64,000 bases of DNA from Catenuloplanes atrovinosus. GTDB lineage: Bacteria > Actinomycetota > Actinomycetes > Mycobacteriales > Micromonosporaceae. A program made the translations under genes and the position numbers. How positions within the stretch are numbered: the first letter of the stretch is position 1; every line of letters starts with the position of its first letter. Below, piece by piece: positions 1 to 64,000 of this stretch. The stretch is taken from assembly GCF_031458235.1 (NCBI RefSeq), contig NZ_JAVDYB010000001.1, forward strand, positions 8,085,001 to 8,149,000, written 5' to 3'. The notes below the pieces were generated by a model. It worked only from the letters and a program-made list of their open reading frames with translations. It did not search any database and was not told the DNA's origin.

Positions 1-190
1 GATCGTCCTGGTGACCTACGAGATCGCCTGCTCCGCGGGCAACGCCGCCGACAAGCTCCAGCTGATCAAGGGCTTCCTCGGCTACGCGGCCAGCGCCCAG
101 GGCCAGGCCACGCTGATCGAGCTGGGCTACGCCCCGCTGCCGGAGTCGGTGCGCGCCAAGGTCGAGACCGCCGTCGCGGCGATCGCCTGA
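1..190 (+). CDS. pstS: Phosphate ABC transporter substrate-binding protein, C-terminal end (partial)
   Basis: An open frame enters at base 2 and runs to TGA at 188-190, giving about 62 residues that end in ...GYAPLPESVRAKVETAVAAIA. The GYAPLP motif followed by a short amphipathic helix is typical of the end of PstS, the lipoprotein that captures phosphate outside the membrane and hands it to PstC/PstA. The start lies outside the window. pstC follows after 68 bp in the same direction, the standard pstSCAB order, so the family assignment rests on both the tail motif and the operon. Confidence 0.88.
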   Translation, partial: IVLVTYEIACSAGNAADKLQLIKGFLGYAASAQGQATLIELGYAPLPESVRAKVETAVAAIA

Positions 191-258
191 CCTGAACAGC
201 TAGTACGTAGGTAAGCGGCTAAGCCCCCCGATATCGAACGCTAAGACGGAGCGCGCTG

Positions 259-1359
259 ATGGGTGACAACCCTCCCCGCTCGGTCGACGCCAGCGCCGGC
301 GGTCCAGGTGGCAACACCCGGGCCGCCGGCGTCGCGGCGTCTACCGATGGACTCACTGACAACCTCTCCGGCGGTGGCCGGGGCACCCCATCCGGGGGGC
401 GTGGCCAGGGTGGTGGCGGCGCCCTGCCGCGCGCCAAGGCCTTCGGCACCGAGCCGGCCTTCCGCGGCCTGACGCTGGCGGCCGGCACGATGGTGCTGAT
501 AATCATCGTGGCGATCGCGATCTTCCTCATCACCGAGGCGATCCCCGCGTTGCAGGCCAACGAGGCGAACTTCCTGACCTACCGCGACTGGGGCGCCACG
601 GCGTCGCCGCCCCGGTTCGGCATCGCCGCGATCGTCTACGGCACCGTGCTCTCCGCCGTGATCGCGCTGCTGGTGGCCGTGCCGATCGCACTCGGCATCG
701 CGCTCTTCCTCTCGCACTACGCGCCGCGCCGGATCGCCACCACGCTCGGCTTCATCATCGACCTGCTCGCGGCCGTGCCCTCGGTGGTCTTCGGTCTGTG
801 GGGCCGCGCGGTGTTCATCGAGCCGGTCCGGGACTTCTCGGTCTGGCTCAACAAGTACTTCGGCTGGATCCCGCTCTTCGGCGGCGAGGGCCCGTACGGC
901 AACTCGATCCTGCTCGGCTCGCTCGTGCTGGCCATCATGATCCTGCCGATCGTCACCTCGCTCTCCCGCGAGGTATTCATGCAGACGCCGAAGCAGAACG
1001 AGGAGGCCGCGCTCGCGCTCGGCGCCACCAAGTGGGAGATGATCCGCACCGCGGTCCTCCCGTACGGCCGCCCCGGCGTGATCGCCGCCGTCATGCTCGG
1101 CCTGGGCCGCGCGCTCGGTGAGACCATCGCGCTCGCCATGACGCTGGGCTCGCTCTACGTCATCACGCCGGACATCATCACGAACGGTGGGGTCACGATC
1201 GCCTCGAACATCGCCAACCGCTTCGGCGAGGCGACCGAGATCGGCCGTGGCGCGCTCATCGCCTCGGGTCTGGTCCTCTTCGCCATCACCCTGGTGGTCA
1301 ACATGATCGCTCGCATCATCATCTACCGCCGCCGCGAGTTCACGGATGTGGCCGCATGA
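259..1359 (+). CDS. pstC: Phosphate ABC transporter permease PstC
   Basis: A 366-residue inner-membrane permease. The first ~70 residues are Gly/Ala-rich and probably cytoplasmic. They are followed by six predicted membrane segments and a binding-protein-dependent transport domain, with the EAALALGATKWEMI coupling motif near residues 250-263. PstC pairs with PstA to form the phosphate channel. The ATG start at 259 has a weak purine-rich upstream sequence; an internal start cannot be excluded because the Gly-rich leader is long for the family. The stop overlaps the pstA start by 4 bp (ATGA), which implies translational coupling. Confidence 0.95.
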   Translation: MGDNPPRSVDASAGGPGGNTRAAGVAASTDGLTDNLSGGGRGTPSGGRGQGGGGALPRAKAFGTEPAFRGLTLAAGTMVLIIIVAIAIFLITEAIPALQANEANFLTYRDWGATASPPRFGIAAIVYGTVLSAVIALLVAVPIALGIALFLSHYAPRRIATTLGFIIDLLAAVPSVVFGLWGRAVFIEPVRDFSVWLNKYFGWIPLFGGEGPYGNSILLGSLVLAIMILPIVTSLSREVFMQTPKQNEEAALALGATKWEMIRTAVLPYGRPGVIAAVMLGLGRALGETIALAMTLGSLYVITPDIITNGGVTIASNIANRFGEATEIGRGALIASGLVLFAITLVVNMIARIIIYRRREFTDVAA

Positions 1360-2432
1360 CCATCCTCGCCCCTCAGCAAGAGGTCGCCGCCGGTAGCCTA
1401 CACACCAAGCGGCTGCCCGCGTGGGCCGCGATCGTCACCGCGATCGTCGCGCTGGCCGTCTCGGCCGCGCTCGTGCTCGGCACCGGCATCGGCAACTGGG
1501 TGCTGGTCATCGTGCTCGGCGCCGTGTTCTACCTGATCGGCTTCTTCATCGCGACGAACGCGGTGGAGGGTTCCCGGTCCGCGCGCAACCGCACCTGGAG
1601 CGCGCTGATCCATGCCGCCTGTGTGCTGGCGATCCTGCCGCTGGCGTCGGTGACCTGGACCCTGATCTCCAACGGCGTCCGGCGGCTCGACGCGGACTTC
1701 TTCCTCACGTCGATGAACAACATCGGCGCGCGTGACCCGGACGGTGGTGCGTACCACGCCATCATCGGCACGCTGGAGCAGGTCGGCATCGCCGCGCTGA
1801 TCACCATCCCGCTCGGCGTGCTGGGCGCGATCTACCTGGTCGAGTACGGCCGCGGCAAGCTGGCGCTGGCGATCCGCTTCTTCGTCGACGTCATGACCGG
1901 CATCCCCTCGATCGTGGCCGGTCTGTTCGTGCTCGCGTTCTGGGTGCTGATCGTGTCGCGGTGGTTCAACAACGGGACCCCGCAGTACTCGGGCTTCGCG
2001 GCCGCGCTCGCGTTGAGCGTGCTGATGCTGCCGACGATCGTCCGCTCGACGGAGGAGATGCTCCGGCTGGTGCCGGCGCCGCTCCGCGAGGGCGCGTACG
2101 CGCTGGGCGTGCCGAAGTGGAAGACGATCCTGCGGATCGTCATCCCGACCGCGCTGCCCGGCATCGTCACCGGCATCATGCTGGCGATCGCCCGCGCCGC
2201 CGGTGAGACCGCGCCGGTGCTGCTGGTCGCCGGCGGTGGCGCCGCGATCAACTTCAACCCGTTCGAGAACAACCAGTCGTCGCTCTCGCTGTTCGTGTTC
2301 AACCAGGCCACGGAATCGACGCGGTACTCGCCGGACCGGGCGTGGACGGCGGCGCTCACCCTGGTGGCGCTGGTCCTCGTCCTGACCATCGCCGCGAAGC
2401 TGCTCGCCCGCCGCAACCGGCTGACTCGCTGA
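1356..2432 (+). CDS. pstA: Phosphate ABC transporter permease PstA
   Basis: A 358-residue membrane permease, partner of PstC. Two N-terminal membrane helices precede a large periplasmic-facing loop and the conserved permease core. The coupling motif [16 protein letters not shown] (about residues 243-258) contacts the ATPase. The start overlaps pstC by 4 bp and pstB follows 23 bp later, so all four pst genes appear to be one operon. Nothing is truncated; the length is typical of actinobacterial PstA, which carries an N-terminal extension. Confidence 0.95.
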
Positions 2433-2455
2433 AGCACCCCCGAGGAGTAACCACC

Positions 2456-3232
2456 ATGGCAAAGCGCGTCGAGGCGACGAACGTCAACGCGTACTACGGC
2501 TCGTTCAAGGCCATCGAAGACGTCAACATGGTCGTCGAGCCGAAGACCGTCACCGCCCTCATCGGCCCGTCCGGCTGTGGCAAGTCCACGTTCCTCCGGT
2601 CGATCAACCGGATGCACGAGGTGCTGCCGAACGCCCGCGTCGAGGGCACGCTGACGCTCGACCAGGAGAACATCTACGACAAGCACGTGGACGTCACCGC
2701 CGTCCGCCGGCTGATCGGCATGGTGTTCCAGCGGCCGAACCCGTTCCCCACCATGTCGATCTTCGACAACGTGGTGGCCGGCCTGAAGCTGAACGGCGTC
2801 ACCAAGAAGTCGGTGCTGCAGGAGGCGGCGGAGAAGTCGCTGCGTTCCGCGAACCTGTGGGACGAGGTCAAGGACCGGCTGGAGAAGCCGGGCGCCGGCC
2901 TCTCCGGCGGCCAGCAGCAGCGGCTCTGCATCGCCCGCACCATCGCGGTCGAGCCGCAGGTCGTGCTGATGGACGAGCCGTGTTCCGCGCTCGACCCGAT
3001 CTCGACGCTGGCGATCGAGGACCTGATCTTCAAGCTGAAGGACCGGTTCACGATCATCATCGTCACGCACAACATGCAGCAGGCGGCTCGGGTCTCCGAC
3101 CGCACCGCGTTCTTCTCGATCGACAAGACCGGTGACCCGGGCCGGCTGATCGAGTACGACGACACCCAGAAGATCTTCTCGAACCCGAGCGTCAAGCGGA
3201 CCGAGGACTACATCACCGGCCGCTTCGGCTGA
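2456..3232 (+). CDS. pstB: Phosphate ABC transporter ATP-binding protein PstB
   Basis: A 258-residue ABC ATPase that powers phosphate import. Visible motifs are Walker [10 protein letters not shown], signature LSGGQQQR, Walker B VVLMDEP with the D-loop SALD, and the switch histidine in VTHNMQQ. The frame stays open upstream to 2342, but the ATG at 2456 is preceded by GAGGAG about 8 bp away and gives the family-standard N-terminus [15 protein letters not shown]. It is the last gene of the pst operon, with a terminator directly after its stop. Confidence 0.96.
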
Positions 3233-3240
3233 GCGTCACC

Positions 3241-3280
3241 CACCGGGCGCCGGGGGTACGCGTACCCCCGGCGCCCGGTG
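3241..3280. terminator. Terminator between pstB and the beta-glucosidase gene
   Basis: A perfect 20-bp inverted repeat with almost no loop (arms start CACCGGGCGCC and end GGCGCCCGGTG), followed by TTTC. It lies between two convergent genes and can stop transcription from both sides. Confidence 0.85.
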
Positions 3281-3283
3281 TTT

Positions 3284-4663
3284 CTACAGGCCGTTGTTGC
3301 GGATGACCTCGGAGTAGAAGCGCGCGCTGTCCTTCGGGATGCGCCGCTGGGTGTGGTAGTCCACGTAGACCACACCGAACCGCTTCCGGTAGCCCTCGGC
3401 CCACTCGTAGTTGTCCATCAGCGACCACACGAAGTAGCCGCGAAGGTCCACGCCGCGCGCGATCGCGTCGTGGCAGGCGCGCAGGTGCCCGTCCAGGTAG
3501 GCGACCCGCTCCGCGTCCGGCACCCGCTCGCCGGTCTCGTCCGGCCCGGTCGGGTACGCCGCGCCGTTCTCCGTGATCATCATCGGCGTGCCCGGGTAGT
3601 CCCGGTGGATCCGCTCCAGCAGCCGGGTCAGCGCGGCCGGCTCGATCGCCCAGCCCATGTCGGTGACCGGGCCCGCCGCCGGCAGGAACTCGATGCCCTC
3701 GGTGCCCGGCGCGGTCGGGTTGCCCTCGATGCCGGGCTTCGAGCGCACGTAGGACGGCGAGTAGTAGTTGATGCCGAGCACGTCGATCGGCTGCCCGATC
3801 AGCGTCTCGTCGCCGGTGCGCAGCCAGCTCAGGTCGGAGAACCGGCGGATGTGCGCGAGCACGTCGTCCGGGTACGACCCGCGCAGGATCGGGTCGAAGA
3901 AGATCCGGTTCTGCAGGCCGTCGACCAGGTGCGCGGCGGCCACGTCCGCCTCGCTGTCCGGGTCGGCGGGGGAGACCGCGGCCGGGTTGAGCGTGATGCC
4001 GAGCTTCCGCACGCCCGCGTCGCGCAGCGCCCTGGTCGCCAGGCCGTGGCCGAGCAGCAGGTGGTGGACGGCCTTGAACGCGGACTCCGGGTCCTGGATG
4101 CCGGGGGCGTGCACGCCCGAGGCGTACCCGAGGTAGGCGGAGCACCACGGCTCGTTCAGCGTGGTCCAGGTCTCCACCCGGTCGCCGAGCCGCTTGTGCA
4201 CCGCCATCGCGTACTCCGCGAACGCCTCGGAGGTCTCCCGCGAGGTCCAGCCGCCCCGGTCCTCCAGCGTCTGCGGCAGGTCCCAGTGGTAGAGCGTGAC
4301 GACCGGGGTGATCCCCTTGCCGCGCAGCTCGTCCACGAGCCGGTCGTAGAAGTCGAGCCCGGCCGGGTTGACCGGGCCGGTGCCGTCCGGCTGGATCCGG
4401 GGCCAGGCGATGGAGAAGCGGTACGCCTGGAGCCCGAGCTCCGCCATCATGGCGACGTCGTCGCGCCACCGGTGGTAGTGGTCGCAGGCGACGTCACCGG
4501 TGTGTCCGGCGTAGACCTTGCCGGGCGTACGGCTGAACGTGTCCCAGATCGAGGGCCCGCGCCCGTCCTCGCGGGCGGCGCCCTCGATCTGGTAGGAGGC
4601 CGTGGCGGACCCCCAGAGGAAGCCCTCCGGGAACGTCACGCTCTGTGTTGAGGGGTTAGTCAC
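3284..4663 (-). CDS. GH1 family beta-glucosidase
   Basis: A 459-residue glycoside hydrolase family 1 enzyme that releases glucose from the non-reducing end of beta-glucosides. The acid/base glutamate is in TLNEP (E171) and the nucleophile in ITENG (E365). The N-terminal signature FLWGSATASYQIEGA is intact. No signal peptide is present, so it should act on imported di- or oligosaccharides. The start is GTG at 4663 without a strong Shine-Dalgarno sequence. It stands alone; no sugar transporter or regulator is adjacent. Confidence 0.95.
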   Translation of the reverse strand: MTNPSTQSVTFPEGFLWGSATASYQIEGAAREDGRGPSIWDTFSRTPGKVYAGHTGDVACDHYHRWRDDVAMMAELGLQAYRFSIAWPRIQPDGTGPVNPAGLDFYDRLVDELRGKGITPVVTLYHWDLPQTLEDRGGWTSRETSEAFAEYAMAVHKRLGDRVETWTTLNEPWCSAYLGYASGVHAPGIQDPESAFKAVHHLLLGHGLATRALRDAGVRKLGITLNPAAVSPADPDSEADVAAAHLVDGLQNRIFFDPILRGSYPDDVLAHIRRFSDLSWLRTGDETLIGQPIDVLGINYYSPSYVRSKPGIEGNPTAPGTEGIEFLPAAGPVTDMGWAIEPAALTRLLERIHRDYPGTPMMITENGAAYPTGPDETGERVPDAERVAYLDGHLRACHDAIARGVDLRGYFVWSLMDNYEWAEGYRKRFGVVYVDYHTQRRIPKDSARFYSEVIRNNGL

Positions 4664-4702
4664 GTCGCCATTATCACTCTCGGATCATGACGACGGGTGC
4701 GG

Positions 4703-5464
4703 TCAGCCGATGCGCAGGCCGTCCAGCAGAGAACGCTCTCCGGAAATCTCCAGCGTGTCGAACCCGATCCGCCCGTGCAGCGCCAGGAGCAGATCGCTGG
4801 CGGAGCCGGTGGCGAGCACGCGCGCGCGGTGGTCGTCGGAGTCGAGGATCGTGTCCGTGTCCAGCAGCGCCAGGCCCTCGCCGCGCAGCCGGACGAACCA
4901 TTCGTGCTGGAGGTCGGAGGCGACCAGGTGGATCATGCCGAACCGGTCGCGCGGCCCGACCCCGCGGCCCGACGGCAGCAGCGTGTCGAGCAGCTCGGCC
5001 AGCCCGTCCGCCGCCAGCTTCGCCTCGATCGGCTCGGCCATCCCGGCCGTCATCTGCGCGTCCCACCGGTGCAGCGTGGTCAGGTGCGCGGCCCGGCGCA
5101 GCCAGAACGCGGCCTTCTTCGGCGCGGGCATCGGGTTCCACGCGGGGAGGTCCTCCTCCACGCCCTCCAGCGTGGCCAGGGCCGCCGCGTACCGCTCGTC
5201 CCACCACGCCTTGGGGTCGGCGCCGCCCGGAACCTCGGTCGCCGGCTGGGTGACCTCGGGCGCGGTGGTGACACCGCGCGTGACGTGCGTGCCGAGCCAG
5301 TCGTAGAACGCGCCGAGCCGACCGATCAGCTCCCGCACCGTCCACTCGGGACGGGTGGGGACCGGCGCGTCCAGCGGCTGCTCCTCGAGGGCCGCGCGGA
5401 ACGCGGGACCCTCGGCGCGCAGTGCGCCGATCCAGAAGTCTTTCGTGGCATGCAGCTTCGTCAT
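4703..5464 (-). CDS. MDMPI-fold protein (maleylpyruvate isomerase family, DinB-like)
   Basis: 253 residues resembling mycothiol-dependent maleylpyruvate isomerase-family proteins: an N-terminal four-helix bundle containing RPEWTVRELIGRLGAFYDW and HRWDAQ, and a C-terminal sterol-carrier-like domain. The ATG at 5464 has a strong GGAGGAA upstream and is preferred to the longer frame. In the family a metal is bound by a His in the first motif (usually HL) and by Glu and His in E-x3-HRWDA. Here the first His is Arg and the Glu is Leu, so metal binding may be lost. The substrate is unknown. The gene is divergent from murB. Confidence 0.75.
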   Translation of the reverse strand: MTKLHATKDFWIGALRAEGPAFRAALEEQPLDAPVPTRPEWTVRELIGRLGAFYDWLGTHVTRGVTTAPEVTQPATEVPGGADPKAWWDERYAAALATLEGVEEDLPAWNPMPAPKKAAFWLRRAAHLTTLHRWDAQMTAGMAEPIEAKLAADGLAELLDTLLPSGRGVGPRDRFGMIHLVASDLQHEWFVRLRGEGLALLDTDTILDSDDHRARVLATGSASDLLLALHGRIGFDTLEISGERSLLDGLRIG

Positions 5465-5521
5465 GACCGTTCCTCCCACGCGGCCGCCCAGTCCGCTCGC
5501 CCCCAGCCTAGGGTTAAGGGC

Positions 5522-6613
5522 GTGCACGACGTTAGCGCTGAAACGCCCACCGTCGCAGGGTCGACAGTCCCCAGTTCGCTCGCTCCGCACACCACGTTGC
5601 GGTTGGGCGGCTCCGCCAGACGGCTGGATTCAGCCGGAAATGCGGATGAACTGGTCGAATTGACGAAGGCTGCGGGCCGTACGGGAGATCCTCTGCTGTT
5701 GCTGGCCGGCGGCAGCAACGTGGTCATCGGGGACGAGGGATTCGCCGGGACCGCGATCCTGATCCGCAGCCGCGGCGTGGAGGTGATCAGTCGCCGCCCC
5801 GACCAGCTGATCGTCCGGGTCCAGGCCGGGCACCCGTGGGACGAGTTCGTGGCCGAGACGGTCGAGGCCGGGTGGTCCGGCGTCGAGTGCCTCTCCGGCA
5901 TCCCGGGCTCCACCGGTGCCACGCCGATCCAGAACGTCGGCGCGTACGGCCAGGACGTGTCCGAGACGATCCGGTCCGTCACGGTCTACGACCGTGCGGA
6001 CGGCGTCGTCCGGGACATGCCCGCGGCCGATTGCGGCTTCGGCTACCGCGCCAGCGTCTTCAAGCACAACGACCGGTACGTGGTGCTCACCGTCGACTTC
6101 CGGCTGCTCCCCGACGCGCTGTCCGGGCCGGTGCGGTACGCGGAACTGGCCCGCTCGCTCGGCGTGGAGCAGAACGCGCGGGTGCCGCTGGCCGCCGCGC
6201 GCGAGTCCGTGCTCGCGCTGCGCGCCGGCAAGGGCATGGTGCTGGACGCCGACGACCGGGACACCTGGTCGGTCGGGTCGTTCTTCACCAACCCGGTGCT
6301 GGACGCCGCGGCCTGGGAGCATCTGCGCACCGCCACGGAGGGCATCGGCGAGCCGCCCGGGTGGCCGGGCGAGGGCGGCAGGGTGAAGGTCAGCGCGGCC
6401 TGGCTGATCGACCGCGCCGGGTTCGGCAAGGGATACCCGGGCGGTGACGTGCCGGTCAGCATCTCCACCAAGCACACGCTGGCGCTGACCAACCGCGGCA
6501 GCGGCACCACCGCGCAGTTGCTCGGCCTGGCGCGCGAGATCCGGGACGGGGTGCGCGAGCGCTTCGGCGTGGTCCTGCACCCGGAGCCGGTGCTGGTCGG
6601 CTGCGAGATCTGA
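5522..6613 (+). CDS. murB: UDP-N-acetylmuramate dehydrogenase
   Basis: A 363-residue FAD enzyme that reduces UDP-GlcNAc-enolpyruvate to UDP-MurNAc in peptidoglycan synthesis. The FAD-binding segment LLLAGGSNVVIGDEG and the motif GIPGSTGATPIQNVGAYGQ are clear. The catalytic serine lies in SVGSFFTNP, and a C-terminal glutamate in HPEPVLVG. The chosen start is GTG at 5522 (HDVSAETPTVAGS...) because the frame upstream overlaps the divergent neighbour. A terminator hairpin follows. Confidence 0.93.
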   Translation: MHDVSAETPTVAGSTVPSSLAPHTTLRLGGSARRLDSAGNADELVELTKAAGRTGDPLLLLAGGSNVVIGDEGFAGTAILIRSRGVEVISRRPDQLIVRVQAGHPWDEFVAETVEAGWSGVECLSGIPGSTGATPIQNVGAYGQDVSETIRSVTVYDRADGVVRDMPAADCGFGYRASVFKHNDRYVVLTVDFRLLPDALSGPVRYAELARSLGVEQNARVPLAAARESVLALRAGKGMVLDADDRDTWSVGSFFTNPVLDAAAWEHLRTATEGIGEPPGWPGEGGRVKVSAAWLIDRAGFGKGYPGGDVPVSISTKHTLALTNRGSGTTAQLLGLAREIRDGVRERFGVVLHPEPVLVGCEI

Positions 6614-6624
6614 CCCCGGAAACA

Positions 6625-6664
6625 GATCAAGGGACCGGCGTCCGAGGACGCCGATCCCTTGATC
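6625..6664. terminator. Bidirectional terminator after murB
   Basis: An inverted repeat with arms GATCAAGGGA/TCCCTTGATC enclosing GGCGTCC/GGACGCC and a short GAGG-type loop. It lies between the convergent murB and CAP-domain genes. Confidence 0.8.
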
Positions 6665-6688
6665 AACGGGGGGTGAGGGGAAGTCTGG

Positions 6689-7165
6689 TCAGCCGCCGAA
6701 CTCCTGGGTCCAGTAGATGGTGCCCTTGGCGTCGCGGGCGACGCCGACGCCGATCTTGATGGCCTTGCAGTTGAGGATGTTCTTGCGGTGGCCGGGGCTG
6801 TTCATCCAGGCGGTCATGACGCCGGTGGTGTCGGCGTAGCCCCAGGCGATGTTCTCGCCGACGGCGGGGGCGTAGCCGGCGGACTTGACGCGCTGGGTGA
6901 AGGTGGAGCCGTTGCGGCCGGTGTGGGAGAAGTAGCCGTGCTTGGCCTGGTCGCTGGAGTGGCCGCGGGCGGCCTTGGTCAGGGCGGGGGAGATGGTCAG
7001 CTTCTTGCAGCCGTGCTTGGCGCGCTCGGTGTTGGTGGCGGCGACGACCTGGGTCTCCAGCGTGGTGGCCGGGGTGACGGCGGCGGTCGCGGCGGTGGCG
7101 GTGCCACTGATCGTGACGGCGGCGGTGACGGCGGTCAGAACGGCGGAGCGGACCAGGTTGCGCAA
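6689..7165 (-). CDS. Secreted CAP-domain (SCP-like) protein
   Basis: A 158-residue secreted protein. It has an N-terminal signal peptide (RNLVRSAVLTAVTAAVTIS...ATAA) followed by one CAP/SCP domain of about 120 residues. CAP hallmarks are HSSDQAKHGYFSHTG, GENIAWG and MNSPGHRKNIL, which form the cavity with paired His and Glu. TTG at 7165 is taken as start because GAGAGG lies 9 bp upstream and the signal peptide begins there. Bacterial CAP proteins are secreted, but their biochemical role is mostly unknown. Confidence 0.88.
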   Translation of the reverse strand: MRNLVRSAVLTAVTAAVTISGTATAATAAVTPATTLETQVVAATNTERAKHGCKKLTISPALTKAARGHSSDQAKHGYFSHTGRNGSTFTQRVKSAGYAPAVGENIAWGYADTTGVMTAWMNSPGHRKNILNCKAIKIGVGVARDAKGTIYWTQEFGG

Positions 7166-7404
7166 GAATTCAGCCTCTCGATCGGCGTTGCGTTGCTTAC
7201 GCCCATCAAGTTCGGCGGGGTGTTCGCGGGTCTGACGAATCGACCAGGTGCTATGCGGTGAGCGCTCGGGTCCCGGACGGGTGTCGCGGACCGCCACCGT
7301 CCGGCAACCCGACCGCTCAGGAAACGCTCCCGCGCGCCGATACGGCGGGTATGAGGCGGCTCGGGCCGGTGGCTGCGAGCCGTACGACAGGAGGTTTTGC
7401 CCTT

Positions 7405-7878
7405 ATGGACGCCCCGACCGGTGCCATCGACCGCAGCGCGTGGGAGGAGGAGCTGGAACGGCGGGTCACCGCCGCGTACCGAGGCCGGTACCCGCTGGTG
7501 ATCGTGCTACTCGACCTGGACCACTTCGCCGCCTACCGCGCCGACCACGGACGCGAGGCCGGCGACCAGCTCCTGCTCGACGCCGGGGAGGCCTGGCGGG
7601 CACACGTGCGCCCGGACGACCTGCTCGTCCGGTACGGGGACGGCCGGTTCGGTGTGATCCTCAGCCGGGTGCAGCTGCGGGCGGCGGAACGGATCATCGC
7701 GCGGCTGCACCAGGCCACGCCGGCCGGTCGGACGTTCTCCGCGGGCGTGGCGCTGTGGAACGGCTCCGAGGACGCCGCCGCGCTCGTCGCGCGCGCCGGC
7801 GAGGCGCTGGAGGCCGCGAAGGAGGCCGGTCACAACCAGTTCGTGGTGCACGGCTCGGCGCCGTCGACGGTGCCCTAG
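7405..7878 (+). CDS. Degenerate GGDEF-domain protein
   Basis: 157 residues forming a single GGDEF-like domain. LLDLDHFAAYRADHGREAGDQLL matches the conserved first half (metal-binding Asp, DHF, nucleotide-binding region). The signature RYGGDEF is replaced by RYGDGRF, so diguanylate cyclase activity is unlikely; it may bind nucleotide or act as a scaffold. The start ATG at 7405 follows AGGAGG, and the upstream in-frame extension has no support. No sensor domain or transmembrane segment is present, which suggests a partner-regulated or stand-alone role. Confidence 0.75.
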   Translation: MDAPTGAIDRSAWEEELERRVTAAYRGRYPLVIVLLDLDHFAAYRADHGREAGDQLLLDAGEAWRAHVRPDDLLVRYGDGRFGVILSRVQLRAAERIIARLHQATPAGRTFSAGVALWNGSEDAAALVARAGEALEAAKEAGHNQFVVHGSAPSTVP

Positions 7879-7879
7879 G

Positions 7880-7928
7880 CCGGGTTCGGCGATCTTCGCC
7901 GGCCCGCGGCGAGGCCCACCGAACCCGC
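7880..7928. terminator. Hairpin between GGDEF-like gene and histidine kinase gene
   Basis: The imperfect inverted repeat GGGTTCGG ... CCGAACCC encloses a second GC stem (CGCCGGCCC/GCGGCG region). It sits between convergent stop codons, so it probably serves both genes. Confidence 0.55.
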
Positions 7929-7929
7929 C

Positions 7930-8697
7930 CTAGACGGGCAGCCGCACCGTGATGACGGCACCGGTCCGCGGGTCGTAGCCGATCGAGACCGCGCCGCCGT
8001 GCCGGTGCGCGATCGCGCGGGCCAGCAGCATCCAGAGCGCCAGGCTGCGGGTGCGGTCGCCGTCCGGCACCGGCAGCGAGGTGGCCAGGAAGTACTCGTC
8101 GGTCAGCGTCTCGGCCCGCGCGCTGCGCACCGTGACGGTCCAGTGGTCGCCGAAGCACTCGCCCCTGATCTCGCCGCTGCCGTCCAGCGCGCGCTCGGTC
8201 ACGGCGCCGACGACCGCGTAGAACAGCTGGTGCAGCAGGCCCGCGTCGCCCGGCACCGGCGGCCCGGGCTCCACCGCGCCGCGTACCGCCGCGGTCGGCA
8301 CCACGCTCTCCACCTCGCGCCCGGCACCGGCGACCAGCGGGGCCAGGTCGACCGGCGCGACGGCGACCGGCAGGTCGCCGGACTCCAGGCGGGAGAGCAG
8401 CATCAGGTCCTCGATCAGCACCAGCATGCGCTCGGTGTTGCGCTGCACCACGGAGAGGGCGGTCGGCCGCTCGCCCTCCGGCAGGTCGACGCCGGCGAGC
8501 ATCTCCGTGAACGCCGCGATCGAGGTCAGCGGCGTGCGCAACTCGTGCGAGACGACGGCGAGGAACTGGGCCTTGAATGCGTCCCGTGGCTCGGGCTCCG
8601 GCGCGGTTTTCAAGAGCGGTCCTGTTTCCGATGCGGGCGCAAGCAGTGACTTCCCACGATAAACTCTGACTGTTCGGTTTTTTGCTCCTAATATCAC
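7930..8697 (-). CDS. Histidine kinase-like protein with degenerate ATPase domain
   Basis: Up to 255 residues. The H-box VVSHELRTPLTSI (H51) and a HisKA dimerisation helix pair are clear. The C-terminal half keeps the general HATPase layout, ending in RHGGAVSIGY...TGAVITVRLP. The usual N-box asparagine region is replaced by LLHQLFYAVVGAVTERA, and no DxGxG motif is visible. No transmembrane or sensor domain is present. The GTG start at 8697 is uncertain; it has no clear Shine-Dalgarno and could be leaderless. It is divergent from the OmpR-type regulator, the expected partner. Either ATP binding is non-canonical or this is a phosphotransfer/scaffold protein. Confidence 0.72.
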   Translation of the reverse strand: MILGAKNRTVRVYRGKSLLAPASETGPLLKTAPEPEPRDAFKAQFLAVVSHELRTPLTSIAAFTEMLAGVDLPEGERPTALSVVQRNTERMLVLIEDLMLLSRLESGDLPVAVAPVDLAPLVAGAGREVESVVPTAAVRGAVEPGPPVPGDAGLLHQLFYAVVGAVTERALDGSGEIRGECFGDHWTVTVRSARAETLTDEYFLATSLPVPDGDRTRSLALWMLLARAIAHRHGGAVSIGYDPRTGAVITVRLPV

Positions 8698-8802
8698 CTT
8701 ATAGGCATCGTAACCGGTTCATGCCATATGGGCGGCGCTGGACGGTGCTTTAGGGGGTGGGCTAATGCAGGGACCCATGTGTGCCCGGGCGGGGGCGATC
8801 CG

Positions 8803-9501
8803 GTGAGCAAACTTCTGGTCGTCGAGGACGATCCGGACATCGCGCTGGCACTGCGAATGCTCTTCGGTCGCGCCGGGTATGACATCTCACACGCCTCCGA
8901 CGGTCGCAGCGGACTGCGCGAGGCCTATACGGAGAAGCCCGATTTGGTCGTCCTGGACGTGGGACTGCCGGAGATGGACGGCTGGCAGGTGCTGGAGCGG
9001 CTGCGGGACGTCTCGGACGTACCCGTGCTGGTGCTGACCGCGCACGGCCAGGAGGCCGAGAAGGTGCGCGGGCTGCGCGGCGGCGCCGACGACTACCTGA
9101 CCAAGCCGTTCGCGAACGCGGAGCTCCTGGCGCGCGTGGAGGCGCTGCTGCGCCGCTCCTCGTCCGGCCAGAACAGCTGGGCCAGCCAGGTCTACGACGA
9201 CGGCGTCGTGCACCTGGACCCGACCCGCCGGCGCGTCTACGTCAAGGGCGAGGAGGTGCGCCTCACGCCGACCGAGTTCCGCCTGCTGAACGCGCTGGTC
9301 CGGCACGCCGGAGCGGTGCTCAGCCCGAACCAGCTGCTGACCCAGGCGTGGGACGACCCGACCGGCATCGGCCAGGAACGGGTCAAGTTCGCCGTGCTGC
9401 GGCTGCGGCGAAAGCTCGGCTGGTCCGACCCGGAAGAGTCACCCATCGAGTCGGTACGTGGTTTCGGCTACCGCTACCGGAAGGCCAACCCCGATGCCTG
9501 A
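8803..9501 (+). CDS. OmpR/PhoB-family response regulator
   Basis: 232 residues: a receiver domain (acidic pocket EDD, phosphoacceptor D52 in VVLDVGLPEMDG, switch T in VLTAHG, K in YLTKPF) and a C-terminal winged-helix DNA-binding domain from about residue 135 (VRLTPTEFRLLNALV ... ESVRGFGYRYRK). The start is GTG at 8803; the longer in-frame extension looks non-coding. It lies 61 bp upstream of cheA and divergent from a kinase-like gene. Its place at the head of the motility locus makes it a candidate regulator of that locus. It could correspond to the sporangium/flagellum regulator TcrA known from Actinoplanes, but I cannot verify this. Confidence 0.88.
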   Translation: MSKLLVVEDDPDIALALRMLFGRAGYDISHASDGRSGLREAYTEKPDLVVLDVGLPEMDGWQVLERLRDVSDVPVLVLTAHGQEAEKVRGLRGGADDYLTKPFANAELLARVEALLRRSSSGQNSWASQVYDDGVVHLDPTRRRVYVKGEEVRLTPTEFRLLNALVRHAGAVLSPNQLLTQAWDDPTGIGQERVKFAVLRLRRKLGWSDPEESPIESVRGFGYRYRKANPDA

Positions 9502-9504
9502 TTC

Positions 9505-9532
9505 CTCAAGTATGTCCGTTGTCGGTCGATAG
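9505..9532 (+). promoter_or_regulatory. FliA-type promoter of cheA
   Basis: CTCAA, 15 bp, then GTCGATAG, ending about 30 bp before the cheA start. It matches the CTCA-N15-GCCGA pattern shared with six other motility promoters in this window. Confidence 0.7.
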
Positions 9533-9562
9533 GGCTCCTGCACCGGAGCAGGAGGGAAGCCT

Positions 9563-11974
9563 GTGGAAGAGCTTGGCGAGATCGTCGGCGAGTTCCTGAT
9601 GGAGAGCCACGAGAACCTGGACCAACTGGACCGGGATCTCGTGTCGCTGGAGCAGGACCCCGGATCGCGTGACCTGATCTCACGCATCTTTCGGACGATC
9701 CACACAATCAAGGGCACCAGCGGGTTCCTGGCGTTCTCCCGGCTGGAGACCCTGACCCACGCCGGTGAGTCGCTCCTCTCGCGCCTCCGCGACGGCGTGC
9801 AGCCGGTGACCGCGGAGACGATCACCGCGCTGCTCGCGATGCTCGACGGCGTCCGCGCGCTGCTGGCCACCATCGAGGAGACCGGCGCCGAGGGCGACGT
9901 CGACGTGGACGGCATCATCGCCACCGTCAACGCGCAGATGGCCGAGCCCGGCTCCGCGCCCGCCGCCGCGAAGCCGGCCGCGCCCGCCGCCGCACCGGCC
10001 GCGGAGAAGCCCGCCGCCGAGGAGCCGGCCGCCGAGGCGCCCAAGGCGCCGGTCGGCATCCCCTCCGCGTTCGAGGACGACGGCGCCGACGACGGCGAGC
10101 GCCCGGCGCCGGAGCCGATCGAGGAGCAGCGCAAGCCGATCGGCGAGCAGTTGGTCGAGTCCGGTGCCGCCTCCCGGGCCGACGTCGCGTCCGCGCTCCA
10201 GCAGCAGATCGAGGGCGACGAGCGGAAGCTCGGCACGATCCTGCTCGACGAGGGCAAGACCGCACCCTCCGCGGTCAGTGACGCGGTGCAGAACCAGGCG
10301 CCGAAGCGCAGCGTGGCGGACAGCGCGATCCGCGTCGACGTCGACCTGCTCGACACGCTGATGAACCTGGTCGGTGAGCTGGTGCTGGCCCGCAACCAGC
10401 TGGTCCGGGGCGTGGCCGAGACCGGCGACCAGGCGATGGTACGCAGCGCCCAGCGGCTCAACCTGATCACCAGTGAGCTGCAAGAGGGCATCATGAAGAC
10501 CCGCATGCAGCCGATCGACCACATCTGGTCGAAGCTGCCGCGAGTCGTCCGGGACCTCTCCAAGGCGCTGGACAAGCAGATCAACCTGGTGATGGAGGGC
10601 AAGGAGACCGAGCTCGACCGGTCGCTGCTGGAGGCGGTCAAGGACCCGCTGACCCACCTGGTGCGCAACGCGGTCGACCACGGCATCGAGGACGTTCCCA
10701 CGCGCATCGCCGCGGGCAAGGACCCGGAGGGCACGCTGACGCTCCGCGCGTACCACGAGGGTGGTCACGTGACGGTCGAGGTCGCCGACGACGGCGCCGG
10801 CCTGAACGTGGAGCGCATCGCGAAGAAGGCCGTGGAGAACGGCCTGGTCAAGGCGGAGCAGATCGCGACCATGGACCGGCGCGAGATCATGTCCATGGTG
10901 TTCCAGCCCGGCTTCTCCACCGCGGCGAAGGTCACCAACGTCTCCGGCCGCGGCGTCGGCATGGACGTGGTGAAGACCAACATCGAGCGCGTCGGCGGCG
11001 CGGTCGGCGTGGACTCCGTGCCCGGCAAGGGCACCACCTGGCGGCTCACCATCCCGCTGACCCTGGCGATCATCCAGGCGCTCACCATCGACTGCGCCGA
11101 CCAGCGGTACGTGGTCCCGCAGGCCTCGGTGCTGGAGCTGGTCTTCATCGACGGCAACTCCACGAAGATCGAGTACGCGTCCGGCGCGCCCGTCTACCGG
11201 CTGCGCGGCAAGCTGCTCCCGCTGGTCCGCCTGGACCGCACGCTCGGCCTGCCGGTCGGCGGCGACCAGGGCGTCTACATCGTGGTGTTGCAGGCCGACG
11301 GCCGCAGCTTCGGGCTGGTCGTGGACCGCGTCCTCAACACCGAGGAGGTCGTGGTCAAGGCGCTGAACTCGCGGTTCAAGGACATAGGGCTGTACGCCGG
11401 CGCCACGATCCTGGGCCACGGCAAGGTCGGCCTGATCCTGGACGTCGCCTCGCTGGCCCGCCGGTCCAACCTGGCGACCAGCTCCGAGCGTGACTCCAGC
11501 ATCAGCGCCCGGGACAGTCGCGGCCCCGGCGACAACGCCGAGCGCCTGCTGGTCACCGCGGTCGGCGAGCGCCGGGTGGCGATCCCGCTGGACACGGTCA
11601 CCCGCCTGGAGGAGTTCCCGATCGCCAAGATCGAGCACGCCGGTAGCCGGGAGGTCGTCCAGTACCGCGGCCAGATCCTGCCGCTGGTCCGGCTGTCGTA
11701 CCTGCTCGGCGCGATGCCGGAGGAGACCGGCGAGACCGTCTCCGTGGTGGTCTACAGCGAGGGCGAGCGCAGCGTGGCGCTGGTGGTCGACAAGATCGTC
11801 GACATCGTGGAGGACGCGATGACCGCCCGCCGCAACGTCGACGACGACGGCCTGGTCGGCACCGCGGTCATCCAGCAGCGGGTGACCGAGCTGCTCGACG
11901 TGCGCCGCGCGATCGTCGCGGCCGACCCGAACTTCTACAACGACCTGCAGGACGAGATGCTGGTGGAGGCCTGA
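9563..11974 (+). CDS. cheA: Chemotaxis histidine kinase CheA with two CheW-like domains
   Basis: 803 residues. In order: a P1 HPt domain (phosphorylated H47 in RTIHTIKG); an Ala/Pro linker (~130-165); a helical segment at ~190-245 (IGEQLVESGAASRADVASAL...LGTILLDEG) resembling the GspE/MshE N-terminal fold rather than a usual P2; a P3 dimerisation domain (~257); an HATPase domain (HLVRNAVDHGIE, VADDGAGL, SGRGVGMDVV); a P5 CheW-like domain; and a second CheW-like domain (~655-800, RLLVTAVGERRVAIPL). It autophosphorylates on signal from receptors and passes phosphate to CheY and CheB. GTG start with GGAGG upstream. It heads the che operon and is 1 bp from cheW. Confidence 0.96.
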   Translation: MEELGEIVGEFLMESHENLDQLDRDLVSLEQDPGSRDLISRIFRTIHTIKGTSGFLAFSRLETLTHAGESLLSRLRDGVQPVTAETITALLAMLDGVRALLATIEETGAEGDVDVDGIIATVNAQMAEPGSAPAAAKPAAPAAAPAAEKPAAEEPAAEAPKAPVGIPSAFEDDGADDGERPAPEPIEEQRKPIGEQLVESGAASRADVASALQQQIEGDERKLGTILLDEGKTAPSAVSDAVQNQAPKRSVADSAIRVDVDLLDTLMNLVGELVLARNQLVRGVAETGDQAMVRSAQRLNLITSELQEGIMKTRMQPIDHIWSKLPRVVRDLSKALDKQINLVMEGKETELDRSLLEAVKDPLTHLVRNAVDHGIEDVPTRIAAGKDPEGTLTLRAYHEGGHVTVEVADDGAGLNVERIAKKAVENGLVKAEQIATMDRREIMSMVFQPGFSTAAKVTNVSGRGVGMDVVKTNIERVGGAVGVDSVPGKGTTWRLTIPLTLAIIQALTIDCADQRYVVPQASVLELVFIDGNSTKIEYASGAPVYRLRGKLLPLVRLDRTLGLPVGGDQGVYIVVLQADGRSFGLVVDRVLNTEEVVVKALNSRFKDIGLYAGATILGHGKVGLILDVASLARRSNLATSSERDSSISARDSRGPGDNAERLLVTAVGERRVAIPLDTVTRLEEFPIAKIEHAGSREVVQYRGQILPLVRLSYLLGAMPEETGETVSVVVYSEGERSVALVVDKIVDIVEDAMTARRNVDDDGLVGTAVIQQRVTELLDVRRAIVAADPNFYNDLQDEMLVEA

Positions 11975-11975
11975 G

Positions 11976-12419
11976 ATGGCGAGCAGGCAGTACGCCACGT
12001 TCGAGGTGGCCGACCAGCTGTTCGGGGTCGAGGTGCACACCGTGCAGGAGGTGCTCTCCTACAACGAGTACACCTCGGTGCCGCTGGCGCCGTCCGCGGT
12101 CGGCGGGCTGTTCAACCTCCGCGGCCAGGTGATCGCGGCGGTGGACCTGCGGGTGCAGCTCGGGCTGCCCCGGCAGTCGCTGGACGGCCCGGTGATGAAC
12201 GTGATCCTGCGCGGCGACGAGGAACCGGTCAGCCTGCTGGTCGACAAGATCGGCGAGGTGGTCGACCTGGACGAGGCCACCTTCGAGCCGCCGCCGGACA
12301 CGCTCAACGGCCCGACCCGCGAGCTGGTGGTCGGCACGTTCAAGCTGGAGGGCCGGCTGATGCTGGCACTCGACGTCTCGCAGGCAGTGGACACCTATCG
12401 CACCCCGGCCGTGAGCTAG
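11976..12419 (+). CDS. cheW: Chemotaxis coupling protein CheW
   Basis: 147 residues making a single CheW domain that links chemoreceptors to the CheA P5 domain. The sequence begins RQYATFEVADQLFGVEV and contains GGLFNLRGQVIAAVDLR, the typical receptor/kinase-binding strands. It starts 1 bp after cheA, so translation is coupled. A hairpin follows the stop, separating it from the next gene. Confidence 0.95.
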   Translation: MASRQYATFEVADQLFGVEVHTVQEVLSYNEYTSVPLAPSAVGGLFNLRGQVIAAVDLRVQLGLPRQSLDGPVMNVILRGDEEPVSLLVDKIGEVVDLDEATFEPPPDTLNGPTRELVVGTFKLEGRLMLALDVSQAVDTYRTPAVS

Positions 12420-12436
12420 GGCCTGTGACCATCTCC

Positions 12437-12492
12437 GGACCCTCGCACCGTCGTGCCGCCGCGTCGCCGGCGGCCGGCCGGTGCGGGGGTCC
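12437..12492 (+). terminator. Hairpin downstream of cheW
   Basis: A 14-bp stem (GGACCCTCGCACCG paired with CGGTGCGGGGGTCC, one G-T wobble) with a GC-rich inner loop, followed by CTGTTTA. It probably terminates or attenuates the cheA-cheW transcript before the next gene. Confidence 0.65.
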
Positions 12493-12520
12493 GCTGTTTA
12501 AGGCCGGGTGCTGATCCCAC

Positions 12521-13396
12521 GTGTACAGCCTTGTCAGTGCGCCCGTGCTCGGCTTCGACCTGACCCGGTTGGCCGGCGGCTCCGCCACCGCCGAGGTGCT
12601 GCTGCGATCGTTGCGGCTGAGCCGGGAGGACCTGCCGGTGCTGGCCGGCGCGCTGCCGAGCGAGGAGATCCGCGCGCCGCTGTGGCTCGAGGTGGAGAGC
12701 GCGGCGCGGCAGGTGCCGACGCTGCGCGGGCTGTCGGACATGGCGGACTCCGCGGCCGCGCTCACCATGGTGGAACGCGCGCCGATCGGCAGCGTCGACT
12801 CGCTGCTGACCTGCGTGCGGTACGACGTGATGTCCTGGACGTGGACGGGTAAGGGCCGGGGTGCCCGCCAGGACGAGGTCGCGGAGAAGGCGACCGCGCT
12901 GCTCTGCGACGCGGTGGTCGCCTCGTACCTGCGCGAGGTCCTGGACGAGTCGGTGCGCCGCCGGCTCGGCGCGGGCTGGGTCGCCGCGGTGCGCCGGCTG
13001 CCCGGCGGCCCCCCGGTCGATCTGGGCCCGCACCACTACGTGGTCTCCTCGCTGCTGGAGCGGCTGCGCTCGCTGACCGGGTCGGACGTGGAGCGGCTGA
13101 TCCGGTCCGGCGTTGACGCGCGGGTGAACTCCGGCGGCTGGTCCCCGGCCGTGCACTCGGCCTCCTGGGCGGCGTACCTGTCGGACCGGATCCGCACCGC
13201 GGCGGCCGCGCAACTGCTGCTGGTGCAGGCGATCGACACCTCCGCGGTGCCGATGTCGGCGCGCGCCGGCGGCGTCTGGAACATGCTCAGCGGCGCGGTC
13301 CAGGCACTGGTGGTCCGCGACCTGCTGGACACCGGCACCGCGCACCGGTTGCTGAGTCCGGTCGTCGCCGCTTTGGGACCGGCATGGCTGTCCTGA
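12521..13396 (+). CDS. Unrecognised protein inside the chemotaxis cluster
   Basis: 291 residues that I do not recognise. It looks mostly alpha-helical and soluble, with repeated Leu/Ala/Arg heptad-like stretches, no signal peptide, no membrane segment and no receiver, CheC or PilZ motif. Distinctive segments are CVRYDVMSWTWTGKG (about 95-109) and GPHHYVVSSLLERL. The GTG start at 12521 is the first in frame and lacks a good Shine-Dalgarno, so a later start is possible. It lies between cheW and cheB in the same direction, with coding-like codon use. Position suggests a role in signalling or receptor-array function, but that is inference. Confidence 0.7.
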   Translation: MYSLVSAPVLGFDLTRLAGGSATAEVLLRSLRLSREDLPVLAGALPSEEIRAPLWLEVESAARQVPTLRGLSDMADSAAALTMVERAPIGSVDSLLTCVRYDVMSWTWTGKGRGARQDEVAEKATALLCDAVVASYLREVLDESVRRRLGAGWVAAVRRLPGGPPVDLGPHHYVVSSLLERLRSLTGSDVERLIRSGVDARVNSGGWSPAVHSASWAAYLSDRIRTAAAAQLLLVQAIDTSAVPMSARAGGVWNMLSGAVQALVVRDLLDTGTAHRLLSPVVAALGPAWLS

Positions 13397-13422
13397 CCGT
13401 TATATCCCCGTTGCGAGAAAGC

Positions 13423-13450
13423 CTCAATTCGGTCGCGGTGGGGTCGATTC
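13423..13450 (+). promoter_or_regulatory. FliA-type promoter of cheB
   Basis: CTCAA, 15 bp, GTCGATTC, about 65 bp upstream of the cheB start. The same spacing and nearly the same -10 as at cheA show that the che genes have at least two motility promoters. Confidence 0.65.
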
Positions 13451-13514
13451 AAGGTTGCAGGCAGGGTGCGCAGGGCGCGCAGACCCTCCGCACGTGGCGC
13501 AGGGAGGCGACGAA

Positions 13515-14666
13515 GTGACGATCGCAGTGATGGTGGTCGACGACTCAGTGGTCGTCCGCCGCCTGATCGTGGACGCCCTCGACGGTATGCCGGACATCAA
13601 GGTCGTCGGCACCGCCTCCAACGGCCGGCTGGCCCAGGCCAAGATTGATCAGCTGAAGCCGGACGTCATCACGATGGACATCGAGATGCCCGAGATGAAC
13701 GGCATCGAGGCGGTCCGGGAACTGCGAAAACGGCACCCCAAGATTCCCGTGATCATGTTCAGCACGCTCAGCGCCGCGGGCGCCACCGCGACGCTGGACG
13801 CGCTGGCCGCGGGCGCCACCGACTACGTCACCAAGCCGGCGAACGTGGGCAGCGTGCAGGCGTCCATCCAGGCGGTCCGCGACCAGCTGGTGCCGAAGAT
13901 CCACGCGCTGTCCGGCCGCCGCGCCGGCCCGCCGATGGCCGGGCGCCCTCCGGCCCGCCCGATGGCCCCCACCCGTCCCGGCGCGCCGACCGGCCGTCCC
14001 GGCCTGCCGCCGCTCGCCGGCGGCCCGGCACCCACCGGCGGTCCCGGCGCGCCCAGCGGACGCGTCGACCTGATCGCGGTGGGCTGCTCGACCGGCGGAC
14101 CGGACGCGCTCGCCCGCGTGGTCCAGTCCTTCCCCGGCGACCTGCCGGTGCCGGTGGTGGTGACCCAGCACATGCCGCCGGTCTTCACGAAGATGTTCGC
14201 CGAGCGGCTGGACCGTACCAACGCGATCCAGGTCGTCGAGGCGACGGACAGCATGACGCTCAAGCCGGGGGTCATGTACATCGCTCCCGGCGATCGCCAC
14301 CTCGTTCTGGTCAAGCGAGGGACCGGCGTGGTCACCCAGTTGTCCACCGCGCCGCCGGAGAACTCCTGCCGTCCCGCGGTGGACGTGATGTTCCGAGCGG
14401 TCGGGCGCGCCTACGGCGGTTCGACGCTCGCCGTGATCCTGACCGGCATGGGTCAGGACGGCCGCAATGGCTGCCAGGAACTCCGGGCGGCCGGCGCCGA
14501 GATCGTCGCGCAGGACGAGGCGACCTCGGTGGTGTGGGGGATGCCCGGCGCGGTGGTCTCCGCGAGCCTGGCCCACACCGTGCTGCCGCTGGACCAGATC
14601 GGCCCGTACCTGACCTCACGTGTGAACGCCGGCCGCACGGCCCGGCCGAAGGTGGTGACTCGATGA
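13515..14666 (+). CDS. cheB: Chemoreceptor glutamate methylesterase CheB
   Basis: 383 residues: an N-terminal receiver (D55 in VITMDIEMPEMNG), a ~45-residue Pro/Gly/Arg linker (~136-182), and a C-terminal methylesterase domain. The catalytic triad is visible as S in GCSTGGPDAL, H in VTQHMPP and D in TGMGQDG. It removes methyl groups from, and deamidates, receptor glutamates. GTG at 13515 has AGGGAGG upstream. The stop overlaps the cheR start (ATGA). Confidence 0.95.
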   Translation: MTIAVMVVDDSVVVRRLIVDALDGMPDIKVVGTASNGRLAQAKIDQLKPDVITMDIEMPEMNGIEAVRELRKRHPKIPVIMFSTLSAAGATATLDALAAGATDYVTKPANVGSVQASIQAVRDQLVPKIHALSGRRAGPPMAGRPPARPMAPTRPGAPTGRPGLPPLAGGPAPTGGPGAPSGRVDLIAVGCSTGGPDALARVVQSFPGDLPVPVVVTQHMPPVFTKMFAERLDRTNAIQVVEATDSMTLKPGVMYIAPGDRHLVLVKRGTGVVTQLSTAPPENSCRPAVDVMFRAVGRAYGGSTLAVILTGMGQDGRNGCQELRAAGAEIVAQDEATSVVWGMPGAVVSASLAHTVLPLDQIGPYLTSRVNAGRTARPKVVTR

Positions 14667-15508
14667 CACTGTCTCAACAAGACTTCTCATTCGTCGCTGG
14701 ACTGGTGCGGCGCGAGGCGTCGATCGTTCTGGCGCCGGGCAAGGAGTACCTGGTCGAGGCGCGGCTGATCCCGGTCGCGCGCCAGGTCGGGGCGGCGAGC
14801 GTGACCGAGTTCCTGGCGAACATCCAGCGCCGGCCGGACCCCACGCACCAGCGCATGATCATCGATGCGCTGACGACGAACGAGACGTCCTGGTTCCGGG
14901 ACCGTGAGCCGTTCACCGCCCTCACCGAGCAGATCCTTCCGGACCTGATCAGTTCCCGTGCCACCAGCCGCAAGCTGCGGTTCTGGTCGGCGGCGTGCTC
15001 CAGCGGGCAGGAGCCGTACAGCCTTGCGATCACGCTCCAGCAGGCGATGCCGGCCGGCTGGAACTACGAGATCGTCGGCAGTGACATCTCCACCGAAATG
15101 ATCAAGCGGGCCGAGGCGGGTGAGTACAGCCAGGTGGAGATCAACCGAGGGCTGCCCGCCGCGCAGCTCGTGCACTACTTCGAACGCGCCGGCGCGCACT
15201 GGCGGATCGCGCCCTCGCTGCGGCGCAACGTCTCCTTCACCCGGCTGAACCTGTGTGCGCCGTTGCCGCCGATGCCACCCTTCGACGTCGTGTTCCTGCG
15301 GAACGTGCTCATCTACTTCGACGTGGACACCAAGCGCACCGTGCTGCGCAACATCGGGCGGATGCTGCGGCCCGACGGCTGGCTCTTCCTGGGAGCCGCC
15401 GAGACGACGATTGGCATCGATGACAACTATGAGCGGGTCGTAGCCGGGCGCACGTCGGCCTACCGACTCAAGTCTGCGGTGCCGGCCGGCACCGCGAGGA
15501 AGGGGTGA
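14663..15508 (+). CDS. cheR: Chemoreceptor methyltransferase CheR
   Basis: A 281-residue SAM-dependent methyltransferase that methylates receptor glutamates, opposing CheB. The N-terminal helical domain is followed by the SAM-binding domain with WSAACSSGQEPYSLAITL and the FDVVFLRNVLIYF motif. The ATG at 14663 overlaps the cheB stop by 4 bp. The length is standard and no TPR extension is present. Confidence 0.95.
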   Translation: MTLSQQDFSFVAGLVRREASIVLAPGKEYLVEARLIPVARQVGAASVTEFLANIQRRPDPTHQRMIIDALTTNETSWFRDREPFTALTEQILPDLISSRATSRKLRFWSAACSSGQEPYSLAITLQQAMPAGWNYEIVGSDISTEMIKRAEAGEYSQVEINRGLPAAQLVHYFERAGAHWRIAPSLRRNVSFTRLNLCAPLPPMPPFDVVFLRNVLIYFDVDTKRTVLRNIGRMLRPDGWLFLGAAETTIGIDDNYERVVAGRTSAYRLKSAVPAGTARKG

Positions 15509-15900
15509 GCCACGTGCAGGCGATTCTGATCGACGACTCCCGGGCGATGCGCCTGATCCTGCGCCGCATCGTCGGGCAGATCGGCTTCGACGCGGTGGAG
15601 GCCGAGGACGGGCAGGCCGCGATGGACCTGCTCAACAGCATGGATAAGGCGCCGGAACTGGCGCTCATTGACTGGAACATGCCCAACATGAACGGCCTCG
15701 AGTTCGTCACCGCGGTCCGCAAGGAACCGAAGTACCGCGAGATGACGCTCGTCATGGTCACGACCGAGAGCGAACAGAGCCAGATCGTACGCGCGCTCGC
15801 CGCCGGCGCCCACGAGTACGTGATCAAGCCGTTCACCGCGGGCGCCATGATCGAAAAGCTGGCCCTGCTGGGCCTCGTCCCTCAGGGAGCGAGTTCATGA
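15505..15900 (+). CDS. Single-domain response regulator (CheY-like)
   Basis: A 131-residue receiver only: acidic pair IDDSRAMR, phosphoacceptor D56 in LALIDWNMPNMNG, VTTES (switch Thr) and YVIKPFT (Lys). It overlaps the cheR stop by 4 bp and the cheX start by 4 bp. A second CheY lies one gene further on, so one may drive the motor while the other acts as a phosphate sink or regulates receptors. The sequence alone does not say which. Confidence 0.92.
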   Translation: MSHVQAILIDDSRAMRLILRRIVGQIGFDAVEAEDGQAAMDLLNSMDKAPELALIDWNMPNMNGLEFVTAVRKEPKYREMTLVMVTTESEQSQIVRALAAGAHEYVIKPFTAGAMIEKLALLGLVPQGASS

Positions 15901-16379
15901 GTGATGTAGCTGCACTTCGGGTCGAAGACCTGCAGGAGATCGTCGAACAGGTGTGGTCGTCGTACCTCGATCCGGAGGGCATCGAGCCGCTCATCCCGGT
16001 CTACGACGACATCGACGCCATGAAGACCGACATGCACGCGTCCGTGTCGATCACCGGAACCTGGCACGGGCACGTCGTGGTCGCCTGCAACGAGCCGGCC
16101 GCGAAGAACTGCTCGGCCGCCTTCCTGGCGATGGAGGTGGAGGAGGTCGGCGAGGCCGACATGATGGACGTGCTGGGCGAGCTGGCCAACATCGTCGGCG
16201 GCAACGTGAAGAGCATGCTCCCGCCCGGCTGCTTCGTCTCCCTGCCGACCGTGGTCACGGGCGAGGCTCCGCACTACCCGTCCGCGGAGCCGGTCTGCCA
16301 GCTCGCCGGCCACTGGATGGGCGACCCCTTCGTGATCACCATGTGGCAGAGCCGTGGCGACGGGGGCGATGCGGCGTGA
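15897..16379 (+). CDS. cheX: CheX-type chemotaxis phosphatase
   Basis: A 160-residue CheX/CheC-fold protein expected to dephosphorylate CheY-P. The active-site motif ExxN is present as LGELANIVGGNVKS (E95, N98) on the long helix. It is translationally coupled to both neighbours: ATGA with the upstream receiver and GTGA with cheY. Only one active-site helix is seen, as in CheX. Confidence 0.88.
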   Translation: MSDVAALRVEDLQEIVEQVWSSYLDPEGIEPLIPVYDDIDAMKTDMHASVSITGTWHGHVVVACNEPAAKNCSAAFLAMEVEEVGEADMMDVLGELANIVGGNVKSMLPPGCFVSLPTVVTGEAPHYPSAEPVCQLAGHWMGDPFVITMWQSRGDGGDAA

Positions 16380-16738
16380 AGATCCTGATCGCGGACGACA
16401 GCCGGGTGATGCGCCAGATCGTCACCCGTACGTTGCGGCAGGCCGGATTCGACGGGCACGACCTGGTCGAGGCGCAGGACGGCAAGCAGGCGTTCGACAT
16501 GGTGCAGTCCGAGAAGCCGGACCTGGTCATCTCGGACTGGAACATGCCGGAGATGACCGGCGTGGAATGCCTCCGGCAGCTGCGGGCCAACGGGAACAAC
16601 GTCAAGTTCGGGTTCGTGACCTCGGAATGCACGCCGGAAATGATGAAACAGGCGGAAGACGCCGGTGCCGAATTCTTCATCATCAAGCCGTTCACAGCTG
16701 AACGATTTGATGAGGTGTTTAGTCCAATTTTGGGATGA
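16376..16738 (+). CDS. cheY: Chemotaxis response regulator CheY
   Basis: A 120-residue receiver: ADDSRVMR, phosphoacceptor D54 in LVISDWNMPEMTG, VTSE, IIKPFT. The length and motifs are those of CheY, which binds the flagellar switch when phosphorylated. GTG at 16376 overlaps the cheX stop. It is the closer CheY match of the two receivers here. Confidence 0.9.
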   Translation: MKILIADDSRVMRQIVTRTLRQAGFDGHDLVEAQDGKQAFDMVQSEKPDLVISDWNMPEMTGVECLRQLRANGNNVKFGFVTSECTPEMMKQAEDAGAEFFIIKPFTAERFDEVFSPILG

Positions 16739-16746
16739 TATGAGCT

Positions 16747-17232
16747 ATGTCTGACACTCTCGCAGTTCCCGCCTCTCTCGCGGTGCGCAACATGCTGGGG
16801 GACACCCTCGGCCGTGATGTCACCGTCAATGTCGGAAACCCGCTGACGCAGAAGGACCTCCCCACCGCCACCGTGGCGATCTACGTCGACGCCTACAACA
16901 AGGTGGCCGCCGTCCTCGGCATGGACCTCAAGCTCGCCGCGTTCGCCGGCGCCGCGCTGGGCCTGCTGCCGGTCGGCGGCGCGGAGGACGCCATCGACGA
17001 CAAGGAGCTCTACCCGAACCTCGCCGAGAACGTGAAGGAACTCTGCAACATCCTGACCGGCCTGCTGAACAAGGAGGGCGCGCCGCACGTCAAGCTCGAC
17101 CGCGTCGTCCTGCCCGGAGAGTCGCTGCCGAACGACGCGCAGGCCCACCTGCTCGCACTCGGCCGCCGCATCGACCTGTCGGTGGAGATCTCCCGCTACG
17201 GCACCGGCACCTTCTCGCTCTCGCTGGCCTGA
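16747..17232 (+). CDS. Second CheX/CheC-like protein
   Basis: 161 residues. No annotation is obvious at first sight, but the centre reads ENVKELCNILTGLLN, the ExxN-I-x-x-G pattern (E98, N101) of CheX/CheC phosphatases, and the strands around it follow the same order as in the upstream CheX. It begins 8 bp after cheY, so the same operon is likely. I infer a divergent CheX paralogue that may act on one of the two CheY proteins or on another acceptor. A terminator follows. Confidence 0.6.
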   Translation: MSDTLAVPASLAVRNMLGDTLGRDVTVNVGNPLTQKDLPTATVAIYVDAYNKVAAVLGMDLKLAAFAGAALGLLPVGGAEDAIDDKELYPNLAENVKELCNILTGLLNKEGAPHVKLDRVVLPGESLPNDAQAHLLALGRRIDLSVEISRYGTGTFSLSLA

Positions 17233-17252
17233 CCACCAGCCCGCCGCTCTCC

Positions 17253-17287
17253 CGCGCCGCCGGCCCCCATCCGGGACCGGCGGCGCG
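17253..17287 (+). terminator. Terminator of the che operon
   Basis: Inverted repeat CGCGCCGCCGG / CCGGCGGCGCG with a 13-nt loop, 20 bp after the stop of the CheX-like gene. No T-run follows. Confidence 0.6.
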
Positions 17288-17343
17288 ACGCGTTCCCGGC
17301 GCGGCGTGAGCCGTACCGCGGCGGGATTTCCTGGGATCTTCCG

Positions 17344-17361
17344 GCAACCGGCCGATAACCG
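17344..17361 (+). promoter_or_regulatory. Possible direct-repeat activator box
   Basis: GCAACCG-4 bp-ATAACCG, 46 bp before the next start. It resembles the 11-bp-period box seen at flgB and flbD, but the second half has two differences. The string GCCGATAA inside it also looks like a FliA -10 without a -35, so its meaning is open. Confidence 0.35.
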
Positions 17362-17406
17362 GATTACAGCGGACCGTCTACCCCCGGTCCGTGAAGGGAG
17401 ATCGAC

Positions 17407-18012
17407 ATGGGTTCCATCAGCAGCATCAGCGGTGGGGCGAACACCGCGTACGCCAACAGCGGCCGCGTCGAGCGCCGCGACCCCATGGCCACCGTCGCGA
17501 AGACGCTCGGCCTGGACAACAACACGCTCCGGGAGAAGATGCGGGAGGGCACCTCGCTGGCCGACATCGCGGAGACCCAGGGCGTCGCCCACGACGACCT
17601 CATCGCCGCGATCAAGGAGGGCCTGCCGGTCGACAAGGCCAACTCCCCGCAGGCCGCCGAACTGGCCGAGTCCCTGGCCAACGCCACGAACGCGGGCGCG
17701 CTGGCCGCGGCCGGCGGCGCGGGCGGACCGGGAGCGGGAGGCGCCGGCGCGGGCGGTTCCGGCGGTGGTCACGGTAGCGGCCCGGGCGGCGGGCTGGGCG
17801 GGCCCGGGCTGAGCGGCCCGCCACGCGCGACCACGGAGTCGGAGTCGCTCACCCGGATCAGCAACCTGCTGGAGATGTCCACGGACGAGGTCAGCAGCCA
17901 GGTGCACAGCGCCACCGACCTGCTCAACCTGGCCAGCTCCAAGGGCGTGACGACCGAGCAGCTGACCTCCGTCCTGCAGCGCAGCGGCAGCCTGGTCGAC
18001 GTCCGCGTCTGA
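17407..18012 (+). CDS. Small unrecognised protein with Gly-rich middle
   Basis: 201 residues. The N-terminal part (about 25-75) contains VAKTLGLDNNTLREKMREGTSLADIAETQGV, a short helix-turn pattern repeated loosely at the C-terminus (about 150-190, MSTDEVSSQVHSATDLLNLASSKGVTTEQLTSVL). Between them is a ~45-residue Gly/Ala-rich stretch. There is no signal peptide or membrane segment. I do not recognise a family by name; the repeats resemble short helical modules seen in actinobacterial hypothetical proteins. ATG at 17407 has GGGAG upstream. It is the last gene of the forward che block. Confidence 0.65.
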   Translation: MGSISSISGGANTAYANSGRVERRDPMATVAKTLGLDNNTLREKMREGTSLADIAETQGVAHDDLIAAIKEGLPVDKANSPQAAELAESLANATNAGALAAAGGAGGPGAGGAGAGGSGGGHGSGPGGGLGGPGLSGPPRATTESESLTRISNLLEMSTDEVSSQVHSATDLLNLASSKGVTTEQLTSVLQRSGSLVDVRV

Positions 18013-18025
18013 CCGGCGGGCACAC

Positions 18026-18064
18026 CCTTCGAGGCCCGGGACGTACCGTCCCGGGCCTCGAAGG
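18026..18064. terminator. Strong bidirectional terminator
   Basis: A perfect 17-bp stem (CCTTCGAGGCCCGGGAC and its complement) with a 5-nt loop. It separates the forward che block from the reverse symporter genes. Confidence 0.85.
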
Positions 18065-18074
18065 TTTCTCCGAA

Positions 18075-18341
18075 CTACTGCTCCTGAGCCGGGGACTCCG
18101 GGGTCTCGGCCGGGCGGAGCCACTGCCAGGCGAGGAACAGCAGGCCCAGTGCGAGCATGCCGAGGCCCATCCACAGGTTGATCCGGACGCCTTCGGCCTT
18201 GGCGATCTCCTCCTGGCCGTCGAAGACGCCGACGGCCGTGATGATGACGCCGTAGACGGTGAAGAGGCCGCCGATCACGCGGCGTACGTCGAACGTGCGG
18301 GCGGCCGCGGCGCGTTTCTGATCGAGTTCGTTGTCGGTCAT
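18075..18341 (-). CDS. Small two-helix membrane protein next to symporter
   Basis: 88 residues with two predicted membrane helices (about 22-42 and 57-76) joined by a short charged loop, and an acidic Pro-rich tail. Start ATG at 18341 (MTDNELDQKR). It follows the SSS symporter stop by 14 bp, so it is probably co-transcribed and may be an accessory subunit. I do not recognise a named family with certainty. Confidence 0.7.
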   Translation of the reverse strand: MTDNELDQKRAAAARTFDVRRVIGGLFTVYGVIITAVGVFDGQEEIAKAEGVRINLWMGLGMLALGLLFLAWQWLRPAETPESPAQEQ

Positions 18342-18355
18342 CGGGGGTCCCCCTG

Positions 18356-20008
18356 TCACCAGATCGGGATGTAGAGCAGCACGGACAGGGCCAGCGCGAT
18401 CACGCCGAGCAGGACCGGGGAGCGGTACCAGGCGGCGTCGCCGGCCAGGGCGTCGCTGGCGGCGCCGGTGCCCTGCAGGCCGTAGACCAGGCCGCGCAGG
18501 TCGTCCTCGGACTTCGGCCGGGTGAGCGGCGTGATGATCAGCGCGACCACCACCACGGTGACGAACGCGATGCCGGAGCCCCAGAAGCTCTCCTCCAGGT
18601 CGGAGCCGAACGGCAGCGTCCCGGCCTTGTAGAGCAGGTAGACCACGAACGACGCGATCGTGCCGAGCAGCAGCGACCAGAAGCCGGCCTGCGCGGTCAT
18701 CCGCTTCCAGAACATGCCCACGATGAACGTCGCGAACAGCGGCGCGTTGAACAGCGAGAACAGCGTCTGGATGTAGTTCATGATGTTGTTGAAGTCGGCC
18801 GCGATGAACGCGGTGCCGATGCCGATCAGCACGCCGCAGATCGTGGCGATCCGGCCCACCCGCAGGTAGTAGTCGTCGGACCGGTCCTTGCGGACGTAGG
18901 CCTGCCAGATGTCGTACGTGAAGACGGTGTTGAAGCCGCTGACGTTGGCGGCCATGCCGGCCATGAACGACGCGATCAGACCGGTGACCGCGACGCCCAG
19001 CACGCCGTTCGGCAGCAGGTCGCGCATGAGCAGCGGGATCGCGTTGTTGTACTGCAGCGCGCCGGACTCCGCGCCCAGCCCGGACACGGTCACCAGCGCG
19101 ATCAGCCCGGGCACCACCACGACGGCCGGGATCAGCAGCTTCGGGAACGCCGCGATGATCGGGGTACGCCGGGCCGCGCTCATGTTGCGGGCGCTCAGCG
19201 CGCGCTGCACCTCGGCGAAGTTCGTGGTCCAGTAGCCGAACGACAGCACGAAGCCGAGGCCGAACACGATGCCGATCCAGCTCGCGCCCAGCGGGTTGTC
19301 CGAGCCGCCGGTGTTCGCCCAGGTGTGCAGCCCGGCCTCGCCGAGCGTGCTGCCCCGGACCGCGTCCGCCAGGCCGTTCACGCCGCCGACCTTGACCAGG
19401 CCGATCACGGTGAGCGGGATCAGGCCGGCCAGGATCACGAAGAACTGCAGCACCTCGTTGTAGATCGCGGAGGTGAGGCCGCCGACCGTGATGTAGGCCA
19501 GCACGATCGCCGCACCGACCACGATGGACACCCACAGCGGCCAGCCGAGCAGCGCCTCCAGCACCAGCGCCAGCGCGAACAGGTTGACGCCCGCGATCAG
19601 CACCTGGGCGAGCGCGAAGCTCAGCGCGTTGAGCAGGTGCGTCGGCCGGTTGAAGCGCCGGAGCAGGAACTCCGGCACGCTGCGGACCTTGGAGCCGTAG
19701 TAGAAGGGCATCATCACGATGCCCAGGAACACCATCGCGGGTACGGCGCCGATCAGGTAGTAGTGCAGCGTCATCATGCCGTACTGCGCGCCGTTCGCGG
19801 CCATGCCGATGATCTCGAGCGCACCCAGATTGGCCGAGACGAACGCCAGGCCGGTCACCCAGGCCGGCAGCGAGCGGCCGGACAGGAAGAAGTCGACGCT
19901 GGTCTTGATGGCACGCCGGGCGGCGAAACCGACGCCCAGGACCGTGCCGAAGTACAGCACGAGAATCAGATAATCGATTACGCCAAGATCGAGTCTCAGC
20001 TCCTCCAC
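18356..20008 (-). CDS. Sodium:solute symporter (SSS family, SGLT-like)
   Basis: 550 residues with about 13-14 membrane helices. The family pattern is clear: FFLSGRSLPAWVTGLAFVSANLGALEIIGMAANGAQYG near the N-terminus, and YNEVLQFFVILAG and FGYWTTNFAEVQRALSARN in the core, which resemble SGLT-type sugar or inositol transporters. It uses the Na+ gradient to import a small solute; the substrate cannot be read from sequence. GTG start at 20008 with GGAGGTG upstream. Its small membrane neighbour probably belongs to the same transcript. Confidence 0.92.
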   Translation of the reverse strand: MEELRLDLGVIDYLILVLYFGTVLGVGFAARRAIKTSVDFFLSGRSLPAWVTGLAFVSANLGALEIIGMAANGAQYGMMTLHYYLIGAVPAMVFLGIVMMPFYYGSKVRSVPEFLLRRFNRPTHLLNALSFALAQVLIAGVNLFALALVLEALLGWPLWVSIVVGAAIVLAYITVGGLTSAIYNEVLQFFVILAGLIPLTVIGLVKVGGVNGLADAVRGSTLGEAGLHTWANTGGSDNPLGASWIGIVFGLGFVLSFGYWTTNFAEVQRALSARNMSAARRTPIIAAFPKLLIPAVVVVPGLIALVTVSGLGAESGALQYNNAIPLLMRDLLPNGVLGVAVTGLIASFMAGMAANVSGFNTVFTYDIWQAYVRKDRSDDYYLRVGRIATICGVLIGIGTAFIAADFNNIMNYIQTLFSLFNAPLFATFIVGMFWKRMTAQAGFWSLLLGTIASFVVYLLYKAGTLPFGSDLEESFWGSGIAFVTVVVVALIITPLTRPKSEDDLRGLVYGLQGTGAASDALAGDAAWYRSPVLLGVIALALSVLLYIPIW

Positions 20009-20158
20009 GGAACACCTCCCCGGGCCGGCCTGCGGTGCCGGTCGCCGGGACGTGGACTACCCCTCGGTAACGGTCGCCACACGCATGTGATCGTGTTGCG
20101 CACCACGTGCCAGTTGATCACCAGCCCGGTACGCTGCGATTGTGGAAAAGGGGGCCAA

Positions 20159-21586
20159 ATGGGACGCGGTCGTCGCCTGCTGATCCTCGCGATCTGCTGC
20201 CTCAGCCTGCTGATCGTCGGGCTGGACAACACGATCGTCCAGGTGGCGCTGCCGTCCATCCGGGCCGACCTGGGCGCGTCCGTCACCGGTCTGCAGTGGA
20301 CGGTCGACGCGTACACGCTGGTCCTGGCGAGTTTGCTCATGCTGGCCGGCTCGACCGCGGACCGCATCGGACGGCGCCGCGTGTTCCAGACCGGCCTGCT
20401 CGTCTTCGCGCTCGGCAGCCTGGCGTGCAGTCTCGCGCCCACCTTGGAGTGGCTGATCGCGGCGCGCGTGCTCCAGGCCGTCGGCGGCTCGATGCTCAAC
20501 CCGGTCGCCATGTCCATCATCACGAACACGTTCACCGACCCGCGCGAGCGCGCGCAGGCGATCGGCGTGTGGGGCGCGGTCAGCGGGCTCGGCATGGCGC
20601 TCGGTCCAGTGCTCGGCGGCGTCCTGATCCACAGCGTGGGCTGGGAGGCCATCTTCTGGATCAACATCCCGGTCGGCATCGCCGCGATCGTGCTGACCGC
20701 GGTCTACGTGCCCGAGTCCCGCGCCGAGCGCCCGCGCCGCGCCGACCCGGCCGGTCAGCTGCTGGTGCTGACGTTCCTGGCCACGCTCACGTTCGGCATC
20801 ATCGAGGGCCCGAACCTGGGCTGGGTCTCGCCCGCGATCCTCGGCGCGTTCGCCGCCGCCGCGCTCTCCCTCGCCGGGCTGCTGGTCTACCAGCCGCGGC
20901 GCGAGGAGCCCCTGCTCGACCTGCGCTTCTTCCGCAGCGCGCCGTTCTCCGGCGCGGTGCTCATCGCGATCAGCGGCTTCGCCGCGCTGGCCGGCATGCT
21001 GTTCCTCGGCACGCTCTACCTCCAGGAGGTACGCGGCCTGTCCGCGCTGCACGCCGGCCTCTGGATGCTGCCGATCGCGGCCGCCACCGTCGTCTTCTCG
21101 CCGATCGCCGGCCGCCTGGTCGGCGCGCGCGGCACCCGGCTGCCCCTGATCATCGCGGGCGTCGCGATGACCGCCGCCGGCGCGCTCCTCGCCGGCTTCA
21201 CCGCGTCCACGCCGCTGGCCTGGATTCTGCTGCCGTACGCGCTGTTCGGCCTCGGCTTCGGCATGCTCAACACGCCGATCACGAACACCGCGGTCTCCGG
21301 CATGCCGCGCGCCCAGGCCGGCCTGGCCGCCTCGGTCGCCTCCACCAGCCGCCAGGTCGGCCAGTCCCTCGGCGTCGCCGTCATCGGCGCCGTGGTCGTC
21401 ACCGGCCTGGGCAACGCCACCGGCGCCGGCCTGGCCGCCGACTTCCCCGCCGCCAGCCGCCCCGGCTTCCTCCTGGTCGCCGCCGCCGGTCTCGTCGTCC
21501 TCCTGGTCGGCCTCGCCACCACCACGTCCCGCGCCCGCGCCACCGCCGACCGCGTCGCCGCCGCCCTGAACCCCGCCCGCGCCTGA
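20159..21586 (+). CDS. MFS drug exporter, DHA2 (14-helix, EmrB/QacA) family
   Basis: 475 residues, about 14 membrane helices. Motif A variant ADRIGRRRVFQTG follows the second helix, and the DHA2 signature LDNTIVQVALPSIRADLG is in helix 1. This family exports drugs or metabolites using the proton gradient. The ATG at 20159 follows GGAAAAGGGGG; the much longer open frame upstream is antisense to the symporter and is not used. No TetR- or MarR-type regulator is adjacent; the closest regulator is the HxlR gene 250 bp downstream, on the other strand. Confidence 0.92.
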   Translation: MGRGRRLLILAICCLSLLIVGLDNTIVQVALPSIRADLGASVTGLQWTVDAYTLVLASLLMLAGSTADRIGRRRVFQTGLLVFALGSLACSLAPTLEWLIAARVLQAVGGSMLNPVAMSIITNTFTDPRERAQAIGVWGAVSGLGMALGPVLGGVLIHSVGWEAIFWINIPVGIAAIVLTAVYVPESRAERPRRADPAGQLLVLTFLATLTFGIIEGPNLGWVSPAILGAFAAAALSLAGLLVYQPRREEPLLDLRFFRSAPFSGAVLIAISGFAALAGMLFLGTLYLQEVRGLSALHAGLWMLPIAAATVVFSPIAGRLVGARGTRLPLIIAGVAMTAAGALLAGFTASTPLAWILLPYALFGLGFGMLNTPITNTAVSGMPRAQAGLAASVASTSRQVGQSLGVAVIGAVVVTGLGNATGAGLAADFPAASRPGFLLVAAAGLVVLLVGLATTTSRARATADRVAAALNPARA

Positions 21587-21682
21587 CCGGCCTCCCGCCA
21601 TCGACGCGGTGGCCGGAAGCCGTGCGATCCCGCGTCGTTCGCTTCCCGTACGGTGCACGGCCGCACGCCGCTCCTCGGCGGC

Positions 21683-21780
21683 TTTGCTCTGCTTACATCG
21701 ACGAACCAGCCCAAAGCCGCCGTCGGCGGCGCGCGAGTGGCGCCCGGCTTGGGCCGATTCGGTCAGGTAAGCAGAGCAAA
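21683..21780. repeat. 98-bp element bounded by inverted TTTGCTCTGCTTAC copies
   Basis: The left end TTTGCTCTGCTTAC (21683-21696) and the right end CAGGTAAGCAGAGCAAA (21764-21780) are inverted copies of the same sequence, flanking a GC-rich core. The same sequence recurs at 30.9 kb and 60.9 kb. It lies in the gap between the MFS and HxlR genes and shows no coding signal. Confidence 0.8.
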
Positions 21781-21833
21781 GGCGGGTGGTACGGGAGTCA
21801 GGCCGGATGCGGCATGGGAATGTCGCGGCACGG

Positions 21834-22202
21834 CTACGCGGCGGTGGTGGGGAACCGGTGGATGTTGTCCTCGACCCAGGTGCGCAGCAGCGCGAGCGGA
21901 GCGCAGGCGTCGCGGCCGAGGTCGGTCAGGGAGTACTCGACGTGCAGCGGCACGGCGGGGTAGACCGTGCGGTCGACCAGGCCGTGCGCCTCCAGGCCGC
22001 GCAGCGTGTGGGTGAGCACCTTCGGGCTGACACCCTGGAGGCGGTCGCGGAGCGCGCCGAAGCGCTGCGGGCCGTCCTCCAGCGCGCCGAGCGCGAGCGC
22101 GCTCCACTTGTTGGCGAGCAGGTCCAGCATGTCCCGGCAGGGGCAGGCGGCGGAGTACACGTCGCGAGGGCCGCAGGTGTCGGCGAGGGGCTTGACACGC
22201 AT
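21834..22202 (-). CDS. HxlR-family transcriptional regulator
   Basis: A 122-residue winged-helix regulator. CPCRDMLDLLANKWSALALGALEDGPQRFGALRDRLQGVSPKVLTHTLRGLEAHGLVDR is the HxlR DNA-binding core. CPC places a cysteine just before helix 1, as in redox- or electrophile-sensing members (HypR, QorR, YodB). It is divergent from a quinone-oxidoreductase-like gene, and two GGTAACCA repeats lie between them. That pairing suggests it controls the neighbour in response to quinones or oxidants. ATG at 22202 with little Shine-Dalgarno; leaderless translation is possible. Confidence 0.9.
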   Translation of the reverse strand: MRVKPLADTCGPRDVYSAACPCRDMLDLLANKWSALALGALEDGPQRFGALRDRLQGVSPKVLTHTLRGLEAHGLVDRTVYPAVPLHVEYSLTDLGRDACAPLALLRTWVEDNIHRFPTTAA

Positions 22203-22239
22203 GGCGACCAGGATAGTTCCCGCAGGGTAGTAGTTTCCT

Positions 22240-22272
22240 AGCGGTAACCAATGGCCATTGACGGTAACCACT
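22240..22272. promoter_or_regulatory. Putative HxlR operator
   Basis: Two direct GGTAACCA copies 22 bp apart (start to start) flank the palindrome AATGGCCATT, in the gap between the divergent HxlR and oxidoreductase genes. Confidence 0.6.
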
Positions 22273-22295
22273 ATCCCGGGGATACCGTCCGGCTC

Positions 22296-23309
22296 ATGAG
22301 CGAAACGATGCGCGCGGTCGCGTACCGCAGGAGTCTGCCGATCGACCACCCGGAGAGCCTGGTCGACGTGGAACTGCCGGTGCCCGAGCCGCGCGGCCAC
22401 GACCTGCTGGTGCGGGTGCACGCGGTCTCGGTCAACCCGGTCGACACGAAGGTGCGGCGCGGCGGCGACCCGCGGGACGGCCTCCGCGTGCTGGGCTTCG
22501 ACGCGTCCGGTGTGGTGGTCGCGGCGGGACCGGACGTGACCCGGTTCGCGGCCGGCGACGAGGTCTTCTACGCCGGCTCGATCGGCCGGTCCGGCAGCGA
22601 CGCGGAGCTGCACCTGGTGGACGAGCGGATCGCCGGGCCGAAGCCGGCCACGCTGACCCACGCGGAGGCGGCGGCGCTGCCGCTCACCTCGATCACGGCC
22701 TGGGAGGCGCTGTTCGAGAAGCTGCGGGTGACCCGGTCGAGCACCGGCACGCTGCTGGTGGTGGGCGGGGCCGGTGGCGTCGGCTCGATGGTGATCCAGC
22801 TGGCCCGGCGGCTGACCGGGCTCACCGTGATCGCCACCGCGTCCCGGCCGGAGTCGCGCGACTGGGCGCTGCGGATGGGCGCGCACCACGTGATCGACCA
22901 CCGCGGCGGGCTGGCCGACGCGACGCTCGCGGTGGTGCCGGACGGGGTGGACCTGGTGTTCACCGCGTTCTCCGAGGCGGCGCCGATCGGCGAGTACGAG
23001 CGGCTGACCGCGCCGTTCGGGCAGATCGTGGCGATCGACGACCCGGAGACGCTGGACGTGGCGGTGCTGAAGCCGAAGAGCATCAGCTGGCACTGGGAGC
23101 TGATGTTCACCAAGCCGCTGCGCCTGCCGGACGACGACTCGCAGCACCGGCTGCTGGGCGAGGTGTCCCGGCTGGTCGACGCGGGTGAGCTGCGCAGCAC
23201 GATCACCGAGGAACTCGCCCCGATCGGCGCGGAGGCGCTGCGGAAGGCGCACGCGCTGGTCGAGTCCGGCACCGTCATCGGCAAGGTGGTCGTGTCCGGC
23301 GGGTGGTGA
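22296..23309 (+). CDS. Zinc-type alcohol dehydrogenase-like / quinone oxidoreductase family protein
   Basis: A 337-residue MDR-superfamily enzyme. The GroES-like N-terminal half (VSVNPVDTKVRRG, GFDASGVV) is followed by a Rossmann domain with VVGGAGGVGSMVIQLARRL, which binds NADPH. The structural and catalytic zinc cysteines of true alcohol dehydrogenases are absent, as in quinone reductases. A likely reaction is NADPH-dependent reduction of quinones or enones. The ATG at 22296 (MSETMRAVAYRR) is chosen over the upstream ATG, which lies in the operator region. It is divergent from the HxlR gene. Confidence 0.87.
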   Translation: MSETMRAVAYRRSLPIDHPESLVDVELPVPEPRGHDLLVRVHAVSVNPVDTKVRRGGDPRDGLRVLGFDASGVVVAAGPDVTRFAAGDEVFYAGSIGRSGSDAELHLVDERIAGPKPATLTHAEAAALPLTSITAWEALFEKLRVTRSSTGTLLVVGGAGGVGSMVIQLARRLTGLTVIATASRPESRDWALRMGAHHVIDHRGGLADATLAVVPDGVDLVFTAFSEAAPIGEYERLTAPFGQIVAIDDPETLDVAVLKPKSISWHWELMFTKPLRLPDDDSQHRLLGEVSRLVDAGELRSTITEELAPIGAEALRKAHALVESGTVIGKVVVSGGW

Positions 23310-23317
23310 GACCACGA

Positions 23318-23347
23318 AGGGGCCGGCCGTGGGCACGGCCGGCCCCT
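23318..23347. terminator. Bidirectional terminator
   Basis: Perfect stem AGGGGCCGGCCGTG / CACGGCCGGCCCCT with a 2-nt loop, between two convergent genes. Confidence 0.8.
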
Positions 23348-23364
23348 CATTCACGACGTGGCGG

Positions 23365-26304
<2,940 letters not shown>

Positions 26305-26327
<23 letters not shown>

Positions 26328-28356
26328 CGTTCACCACCCCCATGGTCTCGATCTGCGCGGTCGAACCGGCGATCTCGGAGTAGGACATGACCGCGGTCTT
26401 GCGCCCACCGGCCCGCAACAGCCGGTGCAGCGGCGGCCGCAGCTGCGGGGAGCAGGCCAGCACCGGGTTCGCGCCCTGCTGCTCCGCGTTCTCGGCATGC
26501 ATGCCGATCTGGTTCACCACGTTCTCGGCGAGCGCCGCGTCCAGCGCCAGGAACAGCCCGTTCTCGCTCGGCCGCAGCGACTCGAGCATGGCGTGCTCCA
26601 ACTGCGGGTCGAGCGTGATCACGGTGAGCGTGCCGCTCGTGGTGAACTGCTGCGCGATCGCCGGTCCGAGCGCGGCCCGGGCCGCCTCGACCAGGCCGTC
26701 GTGGTCGGTGGAGACCTTCGCGCGCAGCGACAGCGCCTCGAAGATGCGCACCAGGTCGCGGATGGCCACCCCCTCGTCCAGCAGCGACTGGAGCACGCGC
26801 TGGATCTGGCCGAGGCTGAGCAGCGACGGCGTCAGCTCCTCGACCACCACCGGGTGGGTGCGCTTGACGGTCTCGACCAGCGCGCGGACGTCCTCGCGGC
26901 CGAGCAGCCGGCTCGCGTTGGTGCGGACCACCTCGGCCAGGTGCGTGATGATCACCGAGGCGCGGTCGACCACGGTCGCGCCGGCCAGCTCCGCCTGGTA
27001 GTGCAGTTCGGCCGGGACCCACTTGCCGGCCAGCCCGAACACCGGCTCCACGCCGGCCCGGCCGGGCAGCGCGGAGAGGCCGTCGCCGATCGCGAGCACG
27101 GTGCCGGGCGGTGCCTGGCCGCGGCCGGTCTCCACGCCGCTGATCCGGATCGCGTACCCGGAGAGCGGCAATTCAAGATCATCGCGGGTGCGGACCGGGG
27201 GCATCACCACGCCGAGCTCCAGAGCGATCTTGCGGCGCAGCGCGCGGACCCGGTCCAGCAGGTCGCCGCCGGTCGGGTCGACCAGGTCCACCAGGTCGGG
27301 GGAGAGGGCCAGCTCCAGCGGGTCGACCCGCATCTCACCCATGATCGACTCGGTGGTGTCCGGGTTGACGGCCGCGGCGGCCGTACCGTCGGCCGCCTCG
27401 CCCGGCGCCGGCTCCTCCACCGGCGGCTTGAGCCGGGTGGACGCGAACAGCACCAGGCCGCCGACCAGCAGGAACGGCAGCTTCGGCAGGCCCGGGATCA
27501 CGCAGAGCGCCAGCGCGGCGCCGCCGCCGATCTGCAGCGCCAGCTTGTGCTGGCTGAGCTGCTTGGTGACGCTGCTGCCCATGTCGCCCTCGGTGGCCGA
27601 CCGGGTCACGATCAGACCGGTCGCCACCGACAGCAGCAGCGCCGGGATCTGCGACACCAGGCCGTCGCCGATGCTGAGCAGGCTGTACGTCTCGATCGCC
27701 TCGACCGGCGCCATGCCCTTCTGCAGCATGCCGACGCCGAAGCCGCCGATCAGGTTGATCAGCGTGATGATGATGGCCGCGATCGCGTCGCCCTTCACGA
27801 ACTTCGAGGCACCGTCCATCGCGCCGTAGAAGTCGGCCTCCGCGGAGACCTCGGAGCGCCGCTTCCGCGCCTCCGGCTCGTCGATCAGGCCCGCGTTCAG
27901 GTCCGCGTCGATCGCCATCTGCTTGCCCGGCATCGCGTCCAGCGTGAACCGGGCGCCGACCTCCGCGACCCGCTCCGCGCCCTTGGTCACCACGACCATC
28001 TGCACGATCACCAGGATGGTGAAGATGACCAGGCCGACGATGAGCGAGCCGCCGACCACGAAGTGACCGAACGCCTCGATCACCTTGCCGGCGAAGCCGT
28101 CCATCAGCACCAGCCGGGTCGCGCTGATGTTCAGCGCCAGCCGGAACAGCGTGAAGATCAGGAGTAGCGCCGGGAAGATCGAGAACTCCAGCGGCTTCTG
28201 GACGAACATGCTGACCAGGACGATCAGCAGCGCGCCGGTGATGTTCAGCGCGATCAGCATGTCCAGCAGCAGCGTCGGCAGCGGCACCACCATCATCACG
28301 ATGATGGCGATGACCCCGATCGGTACGGCCAACTGGCCCATCAGCCTGGTGTTCAC
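26305..28356 (-). CDS. flhA: Flagellar export gate protein FlhA
   Basis: 683 residues. The N-terminal half carries about eight membrane helices and the FHIPEP-family core (NITGALLIVLVSMFV, FPALLLIFTLFRLALNISATR, DADLNAGLID). The C-terminal ~330 residues form the cytoplasmic substrate-docking ring. It couples proton flow to export of flagellar subunits together with FlhB, FliP, FliQ and FliR. I prefer GTG at 28356 because GGAAGG lies just upstream; GTG at 28368 would add four residues. Confidence 0.95.
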
Positions 28357-28462
28357 GGCACCTTCCACGGGTGAGGGAATGTTCCCGGGCTGGTCCGTGC
28401 CCCTTGCCGAAGGTGCCGTCCTGGCGACGTTCCGATCGGCCGGTACGCGCGGAAGTTGAGCG

Positions 28463-29536
28463 TTATGCCGCCAGGCGGTGCGTGCCGGCCGCGGAGCCGC
28501 GGGACTTCAGGCTCATCACGAACGCCAGCACCTTGGCCACCGCGCCGTAGAACTCGGCCGGGATCTCGGTGCCGATCTCGCAGCTGCCGTAGAGCGCGCG
28601 GGCCAGCGGCACGTCCTGGATCATCGGGATGCGGTTCTCGGTGGCCAGGTCGCGGATCTTCTGCGCCACGTTGCCCTGCCCCTTGGCGATCACCCGGGGC
28701 GCGCCCTTCTCCGGCTCGTACCGCAGCGCGACCGCCACGTGCGTCGGGTTGACCAGCACCACGTCCGCCTTCGGCACGTCCGACATCATCCGGTTGCGCG
28801 CCATCGCGTGCTGCCGCGCCCGGATCTGCCCCTTGACGTGCGGGTCACCCTCGGTCTTCTTGTACTCCTCCTTCACCTCCTGCTTCGACATCTTCAGCTG
28901 TTTCATGGTGCGCATCTTCACGACGAAGTAGTCGGCCGCGGCCATCACCAGGCCGGCCAGCGCGGCCGTACGGATCAGCGCGATCGTCGCGTCCTTGACC
29001 ATGTCCAGCAGCACCGCGAGCGGCAGGTTGCCGGCCGTCATCAGCGACGGGATCAGGTCCTTGATCTGGAAGTACAGCACGGCGCCCAGCACCAGCGTCT
29101 TGACCAGCGCCTTGACGCCCTCCCAGAGCGCCTGCATACCGACGATCCGTTTGAAGCCCTGCAGCGGGTTGAGCCGGGAGAACTTCGGCATCAGCAGCTT
29201 GGTGGCGACGTGGATGCCGCCCTGCGCACCGGAGCCGGCGATGCCGATCAGCATCATCGAGACCGCGAGCGGCGCCACCGCGTACGCCGAGCCCAGCAGC
29301 CCGTCCCGGAACATGTTCAGCGCGGTGCCCACGTCCGGGTCGGTCATCACGTCCGGCACCCGCATCAGCGCCTCGCGCGACTTCTCGACCGCCTTCTCGA
29401 GCGTCATCGGCACCAGCACGCTGGCGGCCGCGATCCCGGCCCAGGCGCCCAGGTCGGGCGTCTTGCCGATCTGGCCCTCCTCGCGGGCCTTCTTGAGTTT
29501 CTGCGGTGTGGGTTTCTCGGTCTTCTCGCCGCTCAC
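28463..29536 (-). CDS. flhB: Flagellar export protein FlhB
   Basis: 357 residues: four membrane helices and a cytoplasmic C-terminal domain with the self-cleaving NPTH motif at residues 263-266 (VLVNPTHVAVALRY). Cleavage between N and P switches export from rod/hook to filament substrates. The N-terminal GEKTEKPTPQKLKKAREEGQI is the classic FlhB start. fliR lies 17 bp upstream in transcription, flhA 106 bp downstream. Confidence 0.96.
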   Translation of the reverse strand: MSGEKTEKPTPQKLKKAREEGQIGKTPDLGAWAGIAAASVLVPMTLEKAVEKSREALMRVPDVMTDPDVGTALNMFRDGLLGSAYAVAPLAVSMMLIGIAGSGAQGGIHVATKLLMPKFSRLNPLQGFKRIVGMQALWEGVKALVKTLVLGAVLYFQIKDLIPSLMTAGNLPLAVLLDMVKDATIALIRTAALAGLVMAAADYFVVKMRTMKQLKMSKQEVKEEYKKTEGDPHVKGQIRARQHAMARNRMMSDVPKADVVLVNPTHVAVALRYEPEKGAPRVIAKGQGNVAQKIRDLATENRIPMIQDVPLARALYGSCEIGTEIPAEFYGAVAKVLAFVMSLKSRGSAAGTHRLAA

Positions 29537-29553
29537 GTCTCACCCCCCACGGC

Positions 29554-30321
29554 TCAGGCCCCGGAGAGCGTGACGACCGCGGTGACCGCCTTGTCGACGA
29601 TGGTGCTCAGCGCGCGGGGCAGCACCGCGATCGCGGTGCCGCCCAGCAACAGCACCAGGAAGATCTTGGCGGGGAAGCCCAGCGAGAACGCGTTGAGCGC
29701 CGGCGCGACGCGGTTGAGCAGGCCGAAGCCCACGTCCGTGAGGAACAGCACCGCGATCAGCGGGCCGGCGATCTGGATCGCGGCCAGGAACATGTCCGCC
29801 AGGCCGTCGGTGAGCAGCTTGGAGAGCGTCTCCAGGGAGAGCGTGTCGTTGAGCGGCAGCGTGGTGTAGGACATCATGAAGCCGCGCAGCACCAGCTGGT
29901 GCCCGTCCGTGGCGAACAGCAGCGTCACGGCGAGCAGGTTGTAGAACCGGCCGAAGATCGAGCTCTGCACCTGGGAGAGCGGGTCGAACGCCATCGCGAG
30001 CGTGAAGCCGCCGAACAGGTCGATCATGTCGCCGGCCGCCTGGATCGCGGCGAACAGCAGCGCGGTGAGGAAGCCGAGCGCCGCGCCGACCACCACCTGT
30101 TCCACCACGCTGATGAGAAGAGCCGATGTCGCCAGCTCCGGCACCTGACCGGCGAGCTTGGGCGACATCGGCAGGGCCAGCGCGAGCGCCAGCAGGGCCT
30201 TGATCCGTCCCGGAATGAGGCGGGAGTTGAACGGCGGGCAGAGCGCCAGCCACGCCGACGCGCGCACCATGGCGAGCAGCAGTGCCGTGAGGTTCGCGGT
30301 CTGGAGCTGCATCGACAACAT
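29554..30321 (-). CDS. fliR: Flagellar export gate protein FliR
   Basis: A 255-residue integral membrane protein with about six hydrophobic segments. Conserved FliR features include RIKALLALALAL near the N-terminus and DVGFGLLNRVAPALNAFSLGFPAKI near the C-terminus. It forms the export channel with FliP and FliQ. ATG at 30321; a second ATG at 30312 would also serve. It follows the downstream copy of fliQ by 18 bp. Confidence 0.94.
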   Translation of the reverse strand: MLSMQLQTANLTALLLAMVRASAWLALCPPFNSRLIPGRIKALLALALALPMSPKLAGQVPELATSALLISVVEQVVVGAALGFLTALLFAAIQAAGDMIDLFGGFTLAMAFDPLSQVQSSIFGRFYNLLAVTLLFATDGHQLVLRGFMMSYTTLPLNDTLSLETLSKLLTDGLADMFLAAIQIAGPLIAVLFLTDVGFGLLNRVAPALNAFSLGFPAKIFLVLLLGGTAIAVLPRALSTIVDKAVTAVVTLSGA

Positions 30322-30339
30322 CGCCCGGCCGGCTCCTGC

Positions 30340-30609
30340 CTACCCGAGAAGGCTCGGGATCCGATCGAAGAGGGTGTGCGTGAAGGACAGCATCTCGTGC
30401 AGCATCCAGTTGCCGCTGACCAGCAACGCGACGCCGCAGGCGATGGCCTTGGGCACGAAGCTGAGCGTAGCCTCCTGGATCTGGGTCACGGACTGGAACA
30501 GCGAAATGGCGAAGCCGATGGCCAACGCGGTGAGCAGCACGGGCGCGCACAGCTTGGCCGCGATGGTCATAGCCTCAAGCCCGAGGTGCACAACCTGCGT
30601 GTCGGTCAT
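30340..30609 (-). CDS. fliQ: Flagellar export gate protein FliQ, downstream copy
   Basis: 89 residues, two membrane helices, standard FliQ (MTIAAKLCAPVLLTALAIGF, FVPKAIACGVALLV). It differs from the second copy at 31331-31600 only at two residues near the C-terminus (HT instead of QG), while the DNA differs at roughly 20 of 270 positions, mostly silent. About 110 bp upstream of the start are also related between the copies. This copy is next to fliR. Confidence 0.95.
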   Translation of the reverse strand: MTDTQVVHLGLEAMTIAAKLCAPVLLTALAIGFAISLFQSVTQIQEATLSFVPKAIACGVALLVSGNWMLHEMLSFTHTLFDRIPSLLG

Positions 30610-30695
30610 AGTCCGCCTTCCGTCGGTTTCCGCGGTGGCTCGTGCCCCGCTGAGAACTACTCTCCGCCACCACCGTCGCGGCCCGGTTACCCGCC

Positions 30696-30713
30696 CGGTC
30701 GCCACTCGGTAGC
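30696..30713 (-). promoter_or_regulatory. Possible activator box upstream of the downstream fliQ
   Basis: Read on the minus strand: GCTACCG-AGTG-GCGACCG, two half-sites 11 bp apart, 87 bp before the fliQ start. It matches the flgB and flbD boxes. No clear CTCA -35 follows; the -10 candidate is only partial (GCGGAGA). Confidence 0.4.
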
Positions 30714-30719
30714 AGCCCG

Positions 30720-31284
30720 CCACGTCTTCGCCCCCGCTCGTCCGCCGCCGAGCGGTCCGCCCGACCCGCTGCCGAACGATCCGCCCGGCATCCGTCCGCG
30801 CCGTCCCGCGAGGCCGCCGCCCATGCCACGGGATTCCCGCGTCGTCCCTCCGCGCCGGACGCACTCCCGCCCGCCTTTGCTCTGCTTACCTGCACGAAAG
30901 GGGCCGAAACGGGCACGGCCGGTGGGCGGTCGCCCTGCGGCTTTCGCGGCGGTTTGGTGTTGTAAACAGAGCAAATCCGTCCGGTAAGCAGAGCAAAGGC
31001 GTCAGGTAAGCAGAGCAAAGCCGCGGGGGTACGCGGGTGGCGGGCGACGGGCGGCAGGGGGGACGTCGGCGGGTGCGGGTGGAGGGGGCGCGTGGCGGGA
31101 GGTGAGGGAGGCGGGAATCGCGTGCGGGTTTCGGTGACCAGCGGCGGCTCCGGACGGCGGACCGGAGCGGAGCGCCAGCGGAGTCGGAGGGGAGCTGGAG
31201 GTTGGCCCGCGGGAGCGTGCGGAGGGTGACCGCGCCGGGAGCGGGAAGATCTAGATCTTGGGCCTTCGCGAGAGGCGGAAGGGG
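30720..31284. other. Intergenic region between the two fliQ copies
   Basis: About 560 bp of extremely GC-rich sequence without a credible gene. It holds an interrupted repeat cluster (30876-31019) and a perfect 14-bp palindrome, AAGATCTAGATCTT, at 31246-31259. Codon statistics in all frames look like shadow frames, and no Shine-Dalgarno precedes any start. Confidence 0.6.
30876..31019. repeat. Cluster of TTTGCTCTGCTTACCTG repeats (one forward, three inverted)
   Basis: TTTGCTCTGCTTACCTG at 30876-30892. Inverted copies are at 31003-31019 (exact), 30982-30997 (one difference) and around 30961-30975 (degenerate). The forward and exact inverted copies bound a 144-bp element of the same type as that at 21683-21780. 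Confidence 0.8.
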
Positions 31285-31316
31285 GCAGGGCCCGGGTGGG
31301 GGAACCCGGGCCCTGC
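31285..31316 (-). terminator. Hairpin after the upstream fliQ copy
   Basis: Perfect 13-bp stem GCAGGGCCCGGGT / ACCCGGGCCCTGC, 15 bp after the stop of the 31331-31600 fliQ. It suggests that much of the fliP-fliQ transcript ends here and that the second fliQ needs its own promoter. Confidence 0.65.
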
Positions 31317-31330
31317 GTGGGGGAGACGTG

Positions 31331-31600
31331 TCAGCCGAGCAGGCTGGGGATGCGGTCGAAGAGGCCCTGGGTGAAGGACAGCATCTCGTGCAGCATCCAG
31401 TTGCCGCTGACCAGCAGCGCGACGCCGCAGGCGATGGCCTTGGGGACGAAGCTGAGCGTGGCCTCCTGGATCTGGGTCACGGACTGGAACAGCGAGATGG
31501 CGAAGCCGATGGCCAGCGCGGTGAGCAGCACGGGCGCGCAGAGCTTGGCGGCGATGGTCATCGCCTCGAGCCCGAGGTGCACAACCTGCGTGTCCGTCAT
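31331..31600 (-). CDS. fliQ: Flagellar export gate protein FliQ, upstream copy
   Basis: 89 residues, two helices, intact. It ends SFTQGLFDRIPSLLG, where the other copy has HT for QG. It follows fliP by 108 bp, the normal fliP-fliQ order, whereas the other copy is next to fliR. Silent differences between the copies exceed replacements, so both appear to be under selection. FliQ surrounds the FliP/FliR channel in four copies, so two isoforms could mix in one gate. Confidence 0.95.
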   Translation of the reverse strand: MTDTQVVHLGLEAMTIAAKLCAPVLLTALAIGFAISLFQSVTQIQEATLSFVPKAIACGVALLVSGNWMLHEMLSFTQGLFDRIPSLLG

Positions 31601-31708
31601 GTTCCGCCTTTCGCCGAGTGGTCGCGGCGCTCGTGCGCCGCTGAGTAGTACTCTCCGGCACCGGCGTGGCGGAACGGGTTCCGGCCGAGTGGCCGATCGG
31701 TAGCAGCG

Positions 31709-32485
31709 TCAGCCGTAGCTGCCGACGAGCGCGGTGATGATCAGGCTCCAGCCGTCGACGAGCACGAAGAGCAGCAGTTTGAACGGCAGCGCCACGGTCA
31801 CCGGCGGCAGCATCATCATGCCCAGCGACATCAGCGACGCGGACACCACGATGTCGATGATGAGGAACGGGATGAAGATGACGAAGCCGATGATGAAGGC
31901 GGCGCGCAGCTCGGACAGGATGAACGCGGGCACCAGGGTGGTCAGCGGCACGGCGTCCGGGTTGGCCGGGCGCTCCTCGTTCGCGACCTTGGTGAACAGC
32001 GCGATCTCGTCCGGCCGGGTGTGATCCAGCATCCAGGCGCGCAGCGGCTGCACGCCGTCGTTGAACGCCTGGGTCTGGTCCTTGTCGCCGCTGAGGTAGG
32101 GCTGCACGCCGGCCGCGTTCACCTCGGACAGCACCGGGCTCATGATGAAGAACGTGATGAACAGGGCCAGACCGGCGATGACCTGGTTCGGCGGCATCGA
32201 GGTGAGGCCGAGCGCGTTCCGGGTGATGCCGAGGACCATGAAGATCTTGGTGAAGGCCGTGCAGAGCAGCAGCAGCGCGGGCGCCACGGAGAGCAGCGTC
32301 AGGCCGATCAGCAGCACGATCGAGGTGCTCGGCTGACCGGCGTCGCCACCACCGTTGATGTTGATGTCGATGGTCCCGGGGTCGGTCGGCTGCGGTGCGG
32401 GCGCGGCGCCGGCCGCCGCCGGACCGCTCAGCACCAGCAGGCAGCCGAGCAGGACGACCAGTGCGGTGGTGCGCCTCGCGGTCAT
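31709..32485 (-). CDS. fliP: Flagellar export gate protein FliP
   Basis: 258 residues with a cleavable signal peptide (ALVVLLGCLLVLSGPAAAGA), as is normal for FliP, then four membrane helices with TAFTKIFMVLGITRNALGLTSMPPNQV and MSLGMMMLPPVTVALPFKLLLFVLVDGW. It is the main pore-forming subunit of the export gate. ATG at 32485 overlaps the fliO stop by 4 bp. Confidence 0.95.
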   Translation of the reverse strand: MTARRTTALVVLLGCLLVLSGPAAAGAAPAPQPTDPGTIDININGGGDAGQPSTSIVLLIGLTLLSVAPALLLLCTAFTKIFMVLGITRNALGLTSMPPNQVIAGLALFITFFIMSPVLSEVNAAGVQPYLSGDKDQTQAFNDGVQPLRAWMLDHTRPDEIALFTKVANEERPANPDAVPLTTLVPAFILSELRAAFIIGFVIFIPFLIIDIVVSASLMSLGMMMLPPVTVALPFKLLLFVLVDGWSLIITALVGSYG

Positions 32486-32928
32486 CGGCGGACCGTCCGC
32501 TCCCTCAGGAAGTTCAAGGTCTGTGACCAGGTACGCCCGGAGGTCACCGGGCCGTCCAGCGGGCGCTCCACCAGCACGCTCTCCTCGGCTCCCTCGCCGC
32601 TGAGGTCCTCGCCGGGCTTGACGTGCTCGGGCAGCGTGATCCGGTTCCGCCGTTCGAGCGGCCCGGCCAGCTGACGTTCGACCGCGGCCAGGTCGGTCTC
32701 GCCGAGCAGCGTCACCTGGCCCTCCGTCACGCCCACGATCAGCGCCCGGTCCACCACCCGGATCAGCGCGACCGAGGAGCCGCGGCTGAGCTGCGCGCGG
32801 GACAGCACGTCCAGCGCGGCGCCGCTGTGCCGGCCGGTGAGCGGCCTCTTGACCAGGCGGGCCAGCACCCACATCAGGCCGAAGACCACGGCCAGCGAGA
32901 AGGTGATCCGGAGGACGAGCTCGAGCAC
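32482..32928 (-). CDS. fliO: Flagellar protein FliO
   Basis: 148 residues with one N-terminal membrane helix (LVLRITFSLAVVFGLMWVLARLV) followed by a small FliO beta domain (LDVLSRAQLSRGSSVALIRVVDRALIVGVTEGQVTLLGE) and a disordered tail. FliO is the assembly chaperone for FliP rings. GTG start at 32928, 10 bp after fliN. Confidence 0.9.
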   Translation of the reverse strand: MLELVLRITFSLAVVFGLMWVLARLVKRPLTGRHSGAALDVLSRAQLSRGSSVALIRVVDRALIVGVTEGQVTLLGETDLAAVERQLAGPLERRNRITLPEHVKPGEDLSGEGAEESVLVERPLDGPVTSGRTWSQTLNFLRERTVRR

Positions 32929-32938
32929 GGGACGTCAC

Positions 32939-33679
32939 CTACTCGTTGGGAGTCATGATCTCGGTGATCCGGATGCCGAAGTTCTCGTCGATCACGACCA
33001 CCTCGCCGCGCGCGATCAGCCGCCCGTTCACCAGCAGGTCGGCGGGGCTGCCGGCGGCACGGTCCAGCTCGACGATGGTGCCGGGCGTGACGGAGAGCAG
33101 CTCGCGCACGCTCATCCGGGTGCGCCCGAGCTCGGCCGAGACCTCCATCTCGACGTCGTGCAGCATCTCCAGACCGGCGCGGACCGCGGTGGCCGGCGCG
33201 GCGGCCCGGGGTGCCACGTCCGCGCCCTCGGACGGCCACGGCGAGAGCAGCACCGCTACCGCGGCCCGCACCTCGCCGCCCTCCAGCAGCGGCACGCTCA
33301 CCGTCAGGTCGCCCTTGACGGTCAGCGCGCTCATCGCGACCGCCGGCTCCATCACCTGGCCCGGGTCCAGCACGACCGGGCCGAACGCGCGGGCCGCGCC
33401 CTCCAGCGCCGGCCGGATCGCGGTGGCCAGGTCGAGTTCGCCGAGCGGGCTGGTCCGCAACGCCTCCGCGAGGTCCGCACCGACGATCACCACGACCTCG
33501 CCGGTGGCCGCGCCGCTGAACCGCGCGGTGACCGCCTGGCCGTCCGGCAGATCCGTGATCGCGCCCGCCATCGGCTGCCCCACCTGCAACGGCGTGCTGG
33601 TGGGCAGCACGGCGAGCGCGGCCTGGGCGGCGGAGCGCGCGAGCGTCAGCTGCGAGTCGGTGACGGTGGCCGCGGTCAT
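32939..33679 (-). CDS. fliN: Flagellar motor switch protein FliN (FliY-like length)
   Basis: 246 residues. The C-terminal ~80 form a SpoA domain (LHDVEMEVSAELGRTRMSVRELLSVTPGTIVELDR...GRLIARGEVVVIDENFGIRITEI), the FliN signature. The N-terminal ~150 residues look like a CheC/FliM-middle-type alpha/beta domain but lack a visible ExxN phosphatase motif, so I do not call it FliY. It is part of the C-ring with FliG and FliM. Confidence 0.92.
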   Translation of the reverse strand: MTAATVTDSQLTLARSAAQAALAVLPTSTPLQVGQPMAGAITDLPDGQAVTARFSGAATGEVVVIVGADLAEALRTSPLGELDLATAIRPALEGAARAFGPVVLDPGQVMEPAVAMSALTVKGDLTVSVPLLEGGEVRAAVAVLLSPWPSEGADVAPRAAAPATAVRAGLEMLHDVEMEVSAELGRTRMSVRELLSVTPGTIVELDRAAGSPADLLVNGRLIARGEVVVIDENFGIRITEIMTPNE

Positions 33680-33701
33680 GCGTGCACCCCCTGAGGCTGC
33701 G

Positions 33702-34658
33702 TCATTTGCGGGAGTCCTCCTTGGGCGAGGGCACGATCAGGCAGGCGAGACGCGCTCCCTGGGTCCCGGGGACGGCATGGGCGAAGACGGTGTCGTTGAC
33801 CACGACGGAGAGGGGGACGGTGACCGGGTGCCCGAGCGGCACCACGTCGCCGGGGCGCAGATCGACGATGTCGTCCGTGCGCATGCGGATCGGCTGGAAG
33901 CGCACCGCGACGTCCAGCGGCGCGAGCGACAGCCCGGTGGTGAGGTTGCTCTGCGCGCGCAGCAGCGCCATCCGCTCGTCCGGGGTCAGCTGCACGTCCT
34001 CGGTCGGCTTCTCCAGCACCGGCAGGATGCTGGCGAACGGGATGCAGATGCTGGCGATCGACTCCTCGGAGCCGACGCGGATCTCGAACGAGGTGACCAC
34101 CACGGCGTCGCCGGGCGCGATCGTGCGGACGAACTGCGGGTTGTACTCGATGGCGCCGAGCTTCGGCTGGACCGTGACCATGGCCTCCAGCCCGTACGCC
34201 AACTCGCCCAGCATCTTCTCGATCAGGGCGCGCAGCAGCGGCATCTCCAGGTCGGTCAGCGGGCGTTCCGGCTGCGCACCGCCCGGGCCGCCGAGCAGGT
34301 GGTCGATGCTGGCCATCGCGGTGCTGAGCGGCACCTCGAAGAGGATCGAGCCGGTCAGCGGCTCCAGCGTCACCACGGCCAGCACGGTCGGGTTGTTGAG
34401 CTGGGTCTGGTACTCCTCGTAGGTGAGCTGCTCGATGGCGAGCAGGCCGACCTGGGAGACCGCGCGGAGGCGCGTGGTGAGCAAGGTCCCGCAGCTGCGC
34501 GCGTAGGTCTCGAACGCCATCTGCAGGTTCCGCATGTGCTCGCGGGACAGCTTGATCGGGCGCCGGAAGTCGTAGGGCTGCGGGCCCGTACCTCCACCGC
34601 GACGCGACATGCGGCCCGATGCGACTTTGCCGGAGACCGCGGACGGCGACTTGGTCAC
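33702..34658 (-). CDS. fliM: Flagellar motor switch protein FliM
   Basis: 318 residues. The middle CheC-like domain (PYDFRRPIKLSREHMRNLQMAFE..., LLGGPGGAQPERPLTDLE) and a C-terminal SpoA domain are present. The usual N-terminal CheY-binding peptide (LSQ-x-EIDALL) is missing; instead the protein starts with a basic Ser/Gly/Arg stretch of ~25 residues. GTG at 34658 is the first possible start in this frame. fliN lies 22 bp downstream. Confidence 0.93.
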   Translation of the reverse strand: MTKSPSAVSGKVASGRMSRRGGGTGPQPYDFRRPIKLSREHMRNLQMAFETYARSCGTLLTTRLRAVSQVGLLAIEQLTYEEYQTQLNNPTVLAVVTLEPLTGSILFEVPLSTAMASIDHLLGGPGGAQPERPLTDLEMPLLRALIEKMLGELAYGLEAMVTVQPKLGAIEYNPQFVRTIAPGDAVVVTSFEIRVGSEESIASICIPFASILPVLEKPTEDVQLTPDERMALLRAQSNLTTGLSLAPLDVAVRFQPIRMRTDDIVDLRPGDVVPLGHPVTVPLSVVVNDTVFAHAVPGTQGARLACLIVPSPKEDSRK

Positions 34659-34781
34659 GCGGTTCCCATCGGCATCTTGAGACCTTCACTGAGGAAACCG
34701 CCCAAACTCCCCTGGGCGGCGCCGGCGTGCCCGGCGAGCTCCGTGGTCCGGAGCCCGCCTCGCACGTTACCGACATGTCCG

Positions 34782-35234
34782 TTATTGCGTGACGAAAGTC
34801 GTGTAGTAGATGGCCATGACCTCTTCCTCGTAGGCCTTCTTGACCTTCTCCTCCAGCTCGGTCTTGAGCTTTGCGCGGCCCTCCGCGGTCTCCAGCTCGG
34901 CGACCTCCACGTTGGTGTACTGGTCGATCGCCAGGTTCAGCGCCTTGCTGCCGTCCGGCTCCTCGGCCGCGGTCGCGGTGGCCTGCAGCGCGATGCCGAC
35001 CTTGAGGTAGTGGCCGCTGGCCAGGTTGATCGTGATCGGGTCCAGCGCCACGATCGCGCCCGGCTCCGGTGCCGCCACGGTCTCCTCCTCGCTCGAGCCG
35101 CCGGCCAGCATCATGTACGCGCCGCCACCGCCACCGCCGAGCAGCAGGACCGCCGCGATGATGATGATCAGGAGCTTCTTCTTGCCGCCCTTCTTCGGGG
35201 CGTCGCCCTCGGGTGCCTTGTCGTCCTTAGCCAT
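34782..35234 (-). CDS. fliL: Flagellar basal-body protein FliL
   Basis: 150 residues. A Lys-rich cytoplasmic start (MAKDDKAPEGDAPKKGGKKK), one membrane helix (LLIIIIAAVLLLGGGGGGAYMML) and an extracytoplasmic FliL domain (VALDPITINLASGHYLKVGIALQ ... EEVMAIYYTTFVTQ). FliL sits around the stator and affects torque. The ATG at 35234 with GGGGAGAT upstream replaces a longer, unsupported frame. Confidence 0.92.
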   Translation of the reverse strand: MAKDDKAPEGDAPKKGGKKKLLIIIIAAVLLLGGGGGGAYMMLAGGSSEEETVAAPEPGAIVALDPITINLASGHYLKVGIALQATATAAEEPDGSKALNLAIDQYTNVEVAELETAEGRAKLKTELEEKVKKAYEEEVMAIYYTTFVTQ

Positions 35235-35275
35235 GGAGATCTCCCCGCGATGTGGTGTGAAAGGTCGGTGGTGGG

Positions 35276-36172
35276 TTACGTGCCGGCGACCGTGGGCAGC
35301 AGCTGCGCCTGGTCCGCCGGGAGGGTGGTCAGGATGATGACGTCGACCCGGCGGTTCATGGTCACCGAGCGCGGGTCCTTCGGGTCGATCAGCGGCCGGG
35401 TGTCCGCGAAGCCGTTCGCCATCAGGCGCTTGGCCGGGATGCCGTCCGCGATCAGCTTCCGGACCACCGACGAGGCGCGGGCCGAGGAGAGCTCCCAGCC
35501 GCTCGGGTAGGCGCCGGTGCCCACGCCGAGCTGGTTGGTGTGGCCGTCGACCTCGACGTTGTTCGGAATCCGCTTCAGCGCAGGCGCGACCGAGTCGATG
35601 ATCTTCGCGCCACCGGGCCGCAGCTCCGCCTTGTTGCCGGCGAACACGACCTCGTTGGTGACCACGGTGACGATCAGGCCCCGCGCGTCGATCGAGTACT
35701 TGACGCTGTCCTGCATGCCGGCCTTCTTCAGCTGCGCGTCGATCTGCTGCTTGATCTTCTCGAGGTTCTCGGCCTCCGCACGGGCGGCCGCCACGTCCTC
35801 CGCGGCCTCCTTGCGGTCGGCCGCCGCCACCGCCTGCTCGATCTGGTCCTGGGTGGCGGTCTTCGGCACGCCCGAGACCTCCTCGGCCAGGCCGGGGTTG
35901 ATGTTCATGATGCTGGCGTCCGTGGCGGAGCCGTCCAGCAGCGAGACGTTGCCCTGGAGGGCGGCCGTCTCGGCGCCGAAGCCCTGCTTCAGGCCGGCCG
36001 CCAGCTCCGCGTACTTCGCCTTGTCGACGTTGCTCATCGAGTAGAGCACCACGAACAGCACGAAGAGCAGGGTGAGCATGTCCGCGTACGAGACGAGCCA
36101 GCGTTCGTGGTTGACGTGCTCCTCGTGCTCCTCGTGGCCGCCCTTCTTCCTGGGCTTGGCTGCCTTGGCCAT
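35276..36172 (-). CDS. motB: Flagellar stator protein MotB
   Basis: 298 residues: a basic/His-Glu-rich N-terminus (HEEHEEHVNHE), a single membrane helix carrying the proton-binding aspartate D31 (LVSYADMLTLLFVLFVVLYSMS), a plug/linker region and a C-terminal OmpA-like peptidoglycan-binding domain (VDGHTNQLG, RRVDVIIL). It anchors the stator. ATG at 36172 is preferred over GTG at 36175. motA is 44 bp upstream. Confidence 0.95.
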   Translation of the reverse strand: MAKAAKPRKKGGHEEHEEHVNHERWLVSYADMLTLLFVLFVVLYSMSNVDKAKYAELAAGLKQGFGAETAALQGNVSLLDGSATDASIMNINPGLAEEVSGVPKTATQDQIEQAVAAADRKEAAEDVAAARAEAENLEKIKQQIDAQLKKAGMQDSVKYSIDARGLIVTVVTNEVVFAGNKAELRPGGAKIIDSVAPALKRIPNNVEVDGHTNQLGVGTGAYPSGWELSSARASSVVRKLIADGIPAKRLMANGFADTRPLIDPKDPRSVTMNRRVDVIILTTLPADQAQLLPTVAGT

Positions 36173-36216
36173 CACTCACCCCCCTCATGGTGAAAACGTT
36201 CCGTGTCGGTCATGGA

Positions 36217-37002
36217 TCAGGCGGCCTTCTTGGCCTTGTCGTCCGCGGCCGGCTTGCCACCCGGCGGGAGCAGGCTGCGCAGCTTCTGGGCGACCAGGCG
36301 CGGGTTGGAGCCGGACTGGATGGCCAGCACGCCCTCGATGGTCAGCTCCATCTGGTCGACCTCCAGCGCGCTGAGCCGGGAGAGCCGGTTGCCGATCGGC
36401 AGCCACAGGAGGTTCGCGCTGAGCACGCCCCACAGCGTGGCGACGAACGCCGCGGCGATCGCGTGGCCGAGGCCCTCGGGCTTGTCCAGGTTCTCCAGCA
36501 CGTGCACGAGGCCCATGACCGTACCGATGATGCCGATCGTCGGTGCGAAGCCGCCCATGTTCTCGAAGATCTTGATCCCGGCCTTGTCCGCCTTCTTCTT
36601 GGCGGTGATCTCGGCGTGCAGGATGTCGTGCAGCTCCTCCGGATCGGTGCCGTCGATCGCCAGCTGGAGGCCGCGCTTGAGGAACGGGTGCGGCACCTCC
36701 TTGACCGCGTCCTCCAGCGCCAGCAGGCCTTCGCGGCGGGCGCGCTCGGCGAGCTTGACCACGTCCTCGACCAGCTTGTCCGACGCCACCACCTTGGCCA
36801 GGAACGCCTTCTGGAACGACGCGCCGAGCCCGGTGGTGTCCTTCATGATGCCGCCGGCCATGGCCGCACCGAGACCGCCGCCGAACACCAGGAGCATCGA
36901 CGGGAGCAGGATGATCGAACTCGCGTGACCACCCTCGAGCGCCTGCACGACGAAGACGATGATGAGCGCGGCGACTACGCCGATGATCGTCGCGAGGTCC
37001 AT
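36217..37002 (-). CDS. motA: Flagellar stator protein MotA
   Basis: 261 residues with four membrane helices. The cytoplasmic loop carries charged residues that contact FliG (LAERARREGLLALED), and the TM3 proline lies in GGFAPTIGIIGTVMGLV. With MotB it forms the proton-driven stator. ATG at 37002 shares one base with the flbD stop, so it is coupled to flbD. Confidence 0.96.
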   Translation of the reverse strand: MDLATIIGVVAALIIVFVVQALEGGHASSIILLPSMLLVFGGGLGAAMAGGIMKDTTGLGASFQKAFLAKVVASDKLVEDVVKLAERARREGLLALEDAVKEVPHPFLKRGLQLAIDGTDPEELHDILHAEITAKKKADKAGIKIFENMGGFAPTIGIIGTVMGLVHVLENLDKPEGLGHAIAAAFVATLWGVLSANLLWLPIGNRLSRLSALEVDQMELTIEGVLAIQSGSNPRLVAQKLRSLLPPGGKPAADDKAKKAA

Positions 37003-37298
37003 CAACGGTCCTTTCGGTGGAGCGGAAGGACCTTCGCGGTCGTTTCCGGGTCGGAGTCGGTGAGGTCGGGGTCGTCGTCCACCGGCTGGTGCGGTGCGGA
37101 GTCGAGGCGCTGCGCCTTGGCGATCAGGCCGGCGCGGTAGTCCATGATCAGGTCGATGAACTCGGGCACGGACTCGGAGATGATGTACTTGGTGCCGTCC
37201 ACGAGCGTGACGACGGTGTCGGGCGTGCAGTCCGCACGTTCGACGAGATCGGGGTTCAGGGCGAACACCGTGCCGTTGAGGCGGGTAACCAGAATCAC
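37002..37298 (-). CDS. flbD: Flagellar protein FlbD
   Basis: 98 residues of the small FlbD/swarming-motility family: ILVTRLNGTVFALNPDLVERADCTPDTVVTLVDGTKYIISESVPEFIDLI is the conserved core (~50 residues), followed by an acidic tail. This is not the Caulobacter NtrC-type FlbD. Its function is poorly known; it is usually found just before motA in Gram-positive bacteria, as here. GTG at 37298 is chosen over the longer frame because the conserved core begins there. Confidence 0.9.
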   Translation of the reverse strand: MILVTRLNGTVFALNPDLVERADCTPDTVVTLVDGTKYIISESVPEFIDLIMDYRAGLIAKAQRLDSAPHQPVDDDPDLTDSDPETTAKVLPLHRKDR

Positions 37299-37364
37299 GG
37301 ATGGGCCGTCCTTGGGCGTCTGCTTGGCTGGGCTGGAAGGCCGTCCGTGGCCTGTACGACAGAC

Positions 37365-37392
37365 TTTTCGACTCCGGCGCCGGTGAGGTGAG
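37365..37392 (-). promoter_or_regulatory. FliA-type promoter of the flbD-motAB-fliL... transcript
   Basis: On the minus strand: CTCAC, 15 bp, GTCGAAAA, about 67 bp before the flbD start. It lies between the flgE terminator and flbD, where a new transcript has to begin. Confidence 0.6.
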
Positions 37393-37400
37393 CCATCACG

Positions 37401-37418
37401 CGGTAGCAGGCCGGTCGC
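37401..37418 (-). promoter_or_regulatory. Activator-type box upstream of the flbD promoter
   Basis: Minus strand GCGACCG-GCCT-GCTACCG, ending 8 bp before the -35 element. The arrangement is the same as at flgB. Confidence 0.6.
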
Positions 37419-37462
37419 AAGCTGTTGCCGGAACTGAGCGGAAAAGCGCGACAAAAAAGCAA

Positions 37463-37494
37463 CCGGGGCGGGCCACGAATGTGGCCCGCCCCGG
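37463..37494 (-). terminator. Intrinsic terminator after flgE
   Basis: Perfect 14-bp stem CCGGGGCGGGCCAC / GTGGCCCGCCCCGG with a 4-nt loop, followed on the minus strand by TTGCTTTTTTG. It is the clearest T-tailed terminator in the window. Confidence 0.92.
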
Positions 37495-37517
37495 CGGGTA
37501 AGAACGCTGACGCGCGA

Positions 37518-38684
37518 TTACCGCTTGATGTTCACCAGCTCCTCGAGGATCTGGTCCGAGGTGGTGATGATCCGGGAGTTCGCCTGGAAACCGCGCTGCG
37601 CGATGACCAGGTTGGTGAACTCGGAGGCGAGGTCGACGTTCGACATCTCCAGCATGCCGCTGGCGAGCGTGCCGAGGCCGCTGTCGGCCGGCGTGCCCAC
37701 CTGCGCCATGCCCGAGTTCACGGTGGTCCGGTACATCGAGTCCCCGACCTTCTCCAGACCGCCGACGTTGTTGAAGTTCGCCAGCGCGACCTGACCCAGG
37801 GTCGACTTCATGCCGTTCGTGAAGACACCCACGATCTCGCCCGTCTGCGAGATGTTGTACGAGGCCAGCGTGCCAGACGCGTTACCGTCCACCTGGTTCA
37901 GCTTCGGGTTGGTCTTGCCGCTGTACTCGGTCATCTTGCTGACGTCGACCGTGTAGTCGCCCAGCGTGACCGTCGGCGTGGTCGGCACACCGTCGGTGAA
38001 GTCGATCGTCGCGGTGCCACCGCCGTTCGGCAACGCCACACTCCACTGGTCGTCGCCGGTCTTCGTGAAACTGAGCGTCAGGCTCTCGGTCGCGCCGGTC
38101 TCCGTGAACACGCTGATCGGCAGCTCGATCGCGGGGTCGGTGGTGGCCGCCTCCGCGGAGAGGTTGCCGGTCAGCGTCACGGTGCCGGTCTCCTTCGGCG
38201 CGATGGTCTGACCCAGCGGAAGCTTGATCGGCTCGATCGCGCCGTTCGCGTCGACCACGCCGTCCTCCGCCAGCCAGCCCATCACCTTCTGGCCACCGAC
38301 CGTGACCAGAGAGCCCTGCGTGTCGAACGAGAACGAACCCGCACGGGTGTACATGGTCTCGTTGCCGTTCTTGACGGCGAACATGCCGTCGCCCTGAATC
38401 ATCAGGTCGGTGCTCCGCCCGGTCGTCTGCGCGGAGCCCTGTGAGAAGTTGGTGTTGATGCCGGCGAGCTTCACGCCGAGTCCGATCTGAGCGGGGTTTG
38501 TACCGCCGACCGAGTCCTGCGGGGAGCCGGCTGCGCGAACCATCTGGCTGAGCGTGTCCTGGAAGACGGCGTTACTGGACTTGAATCCAGCCGTGTTCAC
38601 GTTGGCAATGTTGTTGCCCGTGATGTCCATCATCTGCTGGTGGACGCGGAGGCCGCCGATACCCGAGAACAGCGAACGCAGCAT
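37518..38684 (-). CDS. flgE: Flagellar hook protein FlgE
   Basis: 388 residues. The N-terminal rod/hook motif (MLRSLFSGIGGLRVHQQMMDITGNNIANVNTAGFKSS) and the C-terminal helix (SNVDLASEFTNLVIAQRGFQANSRIITTSDQILEELVNI) frame a variable Thr/Gly-rich middle. It builds the universal joint between rod and filament. AAAGGAAACC lies upstream of the ATG. A strong terminator follows the stop. Confidence 0.95.
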   Translation of the reverse strand: MLRSLFSGIGGLRVHQQMMDITGNNIANVNTAGFKSSNAVFQDTLSQMVRAAGSPQDSVGGTNPAQIGLGVKLAGINTNFSQGSAQTTGRSTDLMIQGDGMFAVKNGNETMYTRAGSFSFDTQGSLVTVGGQKVMGWLAEDGVVDANGAIEPIKLPLGQTIAPKETGTVTLTGNLSAEAATTDPAIELPISVFTETGATESLTLSFTKTGDDQWSVALPNGGGTATIDFTDGVPTTPTVTLGDYTVDVSKMTEYSGKTNPKLNQVDGNASGTLASYNISQTGEIVGVFTNGMKSTLGQVALANFNNVGGLEKVGDSMYRTTVNSGMAQVGTPADSGLGTLASGMLEMSNVDLASEFTNLVIAQRGFQANSRIITTSDQILEELVNIKR

Positions 38685-38743
38685 AGAGGTGGTTTCCTTT
38701 GTTCGGTGGTGTGTTGCTGGACCGGTTGTTCACCGCGAAACGA

Positions 38744-39220
38744 TCAGCTGGGCTTCGCGGCTTGACGAACATCCTTGACGTCTGACAGCGCTACATCCTT
38801 GTCCCCGATTCTCAGCGTCGGGGTGCTGCCACCAAATGTCGCCGACGTGACGACACCAGTAATGTCGGCACCGCCGGCCGGATCCTTAGCGGTCACCGTC
38901 TTCCCGATCAGATTGCTGGCGCCCAGCATCAGCTGGCTCTGCAGCATGGATTCCTGCCCGGTCGCGATGCTGCTCAGTTTCGACACGCTGTCCGCGATCG
39001 CGCCGAGTTTCTCCACCTGGGTGAATTGCGCGGTCTGGGTGAGGAACTGGGTGGCGTCGGCCGGATTGCTCGGGTCCTGGTACTTCATCTGCGCCACCAG
39101 CAGCTTCAGGAACGTGTCCTGGTCCAGCTTGTTGCTGGACTTCGCGGCCTCCTGGTTCGACTTGCCCAGGACATCGCCGATGTTGGTGTATCCGGTGCCG
39201 CCTCCGATGGGCGTGGTCAT
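38744..39220 (-). CDS. flgD: Flagellar hook assembly scaffold FlgD
   Basis: 158 residues. The conserved N-terminal KLDQDTFLKLLVAQMKYQDPSNPADATQFLTQTAQFTQVEKL is the FlgD signature. The C-terminal part is short, lacking much of the Fn3/tudor-like region of enterobacterial FlgD. It caps the growing hook. It lies between fliK and flgE, 24 bp after fliK. Confidence 0.93.
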   Translation of the reverse strand: MTTPIGGGTGYTNIGDVLGKSNQEAAKSSNKLDQDTFLKLLVAQMKYQDPSNPADATQFLTQTAQFTQVEKLGAIADSVSKLSSIATGQESMLQSQLMLGASNLIGKTVTAKDPAGGADITGVVTSATFGGSTPTLRIGDKDVALSDVKDVRQAAKPS

Positions 39221-39244
39221 CGTTCCCCCTCAGGCCGGCCCAGG

Positions 39245-40855
39245 TCAGGCCGTGGTGTCGACGCGGCGCGTGCCGCCGCGGTCGGTGAAGAAGCCGCGCG
39301 AGGCACCGGCCGGCGCGGCGGGCTGGTCCACGCCGCCCACGTCGGAGCCGCGGCCGTAGCCGCCCCGGTTCTGGTTGCGCAGCGCGAACTGGCGCTGGTA
39401 CGCGTCCGCGTTCTGCTGCGGCGTGCCGGAGCCGAGGTCGAGATTGGTGTTCCCGAAACCGGCGTCCTGCAGCTCCCGGCGCAGGTCGTTGAGCGAGTTG
39501 CGCAGCGCGTCCCGGCCGGCCTCGGTGCCGCCGGACAACTGCACGTTGATGTTGCCGTCCCGGATCTCCGCCACCACGCTGACCGGGCCGAGGTCGACCG
39601 GGTGCAGGTGCACGGTGAGCCGGTGGATGCCGTCGGCCTCCAGCCGCAGCGGCGCGATGTGCATCGCGACCTGCTGGGCCGGCGGCGTGTTCGGCGTGCC
39701 GGCGTAGGACGGGGTTGGCGTGACGGCGGTGACCGGTGCGGCCGGCGCCGGTGCGGCGGGCTGCGCGACCGCGCCCGCGGCCAGCGCCGGGTCCGGCGTG
39801 CCGGCCGGGCGCGGCGCGGTGCGCCCGGGGCCGAGTCCCGGCGTGGGCGCGGTCTGCGGCCCGGCCGCGGTCGCGTCCGGCGCGGTCTCCAGCGGCGTCG
39901 TGGGTACGGCCGAAGCCGCGCTCCCGGACGCGTCGCCGCCGCCCTGCCCGCCGTCGCCGGCCGTGGTGGCGGCGTCCTGGCCGGCGACCGGCGTCGTGGC
40001 GGTGGTGGCGGCCGCGGCGTCGGTGGTGACGGCCGGGCCGGTGGTGGCCGGCTGCTCCACCGGGACCGCGGTGACGTCCGTGGGCAGCGTGACGGTCTCG
40101 CCGTCGGGCACCGGCGTGAAGCCGGCCGGCAGCGGCACGCCGGTCTGCGCGCCCTCGGCGGCGGCGGCCGGCGCGGCGGTGACCGGCGCCTGCGCTGCGG
40201 TCGGGCCCGCGGCCTGCGCGAGGCCGGGGACGGCCGGGGCGCCCTGGCCGGTCTGGGCCGGGTCCACCGGCGCGGTGGCGGCACCGGCGGGCGCGGGGGA
40301 GGCCGGGATCACGGACGCGAGCAGCGCGGTCGCGGCGTCCACCGGCACGGCGGCGGCCGGGGTGGCGGTCTGCGCCTGCGCGGCGTCGTCCCCCGCCGGA
40401 GCCGTGGCGGGGGCCTTCTCCGTACCCTCGGCGTCCTTGGTGTTCTCCGTGCCCGTGGCCTCGCGTACGTCCCGCGGGTCACCGGCGTCCCGGATCTCAC
40501 GGGCGTCCCGGACCTCACGGGCGTCCCGGGCCGCGCGTGGCTCACGGGTGTCCCGGGTTTCGCGGGTCCCGCGTGGCTCACGGGTGTCCCGCGTTTCGCG
40601 GGTCGCGCGTGGCTCGCGGGTGTCGCGGGCCTGGCGGATGTCGCGGTCGTCCCGGCCGATGCCGCTGTCCCGGCGCGTCGCGTCGGTGTCGCGGGCCGGG
40701 CGCTCGGCGGCGCGCGCGGTCTCCGGCCGGCGCGTGTCCACCTCGTCGGCCAGCATCGAGGAGAACGCGTCGGCGTCGCCCCCGGGCCGCTTGGCGGCGG
40801 AGCCGGTGGTCTTCGACGTGGCGTTCGACGCGGTGACGGACATCGGGTTGGTCAT
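39245..40855 (-). CDS. fliK: Flagellar hook-length control protein FliK
   Basis: 536 residues. N-terminal third: about 85 residues of Arg/Asp/Glu-rich repeats (RDTREPRATRETR-like units, ~75-160). Middle: Ala/Pro/Thr-rich, disordered. C-terminal ~130: the Flg_hook domain (VAMHIAPLRLEADGIHRLTVHLHPVDLGPVSVVAEIRDGNINVQLS) that signals FlhB to switch. The long disordered part acts as a ruler in the family. The GGAGACG upstream of ATG 40855 is rather far from the start. Confidence 0.9.
   Translation of the reverse strand: MTNPMSVTASNATSKTTGSAAKRPGGDADAFSSMLADEVDTRRPETARAAERPARDTDATRRDSGIGRDDRDIRQARDTREPRATRETRDTREPRGTRETRDTREPRAARDAREVRDAREIRDAGDPRDVREATGTENTKDAEGTEKAPATAPAGDDAAQAQTATPAAAVPVDAATALLASVIPASPAPAGAATAPVDPAQTGQGAPAVPGLAQAAGPTAAQAPVTAAPAAAAEGAQTGVPLPAGFTPVPDGETVTLPTDVTAVPVEQPATTGPAVTTDAAAATTATTPVAGQDAATTAGDGGQGGGDASGSAASAVPTTPLETAPDATAAGPQTAPTPGLGPGRTAPRPAGTPDPALAAGAVAQPAAPAPAAPVTAVTPTPSYAGTPNTPPAQQVAMHIAPLRLEADGIHRLTVHLHPVDLGPVSVVAEIRDGNINVQLSGGTEAGRDALRNSLNDLRRELQDAGFGNTNLDLGSGTPQQNADAYQRQFALRNQNRGGYGRGSDVGGVDQPAAPAGASRGFFTDRGGTRRVDTTA
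40530..40625. repeat. Short tandem repeats inside fliK
   Basis: Repeats built from CGTGGCTCACGGGTGTCCCG-type units of about 27-36 bp encode the alternating R-D-T-R-E-P-R / T-R-E-T-R segment. Such repeats can expand or contract and would change ruler length. Confidence 0.6.
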
Positions 40856-40899
40856 CGGCTGGGACGTCTCCTCAAAAAAGATGATATTTCGGGCTTAGG

Positions 40900-41892
40900 T
40901 CAGCCGAGCGCGGCCAGCGCGGCCTTCACCTTCGGCACGTACGCGCGGGTCTCCGCGAACGGCGGGATCCCGTCGTACTTCTTCACGGCACCGCCACCCG
41001 CGTTGTAGGCGGCCAGCGCCAGGTCGAGCGACTTGAACTCCTTGAGGTTCGACTTCAGCAGCTTGGCCGCCCCCTCGATGGCCTGCTTCGGGTCGAACGC
41101 GTTGTCGACGCCGAGACCGCGCGCGGTCGACGGCATCAGCTGCATGAGGCCCTGTGCCCCGGCCGGGCTGACCGCCCTCGGGTTGTAGCTCGACTCCACC
41201 TTCGCGACCGCGGCCAGCAGCTTCGCCGGGACACCGTGCTTCGCGGCGGCCTGCGTGAACAGGTCCGCGTACGGCACGCCGCTCAGCGACGGGCTGGTGC
41301 CGAGCGCGGCGGCCCGCAGCCCGGCCACCGAGGCGGCGGACGGGGCGGCGGCCACCGGGGCGTCGAGCACGCGGCGGATGGTGCTGGGCGTCTCGTACAC
41401 CTTCTGGATCTTGACGTGGTCGCCCGGCTTCGGCGCGGCGATCATCTTGTTGTCGCCGAGGTAGATGCCGACGTGGTCGACCGGACGGTTGAACGCGAGG
41501 ATGTCGCCCGGCCGGGCCTGGTCGAGGCTCGGCACGGCGGTGCCCGCCTTCGCCTGGTCGGCGGCGATCCGCGGAAGCTTCACGCCCAGGTCGGCGTAGG
41601 CGCGCTGGACCAGCGACGAGCAGTCCAGGCCCTTGTCCGGGTTCGTGCTGCCGAACACGTACGGAACGCCGAGGTACTTCTTCGCCGCGTCGACCACGCC
41701 GGCACCGGTGGCGCCGCCGGTGGCCGGCGCGGGACCGGCCGCCGCCGTGAGCGCGGAGGCGAAGCTGGTGCCACCCGTGGCGGTGGCACCGGACGTGCTG
41801 ACGACCACCGGATTCGTGACGGTCGGATTAAGGCCTAGCTGGGTCTGCAGTTGCTGGATCCGCTGCTGGACGTTCGCGATGCCTTGAATCAC
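40900..41892 (-). CDS. Flagellar peptidoglycan hydrolase: NlpC/P60 plus lytic transglycosylase
   Basis: 330 residues with a short coiled N-terminus (QQRIQQLQTQLG). An NlpC/P60 domain follows (~65-180): catalytic Cys in GLDCSSLVQRAY, His in VDHVGIYLG. A C-terminal SLT transglycosylase domain (~210-330) has catalytic Glu in VAKVESSYNPRAVSPAGAQGLMQLMP. One chain can thus cut both peptide and glycan bonds. No signal peptide is visible, so export through the flagellar apparatus, as for FlgJ, is plausible. It lies between fliJ and fliK and overlaps fliJ by 4 bp. Confidence 0.9.
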   Translation of the reverse strand: MIQGIANVQQRIQQLQTQLGLNPTVTNPVVVSTSGATATGGTSFASALTAAAGPAPATGGATGAGVVDAAKKYLGVPYVFGSTNPDKGLDCSSLVQRAYADLGVKLPRIAADQAKAGTAVPSLDQARPGDILAFNRPVDHVGIYLGDNKMIAAPKPGDHVKIQKVYETPSTIRRVLDAPVAAAPSAASVAGLRAAALGTSPSLSGVPYADLFTQAAAKHGVPAKLLAAVAKVESSYNPRAVSPAGAQGLMQLMPSTARGLGVDNAFDPKQAIEGAAKLLKSNLKEFKSLDLALAAYNAGGGAVKKYDGIPPFAETRAYVPKVKAALAALG

Positions 41893-42335
41893 GCACTGGC
41901 TCCCCGGGCCGAGGCCCGCTGGCCGTTGGTCACGGCCAGTTCGTCGATCGCCTTCTGGTCACTTGCCATCTCGTGGGCCTTGCGAGCCTCGGCGTGCCGC
42001 TCGGCCAGCCGCTCCACCGCGCGGCGCCGCTTGGCGGCATCCGCGAGCTGCTGCTGCTGCAGTGCCGTGAACTCACCGGCCTCGACGACCTTCGCCTCCG
42101 CGGCGGCCAGGTTGGCGGCGAGCGCCTGCCGGGCCACCAGGGCGGCGACGATCGCCCGGGCGGTGCCCTCGGTCGGCGCGTCCGCACCGACGAGGTCGAG
42201 CGAGGCCCGCTTCGCGAGGTCCTGAGCGCTGCGCTCGGCGGACCGGGCGCGGACGAGCTCGCCCTTCGCCGCGTCTTCCTGCGCTTGACGAGCGCGGAGC
42301 ACCGGTGCGAGGCGGAAGTGGCGGCGGTTCATCAT
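41889..42335 (-). CDS. fliJ: Flagellar export protein FliJ
   Basis: 148 residues, almost entirely a charged coiled coil (FRLAPVLRARQAQEDAAKGELVRARSAE...). FliJ is the central stalk that connects the FliI ATPase to FlhA. Overlaps fliI by 4 bp. Identification rests on length, the coiled coil and position after fliI; the sequence itself is poorly conserved in this family. Confidence 0.85.
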   Translation of the reverse strand: MMNRRHFRLAPVLRARQAQEDAAKGELVRARSAERSAQDLAKRASLDLVGADAPTEGTARAIVAALVARQALAANLAAAEAKVVEAGEFTALQQQQLADAAKRRRAVERLAERHAEARKAHEMASDQKAIDELAVTNGQRASARGASA

Positions 42336-43663
42336 GACCTTCCTTCAATCGGCAGGGTGTCGGCGTTCAGTAGGGAATTCAGCAGGGCCCAGGAGTGCTC
42401 GGCCGGGGTCGGCTCGTCCAGGCTCTGCCGGAGGAAGGCGAGGATCTGCGGCCACATGGCGTTGGCCAGGTCGGCGTCCGGGTTGGTGCCGGGGACGTAA
42501 GCGCCGATCTCGACCAGTTCCCGCACGTCCCGGTGCGCCGCCAGCAGCCGGCGCAGCCGGGTGGCCAGCGCGCGCTGCTCCGGCGTGGTGACCACGTTCG
42601 CCACCCGGGAGATCGACTCCAGTGCCTCGATCGCCGGGAAGTGCCCGGACGTGGCCAGCTTGCGGTCCAGCACGATGTGGCCGTCCAGGATGCCGCGCGC
42701 CGCGTCCGCGATCGGCTCGTTGTGGTCGTCGCCCTCGACCAGCACGGTGTACAGCGCGGTGATGCTGCCGACCGCGCCCGGCCCGGCGCGTTCCAGCAGC
42801 GAGGCCATCATGCCGAAGACGGACGGCGGGTAACCGCGGGTGGCCGGCGGCTCGCCGACGGACAGGCCGACCTCGCGCTGCGCCATGGCGGTCCGCGTGA
42901 CGCTGTCCATCATCAGCAGCACGTCGTTGCCCTCGTCGCGGAACCACTCCGCCATCCGGGTCGCCACGAACGCGGCCCGCAGCCGCACCAGCGGCGGCTG
43001 GTCACCGGTGGCGATCACCACCACCGACCGCGCCAGCCCCTCCGGCCCCAGGTCCCGCTCCAGGAACTCGCGCACCTCGCGACCGCGCTCGCCGATCAGC
43101 CCGATCACCGCGATCTCGCAGTCACAGCCGCGGGTGATCATGCTCATCAGCGAGGACTTGCCGACGCCGGAGCCCGCGAAGATGCCCATCCGCTGGCCGC
43201 GGCCGAGCGGGATCAGCGTGTCCAGCACCCGGACGCCGAGCGGCATCGGGCGGTCCACGGTCTGCCGGGCCAGCGCGGACGGCGGGACCGCGTCGATGCT
43301 GACCCGCTCACCGCGCAGCGGCGGGCCGCCGTCCATCGGCCGGCCCAGCCCGTCCAGCACCCGGCCACGCAGGTCGGGACCGACCGGCACCTGCAGCGGC
43401 GCCCCGGTGTTGACCACCGGGGCGCCGGTGCCGATGCCGGTGATCGGGCCCAGCGGCAGGCAGCTGAGCCGCTCGCCCTCCAGCGCGACCACCTCGGCCA
43501 GGATCGGCTCGTCGTCGCCGCCGATCTGCAGCAGGTCGCCGACCCGCGCGCCGATGCCGCTGACCGTGACCCGCAGCCCGACCGCGCCGGTGACCTCGCC
43601 GACCGTCATCGGGCGGGCCGCGCGTACCGCGGAGCTCAGCCGGTTTCGCAGTGCCGTGCTCAC
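42332..43663 (-). CDS. fliI: Flagellum-specific ATPase FliI
   Basis: A 443-residue F1-beta-like ATPase. Walker A GSGVGKSSL, Walker B in VLLMMDSVTR and the FliI-type QREVGLSVGEPPATRGYPPSVF are intact. It unloads export substrates at the gate with FliH and FliJ. GTG at 43663 overlaps the fliH stop by 4 bp; an upstream in-frame extension runs inside fliH and is not used. Confidence 0.96.
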   Translation of the reverse strand: MSTALRNRLSSAVRAARPMTVGEVTGAVGLRVTVSGIGARVGDLLQIGGDDEPILAEVVALEGERLSCLPLGPITGIGTGAPVVNTGAPLQVPVGPDLRGRVLDGLGRPMDGGPPLRGERVSIDAVPPSALARQTVDRPMPLGVRVLDTLIPLGRGQRMGIFAGSGVGKSSLMSMITRGCDCEIAVIGLIGERGREVREFLERDLGPEGLARSVVVIATGDQPPLVRLRAAFVATRMAEWFRDEGNDVLLMMDSVTRTAMAQREVGLSVGEPPATRGYPPSVFGMMASLLERAGPGAVGSITALYTVLVEGDDHNEPIADAARGILDGHIVLDRKLATSGHFPAIEALESISRVANVVTTPEQRALATRLRRLLAAHRDVRELVEIGAYVPGTNPDADLANAMWPQILAFLRQSLDEPTPAEHSWALLNSLLNADTLPIEGRS

Positions 43664-44328
43664 AGGTCCAGCACCTCCCTCACTCGCGCCATCGCGGCCG
43701 CGATGGTGGCGTCGATCGTCGTGGGACCGCATTCGGCGACCGCGTCGCCCGGTCGCAGGCCCGGGTCGGGTTGCATCCGGATCACCCGGCCCTCATAAGT
43801 GAACTCGCCGCCGGTAGCGGTGTTCAGCAGGTTCTGGTAGTCGTTCGGGTGCAGTCGCACCCGGACGTCGCCGGTCGGCGGCGCCATCGCCAGCGCGCGG
43901 TGGATCGCGTCCAGCCCGCCGTTCTGCGTGATCGCCAGCTCCCGGCCGATCACCGCCTCGGCCAGCTCCAGCGCGCCGGCCAGCACCGTCTCCTGAAGGT
44001 CGTTCAGCGTGGGTACGATCCGCGCGTCCAGCCTCGCCACCGCCTGCCCGATCGCCGCGATCGCGGAGTTCAGCGCGGCCTGCCGGGTCGCCTCGAACGC
44101 GCGGTGCGCGGCCTCGGCCTGGTCGCGGGCGGCGTGCGCGGCGACCGAGGCCGCCTGCTGCCCCTGCGCCCAGCCCTCGGCGTAGCCGGCGGTGCGGGCC
44201 GCGATCCGGGCCCGTTCCACCGCCTCCGGCGGGACCGGCACCTCGTGCCGTAGGTCGATGTCGAAGCGCGCGGCCGAGACGTGCCCGGCGTTCTCCGCCC
44301 GGATGACCGGATCAGGCGATGAGCTCAT
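43660..44328 (-). CDS. fliH: Flagellar export ATPase regulator FliH
   Basis: About 222 residues. A charged N-terminus, an Ala/Gln-rich central coiled coil (YAEGWAQGQQAASVAAHAARDQAEAA) and a C-terminal vATPase E-like domain (VRVRLHPNDYQNLL, GGEFTYEGRVIRMQPDPGLRPGDAVAECGPTTIDATI). It binds FliI and links it to the C-ring. The start is one of several clustered ATGs (44328, 44337); it overlaps the end of fliG by 17 bp. Confidence 0.88.
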   Translation of the reverse strand: MSSSPDPVIRAENAGHVSAARFDIDLRHEVPVPPEAVERARIAARTAGYAEGWAQGQQAASVAAHAARDQAEAAHRAFEATRQAALNSAIAAIGQAVARLDARIVPTLNDLQETVLAGALELAEAVIGRELAITQNGGLDAIHRALAMAPPTGDVRVRLHPNDYQNLLNTATGGEFTYEGRVIRMQPDPGLRPGDAVAECGPTTIDATIAAAMARVREVLDL

Positions 44329-45325
44329 CCGCGTCATCACCGCCGCGCTGGATCTCGATCTGGCCGGAGTCCTCGAGCGCGCGGATGACCTGGACGATCT
44401 TGGTCTGCGCCTCCTCGACCATCCGCAGCCGGACCGGGCCGAGCAGTTCGATCTCCTCCAGCAGGTTTTCCCGGGCGCGCTCGGACAGGTTCCGCACGAC
44501 CTTGTCGCGGACCTCCGTGGCGACGCCCTTGAGCGCGGTGGCCAGGTCGTTCGACTCCACCTGGCGCAGGATGAGCTGGATCGCGCGGTCCTCCAGCGTC
44601 TTGATGTCCTCGAACATGAACATCCGGCGCCGGATCTCCTCGGCCAGCTCCGGGTCGCGGCCCTCCAGGCCCTCCAGGATGAGCCGCTCCGAGCCGCGGT
44701 CCGAGCGGTTGATGATGTCCACCAGGGGTTGCAGGCCGCCGACCGTGGAGAGCTCGGACGGCTGCAGCACGGTGCTGAGCTTCCGCTCGAACGCGATCTC
44801 GACCTGCCGGATGACCTCGGGGGAGGTGCGGTCCATCTTCGCGATCCGGTGCGCCACGTCGGACTGCGCGTTCGCGTCCAGGCCGGAGAGGATCTGCGAG
44901 GCGAGCGTGGAGGGCAGGTGCGCCAGGACCAGCGCGATCGTCTGCGGGTGTTCGTGCTGGAGGAAGGAGAGGACCTGCCGGGGGTCGGCGTGGCTGAGGA
45001 AGTTGAACGGCATGTCCGTCATCGACGCGTTCAGCCGGTCCAGGATCATCGAGGCGCGCTCCGGGCCGAGCGACGCCTCCAGCAGCTCCCGGGCGTACTC
45101 CAGACCACCCTGACCGGCGTGCCGGACGGTGATCTGCGCGTGGAACTCGTCCAGCACGGTGTCCGCGGTGTCCGCCTCCACCCGGCCCAGCCGGGCGATC
45201 TCCGCGGAGAGTTCCTCGACCTCGCTCTCCTTGAGCTGGGCCAGCAGCTTGGCGGAGCGCTCCTTGTCCATCTGGACCAGCATCACGGCGGCCTTGCGCA
45301 GGCCGGTCATCGTTCCGCTCGCCAC
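44312..45325 (-). CDS. fliG: Flagellar motor switch protein FliG
   Basis: A 337-residue rotor protein. The EHPQT motif (LQHEHPQTIALVLAHL) and the torque helix with alternating charges (GVATEVRDKVVRNLSERARENLLEEIELLGPVRLRMVEEAQ) identify it. It couples MotA contacts to C-ring rotation. GTG start at 45325. A strong hairpin lies in the 71-bp gap between fliF and this gene. Confidence 0.96.
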   Translation of the reverse strand: MASGTMTGLRKAAVMLVQMDKERSAKLLAQLKESEVEELSAEIARLGRVEADTADTVLDEFHAQITVRHAGQGGLEYARELLEASLGPERASMILDRLNASMTDMPFNFLSHADPRQVLSFLQHEHPQTIALVLAHLPSTLASQILSGLDANAQSDVAHRIAKMDRTSPEVIRQVEIAFERKLSTVLQPSELSTVGGLQPLVDIINRSDRGSERLILEGLEGRDPELAEEIRRRMFMFEDIKTLEDRAIQLILRQVESNDLATALKGVATEVRDKVVRNLSERARENLLEEIELLGPVRLRMVEEAQTKIVQVIRALEDSGQIEIQRGGDDADELIA

Positions 45326-45355
45326 CCGGCACCCCCTCGTTCAGCGACAACGCGG

Positions 45356-45389
45356 CGGGCCCGGCCGGGTGTGTACCCGGCCGGGCCCG
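45356..45389 (-). terminator. Hairpin between fliF and fliG
   Basis: Perfect 15-bp stem CGGGCCCGGCCGGGT / ACCCGGCCGGGCCCG with loop GTGT, 8 bp after the fliF stop. It lacks a clear T-run. Inside an otherwise tight operon it may attenuate or stabilise the upstream mRNA. Confidence 0.65.
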
Positions 45390-45396
45390 TACTTCC

Positions 45397-46980
45397 CTAG
45401 CGGCGCTCCGACATCCAGCCGCGAAGCATCTGCGCGACCTCGTCGGGCTGCTCGTCGACCATCCGCTCGATCTCCTTCTGGCGCATCGCGCGGTCCTCGG
45501 CGTGCTGGTCGTTGGCGCGCTCGATCTCGACCTGCGTGCTCATCATGGCGCGCCGGGCGCGCTCGGCCTCCTCCTCGGCGGCCAGGCGGGCCAGCTCCTC
45601 CTCGGTCAGGCGCTGGCGGCGGGCCCGGCGGCCGGCGCGCCACGCGATGAACACCAGGATCAGCAGGATCAGCACCACCGCGCCGGTCTTGGCCAGCGAC
45701 AGGTACGTGGCCTGCTTCTCCGCGGTGGTCGCCTGGGCCAGCGACGCGGCGGCGGCGTCCGCGGCCGTGGTGTCGAACGGCACGGCCGACACGGCGAGCG
45801 TGTCACCGCGGGCGGTGTCGATGCCGACCGCGGCCGCGACCTGCCTCTCCACCTCGGCCGGGTCCATGCCGCCCGCGACCTTGCTGTTGATGATGATGCC
45901 CATGTTGAGCTTCTTGAGCGAGCCACCGGCGGCCTTGCGGACCTCCTCGACCTTGTTGACCGCGTTGTTCCTGGTGTTGTCGGTGGCCTCGTAGTTGCCG
46001 CCGGCGCCCGCGGCGCCGTTCGGCACCTGGATGTTGTCCGGGCCGAGCACGCCGGCCGCGGTGTTGCCACCGTTGGAGTACGTCTCCCGGCTGTTGGACT
46101 CGGAGAGCGCCGGCACGGTCGGGTCGTAGCTGTACTTGGTGGATCGGGTCTCGGTGTTGTCGAAGTCCAGGTCCGCGGTGGTGGTGACGGTCGAGTTGCC
46201 CGGGCCGAGCACCGTGTCCAGCATCGCCTGGACCTTGTTGTTCATCTGGGTCTGGAATGCCGCGGTCCGCTGGTCGGAGTCGCCGCTGCCGGCGCCCACC
46301 GCGCTGCCGTCGCCGGCGGAGAGCACCTTGCCGGACGAGTCGGCCACGGTGACCGCGGTCGGGTCGAGGCCGTCGACGCTGGACGCGACCAGGTGGACGA
46401 CCGACTGGACCTGCTGGCTGTTCAGCGGGGTGTTGCCCTGCGCGGCGATCAGCACGGACGCGGTCGGCTTCTCCGCGTCGTCGGAGAAGACGTCCTTCTG
46501 CGGGATCGCCAGGTGCACGGTCGCGGCCTGGACGCCGTCGATCGCGCCGATGGTCTTGTTGAGCTCGCCCTCCAGCGCCCGCTGGTAGCCGACGTGCTGC
46601 ATGAACTCCGAGGTGGTGATGCCCTGCTCGTCCAGCAGCTTGTAGCCGGACTCGGAGTCGGCCGGCAGGCCTTCGCCGCTCATCTGAATCCGCAGGTCGT
46701 ACACCTGGTCCTGCGGAACCATGATGGTCGCGCCGCCGTCGGCGAGCTCGTACTCCACGCCCGCGGCCGTCAGACTCTCGACGATCGAACTCGCGTCCTC
46801 ACCGGAGAGGTTGTTGAACAACATCGCGTACGAGGGCTTCGCGGCCCACGTGGCGAAGAAGTAACCGCCGATGGCGAGCGCGAGGACCGCGAAGATCGTG
46901 ACGGCCTTCTGGCCGGTGGTGAAGGAGGAGAACGAGTCGGTCAGGCGGCGGACGGGCGCCGGAAGCCGGTTCTTCTGCAT
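45397..46980 (-). CDS. fliF: Flagellar MS-ring protein FliF
   Basis: 527 residues. The first membrane helix (KAVTIFAVLALAIGGYFF), ring-building YscJ/FliF domain (LSGEDASSIVESLTAAGVEYELADGGATIMVP), the beta-collar region and the second helix (GAVVLILLILVFIAWRAGRRARR) are seen, with a cytoplasmic FliG-binding tail. It is the base on which the motor assembles. Ends 1 bp from fliE. Confidence 0.96.
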   Translation of the reverse strand: MQKNRLPAPVRRLTDSFSSFTTGQKAVTIFAVLALAIGGYFFATWAAKPSYAMLFNNLSGEDASSIVESLTAAGVEYELADGGATIMVPQDQVYDLRIQMSGEGLPADSESGYKLLDEQGITTSEFMQHVGYQRALEGELNKTIGAIDGVQAATVHLAIPQKDVFSDDAEKPTASVLIAAQGNTPLNSQQVQSVVHLVASSVDGLDPTAVTVADSSGKVLSAGDGSAVGAGSGDSDQRTAAFQTQMNNKVQAMLDTVLGPGNSTVTTTADLDFDNTETRSTKYSYDPTVPALSESNSRETYSNGGNTAAGVLGPDNIQVPNGAAGAGGNYEATDNTRNNAVNKVEEVRKAAGGSLKKLNMGIIINSKVAGGMDPAEVERQVAAAVGIDTARGDTLAVSAVPFDTTAADAAAASLAQATTAEKQATYLSLAKTGAVVLILLILVFIAWRAGRRARRQRLTEEELARLAAEEEAERARRAMMSTQVEIERANDQHAEDRAMRQKEIERMVDEQPDEVAQMLRGWMSERR

Positions 46981-47303
46981 TAAGCCTGCATCCTCATGAT
47001 CTCTGTGAAGGCCTCAACGGCCTTGTTCCTGACTGCCACGGTGAGCTGCGTCGCCAGCGCCGCTTCGGTGCTGGCCATCGTGTAGGCGGCGGGATCCGAG
47101 AGAGTGCCGTTAGCGGCTTGTACAGCCAGCTCATCGGCACGGCCCTGCACCTTCTGAAGGTTTTCCAGGCCGTCGGTGAGCATCGAGGCGAAGCTCTCGC
47201 TGGGCCCGGAGACGGCCGGGGTGGAGGACGGCGCGGACGGCGCGACGGGTGCGATGGGCAGCGCGGCGCCGATTCCGGAGATGCCGGAAATAGGAGATGT
47301 CAT
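46980..47303 (-). CDS. fliE: Flagellar MS-ring/rod junction protein FliE
   Basis: 107 residues. SFASMLTDGLENLQKVQGRADELAVQAANGTLSDPAAYTMASTEAALATQLTVAVRNKAVEAFTEIMRMQ is the conserved FliE helix pair. It joins the MS ring to FlgB. ATG at 47303 shares one base with the flgC stop. The longer frame upstream runs through flgC and is not used. Confidence 0.94.
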   Translation of the reverse strand: MTSPISGISGIGAALPIAPVAPSAPSSTPAVSGPSESFASMLTDGLENLQKVQGRADELAVQAANGTLSDPAAYTMASTEAALATQLTVAVRNKAVEAFTEIMRMQA

Positions 47304-47701
47304 CAGGAGCCCTTCCCGAGCTGGATCGCGGCGTTGTAGGAGTCTTTGGCGCGTTCGACGACGGACAGGTTGGCCTGGTAGCCGCGCTGTGCCATGACCA
47401 GCTGGCCCATCTGGGAGCCGAGGTCGATGTCGGGCATGCGCACGTAGCCGTCGGCGTCGGCGAGCGGGTGGTTCGGGTCGTGCACCAGCCGGCCCTCGGC
47501 GCTGCCGAACGCGGCGCCACCGACCTGCACGCCGTTGCCGTCGCCGGCCTCCTGCGCGATGACGTAGCGCTCGCGGAACGCGGACTCGGACGTACGGGTG
47601 ACGGTGTTCATGTTCGCGACGTTGTCCGACACCGCGTCCAGCCACTTGCGGTAGACCGTGACGCCGGTGCTGGCGACGCCGATCGTGTTGAACGTGCTCA
47701 T
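47303..47701 (-). CDS. flgC: Flagellar proximal rod protein FlgC
   Basis: 132 residues: TVYRKWLDAVSDNVANMNT at the N-terminus (rod-family motif) and MGQLVMAQRGYQANLSVVERAKDSYNAAIQLG at the C-terminus, both typical of FlgC. It follows flgB by 11 bp. Confidence 0.95.
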   Translation of the reverse strand: MSTFNTIGVASTGVTVYRKWLDAVSDNVANMNTVTRTSESAFRERYVIAQEAGDGNGVQVGGAAFGSAEGRLVHDPNHPLADADGYVRMPDIDLGSQMGQLVMAQRGYQANLSVVERAKDSYNAAIQLGKGS

Positions 47702-47712
47702 CTGCTACCCCC

Positions 47713-48054
47713 TCAGCCCTTGAGAACCGTGCTGATCAGGCCGTACTTGCTGTCCAGCGCGCGCAGCGTGAGCTGGTACCGCATGGACGTGTCGACGTGC
47801 GACAGCGTCTCCTCGTCGAGGTTGACGTTGCTGCCGTTGAGCCGGGTCGGCTCCAGCGACCGGTCCACGGACGGCGCGACGCGGGCCGGCCGGCCCGAAT
47901 CGACGGCCTGGGAGAGCGCCTCCTCGAACTTCACCTTCTGGGCGTGGTAGCCCGGCGTCTCGATGTTGGCGATGTTGTTCGCGATCGCCTTCTGGCGGGC
48001 GGCGAGCCCGTTCACGGCGATGCGCAGCGCGGACGACGTGACATCGTCGAACAC
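47713..48054 (-). CDS. flgB: Flagellar proximal rod protein FlgB
   Basis: 113 residues. IAVNGLAARQKAIANNIANIETPGYHAQKVKFEEAL is the FlgB rod motif. GTG at 48054 is chosen because AAAGGAG lies 8 bp upstream; the longer frame covers the promoter leader. It is the first gene of the flgBC-fliEFGHIJ transcript, with a FliA-type promoter about 80 bp upstream. Confidence 0.94.
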   Translation of the reverse strand: MFDDVTSSALRIAVNGLAARQKAIANNIANIETPGYHAQKVKFEEALSQAVDSGRPARVAPSVDRSLEPTRLNGSNVNLDEETLSHVDTSMRYQLTLRALDSKYGLISTVLKG

Positions 48055-48132
48055 GGCAGCGACTCCTTTCCCCTCGCGTGGCCGCCGGTCCCTGGCGCGT
48101 GGTGCCCGAGCGATCCGTGCTCGTGTCCTTCC

Positions 48133-48159
48133 CATCGGCCACGCACGGCCGGGCTTGAG
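48133..48159 (-). promoter_or_regulatory. FliA-type promoter of the flgB transcript
   Basis: Minus strand CTCAA, 15 bp, GCCGATG(G), about 75 bp upstream of the flgB start. Confidence 0.7.
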
Positions 48160-48166
48160 GCCGCGT

Positions 48167-48184
48167 CGGTAGCCGTCCGGGTGC
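48167..48184 (-). promoter_or_regulatory. Activator-type box upstream of the flgB promoter
   Basis: Minus strand GCACCCG-GACG-GCTACCG, ending 7 bp before the -35 CTCAA. Half-sites are 11 bp apart, on the same helix face. Confidence 0.65.
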
Positions 48185-48223
48185 GGGCCTCGGATCTCGC
48201 GCTATCGAGTTGTCAAGAAACGT

Positions 48224-48256
48224 GTCCCACGGACCCGAGACTCGGATCCGTGGGAC
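48224..48256 (-). terminator. Terminator before the flgB promoter
   Basis: Stem GTCCCACGGA / TCCGTGGGAC with an inner CCGAG/CTCGG pair, followed on the minus strand by ACGTTTCTT. It ends the fliC-fliD-fliS transcript 27 bp after the last stop. Confidence 0.8.
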
Positions 48257-48282
48257 GAAGGGCACTTCATGGTGGGTACGGC

Positions 48283-48624
48283 TCACATGGCGCAGTCCAG
48301 GTAGGCCGGGCGGGACGGCATCGAGTCGCGGGTCTCCACCTTCGCCACGGCGGCCACCTGCCGGCGCGTGCCGACCAGGCGCTGCGCCAGCTCCTGGGCG
48401 GCCGCGGTCTGCCGGCGCAGGATGCCGTCCGCGCGCGGCCGCAGGTCCAGCGGCAGCGGGCCGAGCCCCTCCGGCGGCGACCAGGGGTCGACCACCGGCG
48501 CGTCGTCGATCCGGTGCACGTCGGCCAGCAGCGTCTCCACGGCGGCGACGTCCAGCTCCAGGCGGTCGAGCGCCTCCGTCCAGGCCGACCGCCAGCTCTC
48601 CTCCGTGCCGTGTGGGGTGTTCAT
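48283..48624 (-). CDS. Small protein downstream of fliS
   Basis: 113 residues, acidic and mostly helical (SWRSAWTEALDRLELDVAAVETLLADV ... RRQTAAAQELAQRLVGTRRQVAAVAKV), with a Pro-rich centre. No family is recognised by name. It starts 8 bp after the fliS stop, the place where fliT or other filament chaperones usually lie, so a chaperone role is a positional guess. Confidence 0.65.
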   Translation of the reverse strand: MNTPHGTEESWRSAWTEALDRLELDVAAVETLLADVHRIDDAPVVDPWSPPEGLGPLPLDLRPRADGILRRQTAAAQELAQRLVGTRRQVAAVAKVETRDSMPSRPAYLDCAM

Positions 48625-48632
48625 GGCTCTGC

Positions 48633-49016
48633 TCAGCCGGCCGTCGCGGGCTGCGCGGCCGCCTCCCGCCAGGCGTCCCGGACCGGCTCGATCTGCTCCC
48701 GGACCAGCCGGGCGCGGGCGGCGTCACCGCTGACGTTCGCGCCGATCAGCTCCGTCAGCCAGTACGCGTACAGCGCGGCCAGTCCGGCCGCGCCGGACCA
48801 GACGGACATGTCGAGCGTCGAGCGCAGCTCGATGATGATCTCCTGGGCGTGCTGGAGCCGGTCCGAGCCGGTGGTCCGGTCGCCGGCCAGCAGCGCCTCC
48901 TCGCCCTGTGCCACGTCGAGCACCAGGCGGTCGTAGAGCATCACCAGCAACCGCCCGGGCGAGGCGGTGTTGATGGAGTCGTTGAGGTACGGATTCCGCA
49001 GGGCCGGGCTGGTCAT
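48633..49016 (-). CDS. fliS: Flagellin chaperone FliS
   Basis: 127 residues, four-helix bundle. NPYLNDSINTASPGRLLVMLYDRLVLDVAQGEEAL is the FliS signature, and a second conserved region contains LRSTLDMSVWSGAAGLAALYAYW. It keeps flagellin unfolded for export and interacts with FliW/CsrA control in Gram-positives. It lies 14 bp after fliD. Confidence 0.93.
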   Translation of the reverse strand: MTSPALRNPYLNDSINTASPGRLLVMLYDRLVLDVAQGEEALLAGDRTTGSDRLQHAQEIIIELRSTLDMSVWSGAAGLAALYAYWLTELIGANVSGDAARARLVREQIEPVRDAWREAAAQPATAG

Positions 49017-49030
49017 CTCGGGTCATCCCC

Positions 49031-50332
49031 CTACAGGCTGGCGAGCTGTCCGGACAGCCAGCTGGACTGGTTGTTCAAGGAACTGAGCGAGGTCTCCATC
49101 GCGGAGAACTGCCGGGTCAGCGCGAGCTTGCGCGCGGCCAGGCGGACGTCCCAGCCGCTGATCTGGTCGTTCATGTTGTCGATCAGCGACTTGCGGCCGT
49201 TGATCACGTCCGTGACGCCGTTCTGGGACGCGTCCGACAGCTCCTTGACCTTGGTGGCGTACGAGGTGGTGGCCGTCTTGATCGCGTCCGGGTCCGCCTC
49301 GTAGGTGGCCTTGAACTTCGTCTCGTCGAAGGAGACCGTGCCGTCCCGGGTGAGCGAGATGCCCAGCTTGGAGAGGCTGCCGAAGCCGTCCAACCCGCCG
49401 CTGACCGTGCCGAGCAGCTTCTGGCTGATCTGCCGCACGGAGAAGTCGCCGGTCAGCGCCGCCGCGGAGGACTTGCTGGCCGAGGTGTTGTACGCGGTCT
49501 GCTTGTTGATCTCGGAGAACGCGCCGTTCATCGCGTCCACCATCGACTTCACCTTCGCGGTGATCGCCGAGGTGTCCGAGGCGACGTCGACCCTGACGCC
49601 GGTCTCGCCCTCCTTGGTGACGGTGATCGAGGTGCCGGTGATGAGGTTGCCGAACGTGTTGCTGGTGCTGGTGACCGCGTAGCCGCCGTCCGCGTCCGCG
49701 CCGCCCACCTGGAGCTTCGCGTCGGTGGCCGCGGTCGGCGTCTTGACCTCGGTGTCGAAGCCGCCGTCGATGGTGAAGCCGTTGGCGACGCCGGCCTTGG
49801 TGGAACTCAGCTGCAGGACGCTCTCGCCGCCCTCCAGCGCCACCACGGTGGCCTTGATCCCGAGACCGGCGCCGTTGATCGCGCTGGCGATGCCGGCGAG
49901 CGAGCGGTCCGCGGAGATGTCGACGCTGGACTGGGTGCCGTCACCCTTGGTGATGGTGAGGCTGCTGTGGCTGGTGGCGTCGCCGGTGCTCACGGCGCGC
50001 GTGGTGGAGACCTGCGCCTTGGCCAGCGAGATCACGTCGAACGTGACGGTGCCGGTCTGCGTGGTGTTCGCGCTCGCGGTGGTGGCGGTGACGGTGCTGC
50101 TGCTGGAGGTGGCCTTCGCGGAGCGCCAGGTGGCGAGCTTGCCGAGCTCGTCGGCCGCGGTCTCGATCGCGGCCAGCTTGGTGTTCACGGACTGGTAGGC
50201 GGTGACCGCCTTCTCCTCCGTGCTGACCTTGGACTTCAGCCGGGTCTGACCGACCGCCTCGACCTGCATGAGCTGCGTGACGAGCGAGTTGGTGTCCATG
50301 CCGCTGACGAGGCCGCTGACGCTGGTGGTCAC
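49031..50332 (-). CDS. fliD: Flagellar filament cap protein FliD
   Basis: 433 residues. The N-terminal SGLVSGMDTNSLVTQLMQVEAVGQTRLKSKVSTEEKAVTAYQSVNTKLAAIE matches FliD, and a C-terminal coiled coil (YATKVKELSDASQNGVTDVINGRKSLIDNMNDQISGWDVRLAARKLALTRQFSAMETSLSSLNNQSSWL) ends the protein. It caps the filament and folds flagellin into place. GTG at 50332 has GGAGGGG upstream. Confidence 0.94.
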   Translation of the reverse strand: MTTSVSGLVSGMDTNSLVTQLMQVEAVGQTRLKSKVSTEEKAVTAYQSVNTKLAAIETAADELGKLATWRSAKATSSSSTVTATTASANTTQTGTVTFDVISLAKAQVSTTRAVSTGDATSHSSLTITKGDGTQSSVDISADRSLAGIASAINGAGLGIKATVVALEGGESVLQLSSTKAGVANGFTIDGGFDTEVKTPTAATDAKLQVGGADADGGYAVTSTSNTFGNLITGTSITVTKEGETGVRVDVASDTSAITAKVKSMVDAMNGAFSEINKQTAYNTSASKSSAAALTGDFSVRQISQKLLGTVSGGLDGFGSLSKLGISLTRDGTVSFDETKFKATYEADPDAIKTATTSYATKVKELSDASQNGVTDVINGRKSLIDNMNDQISGWDVRLAARKLALTRQFSAMETSLSSLNNQSSWLSGQLASL

Positions 50333-50460
50333 GGTGCAGTCCCCTCCGAAGGTAGGGAATGAAACTTCATGGGATGAGGGCGGCCGGCGCCGTCTGCCAG
50401 CCGCCCCCACCTATTCGATTGTGCGAAGCGATTTTCAGTTCATTAAGTTGTTGTGTGGCC

Positions 50461-51294
50461 TTAGCGGAGCAGCGACAGAACGCCCTGCGGGGCCTGGTTC
50501 GCCTGGGCCAGCATGGAGGTGCCAGCCTGCGACAGGATCTGGGCCCGCGTGAACGAGACCATCTCCTGGGCCATGTCGGTGTCACGGATACGCGACTCCG
50601 ACGCCGACAGGTTCTCGACCGACACGTTCAGGTTGTTGATCGTGTGCTCGAGGCGGTTCTGGTAAGCACCGAGCGTCGCACGGGTGGTGGAGACGTTCGT
50701 GATGGCGGTGTCGATGGCCGCGAGGGCCGTGTCGGCACCACCAGCGGCGACCAGGTCCTGGCCGCCGACGCCCAGACCGGTGGAGTCCATGGCCTGGGTG
50801 ATCGCCACCTGGAACTTGCCACCCGTGGTGGTGACGTCCTTCCAGTCCACCTGGAAGTCGCCGGAGTAGGAACCGTCGAGCAGCTTCTGGGACCCGAACT
50901 TGGTGGTGTTCGCGATCCGGTCCAGCTCCTTGCCCAGCTCCTGGAACTCGGTGTTGCTGGCGGTACGCGCGTCCGTGTCGTTGGAACCGGACGACGACGC
51001 CTGCACGGACAGGTCACGCATACGCTGCAGGATGCTGTGCACCTCGGTGAGCGCACCCTCAGCGGTCTGCACGACGCTGATACCGTCCTGCGCGTTACGA
51101 ACGGCGACCTTCAGGCCACCGGTCTGGGCGCGCAGGCCCTCGCTGATGCTCAGACCAGCCGCGTCGTCGGCCGCCCGGTTGATCCGGAAACCGCTGGACA
51201 GCTTCTCCAGCGACTTGGACATCTGGCCGTCGGTGACGGACAGGTTCCGGTAGGCGTTCTGCGCGGCGATGTTCTGGTTGATGCGAAGACCCAT
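50461..51294 (-). CDS. fliC: Flagellin
   Basis: 277 residues, a short flagellin. The D0/D1 N-terminal ([56 protein letters not shown]) and C-terminal ([64 protein letters not shown]) parts are well conserved; the outer domain is small (about 100 residues). AAGGAGGAA precedes the ATG. Its own FliA-type promoter lies about 60 bp upstream. CsrA/FliW may control its translation. Confidence 0.97.
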
Positions 51295-51355
51295 TTTGAA
51301 TTCCTCCTTGATATCGGGTCCGTGTGCGGCACTTCCGTGCGCCGTACGCCATGAC

Positions 51356-51383
51356 TATTCGGCGTGCCGGTCCCGCTCTTGAG
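51356..51383 (-). promoter_or_regulatory. FliA-type promoter of fliC
   Basis: Minus strand CTCAA, 15 bp, GCCGAATA. It is the best match to the FliA/WhiG pattern in the window and directly upstream of flagellin, the typical FliA target. Confidence 0.82.
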
Positions 51384-51455
51384 ATTTCACGAGAGACTTT
51401 CTGGCTTTCCGATCCGGCGCCCGCGGGCCCGGGGTAGAGCAGCCACCTCTGATGC

Positions 51456-52331
51456 TCAGGCCGCTATCGCGATCGGCACCCCGTGATGATCGGTGAAGGC
51501 CAGCCGGGTGTGCAGGTTTCCGAGCGAGCCGACCTCCTGGTAATAGGTGGCGCGCCGGCGGGCCACGCACCCGTCCTTGCGGTCGGTGCGGTCCAGCAGC
51601 TCCGGGTCGAGGTGCGTGTTGAGCCCGTCCCGCAGCAGGGTCAGCGCCTCCGCGCGCAGCTGGGACACCCGCGACTCGGTCACGCCGAGCTCGGCCGCGA
51701 TCGTGGCCATCGGCCGCTCCTGCATGAAGTAGCCGTTGACCACCGTGCGCAGCCGGTCCGGCAGCGCCGCGATCGCGTTGTGCAGGTAGCCGATCCGCTC
51801 GCGGTGCAGCAGCAGGTCCTCCGGGCCGGCGGTCCGCTCGGTGACCATGTCCTCCGCCGCGCCGGTGGTGAAGCCCTGGAGGCTGAGCACGACCGCGCGC
51901 TGCACGTCGTCCTCGACCTCCTTCAGCTCGTCCACCGCGATGCCGAGGAACCCGGCCAGTTCCTGCTGGGTCGGCGTGCGGCCGAGCGTGGCGGTCAGCT
52001 CCTGGCGCGCGGTGTCGGTCTTCCGGGCCCGGGACCGTACGGACCGGGATGCCCAGTCCAGGTGGCGCAGCTCGTCGAGGAGGGCGCCCCGCACGCGGGT
52101 GGCGGCGAACCGGGCGAACGGGATGCCGCGCGACGGATCGAAGCCGCGCGCGGCCGTGACCAGCGCGGCGAGGCCGGCCGAGGTCAGGTCGTCGCGATTG
52201 ACGTGCGAGGGCACCCGGCTGAGCATGTCGCGGACCAGGTGGCCGACGAGCGGGATGTGTTCCCGGATCAGATGTTCCTGCTCGTGGGCGGTGGCGACGT
52301 TCGCAGCGGTGGCTGCGGCGACGGCGGTCAT
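51456..52331 (-). CDS. fliA: FliA-family RNA polymerase sigma factor
   Basis: 291 residues of the sigma-28/WhiG family. Region 2 (IPLVGHLVRDMLSRVPSHVNRDDLTSAGLAALVTAARGFDPSRGIPFARFAATRVRGALLDELR), region 3 (RTPTQQELAGFLGI) and region 4 with a helix-turn-helix (ATIAAELGVTESRVSQLRAEAL) are present. About 50 extra residues follow region 4 (from NTHLDPELL to the end) and are unusual for FliA. ATG at 52331 with GGGGGAA upstream. It is divergent from flgN; no flgM is found in the window. Confidence 0.93.
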   Translation of the reverse strand: MTAVAAATAANVATAHEQEHLIREHIPLVGHLVRDMLSRVPSHVNRDDLTSAGLAALVTAARGFDPSRGIPFARFAATRVRGALLDELRHLDWASRSVRSRARKTDTARQELTATLGRTPTQQELAGFLGIAVDELKEVEDDVQRAVVLSLQGFTTGAAEDMVTERTAGPEDLLLHRERIGYLHNAIAALPDRLRTVVNGYFMQERPMATIAAELGVTESRVSQLRAEALTLLRDGLNTHLDPELLDRTDRKDGCVARRRATYYQEVGSLGNLHTRLAFTDHHGVPIAIAA

Positions 52332-52372
52332 GGAGATTCCCCCTCAGGCGTAGGCCCACGCGCGCGCGGGCT

Positions 52373-52385
52373 GTTCACCGTGAAC
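52373..52385. promoter_or_regulatory. Palindrome upstream of fliA
   Basis: GTTCAC-C-GTGAAC, a perfect 13-bp palindrome 42 bp before the fliA start. It could be an operator or a leader hairpin. Confidence 0.4.
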
Positions 52386-52428
52386 AAGAGAAACTCTCTG
52401 TTACTCAGGGTGCTGTGTCCGTGACTTA

Positions 52429-52446
52429 CGGTTGCCATTTGGTTGC
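52429..52446 (-). promoter_or_regulatory. Activator-type box between fliA and flgN
   Basis: Minus strand GCAACCA-AATG-GCAACCG, half-sites 11 bp apart. The orientation matches that of the flgB and flbD boxes and points toward fliA, whose start is 98 bp away. Confidence 0.6.
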
Positions 52447-52476
52447 ATCCGGCCCGGAATCCTCAGGTCGAAACCC

Positions 52477-52504
52477 CTCATGGGCGGTCCTGTGCTGCCG
52501 ACGG
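52477..52504 (+). promoter_or_regulatory. FliA-type promoter of flgN-flgK-flgL-fliW-csrA
   Basis: CTCAT, 15 bp, GCCGACGG, about 45 bp upstream of the flgN start. Confidence 0.65.
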
Positions 52505-52548
52505 GCAAGGACGAACAGGGGACATCGTCCGGCAGTCGGGAGGCGCGC

Positions 52549-53031
52549 GTGAGCTTGATCGAACTGTCCAGCGTCCTGTGGCGAACCCGGGAGCTGATGG
52601 AGCTGCTGCTCTTCAAGCTCGAGGAGGAGCAGGTGCTGCTGGCCTCCGGCCGCTCGCGGTGGCTCGCGCACGCCACCCGCGAGGTCGAGATGGTCCTCGA
52701 GCAGATGCGCGAGACCGAGGTCATCCGCGCCGCCCACGCGCAGGCGGCCGCGGTCGAGCTCGGGCTTCCGGCCGAAGCCAGCCTGGGAGAGATCGCCGAC
52801 GCGGCGGCCGCGCCGTGGAGCGACCTCCTCCATGAACACCGTAAGTCATTTCTGACCCTCACCGCGGAGATCAGCGGTCTTGCCGCCACCAACCGTGACC
52901 TGCTCTCAGCCGGGCAGCGCGCGGCGCGCGAGACCATGATGATCATCGCCGGTTCCGTCGAGACGTACGGCTCGAAGGGTCAGTCCGTGTCCGTCGGCCA
53001 CCGTGCCCGCCTAGTGGATGAGGCGATTTGA
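52549..53031 (+). CDS. flgN: FlgN-type export chaperone for hook-associated proteins
   Basis: 160 residues, helical. LIELSSVLWRTRELMELLLFKLEEEQVLLASGRSRWLAHATREVEMVLEQMRETEVIRA matches FlgN. It is the chaperone for FlgK and FlgL, whose genes follow directly. GTG at 52549 is preceded by GGGAGG. Its stop overlaps the flgK ATG by one base. Confidence 0.9.
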   Translation: MSLIELSSVLWRTRELMELLLFKLEEEQVLLASGRSRWLAHATREVEMVLEQMRETEVIRAAHAQAAAVELGLPAEASLGEIADAAAAPWSDLLHEHRKSFLTLTAEISGLAATNRDLLSAGQRAARETMMIIAGSVETYGSKGQSVSVGHRARLVDEAI

Positions 53032-54413
53032 TGGCGAGTACCTTCTCCGGCATCACCACCGCGCTCAGCTCGCTCTACGCCCAGCGCCGCGCGCTGGACG
53101 TGACCGGGCAGAACATCGCGAACGCCAACACCGAGGGCTACACCCGGCAGCGCGTGCAGATGACCTCGGCCAGCGGCAACACGCTGCCGACCATGTGGTC
53201 GACCTCGGACGGGATCGGCAACGGCGTCTCCATCTCCGACATCCGCCGCACCCGGGACGAGTTCCTGGAGGGGCGCGGGCGTGAGGAGCGCGCGAACAGC
53301 GCGTACCTGACCAACCAAAAGCAGCAGTTCGTCACGATCGAGAACACGTTCGCGGAGCCGAGCGACACCGCGCTCCAGCACCAGCTCGGCGAGCTGTGGG
53401 GCGCGTTCAGCGACGTCGCGAACAACCCGAACGACAGGGCGATCCGGACCGCGCTGATCCAGCAGGGCAACACCGTGGTCGACGGCGTCCGCTCCGCCTA
53501 CGACGCGCTGGGCGCGCAGTGGAAGGCGAACCGTGACCAGGCCGAGGCGTACGCCACCGAGGTCAACACGCTCGCCAAGAACATCGCCCAGCTGAACACC
53601 ACGATCCAGCGCGCCACCGCGGCCGGCCTGCCGGTCAACGAGATGGCCGACCAGCGCGACGTGCAGCTGATGAAGCTCTCCGAGCTGACCGGCTCGACCG
53701 CCAGCATCCAGGCCGACGGTACGGCCGCGGTCTACCTCGGCGGGTCCGGCCTGGTGCAGGGCGTCACCGCCCGGGAGATCCGGGTGACCGGCGCGGACCG
53801 GCTGCAGAACCAGACCGCCGACCCGGCCAACGGCGTGGCCGTGCGCTGGGCCGACTCCGGCACGGCGGCGCAGGTCGGCGGCACGCTCGCGTCGATCCAG
53901 GACACGCTCACCACCACCATCCCGAAGTACGCGAACTCCCTCGACGGCGTCGCCGCGAACCTGGCGAACACGGTCAACGCGCTGCACACCGGCGGGTACG
54001 GCCTGGACGGCGCCGGCGGCCGGGAATTCTTCACCGGCACCACCGCGGAGTCCCTGCGCGTCGCGTTCGACAACCCGGACTTCGTGGCGGCGTCCTCGAC
54101 GTCCGGCACCTTCGACGCGGCGAACGCCGACGCGCTGGCCGACCTCGCGACCACGGCGGGCGGGCCGGGCGAGACGTACGCCGTGATGATCGCCAACCTG
54201 GGCGTGGAGGCGCAGTCCGTCGACCGCCGCCAGGCGATCCAGTCCGTGGTCACCCGGGACACCGACGCGGCGCGGGAGTCGTTCGCCGGCGTCAACCTGG
54301 ACGAGGAGATGACCCAGCTGATCACGTACCAGCGTGGGTACGAGGCCGCGTCCCGGGTGCTCACCGCGGTCGACGAGATGCTCGACGTGCTGATCAACCG
54401 CATGGCGGTCTAG
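53031..54413 (+). CDS. flgK: Hook-filament junction protein FlgK (HAP1)
   Basis: 460 residues. The N-terminal STFSGITTALSSLYAQRRALDVTGQNIANANTEGYTRQRV is the FlgK rod/hook motif. The C-terminal GVNLDEEMTQLITYQRGYEAASRVLTAVDEMLDVLINRM is equally typical. It connects hook to filament. It is translationally coupled to flgN. Confidence 0.95.
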   Translation: MASTFSGITTALSSLYAQRRALDVTGQNIANANTEGYTRQRVQMTSASGNTLPTMWSTSDGIGNGVSISDIRRTRDEFLEGRGREERANSAYLTNQKQQFVTIENTFAEPSDTALQHQLGELWGAFSDVANNPNDRAIRTALIQQGNTVVDGVRSAYDALGAQWKANRDQAEAYATEVNTLAKNIAQLNTTIQRATAAGLPVNEMADQRDVQLMKLSELTGSTASIQADGTAAVYLGGSGLVQGVTAREIRVTGADRLQNQTADPANGVAVRWADSGTAAQVGGTLASIQDTLTTTIPKYANSLDGVAANLANTVNALHTGGYGLDGAGGREFFTGTTAESLRVAFDNPDFVAASSTSGTFDAANADALADLATTAGGPGETYAVMIANLGVEAQSVDRRQAIQSVVTRDTDAARESFAGVNLDEEMTQLITYQRGYEAASRVLTAVDEMLDVLINRMAV

Positions 54414-54426
54414 GAGGTCCAGTCAG

Positions 54427-55329
54427 ATGGCGATGCAGCTGAGGGTCACCGACGGTGCCATCACCAACCGGGTGCTGGCGAACCTGCAGGGCAACCTGAC
54501 CCGGGTCGGCAACCTGCAGGAGCAGCTCTCCAGCGGCAAGCAGATCAGCCGCCCGTCCGACTCGCCGACCGGCACGGTCTCGGCCATGCAGCTGCGCGGC
54601 GAGTCGCGGGCGGTCCAGCAGTACTCGCGCAACGCCTCGGACGGGCTCGGCTGGCTCGGCGTCATCGACACCGCGCTGACCAGCTCGCTGTCCCAGACCG
54701 GGAAGGTGCGCGAGCTGGTGCTCCAGGGCATGTCGGCCGGCACCGCCAGCACCGCCGACGCCCGCGCCGCGCTCGCCGCCGAGGTGGAGAACCTCCGGAA
54801 CTCGCTGATCGGCGTGGCGAACACCAAGTACCTGGACCGGCCGGTGTTCGGCGGCACCACCACCGGGGAGCGGGCGTTCGACGCGGCCGGCTCCTTCATC
54901 GGCGACGCCGGCACGGTGATGCGCACGGTCGGCGACAACTCCAAGGTCCAGGTGGACGCGAACGGCGCGCAGGTCTTCGGCGCCAACGGCTCGGGCTCGC
55001 AGCTGTTCACCGTGCTCGACTCGATCGCGAACAATCTGCGCTCGTCGAACACCGCCGGCCTTGACGCCGATCTTCAGAATCTCGACGTCGCGATTGGTAC
55101 GATCAAGACAAATCTGGCCGACGTCGGTGCGCGGTACAACCGCATCGAGACGAGTCGCACCGCCGCCGACGACCGGCTGCTGAACGTGAAGAGCCAGCTC
55201 TCGGAGATCGAGGACATCGACCTCCCCAACACCATCATGCAGATGCAGTTGCAGCAGACGGCTTACCAGGCGGCGCTCCAGGCGACCGCGAAGGTGATCC
55301 AGCCCTCGCTGATGGATTTCCTGCGCTAG
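54427..55329 (+). CDS. flgL: Hook-filament junction protein FlgL (HAP3)
   Basis: 300 residues with flagellin-like ends: RVTDGAITNRVLANLQGNLTRVGNLQEQLSSGKQISRPSDSP at the N-terminus and DLPNTIMQMQLQQTAYQAALQATAKVIQPSLMDFL at the C-terminus. It completes the junction with FlgK. It starts 13 bp after flgK. Confidence 0.95.
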   Translation: MAMQLRVTDGAITNRVLANLQGNLTRVGNLQEQLSSGKQISRPSDSPTGTVSAMQLRGESRAVQQYSRNASDGLGWLGVIDTALTSSLSQTGKVRELVLQGMSAGTASTADARAALAAEVENLRNSLIGVANTKYLDRPVFGGTTTGERAFDAAGSFIGDAGTVMRTVGDNSKVQVDANGAQVFGANGSGSQLFTVLDSIANNLRSSNTAGLDADLQNLDVAIGTIKTNLADVGARYNRIETSRTAADDRLLNVKSQLSEIEDIDLPNTIMQMQLQQTAYQAALQATAKVIQPSLMDFLR

Positions 55330-55369
55330 CAGAAAGCTCATTGCCCACCGAGAACGATCGAGGGAAGTC

Positions 55370-55801
55370 ATGACCGCGCGCACGATCGAGCAAGAGATGA
55401 ACGCAGACCTGTTGGATCTGCCGATCATCGACCTGGTCTCTCCGATGCCCGGTTTCCCGGACAAGCGGCAGTTCGTCCTGGTCCGGCTGGACGAGAACGG
55501 ACTGCTCTACTCGCTCAGGTCGGTCGACGACGCCGACCTGCGTTTCCTGGTTATGCCTCCGTCGCCGTTCTTCCCGGACTACGCTCCGGAGATCGACGAC
55601 GAAGCCGCCGAGATGCTCGGCTCCCCGAAGCCGGAGGACCTGATGGTCCTGCTGGTAGTGACGGCCGGCGACAGCGCCGCGCACGCCACGGCGAACCTGC
55701 TCGCGCCGATCGTCATCGACCGGGGCAACCGCCGCGGCATGCAGACCGTGCTCAGCGGATCCGGTCTGCCGGTGCGCGCGGAGCTCGCCATCGCGGGGTG
55801 A
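55370..55801 (+). CDS. fliW: Flagellar assembly factor FliW
   Basis: 143 residues of the FliW family ([49 protein letters not shown]). FliW binds CsrA and flagellin in a partner-switch that tunes flagellin translation. Followed by csrA 70 bp later, the usual pair. GAGGGA lies upstream of the ATG. Confidence 0.93.
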
Positions 55802-55871
55802 GCCCGGCGGAGCGCCGCGGCCCAGGGGCCCGAACCGGCCCAGTGCGTCCAACCATGGAGGGGGAAGTCGC

Positions 55872-56105
55872 ATGCTCGTATTGACCCGGCGCTCCGGAGA
55901 GAGCGTGATGGTCGGCGACGACATCGTCATCACCGTACTGGAGGTGCGGGGCGAGGTGATCCGGCTGGGGATCCGCGCTCCGCGCACCGTACAGGTGCAC
56001 CGTGAGGAGATCTACCGGGAGCTGCAGACCGCCAACCGCGAGGCCGCGTCCCCGGCGGAGAGCGCGGTGGAGGCGCTCGCCGGAGCGCTGCGCAAGCCCG
56101 ACTGA
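55872..56105 (+). CDS. csrA: Carbon storage regulator CsrA
   Basis: 77 residues: [51 protein letters not shown] is the CsrA core, and a ~20-residue Ala/Glu tail follows. It represses translation by binding GGA motifs near ribosome-binding sites; the fliC leader has AAGGAGGA and GGA copies that could be targets. GGAGGGG precedes the ATG. Confidence 0.95.
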
Positions 56106-56124
56106 CATCTGCCTGAGCGACACG

Positions 56125-56156
56125 AGGGGCCGGACACCGGATGGTGTCCGGCCCCT
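56125..56156. terminator. Terminator after csrA
   Basis: Stem GGGGCCGGACACC / GGTGTCCGGCCCC with loop GGAT followed by TTCG. It ends the flgN-csrA operon and faces the convergent M23 gene. Confidence 0.88.
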
Positions 56157-56167
56157 TCGTCGTACGG

Positions 56168-57013
56168 TCAGCGGACCGGGACGCCCTTCTCCTTGAGGAA
56201 CAGGAACGGGTCGACCGCGTTCTGCGGCGTCGCCGGGAACGCGGTGTGGATCTCGAAGTGCAGGTGCGGGCCGGTGGAGTGGCCGGACGAGCCGACCTGC
56301 CCGACCAGGTCGCCCGCGGTCACCTTCTGACCCGGCACCACGACCGGCCGGCGCACCAGGTGGCAGTAGCGGGAGACGATCCCGGCCTCGTCGCGGATCT
56401 CCACCAACCAGCCGCAGCCGCTCACGGTCAGGCCGCCGTCGGTGTCGCAGGTGCCGATCGAGACCTGGCAGAGCACCCGCATCACGGTGCCGGAGTGCGC
56501 GGCCTTGACCGGGGTCTCCTTGGCGGCGGCCAGGTCCATGCCGTTGTGCGTGGGACGCTGCGGCGTACGGAACGCGCTGTTCATCGCGGCCGCGACCGGC
56601 AGCACCCACGCGGGGGAGGCCGGGCGCTCGGTGGTGCGGCTCGGGCTCGGCTTCGGCAGCGGACAGACCGGCAGCGCGGTGGCCGGCCGCTTGATGTACG
56701 CGTCCGAGACGTAGCCGCCGTCGGCGAGCCGGTCCCACAGGTCGGTGCCGCGGACCGTACCGTTGACCCGGGTGCCCTTCTCCTGGCACACGATGCTGAC
56801 CTTGGTGCCCTCCTGGAGCGTCCCGATCCGGGCGGAGTCGGTCTTCGCCGCCTTGCGGACGTTGAGCACGAGCCCGCCGGTGCTGACCGTGCCGGAGACC
56901 GAGGACGCCGCCTCCGCGGGGCTCGCGGTCGCGGTGGCGATGCCGCCGACCAGCAGGCCGAGTCCGGCGATGGCGGCCGCCGAGGCGCGGCGCCGGTTGC
57001 GTTTCGTGGGCAA
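56168..57013 (-). CDS. Secreted M23 peptidase with SH3-like domain
   Basis: 281 residues: a signal peptide (RASAAAIAGLGLLVGGIATA...AEA), an SH3-like domain (~36-105, GGLVLNVRKAAKTDSARIGTLQEGTKVSIVC) and a C-terminal M23 metallopeptidase domain with zinc ligands in THNGMDLA and HLHFEIH. It should cut peptidoglycan cross-links outside the cell. TTG at 57013 is the likely start (GGAGGAGG directly upstream). It lies between csrA and the chemoreceptor gene. Confidence 0.9.
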   Translation of the reverse strand: MPTKRNRRRASAAAIAGLGLLVGGIATATASPAEAASSVSGTVSTGGLVLNVRKAAKTDSARIGTLQEGTKVSIVCQEKGTRVNGTVRGTDLWDRLADGGYVSDAYIKRPATALPVCPLPKPSPSRTTERPASPAWVLPVAAAMNSAFRTPQRPTHNGMDLAAAKETPVKAAHSGTVMRVLCQVSIGTCDTDGGLTVSGCGWLVEIRDEAGIVSRYCHLVRRPVVVPGQKVTAGDLVGQVGSSGHSTGPHLHFEIHTAFPATPQNAVDPFLFLKEKGVPVR

Positions 57014-57120
57014 GGCTCCTCCTCCCGCCCCGCCGGGCGGCAGGGGCACGGGAGAGAAGGTTGCCGGGCGCGGGCTGCCGCGCCGGTGCCCGCGAAGTGC
57101 GGTCCGGTTGCGGGCGCCGC

Positions 57121-57149
57121 GCACCCGGCCGGCACCGCGGGCGCACCGC
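57121..57149 (+). repeat. Three GCACC(C/G) repeats at 11-bp period
   Basis: GCACCCG, GCACCGC, GCACCGC at 57121, 57132 and 57143, each separated by 4 bp, in the gap between the divergent M23 and chemoreceptor genes. The period equals that of the activator-type boxes; it may also be chance in GC-rich DNA. Confidence 0.35.
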
Positions 57150-57208
57150 CGTCGCGACCGGGAAATCCGCCTAAACCCCTGCTTTGACCGACGAAGCCGC
57201 TGGATTGG

Positions 57209-57236
57209 CTCATGACGGTCGCCACCCCGCCGATGT
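57209..57236 (+). promoter_or_regulatory. FliA-type promoter of the chemoreceptor gene
   Basis: CTCAT, 15 bp, GCCGATGT, about 54 bp before the ATG. Confidence 0.65.
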
Positions 57237-57289
57237 GGCCCATGTGCGGTGCCTCCCCCTCGGTGCCCGCCCTCGACTAGGAGGTCCCT

Positions 57290-58852
57290 ATGGCTGGTCT
57301 GGCAGACGTGGGAGTGGGGAAGCGGCTCTCCGTGATCGTGGTGTCCGGTGTCGTGGTCGCGGCCTCCGTCACCGGGATCGGCATGTGGTCGCAGGGCCGG
57401 TTGACCGAGCAGGCCGAGACGGTCCGCGCCTTCACCGCGGTCAAGGCGGCGCTCAACCACCTGGACACGCGGGAGAGCGAGCTGAAGGTGGACGCGTACC
57501 GCGCGTTCTCCGGCGAGGACACCACGGGGGACACCGAAGAGGACGTGCAGTCGGCGCTGGACGCGCTGGCGGCCGCGGAGCAGTACGAGGTGCCGGGCGA
57601 CATCGACGACCGGATCGAGGAGCTCTCCGGCAGCGTGACCGACTTCAACGCGTTCATCACCGACTTCGTGGGCCGGGCGGTGCAGGACCCGGCCGGCGTG
57701 CGGGACTCCTACGACCAGGTGGCGGAGCAGAACAACGTGGTCGACGACGAGATCGGCGCGATCCACGAGTTGCTCGACGCCGCGATCGCGCAGGAGCAGA
57801 ACGACATGGCCGCCACCGTCGCGTCGACCCGGCTGTGGATGCTGCTGGTGGCCGCCGCCGGCGTGGCGCTGCTGGTCGGCCTCGCGGTCCCGCTGGTCCG
57901 GTCGATCCTCACGCCGGTGCGCCGGGTCGGCGAGGTGGTCGACGCGCTGGCCGGCGGCGACCTCACGGTCCGGGCCGGGATCGGCTCGCACGACGAACTG
58001 GGCCGGATGGCGCAGGGCCTGGACCAGGCGGTGGACCGCATGCGGCACGCGATGGAGTCGATGGCCTCGTACGCGAACACGCTGGCCGGCGCCGCCACCG
58101 AGCTCTCCGCCACCAGTTCGGAGATCGCCGGGGCGGCCCGCGATACGAACGGGCAGACCTCCGCCGCGTCCCAGGAGGCCGAGGAGATCTCCCGCAACGT
58201 GCAGACCGTCGCGGCCGGCGGCGAGGAGATGGGCCTGTCCATCCGGGAGATCTCGCAGAACACCAACGAGGCCGCGCAGATCGCCGGCCAGGCCGTCAGC
58301 GAGGCCGCGCTGGCCACCCAGAGCATCGAGCGGCTGGGCGAGTCCAGCGCGGAGATCGGCAACGTGATCAAGCTGATCACCTCGATCGCGGAGCAGACCA
58401 ACCTGCTGGCGCTGAACGCCACCATCGAGGCCGCGCGCGCGGGTGACGCGGGCAAGGGCTTCGCGGTGGTCGCCTCCGAGGTCAAGGACCTGGCCCAGGA
58501 GACCGCGCGGGCGACCGAGGACATCTCCGCCCGGGTCGCCGCGATCCAGGCCGACACCGGTGGCGCGGTCGAGGTGATCAACCGGATCAGCGAGGTCATC
58601 GCGAAGATCAACGACTACCAGACCACCATCGCCAGCGCGGTCGAGGAGCAGACCGCCACCACCGCGGAGATGTCGCGCAGCATCGCGGAGGTCGCCGCGG
58701 GCGCCAGCCGCATCGCGGGAAGCATCGCCGAGGTCTCCCAGGCCGGCGCGCACTCGATGGAGGGCGTCGAGCAGACCAACCTGGCCAGCCAGGAGGTCGC
58801 CCGCACGGCCGAGGAACTGCGCGCGCTGGTGAACGGCTTCCGCATCGGCTGA
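57290..58852 (+). CDS. Methyl-accepting chemotaxis protein
   Basis: A 520-residue receptor. First membrane helix (~14-33, LSVIVVSGVVVAASVTGIGM), extracellular four-helix-bundle sensor (~35-178), second helix (~182-203), HAMP (~204-256, SILTPVRRVGEVVDALAGGDLTVRAGIGSHDELGRMAQGLDQ) and a signalling domain with the hairpin tip TSIAEQTNLLALNATIEAARAGDAGKGFAVVASEVKDLAQ. Ligand unknown. AGGAGG precedes the ATG. It is the only chemoreceptor in the window. Confidence 0.95.
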   Translation: MAGLADVGVGKRLSVIVVSGVVVAASVTGIGMWSQGRLTEQAETVRAFTAVKAALNHLDTRESELKVDAYRAFSGEDTTGDTEEDVQSALDALAAAEQYEVPGDIDDRIEELSGSVTDFNAFITDFVGRAVQDPAGVRDSYDQVAEQNNVVDDEIGAIHELLDAAIAQEQNDMAATVASTRLWMLLVAAAGVALLVGLAVPLVRSILTPVRRVGEVVDALAGGDLTVRAGIGSHDELGRMAQGLDQAVDRMRHAMESMASYANTLAGAATELSATSSEIAGAARDTNGQTSAASQEAEEISRNVQTVAAGGEEMGLSIREISQNTNEAAQIAGQAVSEAALATQSIERLGESSAEIGNVIKLITSIAEQTNLLALNATIEAARAGDAGKGFAVVASEVKDLAQETARATEDISARVAAIQADTGGAVEVINRISEVIAKINDYQTTIASAVEEQTATTAEMSRSIAEVAAGASRIAGSIAEVSQAGAHSMEGVEQTNLASQEVARTAEELRALVNGFRIG

Positions 58853-58866
58853 GAAACCCAGCACAC

Positions 58867-58906
58867 CGTTCGGGGGTACGGCGCACGCGCGCCGTACCCC
58901 CGAACG
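58867..58906 (+). terminator. Terminator after the chemoreceptor gene
   Basis: Perfect 18-bp stem (CGTTCGGGGGTACGGCGC and complement) with loop ACGC, then TCTG. Confidence 0.85.
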
Positions 58907-59050
58907 TCTGTGAAGGGAGGTCAAGTAACCGGACTGCACCTGCGCGATACCCACGGCCACTACACGCCGAGCCGATTGTCATCTCGGGCGGGAGTCGCCC
59001 CTCCGAAGGCGCCGATCGGCGGCGCCCGGGCCAGACGCAGGGAGCACACC

Positions 59051-59785
59051 GTGAGCGCAGAGCGCACCGCCGCCGTCGAGGCGACGCCGATGCTTGACCT
59101 GTGCGCCGACGCGCACGTCCACACCGGCTTCTCCGCGGGACGCGACAGCGTCGGCGTGGTCGTGATGGCCGCCGACCGGGCCGGCCTCACCTCGCTGACG
59201 TTCGCGGACCAGGCCGGGCCGGACAGCACCTGGCTGCCCGCCTACGGCGACTCGGTGCGCCGCGCCCAGCAGCGTACGGACATCCGGCTCTCCGCCGCGG
59301 CCGAGATCGAGATCATCCGCGCCGACGGCTGGCTGGCCTGGCCGCCGGACCTGGGCGGCCTGGACGCGATCTCGGTGTCGCTGAGCCGCCTGCCGCTCGC
59401 CGCCGGCCCGGCCACGCCACAGCAGGTCCGCGGCCTGCTGGCGGCCGGCTCGGTGCGCCGCGCGGACGTGATCGAGCGCGCGGTCGAGGCCACCGTCCGC
59501 GGCGTCGAGCGCGCCGCCCGGTACGCGCCCGCCCGGCTGTCCCGCCCGCTGAGCCTGCTCAACCAGATCGGCATCTCCGAGGACGAGATCGACGCGTATC
59601 TGCTCACCCACCTGGTCGAGGGCTGCCGCGTCACGCACGCCACCGTCGAGGTCAGCGAGGCCTGGCGCACCCCGTCCGCGGCCCTGGTCCGCCGCCTGCT
59701 CGACGCGGGCGTGACGGTCGCCGCCGCGTCGGACGCCCGCTACGCCGCGCAGGTCGGCCGCTGGCAGTACGTCGCCACGCTCTGA
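59051..59785 (+). CDS. PHP-domain phosphoesterase-like protein
   Basis: 244 residues. DAHVHTGFSAGRDSVGVVVMAADRAGLTSLTFADQAG matches the first PHP metal motif (HxH). The usual TDH is FADQ here. Later motifs (AEIEII, AASDAR) follow the family order of histidinol-phosphatase-like PHP proteins. A metal-dependent phosphoesterase role is likely but the substrate is unknown, and the FADQ change may alter metal binding. GTG at 59051 has AGGGAG upstream, favoured over the longer frame. Confidence 0.75.
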   Translation: MSAERTAAVEATPMLDLCADAHVHTGFSAGRDSVGVVVMAADRAGLTSLTFADQAGPDSTWLPAYGDSVRRAQQRTDIRLSAAAEIEIIRADGWLAWPPDLGGLDAISVSLSRLPLAAGPATPQQVRGLLAAGSVRRADVIERAVEATVRGVERAARYAPARLSRPLSLLNQIGISEDEIDAYLLTHLVEGCRVTHATVEVSEAWRTPSAALVRRLLDAGVTVAAASDARYAAQVGRWQYVATL

Positions 59786-59895
59786 GCCCCGCCGGGTTCT
59801 CCGATTCGCGGCTTTTGCTCACTTTCCCTGGCTAGGCTCAGGGGAACCGGCCCCCTGCCCGGGCCGGGGTGATCTCCTAGCCGTTGGAGGATCCG

Positions 59896-60855
59896 ATGAG
59901 CACCGTGAAGCAGGCCATCGAGGTGGGCGCGCCACTGCATGCGGTCTACGAGCAGCTGTCGCACTTCGAGAACTATCCGCAGTTCATGAGCGGCGTCCAG
60001 GAAGTCACCCAGCTGTCCAGCACCAAGACCCACTGGATCATGGACCTGGACGGCCGGCGACGGGAGTTCGACGCGCAGATCACCGAGTGCCGCCCGGACG
60101 AGCTGGTCGCCTGGCGCGCCACGAACGGGCCCGCCTTCTCCGAGGTCATCACGCTGAAGCCGATGACCGCCGAACGCACCCAGATCATCGCGCAACTGGA
60201 CGCGGACGTGGCCGCGCTGATGCCCAGCGACCGGCACGCGCAGGACTCGCTGAGCCGCCGGCTCAAGGCGGACCTCACCAGCTTCAAACGCCTCATGGAG
60301 AACGCCGGATTCAGCCCGCACCAGGCGTCCGGCGTACCGCTCGCCACCACCATGGGCCGCGCCGGCACGGACGCCGGCATGAACGTCGGCCTCAACCAGA
60401 CGTACGGCGTCGACGAACCCGGCGTCACCACCGCGGGCACGCTCTCCGAGAACCTGACCCGCCCCCCGCTCGGCCCCGGCTCCGGCATCGGCACCGACGC
60501 AAAGCGCGGCAACCAGCGATCGATCGCGACGCCCAGCCCCGCCATGATGCGCAACCGCCGCTCCGAGCCGATCACCCAGCCGGCCGGCCGGGTCAGCGGT
60601 GCCAAGCCCTCCCAGACGACCTCGCACACCACCTCCGACACCAGCACCGGCGCCGTCGCGTCCGCCATCGCCACCACCGGCCCCACCACGGCCACCACCG
60701 CGGTCACCGGCACCGGCGCCACCGGCGCTACCCGCCGCCCCGGCGAAGGCGTCGGCGGCGGCATGGGAGTGGACCCGAGCATCGACCTGGCCGCCGCGGA
60801 CGCGAACACCGAGCGGATGCCGAAGAACGGCAGCCGCCCCACCGGCAGGTCCTGA
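59896..60855 (+). CDS. SRPBCC (cyclase/dehydrase-like) protein with low-complexity tail
   Basis: 319 residues. The first ~145 form an SRPBCC/START-like fold (VKQAIEVGAPLHAVYEQLSHFENYPQFMSGVQEVTQLSSTKTHWIMDLDGRRREFDAQI), typical of polyketide cyclase/dehydrase-like proteins that bind hydrophobic ligands. The rest is Thr/Ala/Gly/Pro-rich and probably disordered. No catalytic residues are assigned. ATG at 59896 has GGAGGA upstream. Confidence 0.85.
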   Translation: MSTVKQAIEVGAPLHAVYEQLSHFENYPQFMSGVQEVTQLSSTKTHWIMDLDGRRREFDAQITECRPDELVAWRATNGPAFSEVITLKPMTAERTQIIAQLDADVAALMPSDRHAQDSLSRRLKADLTSFKRLMENAGFSPHQASGVPLATTMGRAGTDAGMNVGLNQTYGVDEPGVTTAGTLSENLTRPPLGPGSGIGTDAKRGNQRSIATPSPAMMRNRRSEPITQPAGRVSGAKPSQTTSHTTSDTSTGAVASAIATTGPTTATTAVTGTGATGATRRPGEGVGGGMGVDPSIDLAAADANTERMPKNGSRPTGRS

Positions 60856-60870
60856 CCCACATCCCATCCG

Positions 60871-60906
60871 CGTGAACCCCGGCCCCCTCTCGGGCCGGGG
60901 TTCACG
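60871..60906 (+). terminator. Terminator after the SRPBCC gene
   Basis: Stem CGTGAACCCCGGCCC / GGGCCGGGGTTCACG with a 6-nt loop. Confidence 0.8.
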
Positions 60907-60919
60907 CGTTTCCGCAGCG

Positions 60920-61223
60920 TTTGCTCTGCTTACCTGCCCGCGGGTGGCGCCACGTTGCTGCGCTTACCTGCGCGCGGCGGGTGCCGCTTCGCTCTGCGTG
61001 CGTGCCCGCGCCGGGAGTGGCTTTGCTCTGCTTACCTGCCCGCGCGGGGAGTGGCTTTGCTCTGCTTACCTGCCCGGGCCGGGAGTGGCTTTGCTCTGCT
61101 TACCTGCCCGCGCGAGTGGCTTTGCTCTGCCTACCTACCCGGGCCGGGGGCGGCTTTGCTCTGCTCACGTGCTTGCGGGCGGGTGCCGGTTCGCTCTGCT
61201 TACTTGGCGGAACGGCGCCGCCC
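60920..61223. repeat. 34-bp tandem repeat array, about nine units
   Basis: Units start at 60920, 60954, 60988, 61022, 61056, 61090, 61121, 61155 and 61190. Each begins with TTTGCTCTGCTTACCTG or a variant, followed by a CCCGCG..GGAGTGGC-type tail. Six starts are exactly 34 bp apart. The middle units are the best conserved, the edges degenerate, so the array probably grew from the centre. The same 17-mer occurs at 21.7 and 30.9 kb. No gene is visible from 60856 to 61440. Confidence 0.9.
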
Positions 61224-61401
61224 TGTTGTGCTTGCTGCCCAGTGACCGGTGCCGGTTCGCTTGGCCGGTCGAAACGGGCGCCACGGGCGCTCCCGTCGGC
61301 CGGCCGGACGAGGACCGCGGGCGCCGCACGCCATCCCGGTCAGGTGCCGCCGGCGCGCGCGAGGCGCGTCGCGGCCGCGTTCCGTCTGGGGTGATTTGTT
61401 C

Positions 61402-61418
61402 AGGTAAGCAGAGCAAAT
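61402..61418. repeat. Inverted copy closing the 60.9-kb array
   Basis: CAGGTAAGCAGAGCAAA, the exact reverse complement of the array's 17-mer, about 180 bp beyond the last unit. Together they form an element bounded by inverted copies, as at the other two loci. Confidence 0.85.
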
Positions 61419-61440
61419 GCGGCCGGGGAGTGAGGGCTCG

Positions 61441-61836
61441 TCACTCCTCGTCCTTGAGGGCGTCGTTGACCGCCTCGATCAGCGCGCTCGTGGTGAACGG
61501 CTTCTGCAGCAGCCGGGCGCTCTCGTCGACCATGCCCTTGTCCACCGCGACCTCCTTGGGAAGGCCGGAGACGTAGATGACGCGCAGGCCGGGGCGCATC
61601 GCGGCGGCCTGCTCGGCGACCTCGCGCCCGGTGACGCCGGGCATGCTGAGGTCCGTCACGAGCAGGTCGATGCCGCCGTCGTGGTCCCGGCAGGCGCCGA
61701 TCGCGGCGTCGGCGTCGCCGGCGGTGAGCGCGGTGAAGCCCCGGCGCTCCAGCATGCGGCGCATGATGTCGCGCAGATCCTCCTCGTCGTCGACGACGAG
61801 GACCGTGAGCGGCCGCGACTGCACGTCCTGCGACAT
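61441..61836 (-). CDS. Stand-alone receiver-domain protein
   Basis: 131 residues, one receiver: VDDEED, phosphoacceptor D62 in LLVTDLSMPGVTG, YVSG, and LLQKPFT. The style (YVSGLPKE, KPFT) resembles receivers attached to hybrid sensor kinases. No output domain. It may pair with a kinase elsewhere. It lies downstream of the subtilase, separated by a hairpin. Confidence 0.88.
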   Translation of the reverse strand: MSQDVQSRPLTVLVVDDEEDLRDIMRRMLERRGFTALTAGDADAAIGACRDHDGGIDLLVTDLSMPGVTGREVAEQAAAMRPGLRVIYVSGLPKEVAVDKGMVDESARLLQKPFTTSALIEAVNDALKDEE

Positions 61837-61906
61837 CGCACCCTCCTCCGACCGTACGAATGATTAGGTTATATCCGTTTTTCGGGGTTTGCTGGGGAAC
61901 GCGAAA

Positions 61907-61936
61907 GCCCCGCCGTCCCGGGTGGGACGACGGGGC
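61907..61936 (-). terminator. Terminator after the subtilase gene
   Basis: Stem of 13 bp with one mismatch (GCCCCG.CGTCCC / GGGACG.CGGGGC) and a 4-nt loop, followed on the minus strand by TTTCGCG. Confidence 0.75.
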
Positions 61937-61951
61937 CGTGAGGGCGGTACG

Positions 61952-63541
<1,590 letters not shown>

Positions 63542-63589
63542 GAACTCCCTCTCATCAGCCGGGGCCCTGCTGGCCGCCGACGAGAACCA

Positions 63590-63642
63590 GATTCGACGGC
63601 CGGCGTCGCGACCGGGGACCCGCTGGGTTGCGCTCCGGTAGC
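63590..63642 (-). promoter_or_regulatory. Activator-type box and -10 element of the subtilase gene
   Basis: Minus strand: box GCTACCG-GAGC-GCAACCC at 63625-63642 and -10-like GTCGAATC at 63590-63597. The gap between the box and the expected -35 position is 7 bp, as at flgB, but the -35 itself (CCCCG) is not CTCA. About 50 bp of leader follow. Confidence 0.5.
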
Positions 63643-63886
63643 GCCTCGACGGCGCCGGGACAAGACCCCGCACGGGTACGTCCTGACGCCGTTGAGCCGG
63701 GGTGTCGTGGTTCAACATGTGGCGGGCGTCGCATCCGGCCACCCCCACGGGCGCTCGCCCGGGGTAGCGGCTTGGTGAGGAGCAGGGTGCCGCGCTAAAA
63801 CGGGTGGAACGGAGACCGATGTTGACCTCGTCCGGGCCACCAGGCCGCGCCGACGCATCGCTCGACCGACCAAGGAGGCCTACGCC
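63643..63886. other. Gap between subtilase and DUF7455-like gene
   Basis: Together with the subtilase leader, the gene-free stretch is about 345 bp. Apart from the elements upstream of the subtilase and AAGGAGG before the next start, I see no conserved structure here. Confidence 0.5.
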
Positions 63887-64000
63887 ATGAACGCACTGCA
63901 GAACCCCACTCAGGTGGAGATCGTCAACACCGTCACCGAGCGCTGCGACAGTTGCGGTGCGGCCGCGAAGGTGGGCGTGCGCCTCTCCGGTGGTGGCGAG
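63887..64000 (+). CDS. Small zinc-ribbon-like actinobacterial protein, 5' end (partial)
   Basis: 38 residues up to the window edge: a short N-terminus, then TERCDSCGAAAKVGVRLSGGGE. The CDxCGAxAxVxVxLxGGGE pattern is that of small actinobacterial proteins (DUF7455-type) that often lie near sigma-factor genes; function unknown. ATG at 63887 is preceded by AAGGAGG. The rest lies outside the window. Confidence 0.8.
   Translation, partial: MNALQNPTQVEIVNTVTERCDSCGAAAKVGVRLSGGGE

Follow-up and report, generated by a model that had tools for sequence, protein, structure and literature searches.

Duplicated fliQ in a flagellar export-gate operon of Catenuloplanes atrovinosus and relocated fliQ copies in Actinoplanes sensu lato

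Introduction

Among the closest described systems for the locus presented here is the canonical fliP-fliQ-fliR operon, with which it shares both its gene order and its protein family. A single operonic fliQ is found in the loci of Pilimelia, Dactylosporangium, Virgisporangium, Planosporangium, Spirilliplanes and M. pattaloongensis. The window genus differs from the canonical operon by having two fliQ genes, each behind a promoter-like region, and Actinoplanes sensu lato differs from it by having no fliQ in the operon. Throughout this text, "the window" is the whole 64,000-nucleotide stretch of Catenuloplanes atrovinosus DNA that was analyzed. In the accessible text of a survey of actinobacterial flagella, FliQ is treated as a universal single-copy marker (mBio 2023, PMC10746217). 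It also mentions that one or two flagellar genes are found away from the cluster in very few cases (its Fig. S3), fliQ perhaps among them. The literature searched gave no report of a fliQ that is duplicated or relocated; the paper on the flagellar cluster of Actinoplanes missouriensis (J Bacteriol 2016, PMC4966450) may place the gene.

There is also a described class of duplicated prokaryotic genes that evolve in concert, among them tuf and fla. The survey of this class names 26 genes, and fliQ is absent from the accessible part of its main text (PMC6053082). As far as that part describes these genes, the fliQ of Actinoplanes is like them in that the copies within a genome are closer than copies between genomes, probably through gene conversion; the window genus differs, since its paralogues are on average more distant than its orthologues. 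Another useful comparison is with the TcrA regulon of A. missouriensis, whose TcrA box is given in the accessible text of its description as nnGCA(A/C)CCG-n4-GCA(A/C)CCGn (PMC12691653). The likeness to that regulon, so described, is a direct repeat before the gene; the difference is that the box in the window is imperfect, a candidate site for TcrA.

The fliQ pair of the window

The fliQ matches in the whole genome, a single 8.9-Mb contig, number exactly two, and both are in the export-gate operon of the window (Table 1). On the minus strand the order is fliP, fliQ1, a 721-bp gap, fliQ2, fliR, flhB and flhA, the last being an open reading frame which we take to be flhA from its position and sequence. 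A preliminary description of this DNA had reported two fliQ genes here, differing at 2 of 89 residues and about 20 nucleotides, with a 720-bp spacer and a duplicated unit of roughly 380 bp that includes a related upstream region. Both 89-residue reading frames are indeed where that description put them, and there are 21 differences between the copies over 270 nucleotides and 2 over 89 residues, with Gln78 and Gly79 in copy 1 replaced by His78 and Thr79 in copy 2 in the protein alignment. The spacer was off by a single base pair. The unit, upstream region included, comes to about 373 bp.

Table 1. Features of the fliQ region, in window positions
Feature	Position	Strand	Basis
fliQ copy 1, 89 aa, after fliP	31331..31600	-	TIGR01402, 93.6 bits; PF01313
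fliQ copy 2, 89 aa, before fliR	30340..30609	-	TIGR01402, 94.3 bits; PF01313
fliP	31709..32485	-	family-model match
fliR	29554..30321	-	family-model match
flhB	28463..29536	-	family-model match
flhA (presumed)	26305..28368	-	open reading frame list; position and sequence
Intergenic region between fliP and fliQ1, upstream part of the duplicated unit, presumed promoter	31601..31708	-	repeat; box degenerate, best 11/14 elsewhere
Matching region before fliQ2, presumed promoter of fliQ2-fliR-flhB-flhA	30610..30717	-	repeat, motif score
TcrA-box-like direct repeat GCTACCG-AGTG-GCGACCG	30696..30713	-	12/14 consensus positions
Hairpin after fliQ1, 13-bp perfect, possible terminator	31285..31316	-	sequence inspection
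Spacer part, dispersed genomic repeat	31081..31260		repeat search of own genome
Spacer part with inverted and tandem TTTGCTCTGCTTAC motifs, dispersed repeat	30872..31019		motif counts

The repeat itself is direct and has a constant offset of 991 bp. Its main block pairs 30344-30625 with 31335-31616 (282 nt, 92% identity), and a second block at the same offset pairs 30638-30716 with 31629-31707 (79 nt, 78% identity). The repeat spans the region from the fliP stop codon to the last fliQ codons, and the duplicated unit is thus the fliP-fliQ intergenic region plus fliQ.

Both proteins score above the 88.9-bit cut-off of TIGR01402, the NCBIfam model for fliQ, and match PF01313 with 94.8 and 95.6 bits against a cut-off of 25, both cut-offs being curated and the matches full-length. 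The injectisome models stayed below their own cut-offs for these proteins, and the context is flagellar, with fliP, fliR and flhB adjoining the two copies. In sequence, the two proteins resemble solved FliQ chains.

The spacer between the copies was considered as a special element in its own right, a possibility that was rejected on finding it made up largely of dispersed repeats. With 40 of 590 candidates scored, at least 54 further matches to it were found elsewhere in the genome. Most of these fall within 31081-31260, and the matches to the repeat in that interval are mostly about 105-180 bp long. The 14-mer TTTGCTCTGCTTAC has 67 exact copies in the genome and none in the reversed control. 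No sign of a function for fliQ was seen in the spacer sequence.

The distribution of this 14-mer can be described a little further. It often occurs in inverted pairs about 50-230 bp apart or in tandem arrays, many of them between 7.5 and 8.5 Mb, and in the window it is found at 21683-21780 and 60920-61417 besides 30876-31019 in the fliQ spacer. It is present in the fliQ spacer of the other genomes of the genus as well, where one of them, G001, shows one arm only, and it occurs four times beside the standalone fliQ of Actinoplanes sp. NBRC 103695 (L102, 5680-5909).

Conservation and constraint in the window genus

Five genomes of the window genus (g1) were examined, including that of the window, and all five have both fliQ copies between fliP and fliR. 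In G001 the pair is split over two contigs, with the copies at contig ends and gaps in both. These gaps look like assembly errors, and G001 was for this reason dropped from the distance counts and the fliQ trees; it was retained in the FliP-FliR tree. The contig ends and gaps of G001 are the kind of evidence that could make the whole duplication an artefact of assembly or annotation. Such an artefact is refuted by independent assemblies: the window genome is one contig, and three more genomes, each in one or two contigs, have distinct spacers (697, 620 and 588 bp between the coding sequences) and distinct copies. We give this explanation practically no weight.

In the four well assembled genomes, dS averages 0.31 between the two copies in a genome (range 0.22-0.49) and 0.17 between orthologues (range 0.08-0.24), the two ranges overlapping at 0.22-0.24. 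For dN/dS the copies give 0.046-0.154 and the orthologues 0.065-0.221, and all eight copies are free of frameshifts. The fliQ tree recovers a clade of the Q2 copies (support 74) and one of all eight g1 copies taken together (support 89); the Q1 copies form no clade. The duplication is old in this genus and both copies are constrained. The preliminary description had supposed as much from the silent differences in one genome, and neither of the findings that it named as contrary evidence, a single copy in close relatives with signs of an artefact or a dN/dS near 1 for one copy, turned up in the comparison.

How alike the copies are kept is a more subtle matter. There are 49 variable fliQ sites in the genus, 7 of which are fixed by copy and 6 of which have the same pattern in both copies, the latter including all three positions of codon 74. 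This codon reads Leu, Met, Ile or Thr in the four genomes and is identical in both copies within each. The pattern suggests that local gene conversion may have acted in g1, with the hints found mainly at codons 65 and 74. When the pairing of copies was permuted, the true pairing was the best of 24, yet with only 84 versus 86 mismatches, and a permutation of site order gave p = 0.31. Concerted evolution was consequently rejected as the main story for g1: the orthologues are on average closer than the paralogues by the mean dS values above, and the conversion tests are weak.

The same residues bear on a further proposal of the preliminary description, that the two genes encode two FliQ isoforms. 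Specialized copies would differ in function or timing and would give mixed export gates. The proteins do differ, by 2 residues in the window and by 2-3 in the other three genomes, and a D/E difference between copies at residue 82 recurs in three of the four genomes, the window not being one of them. However, the differences are confined to the variable C-terminal part (residues 78-84), the pair at 78-79 that marks each copy in the window is not common across the genus, and at residue 74 the two copies agree within each of the four genomes. Since codon 74 is alike within each genome and varies between genomes, this stretch looks kept alike rather than specialized. The isoform proposal did not hold up well here, and we think it quite unlikely.

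The upstream regions and the hairpin

A TcrA-box-like repeat was scored as the best match, out of 14 consensus positions, in the 115 nt before each fliQ. A score of at least 12 is reached by 7 of the 8 g1 copies and 67 of the 76 standalone Actinoplanes copies, and by 2 of 24 other operonic fliQ genes, these two belonging to Spirilliplanes and a MAG; the corresponding fraction of dinucleotide shuffles is 0-0.9%. In the window it is copy 2 that carries the 12/14 box. Copy 1 of the window is the sole exception among the eight g1 copies; its best score, 11/14, falls at another position. In g1 the distance from the box to the fliQ start is about 105 bp, compared with about 60-71 bp in most copies of Actinoplanes. 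Given this difference in distance and the degenerate box of copy 1 in the window, the promoters of g1 and of Actinoplanes need not be one inherited element.

Box-like sites with at most 2 mismatches number 20 in the window, where 9.54 (sd 3.18) are expected. Those at 17344-17361 and 52429-52446 are followed, after about 65-120 bp, by likely start codons of other genes.

Downstream of fliQ1 the preliminary description had noted a hairpin, and it is there, with 13 perfect pairs between the arms 31285-31297 and 31304-31316 and 6 nt between them. The hairpin is without a T-run in the window, has one in the relative G004, and is not visible in G003. A terminator scan of the region did not call it. 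The sigma-70 promoter scan gave no hit, other types of promoter being outside its coverage. A search of 30300-31760 against Rfam gave no match near a gathering score; two matches far below such scores both fall on the hairpin. With a promoter-like region before each copy and a possible terminator between them, the fliQ pair probably divides the operon into two predicted transcription units, so that a fliQ would belong to each.

fliQ outside the operon in Actinoplanes sensu lato

A fliQ match was found in 93 of the 354 genomes of the family. Among the copies examined outside the window genus and Actinoplanes sensu lato (g29), fliQ adjoins other export genes. The arrangement in g29 is very different from that of the canonical operon. 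All 22 of its fliP loci have fliR directly after fliP, the two genes not being separated by a fliQ, and none of the 76 fliQ copies collected has fliP or fliR in its flanks, which were searched for at most about 6 kb on each side and for less at contig ends. The standalone copies are found at several distinct intergenic sites that are common to different species. Of 20 genomes, 10 carry a copy at site A, next to a VOC-family gene (in G112 about 1.3 kb away from that gene), and 3 carry one at site F, next to pdxS; both sites are also seen in empty versions. A hairpin with a T-run follows 41 of the 76 standalone copies, compared with 2 of 76 shuffles.

Two or more full copies are present in 20 of the 67 g29 genomes with a match, 16 having two and 4 having three, and fliP is single in all 25 genomes tested (22 of g29 and 3 of g58). 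Another genome, G122, has one fliQ plus a broken fragment of 27 residues with one stop (L277, about 4250-4330), perhaps the relic of a lost copy. In the remaining 46 of the 67 there is one fliQ match, some of these genomes being draft assemblies, which indicates that two copies are not generally needed. This count also speaks for another explanation of the g1 pair, in which the duplicate is redundant: it would be kept for the upstream region of copy 2, serving as the promoter of fliR-flhB-flhA, and the second coding sequence would add nothing. The duplicated upstream region does lie directly before fliQ2-fliR-flhB-flhA. A coding sequence that adds nothing, however, is hard to square with a dN/dS well below 1 for both copies across the genus and with the intact frames of all eight copies in the well assembled genomes. 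We therefore find the redundant duplicate doubtful, if still worth keeping in mind.

The copies in Actinoplanes are alike within nearly every multicopy genome. Four sets of genomes were compared, chosen for sharing two fliQ sites; in A. regularis one site was matched on the left flank only. Within a genome the coding sequences differ by 0-3.4% across these four sets, with G125 standing out at 12.5%. Between genomes, the difference at a shared site averages 10-14%, the lowest single pair differing by 1.5%. In the tree, the copies group by genome in 19 of the 20 multicopy genomes, which is the pattern of concerted evolution; G125 is the exception. The FastTree supports for the by-genome clades are 0.78-1.0 where given, with none printed for four of them.

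Where the likeness ends along the sequence is telling. In a check for conversion, identical fliQ coding sequences were found without their promoters always being identical. Coding identity is 99.2, 100 and 98.5% in A. aureus, A. flavus and G097, respectively, and the identity of the 60 bp upstream is 55, 68 and 68%. In most other multicopy genomes the nearest 60 bp upstream are alike too, at 83-100%, and the likeness falls off further out. Near-identical coding sequences behind such dissimilar upstream regions in the first three genomes point to gene conversion: recent copying of the whole cassette fails to give this pattern, and conversion of the gene does give it.

The alternative is that the likeness comes from frequent fresh insertion or duplication and not from conversion. 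The patchy occupancy of sites A and F would fit it, as would the fliQ relic of G122 and the several genomes in which part of the upstream region is alike as well. So would Actinoplanes sp. TFC3, where two identical fliQ genes (L127 and L128) have matching flanks and point in opposite directions at a distance of about 20 kb, apparently through a recent inverted duplication; this genome counts among the 19 with by-genome grouping. Against this, the copies in A. aureus, A. flavus and G097 are not alike beyond the coding sequence, with promoters and flanks that differ, and identical pairs of sites recur in several species. Fresh insertion as the general source of the likeness is in our judgment unlikely, and we continue with gene conversion.

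A proposed history of the fliQ cassettes

Known export gates contain about five FliP, four FliQ and one FliR. The explanation that we lean towards, as rather probable, is that of a promoter-gene cassette which divides the g1 operon into two units and has a role in the supply of FliQ. Before g1 radiated, the fliP-fliQ intergenic region and fliQ would have been tandemly duplicated inside the export-gate operon, and the junction between the copies would later have been filled by intergenic repeats. The upstream part resembles a TcrA-type promoter of the spore program, which suggests that fliQ had become a self-contained promoter-gene cassette. The first unit of the operon would then be fliM-fliN-fliO-fliP-fliQ1 and the second fliQ2-fliR-flhB-flhA, both having a fliQ of their own and, before it, a promoter region; promoter activity, two transcripts and use at the time of sporulation are predictions made from the DNA. 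Both copies would make the same working FliQ, and they may raise or safeguard its supply during the brief time when the spores, presumed to be motile in this genus, build flagella. We infer dosage or security of this kind as the reason that both copies have been kept. In Actinoplanes the same kind of cassette would have left the operon, moved among intergenic sites and been kept alike by gene conversion.

The relationship between the two forms can be approached through a tree of FliP and FliR, which left out five loci duplicating named ones as well as loci with a short FliP or FliR. In this tree g1 adjoins Actinoplanes and Spirilliplanes, with grouping supports of 92-100 that are approximate and were read after re-rooting. 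The preliminary description had placed the window among Actinoplanes, from which its genus is distinct. Spirilliplanes, which groups with Actinoplanes in the tree, keeps one operonic fliQ with a box-like repeat, and for that reason the duplication in g1 was probably an event separate from the relocation in Actinoplanes. The simplest order would be that fliQ gained a spore-type promoter, followed by duplication in place in g1 and a separate move out of the operon in Actinoplanes.

More tentatively, and as a possibility only, the picture may extend to motile-spore Micromonosporaceae in general. An autonomous, spore-regulated fliQ cassette would in these bacteria duplicate, leave the operon and undergo conversion because a supply of FliQ separate from that of FliP and FliR would limit gate assembly; g1 would represent the in-operon form and Actinoplanes the dispersed form. 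A fliQ that is duplicated, unlinked and converted in one clade breaks the assumptions that the gene is single-copy and lies between fliP and fliR, as it does in the other relatives examined, and flagellar phylogenies using FliQ are affected. The clade also serves as a natural experiment on the question of whether one gate subunit needs to be supplied in step with the others.
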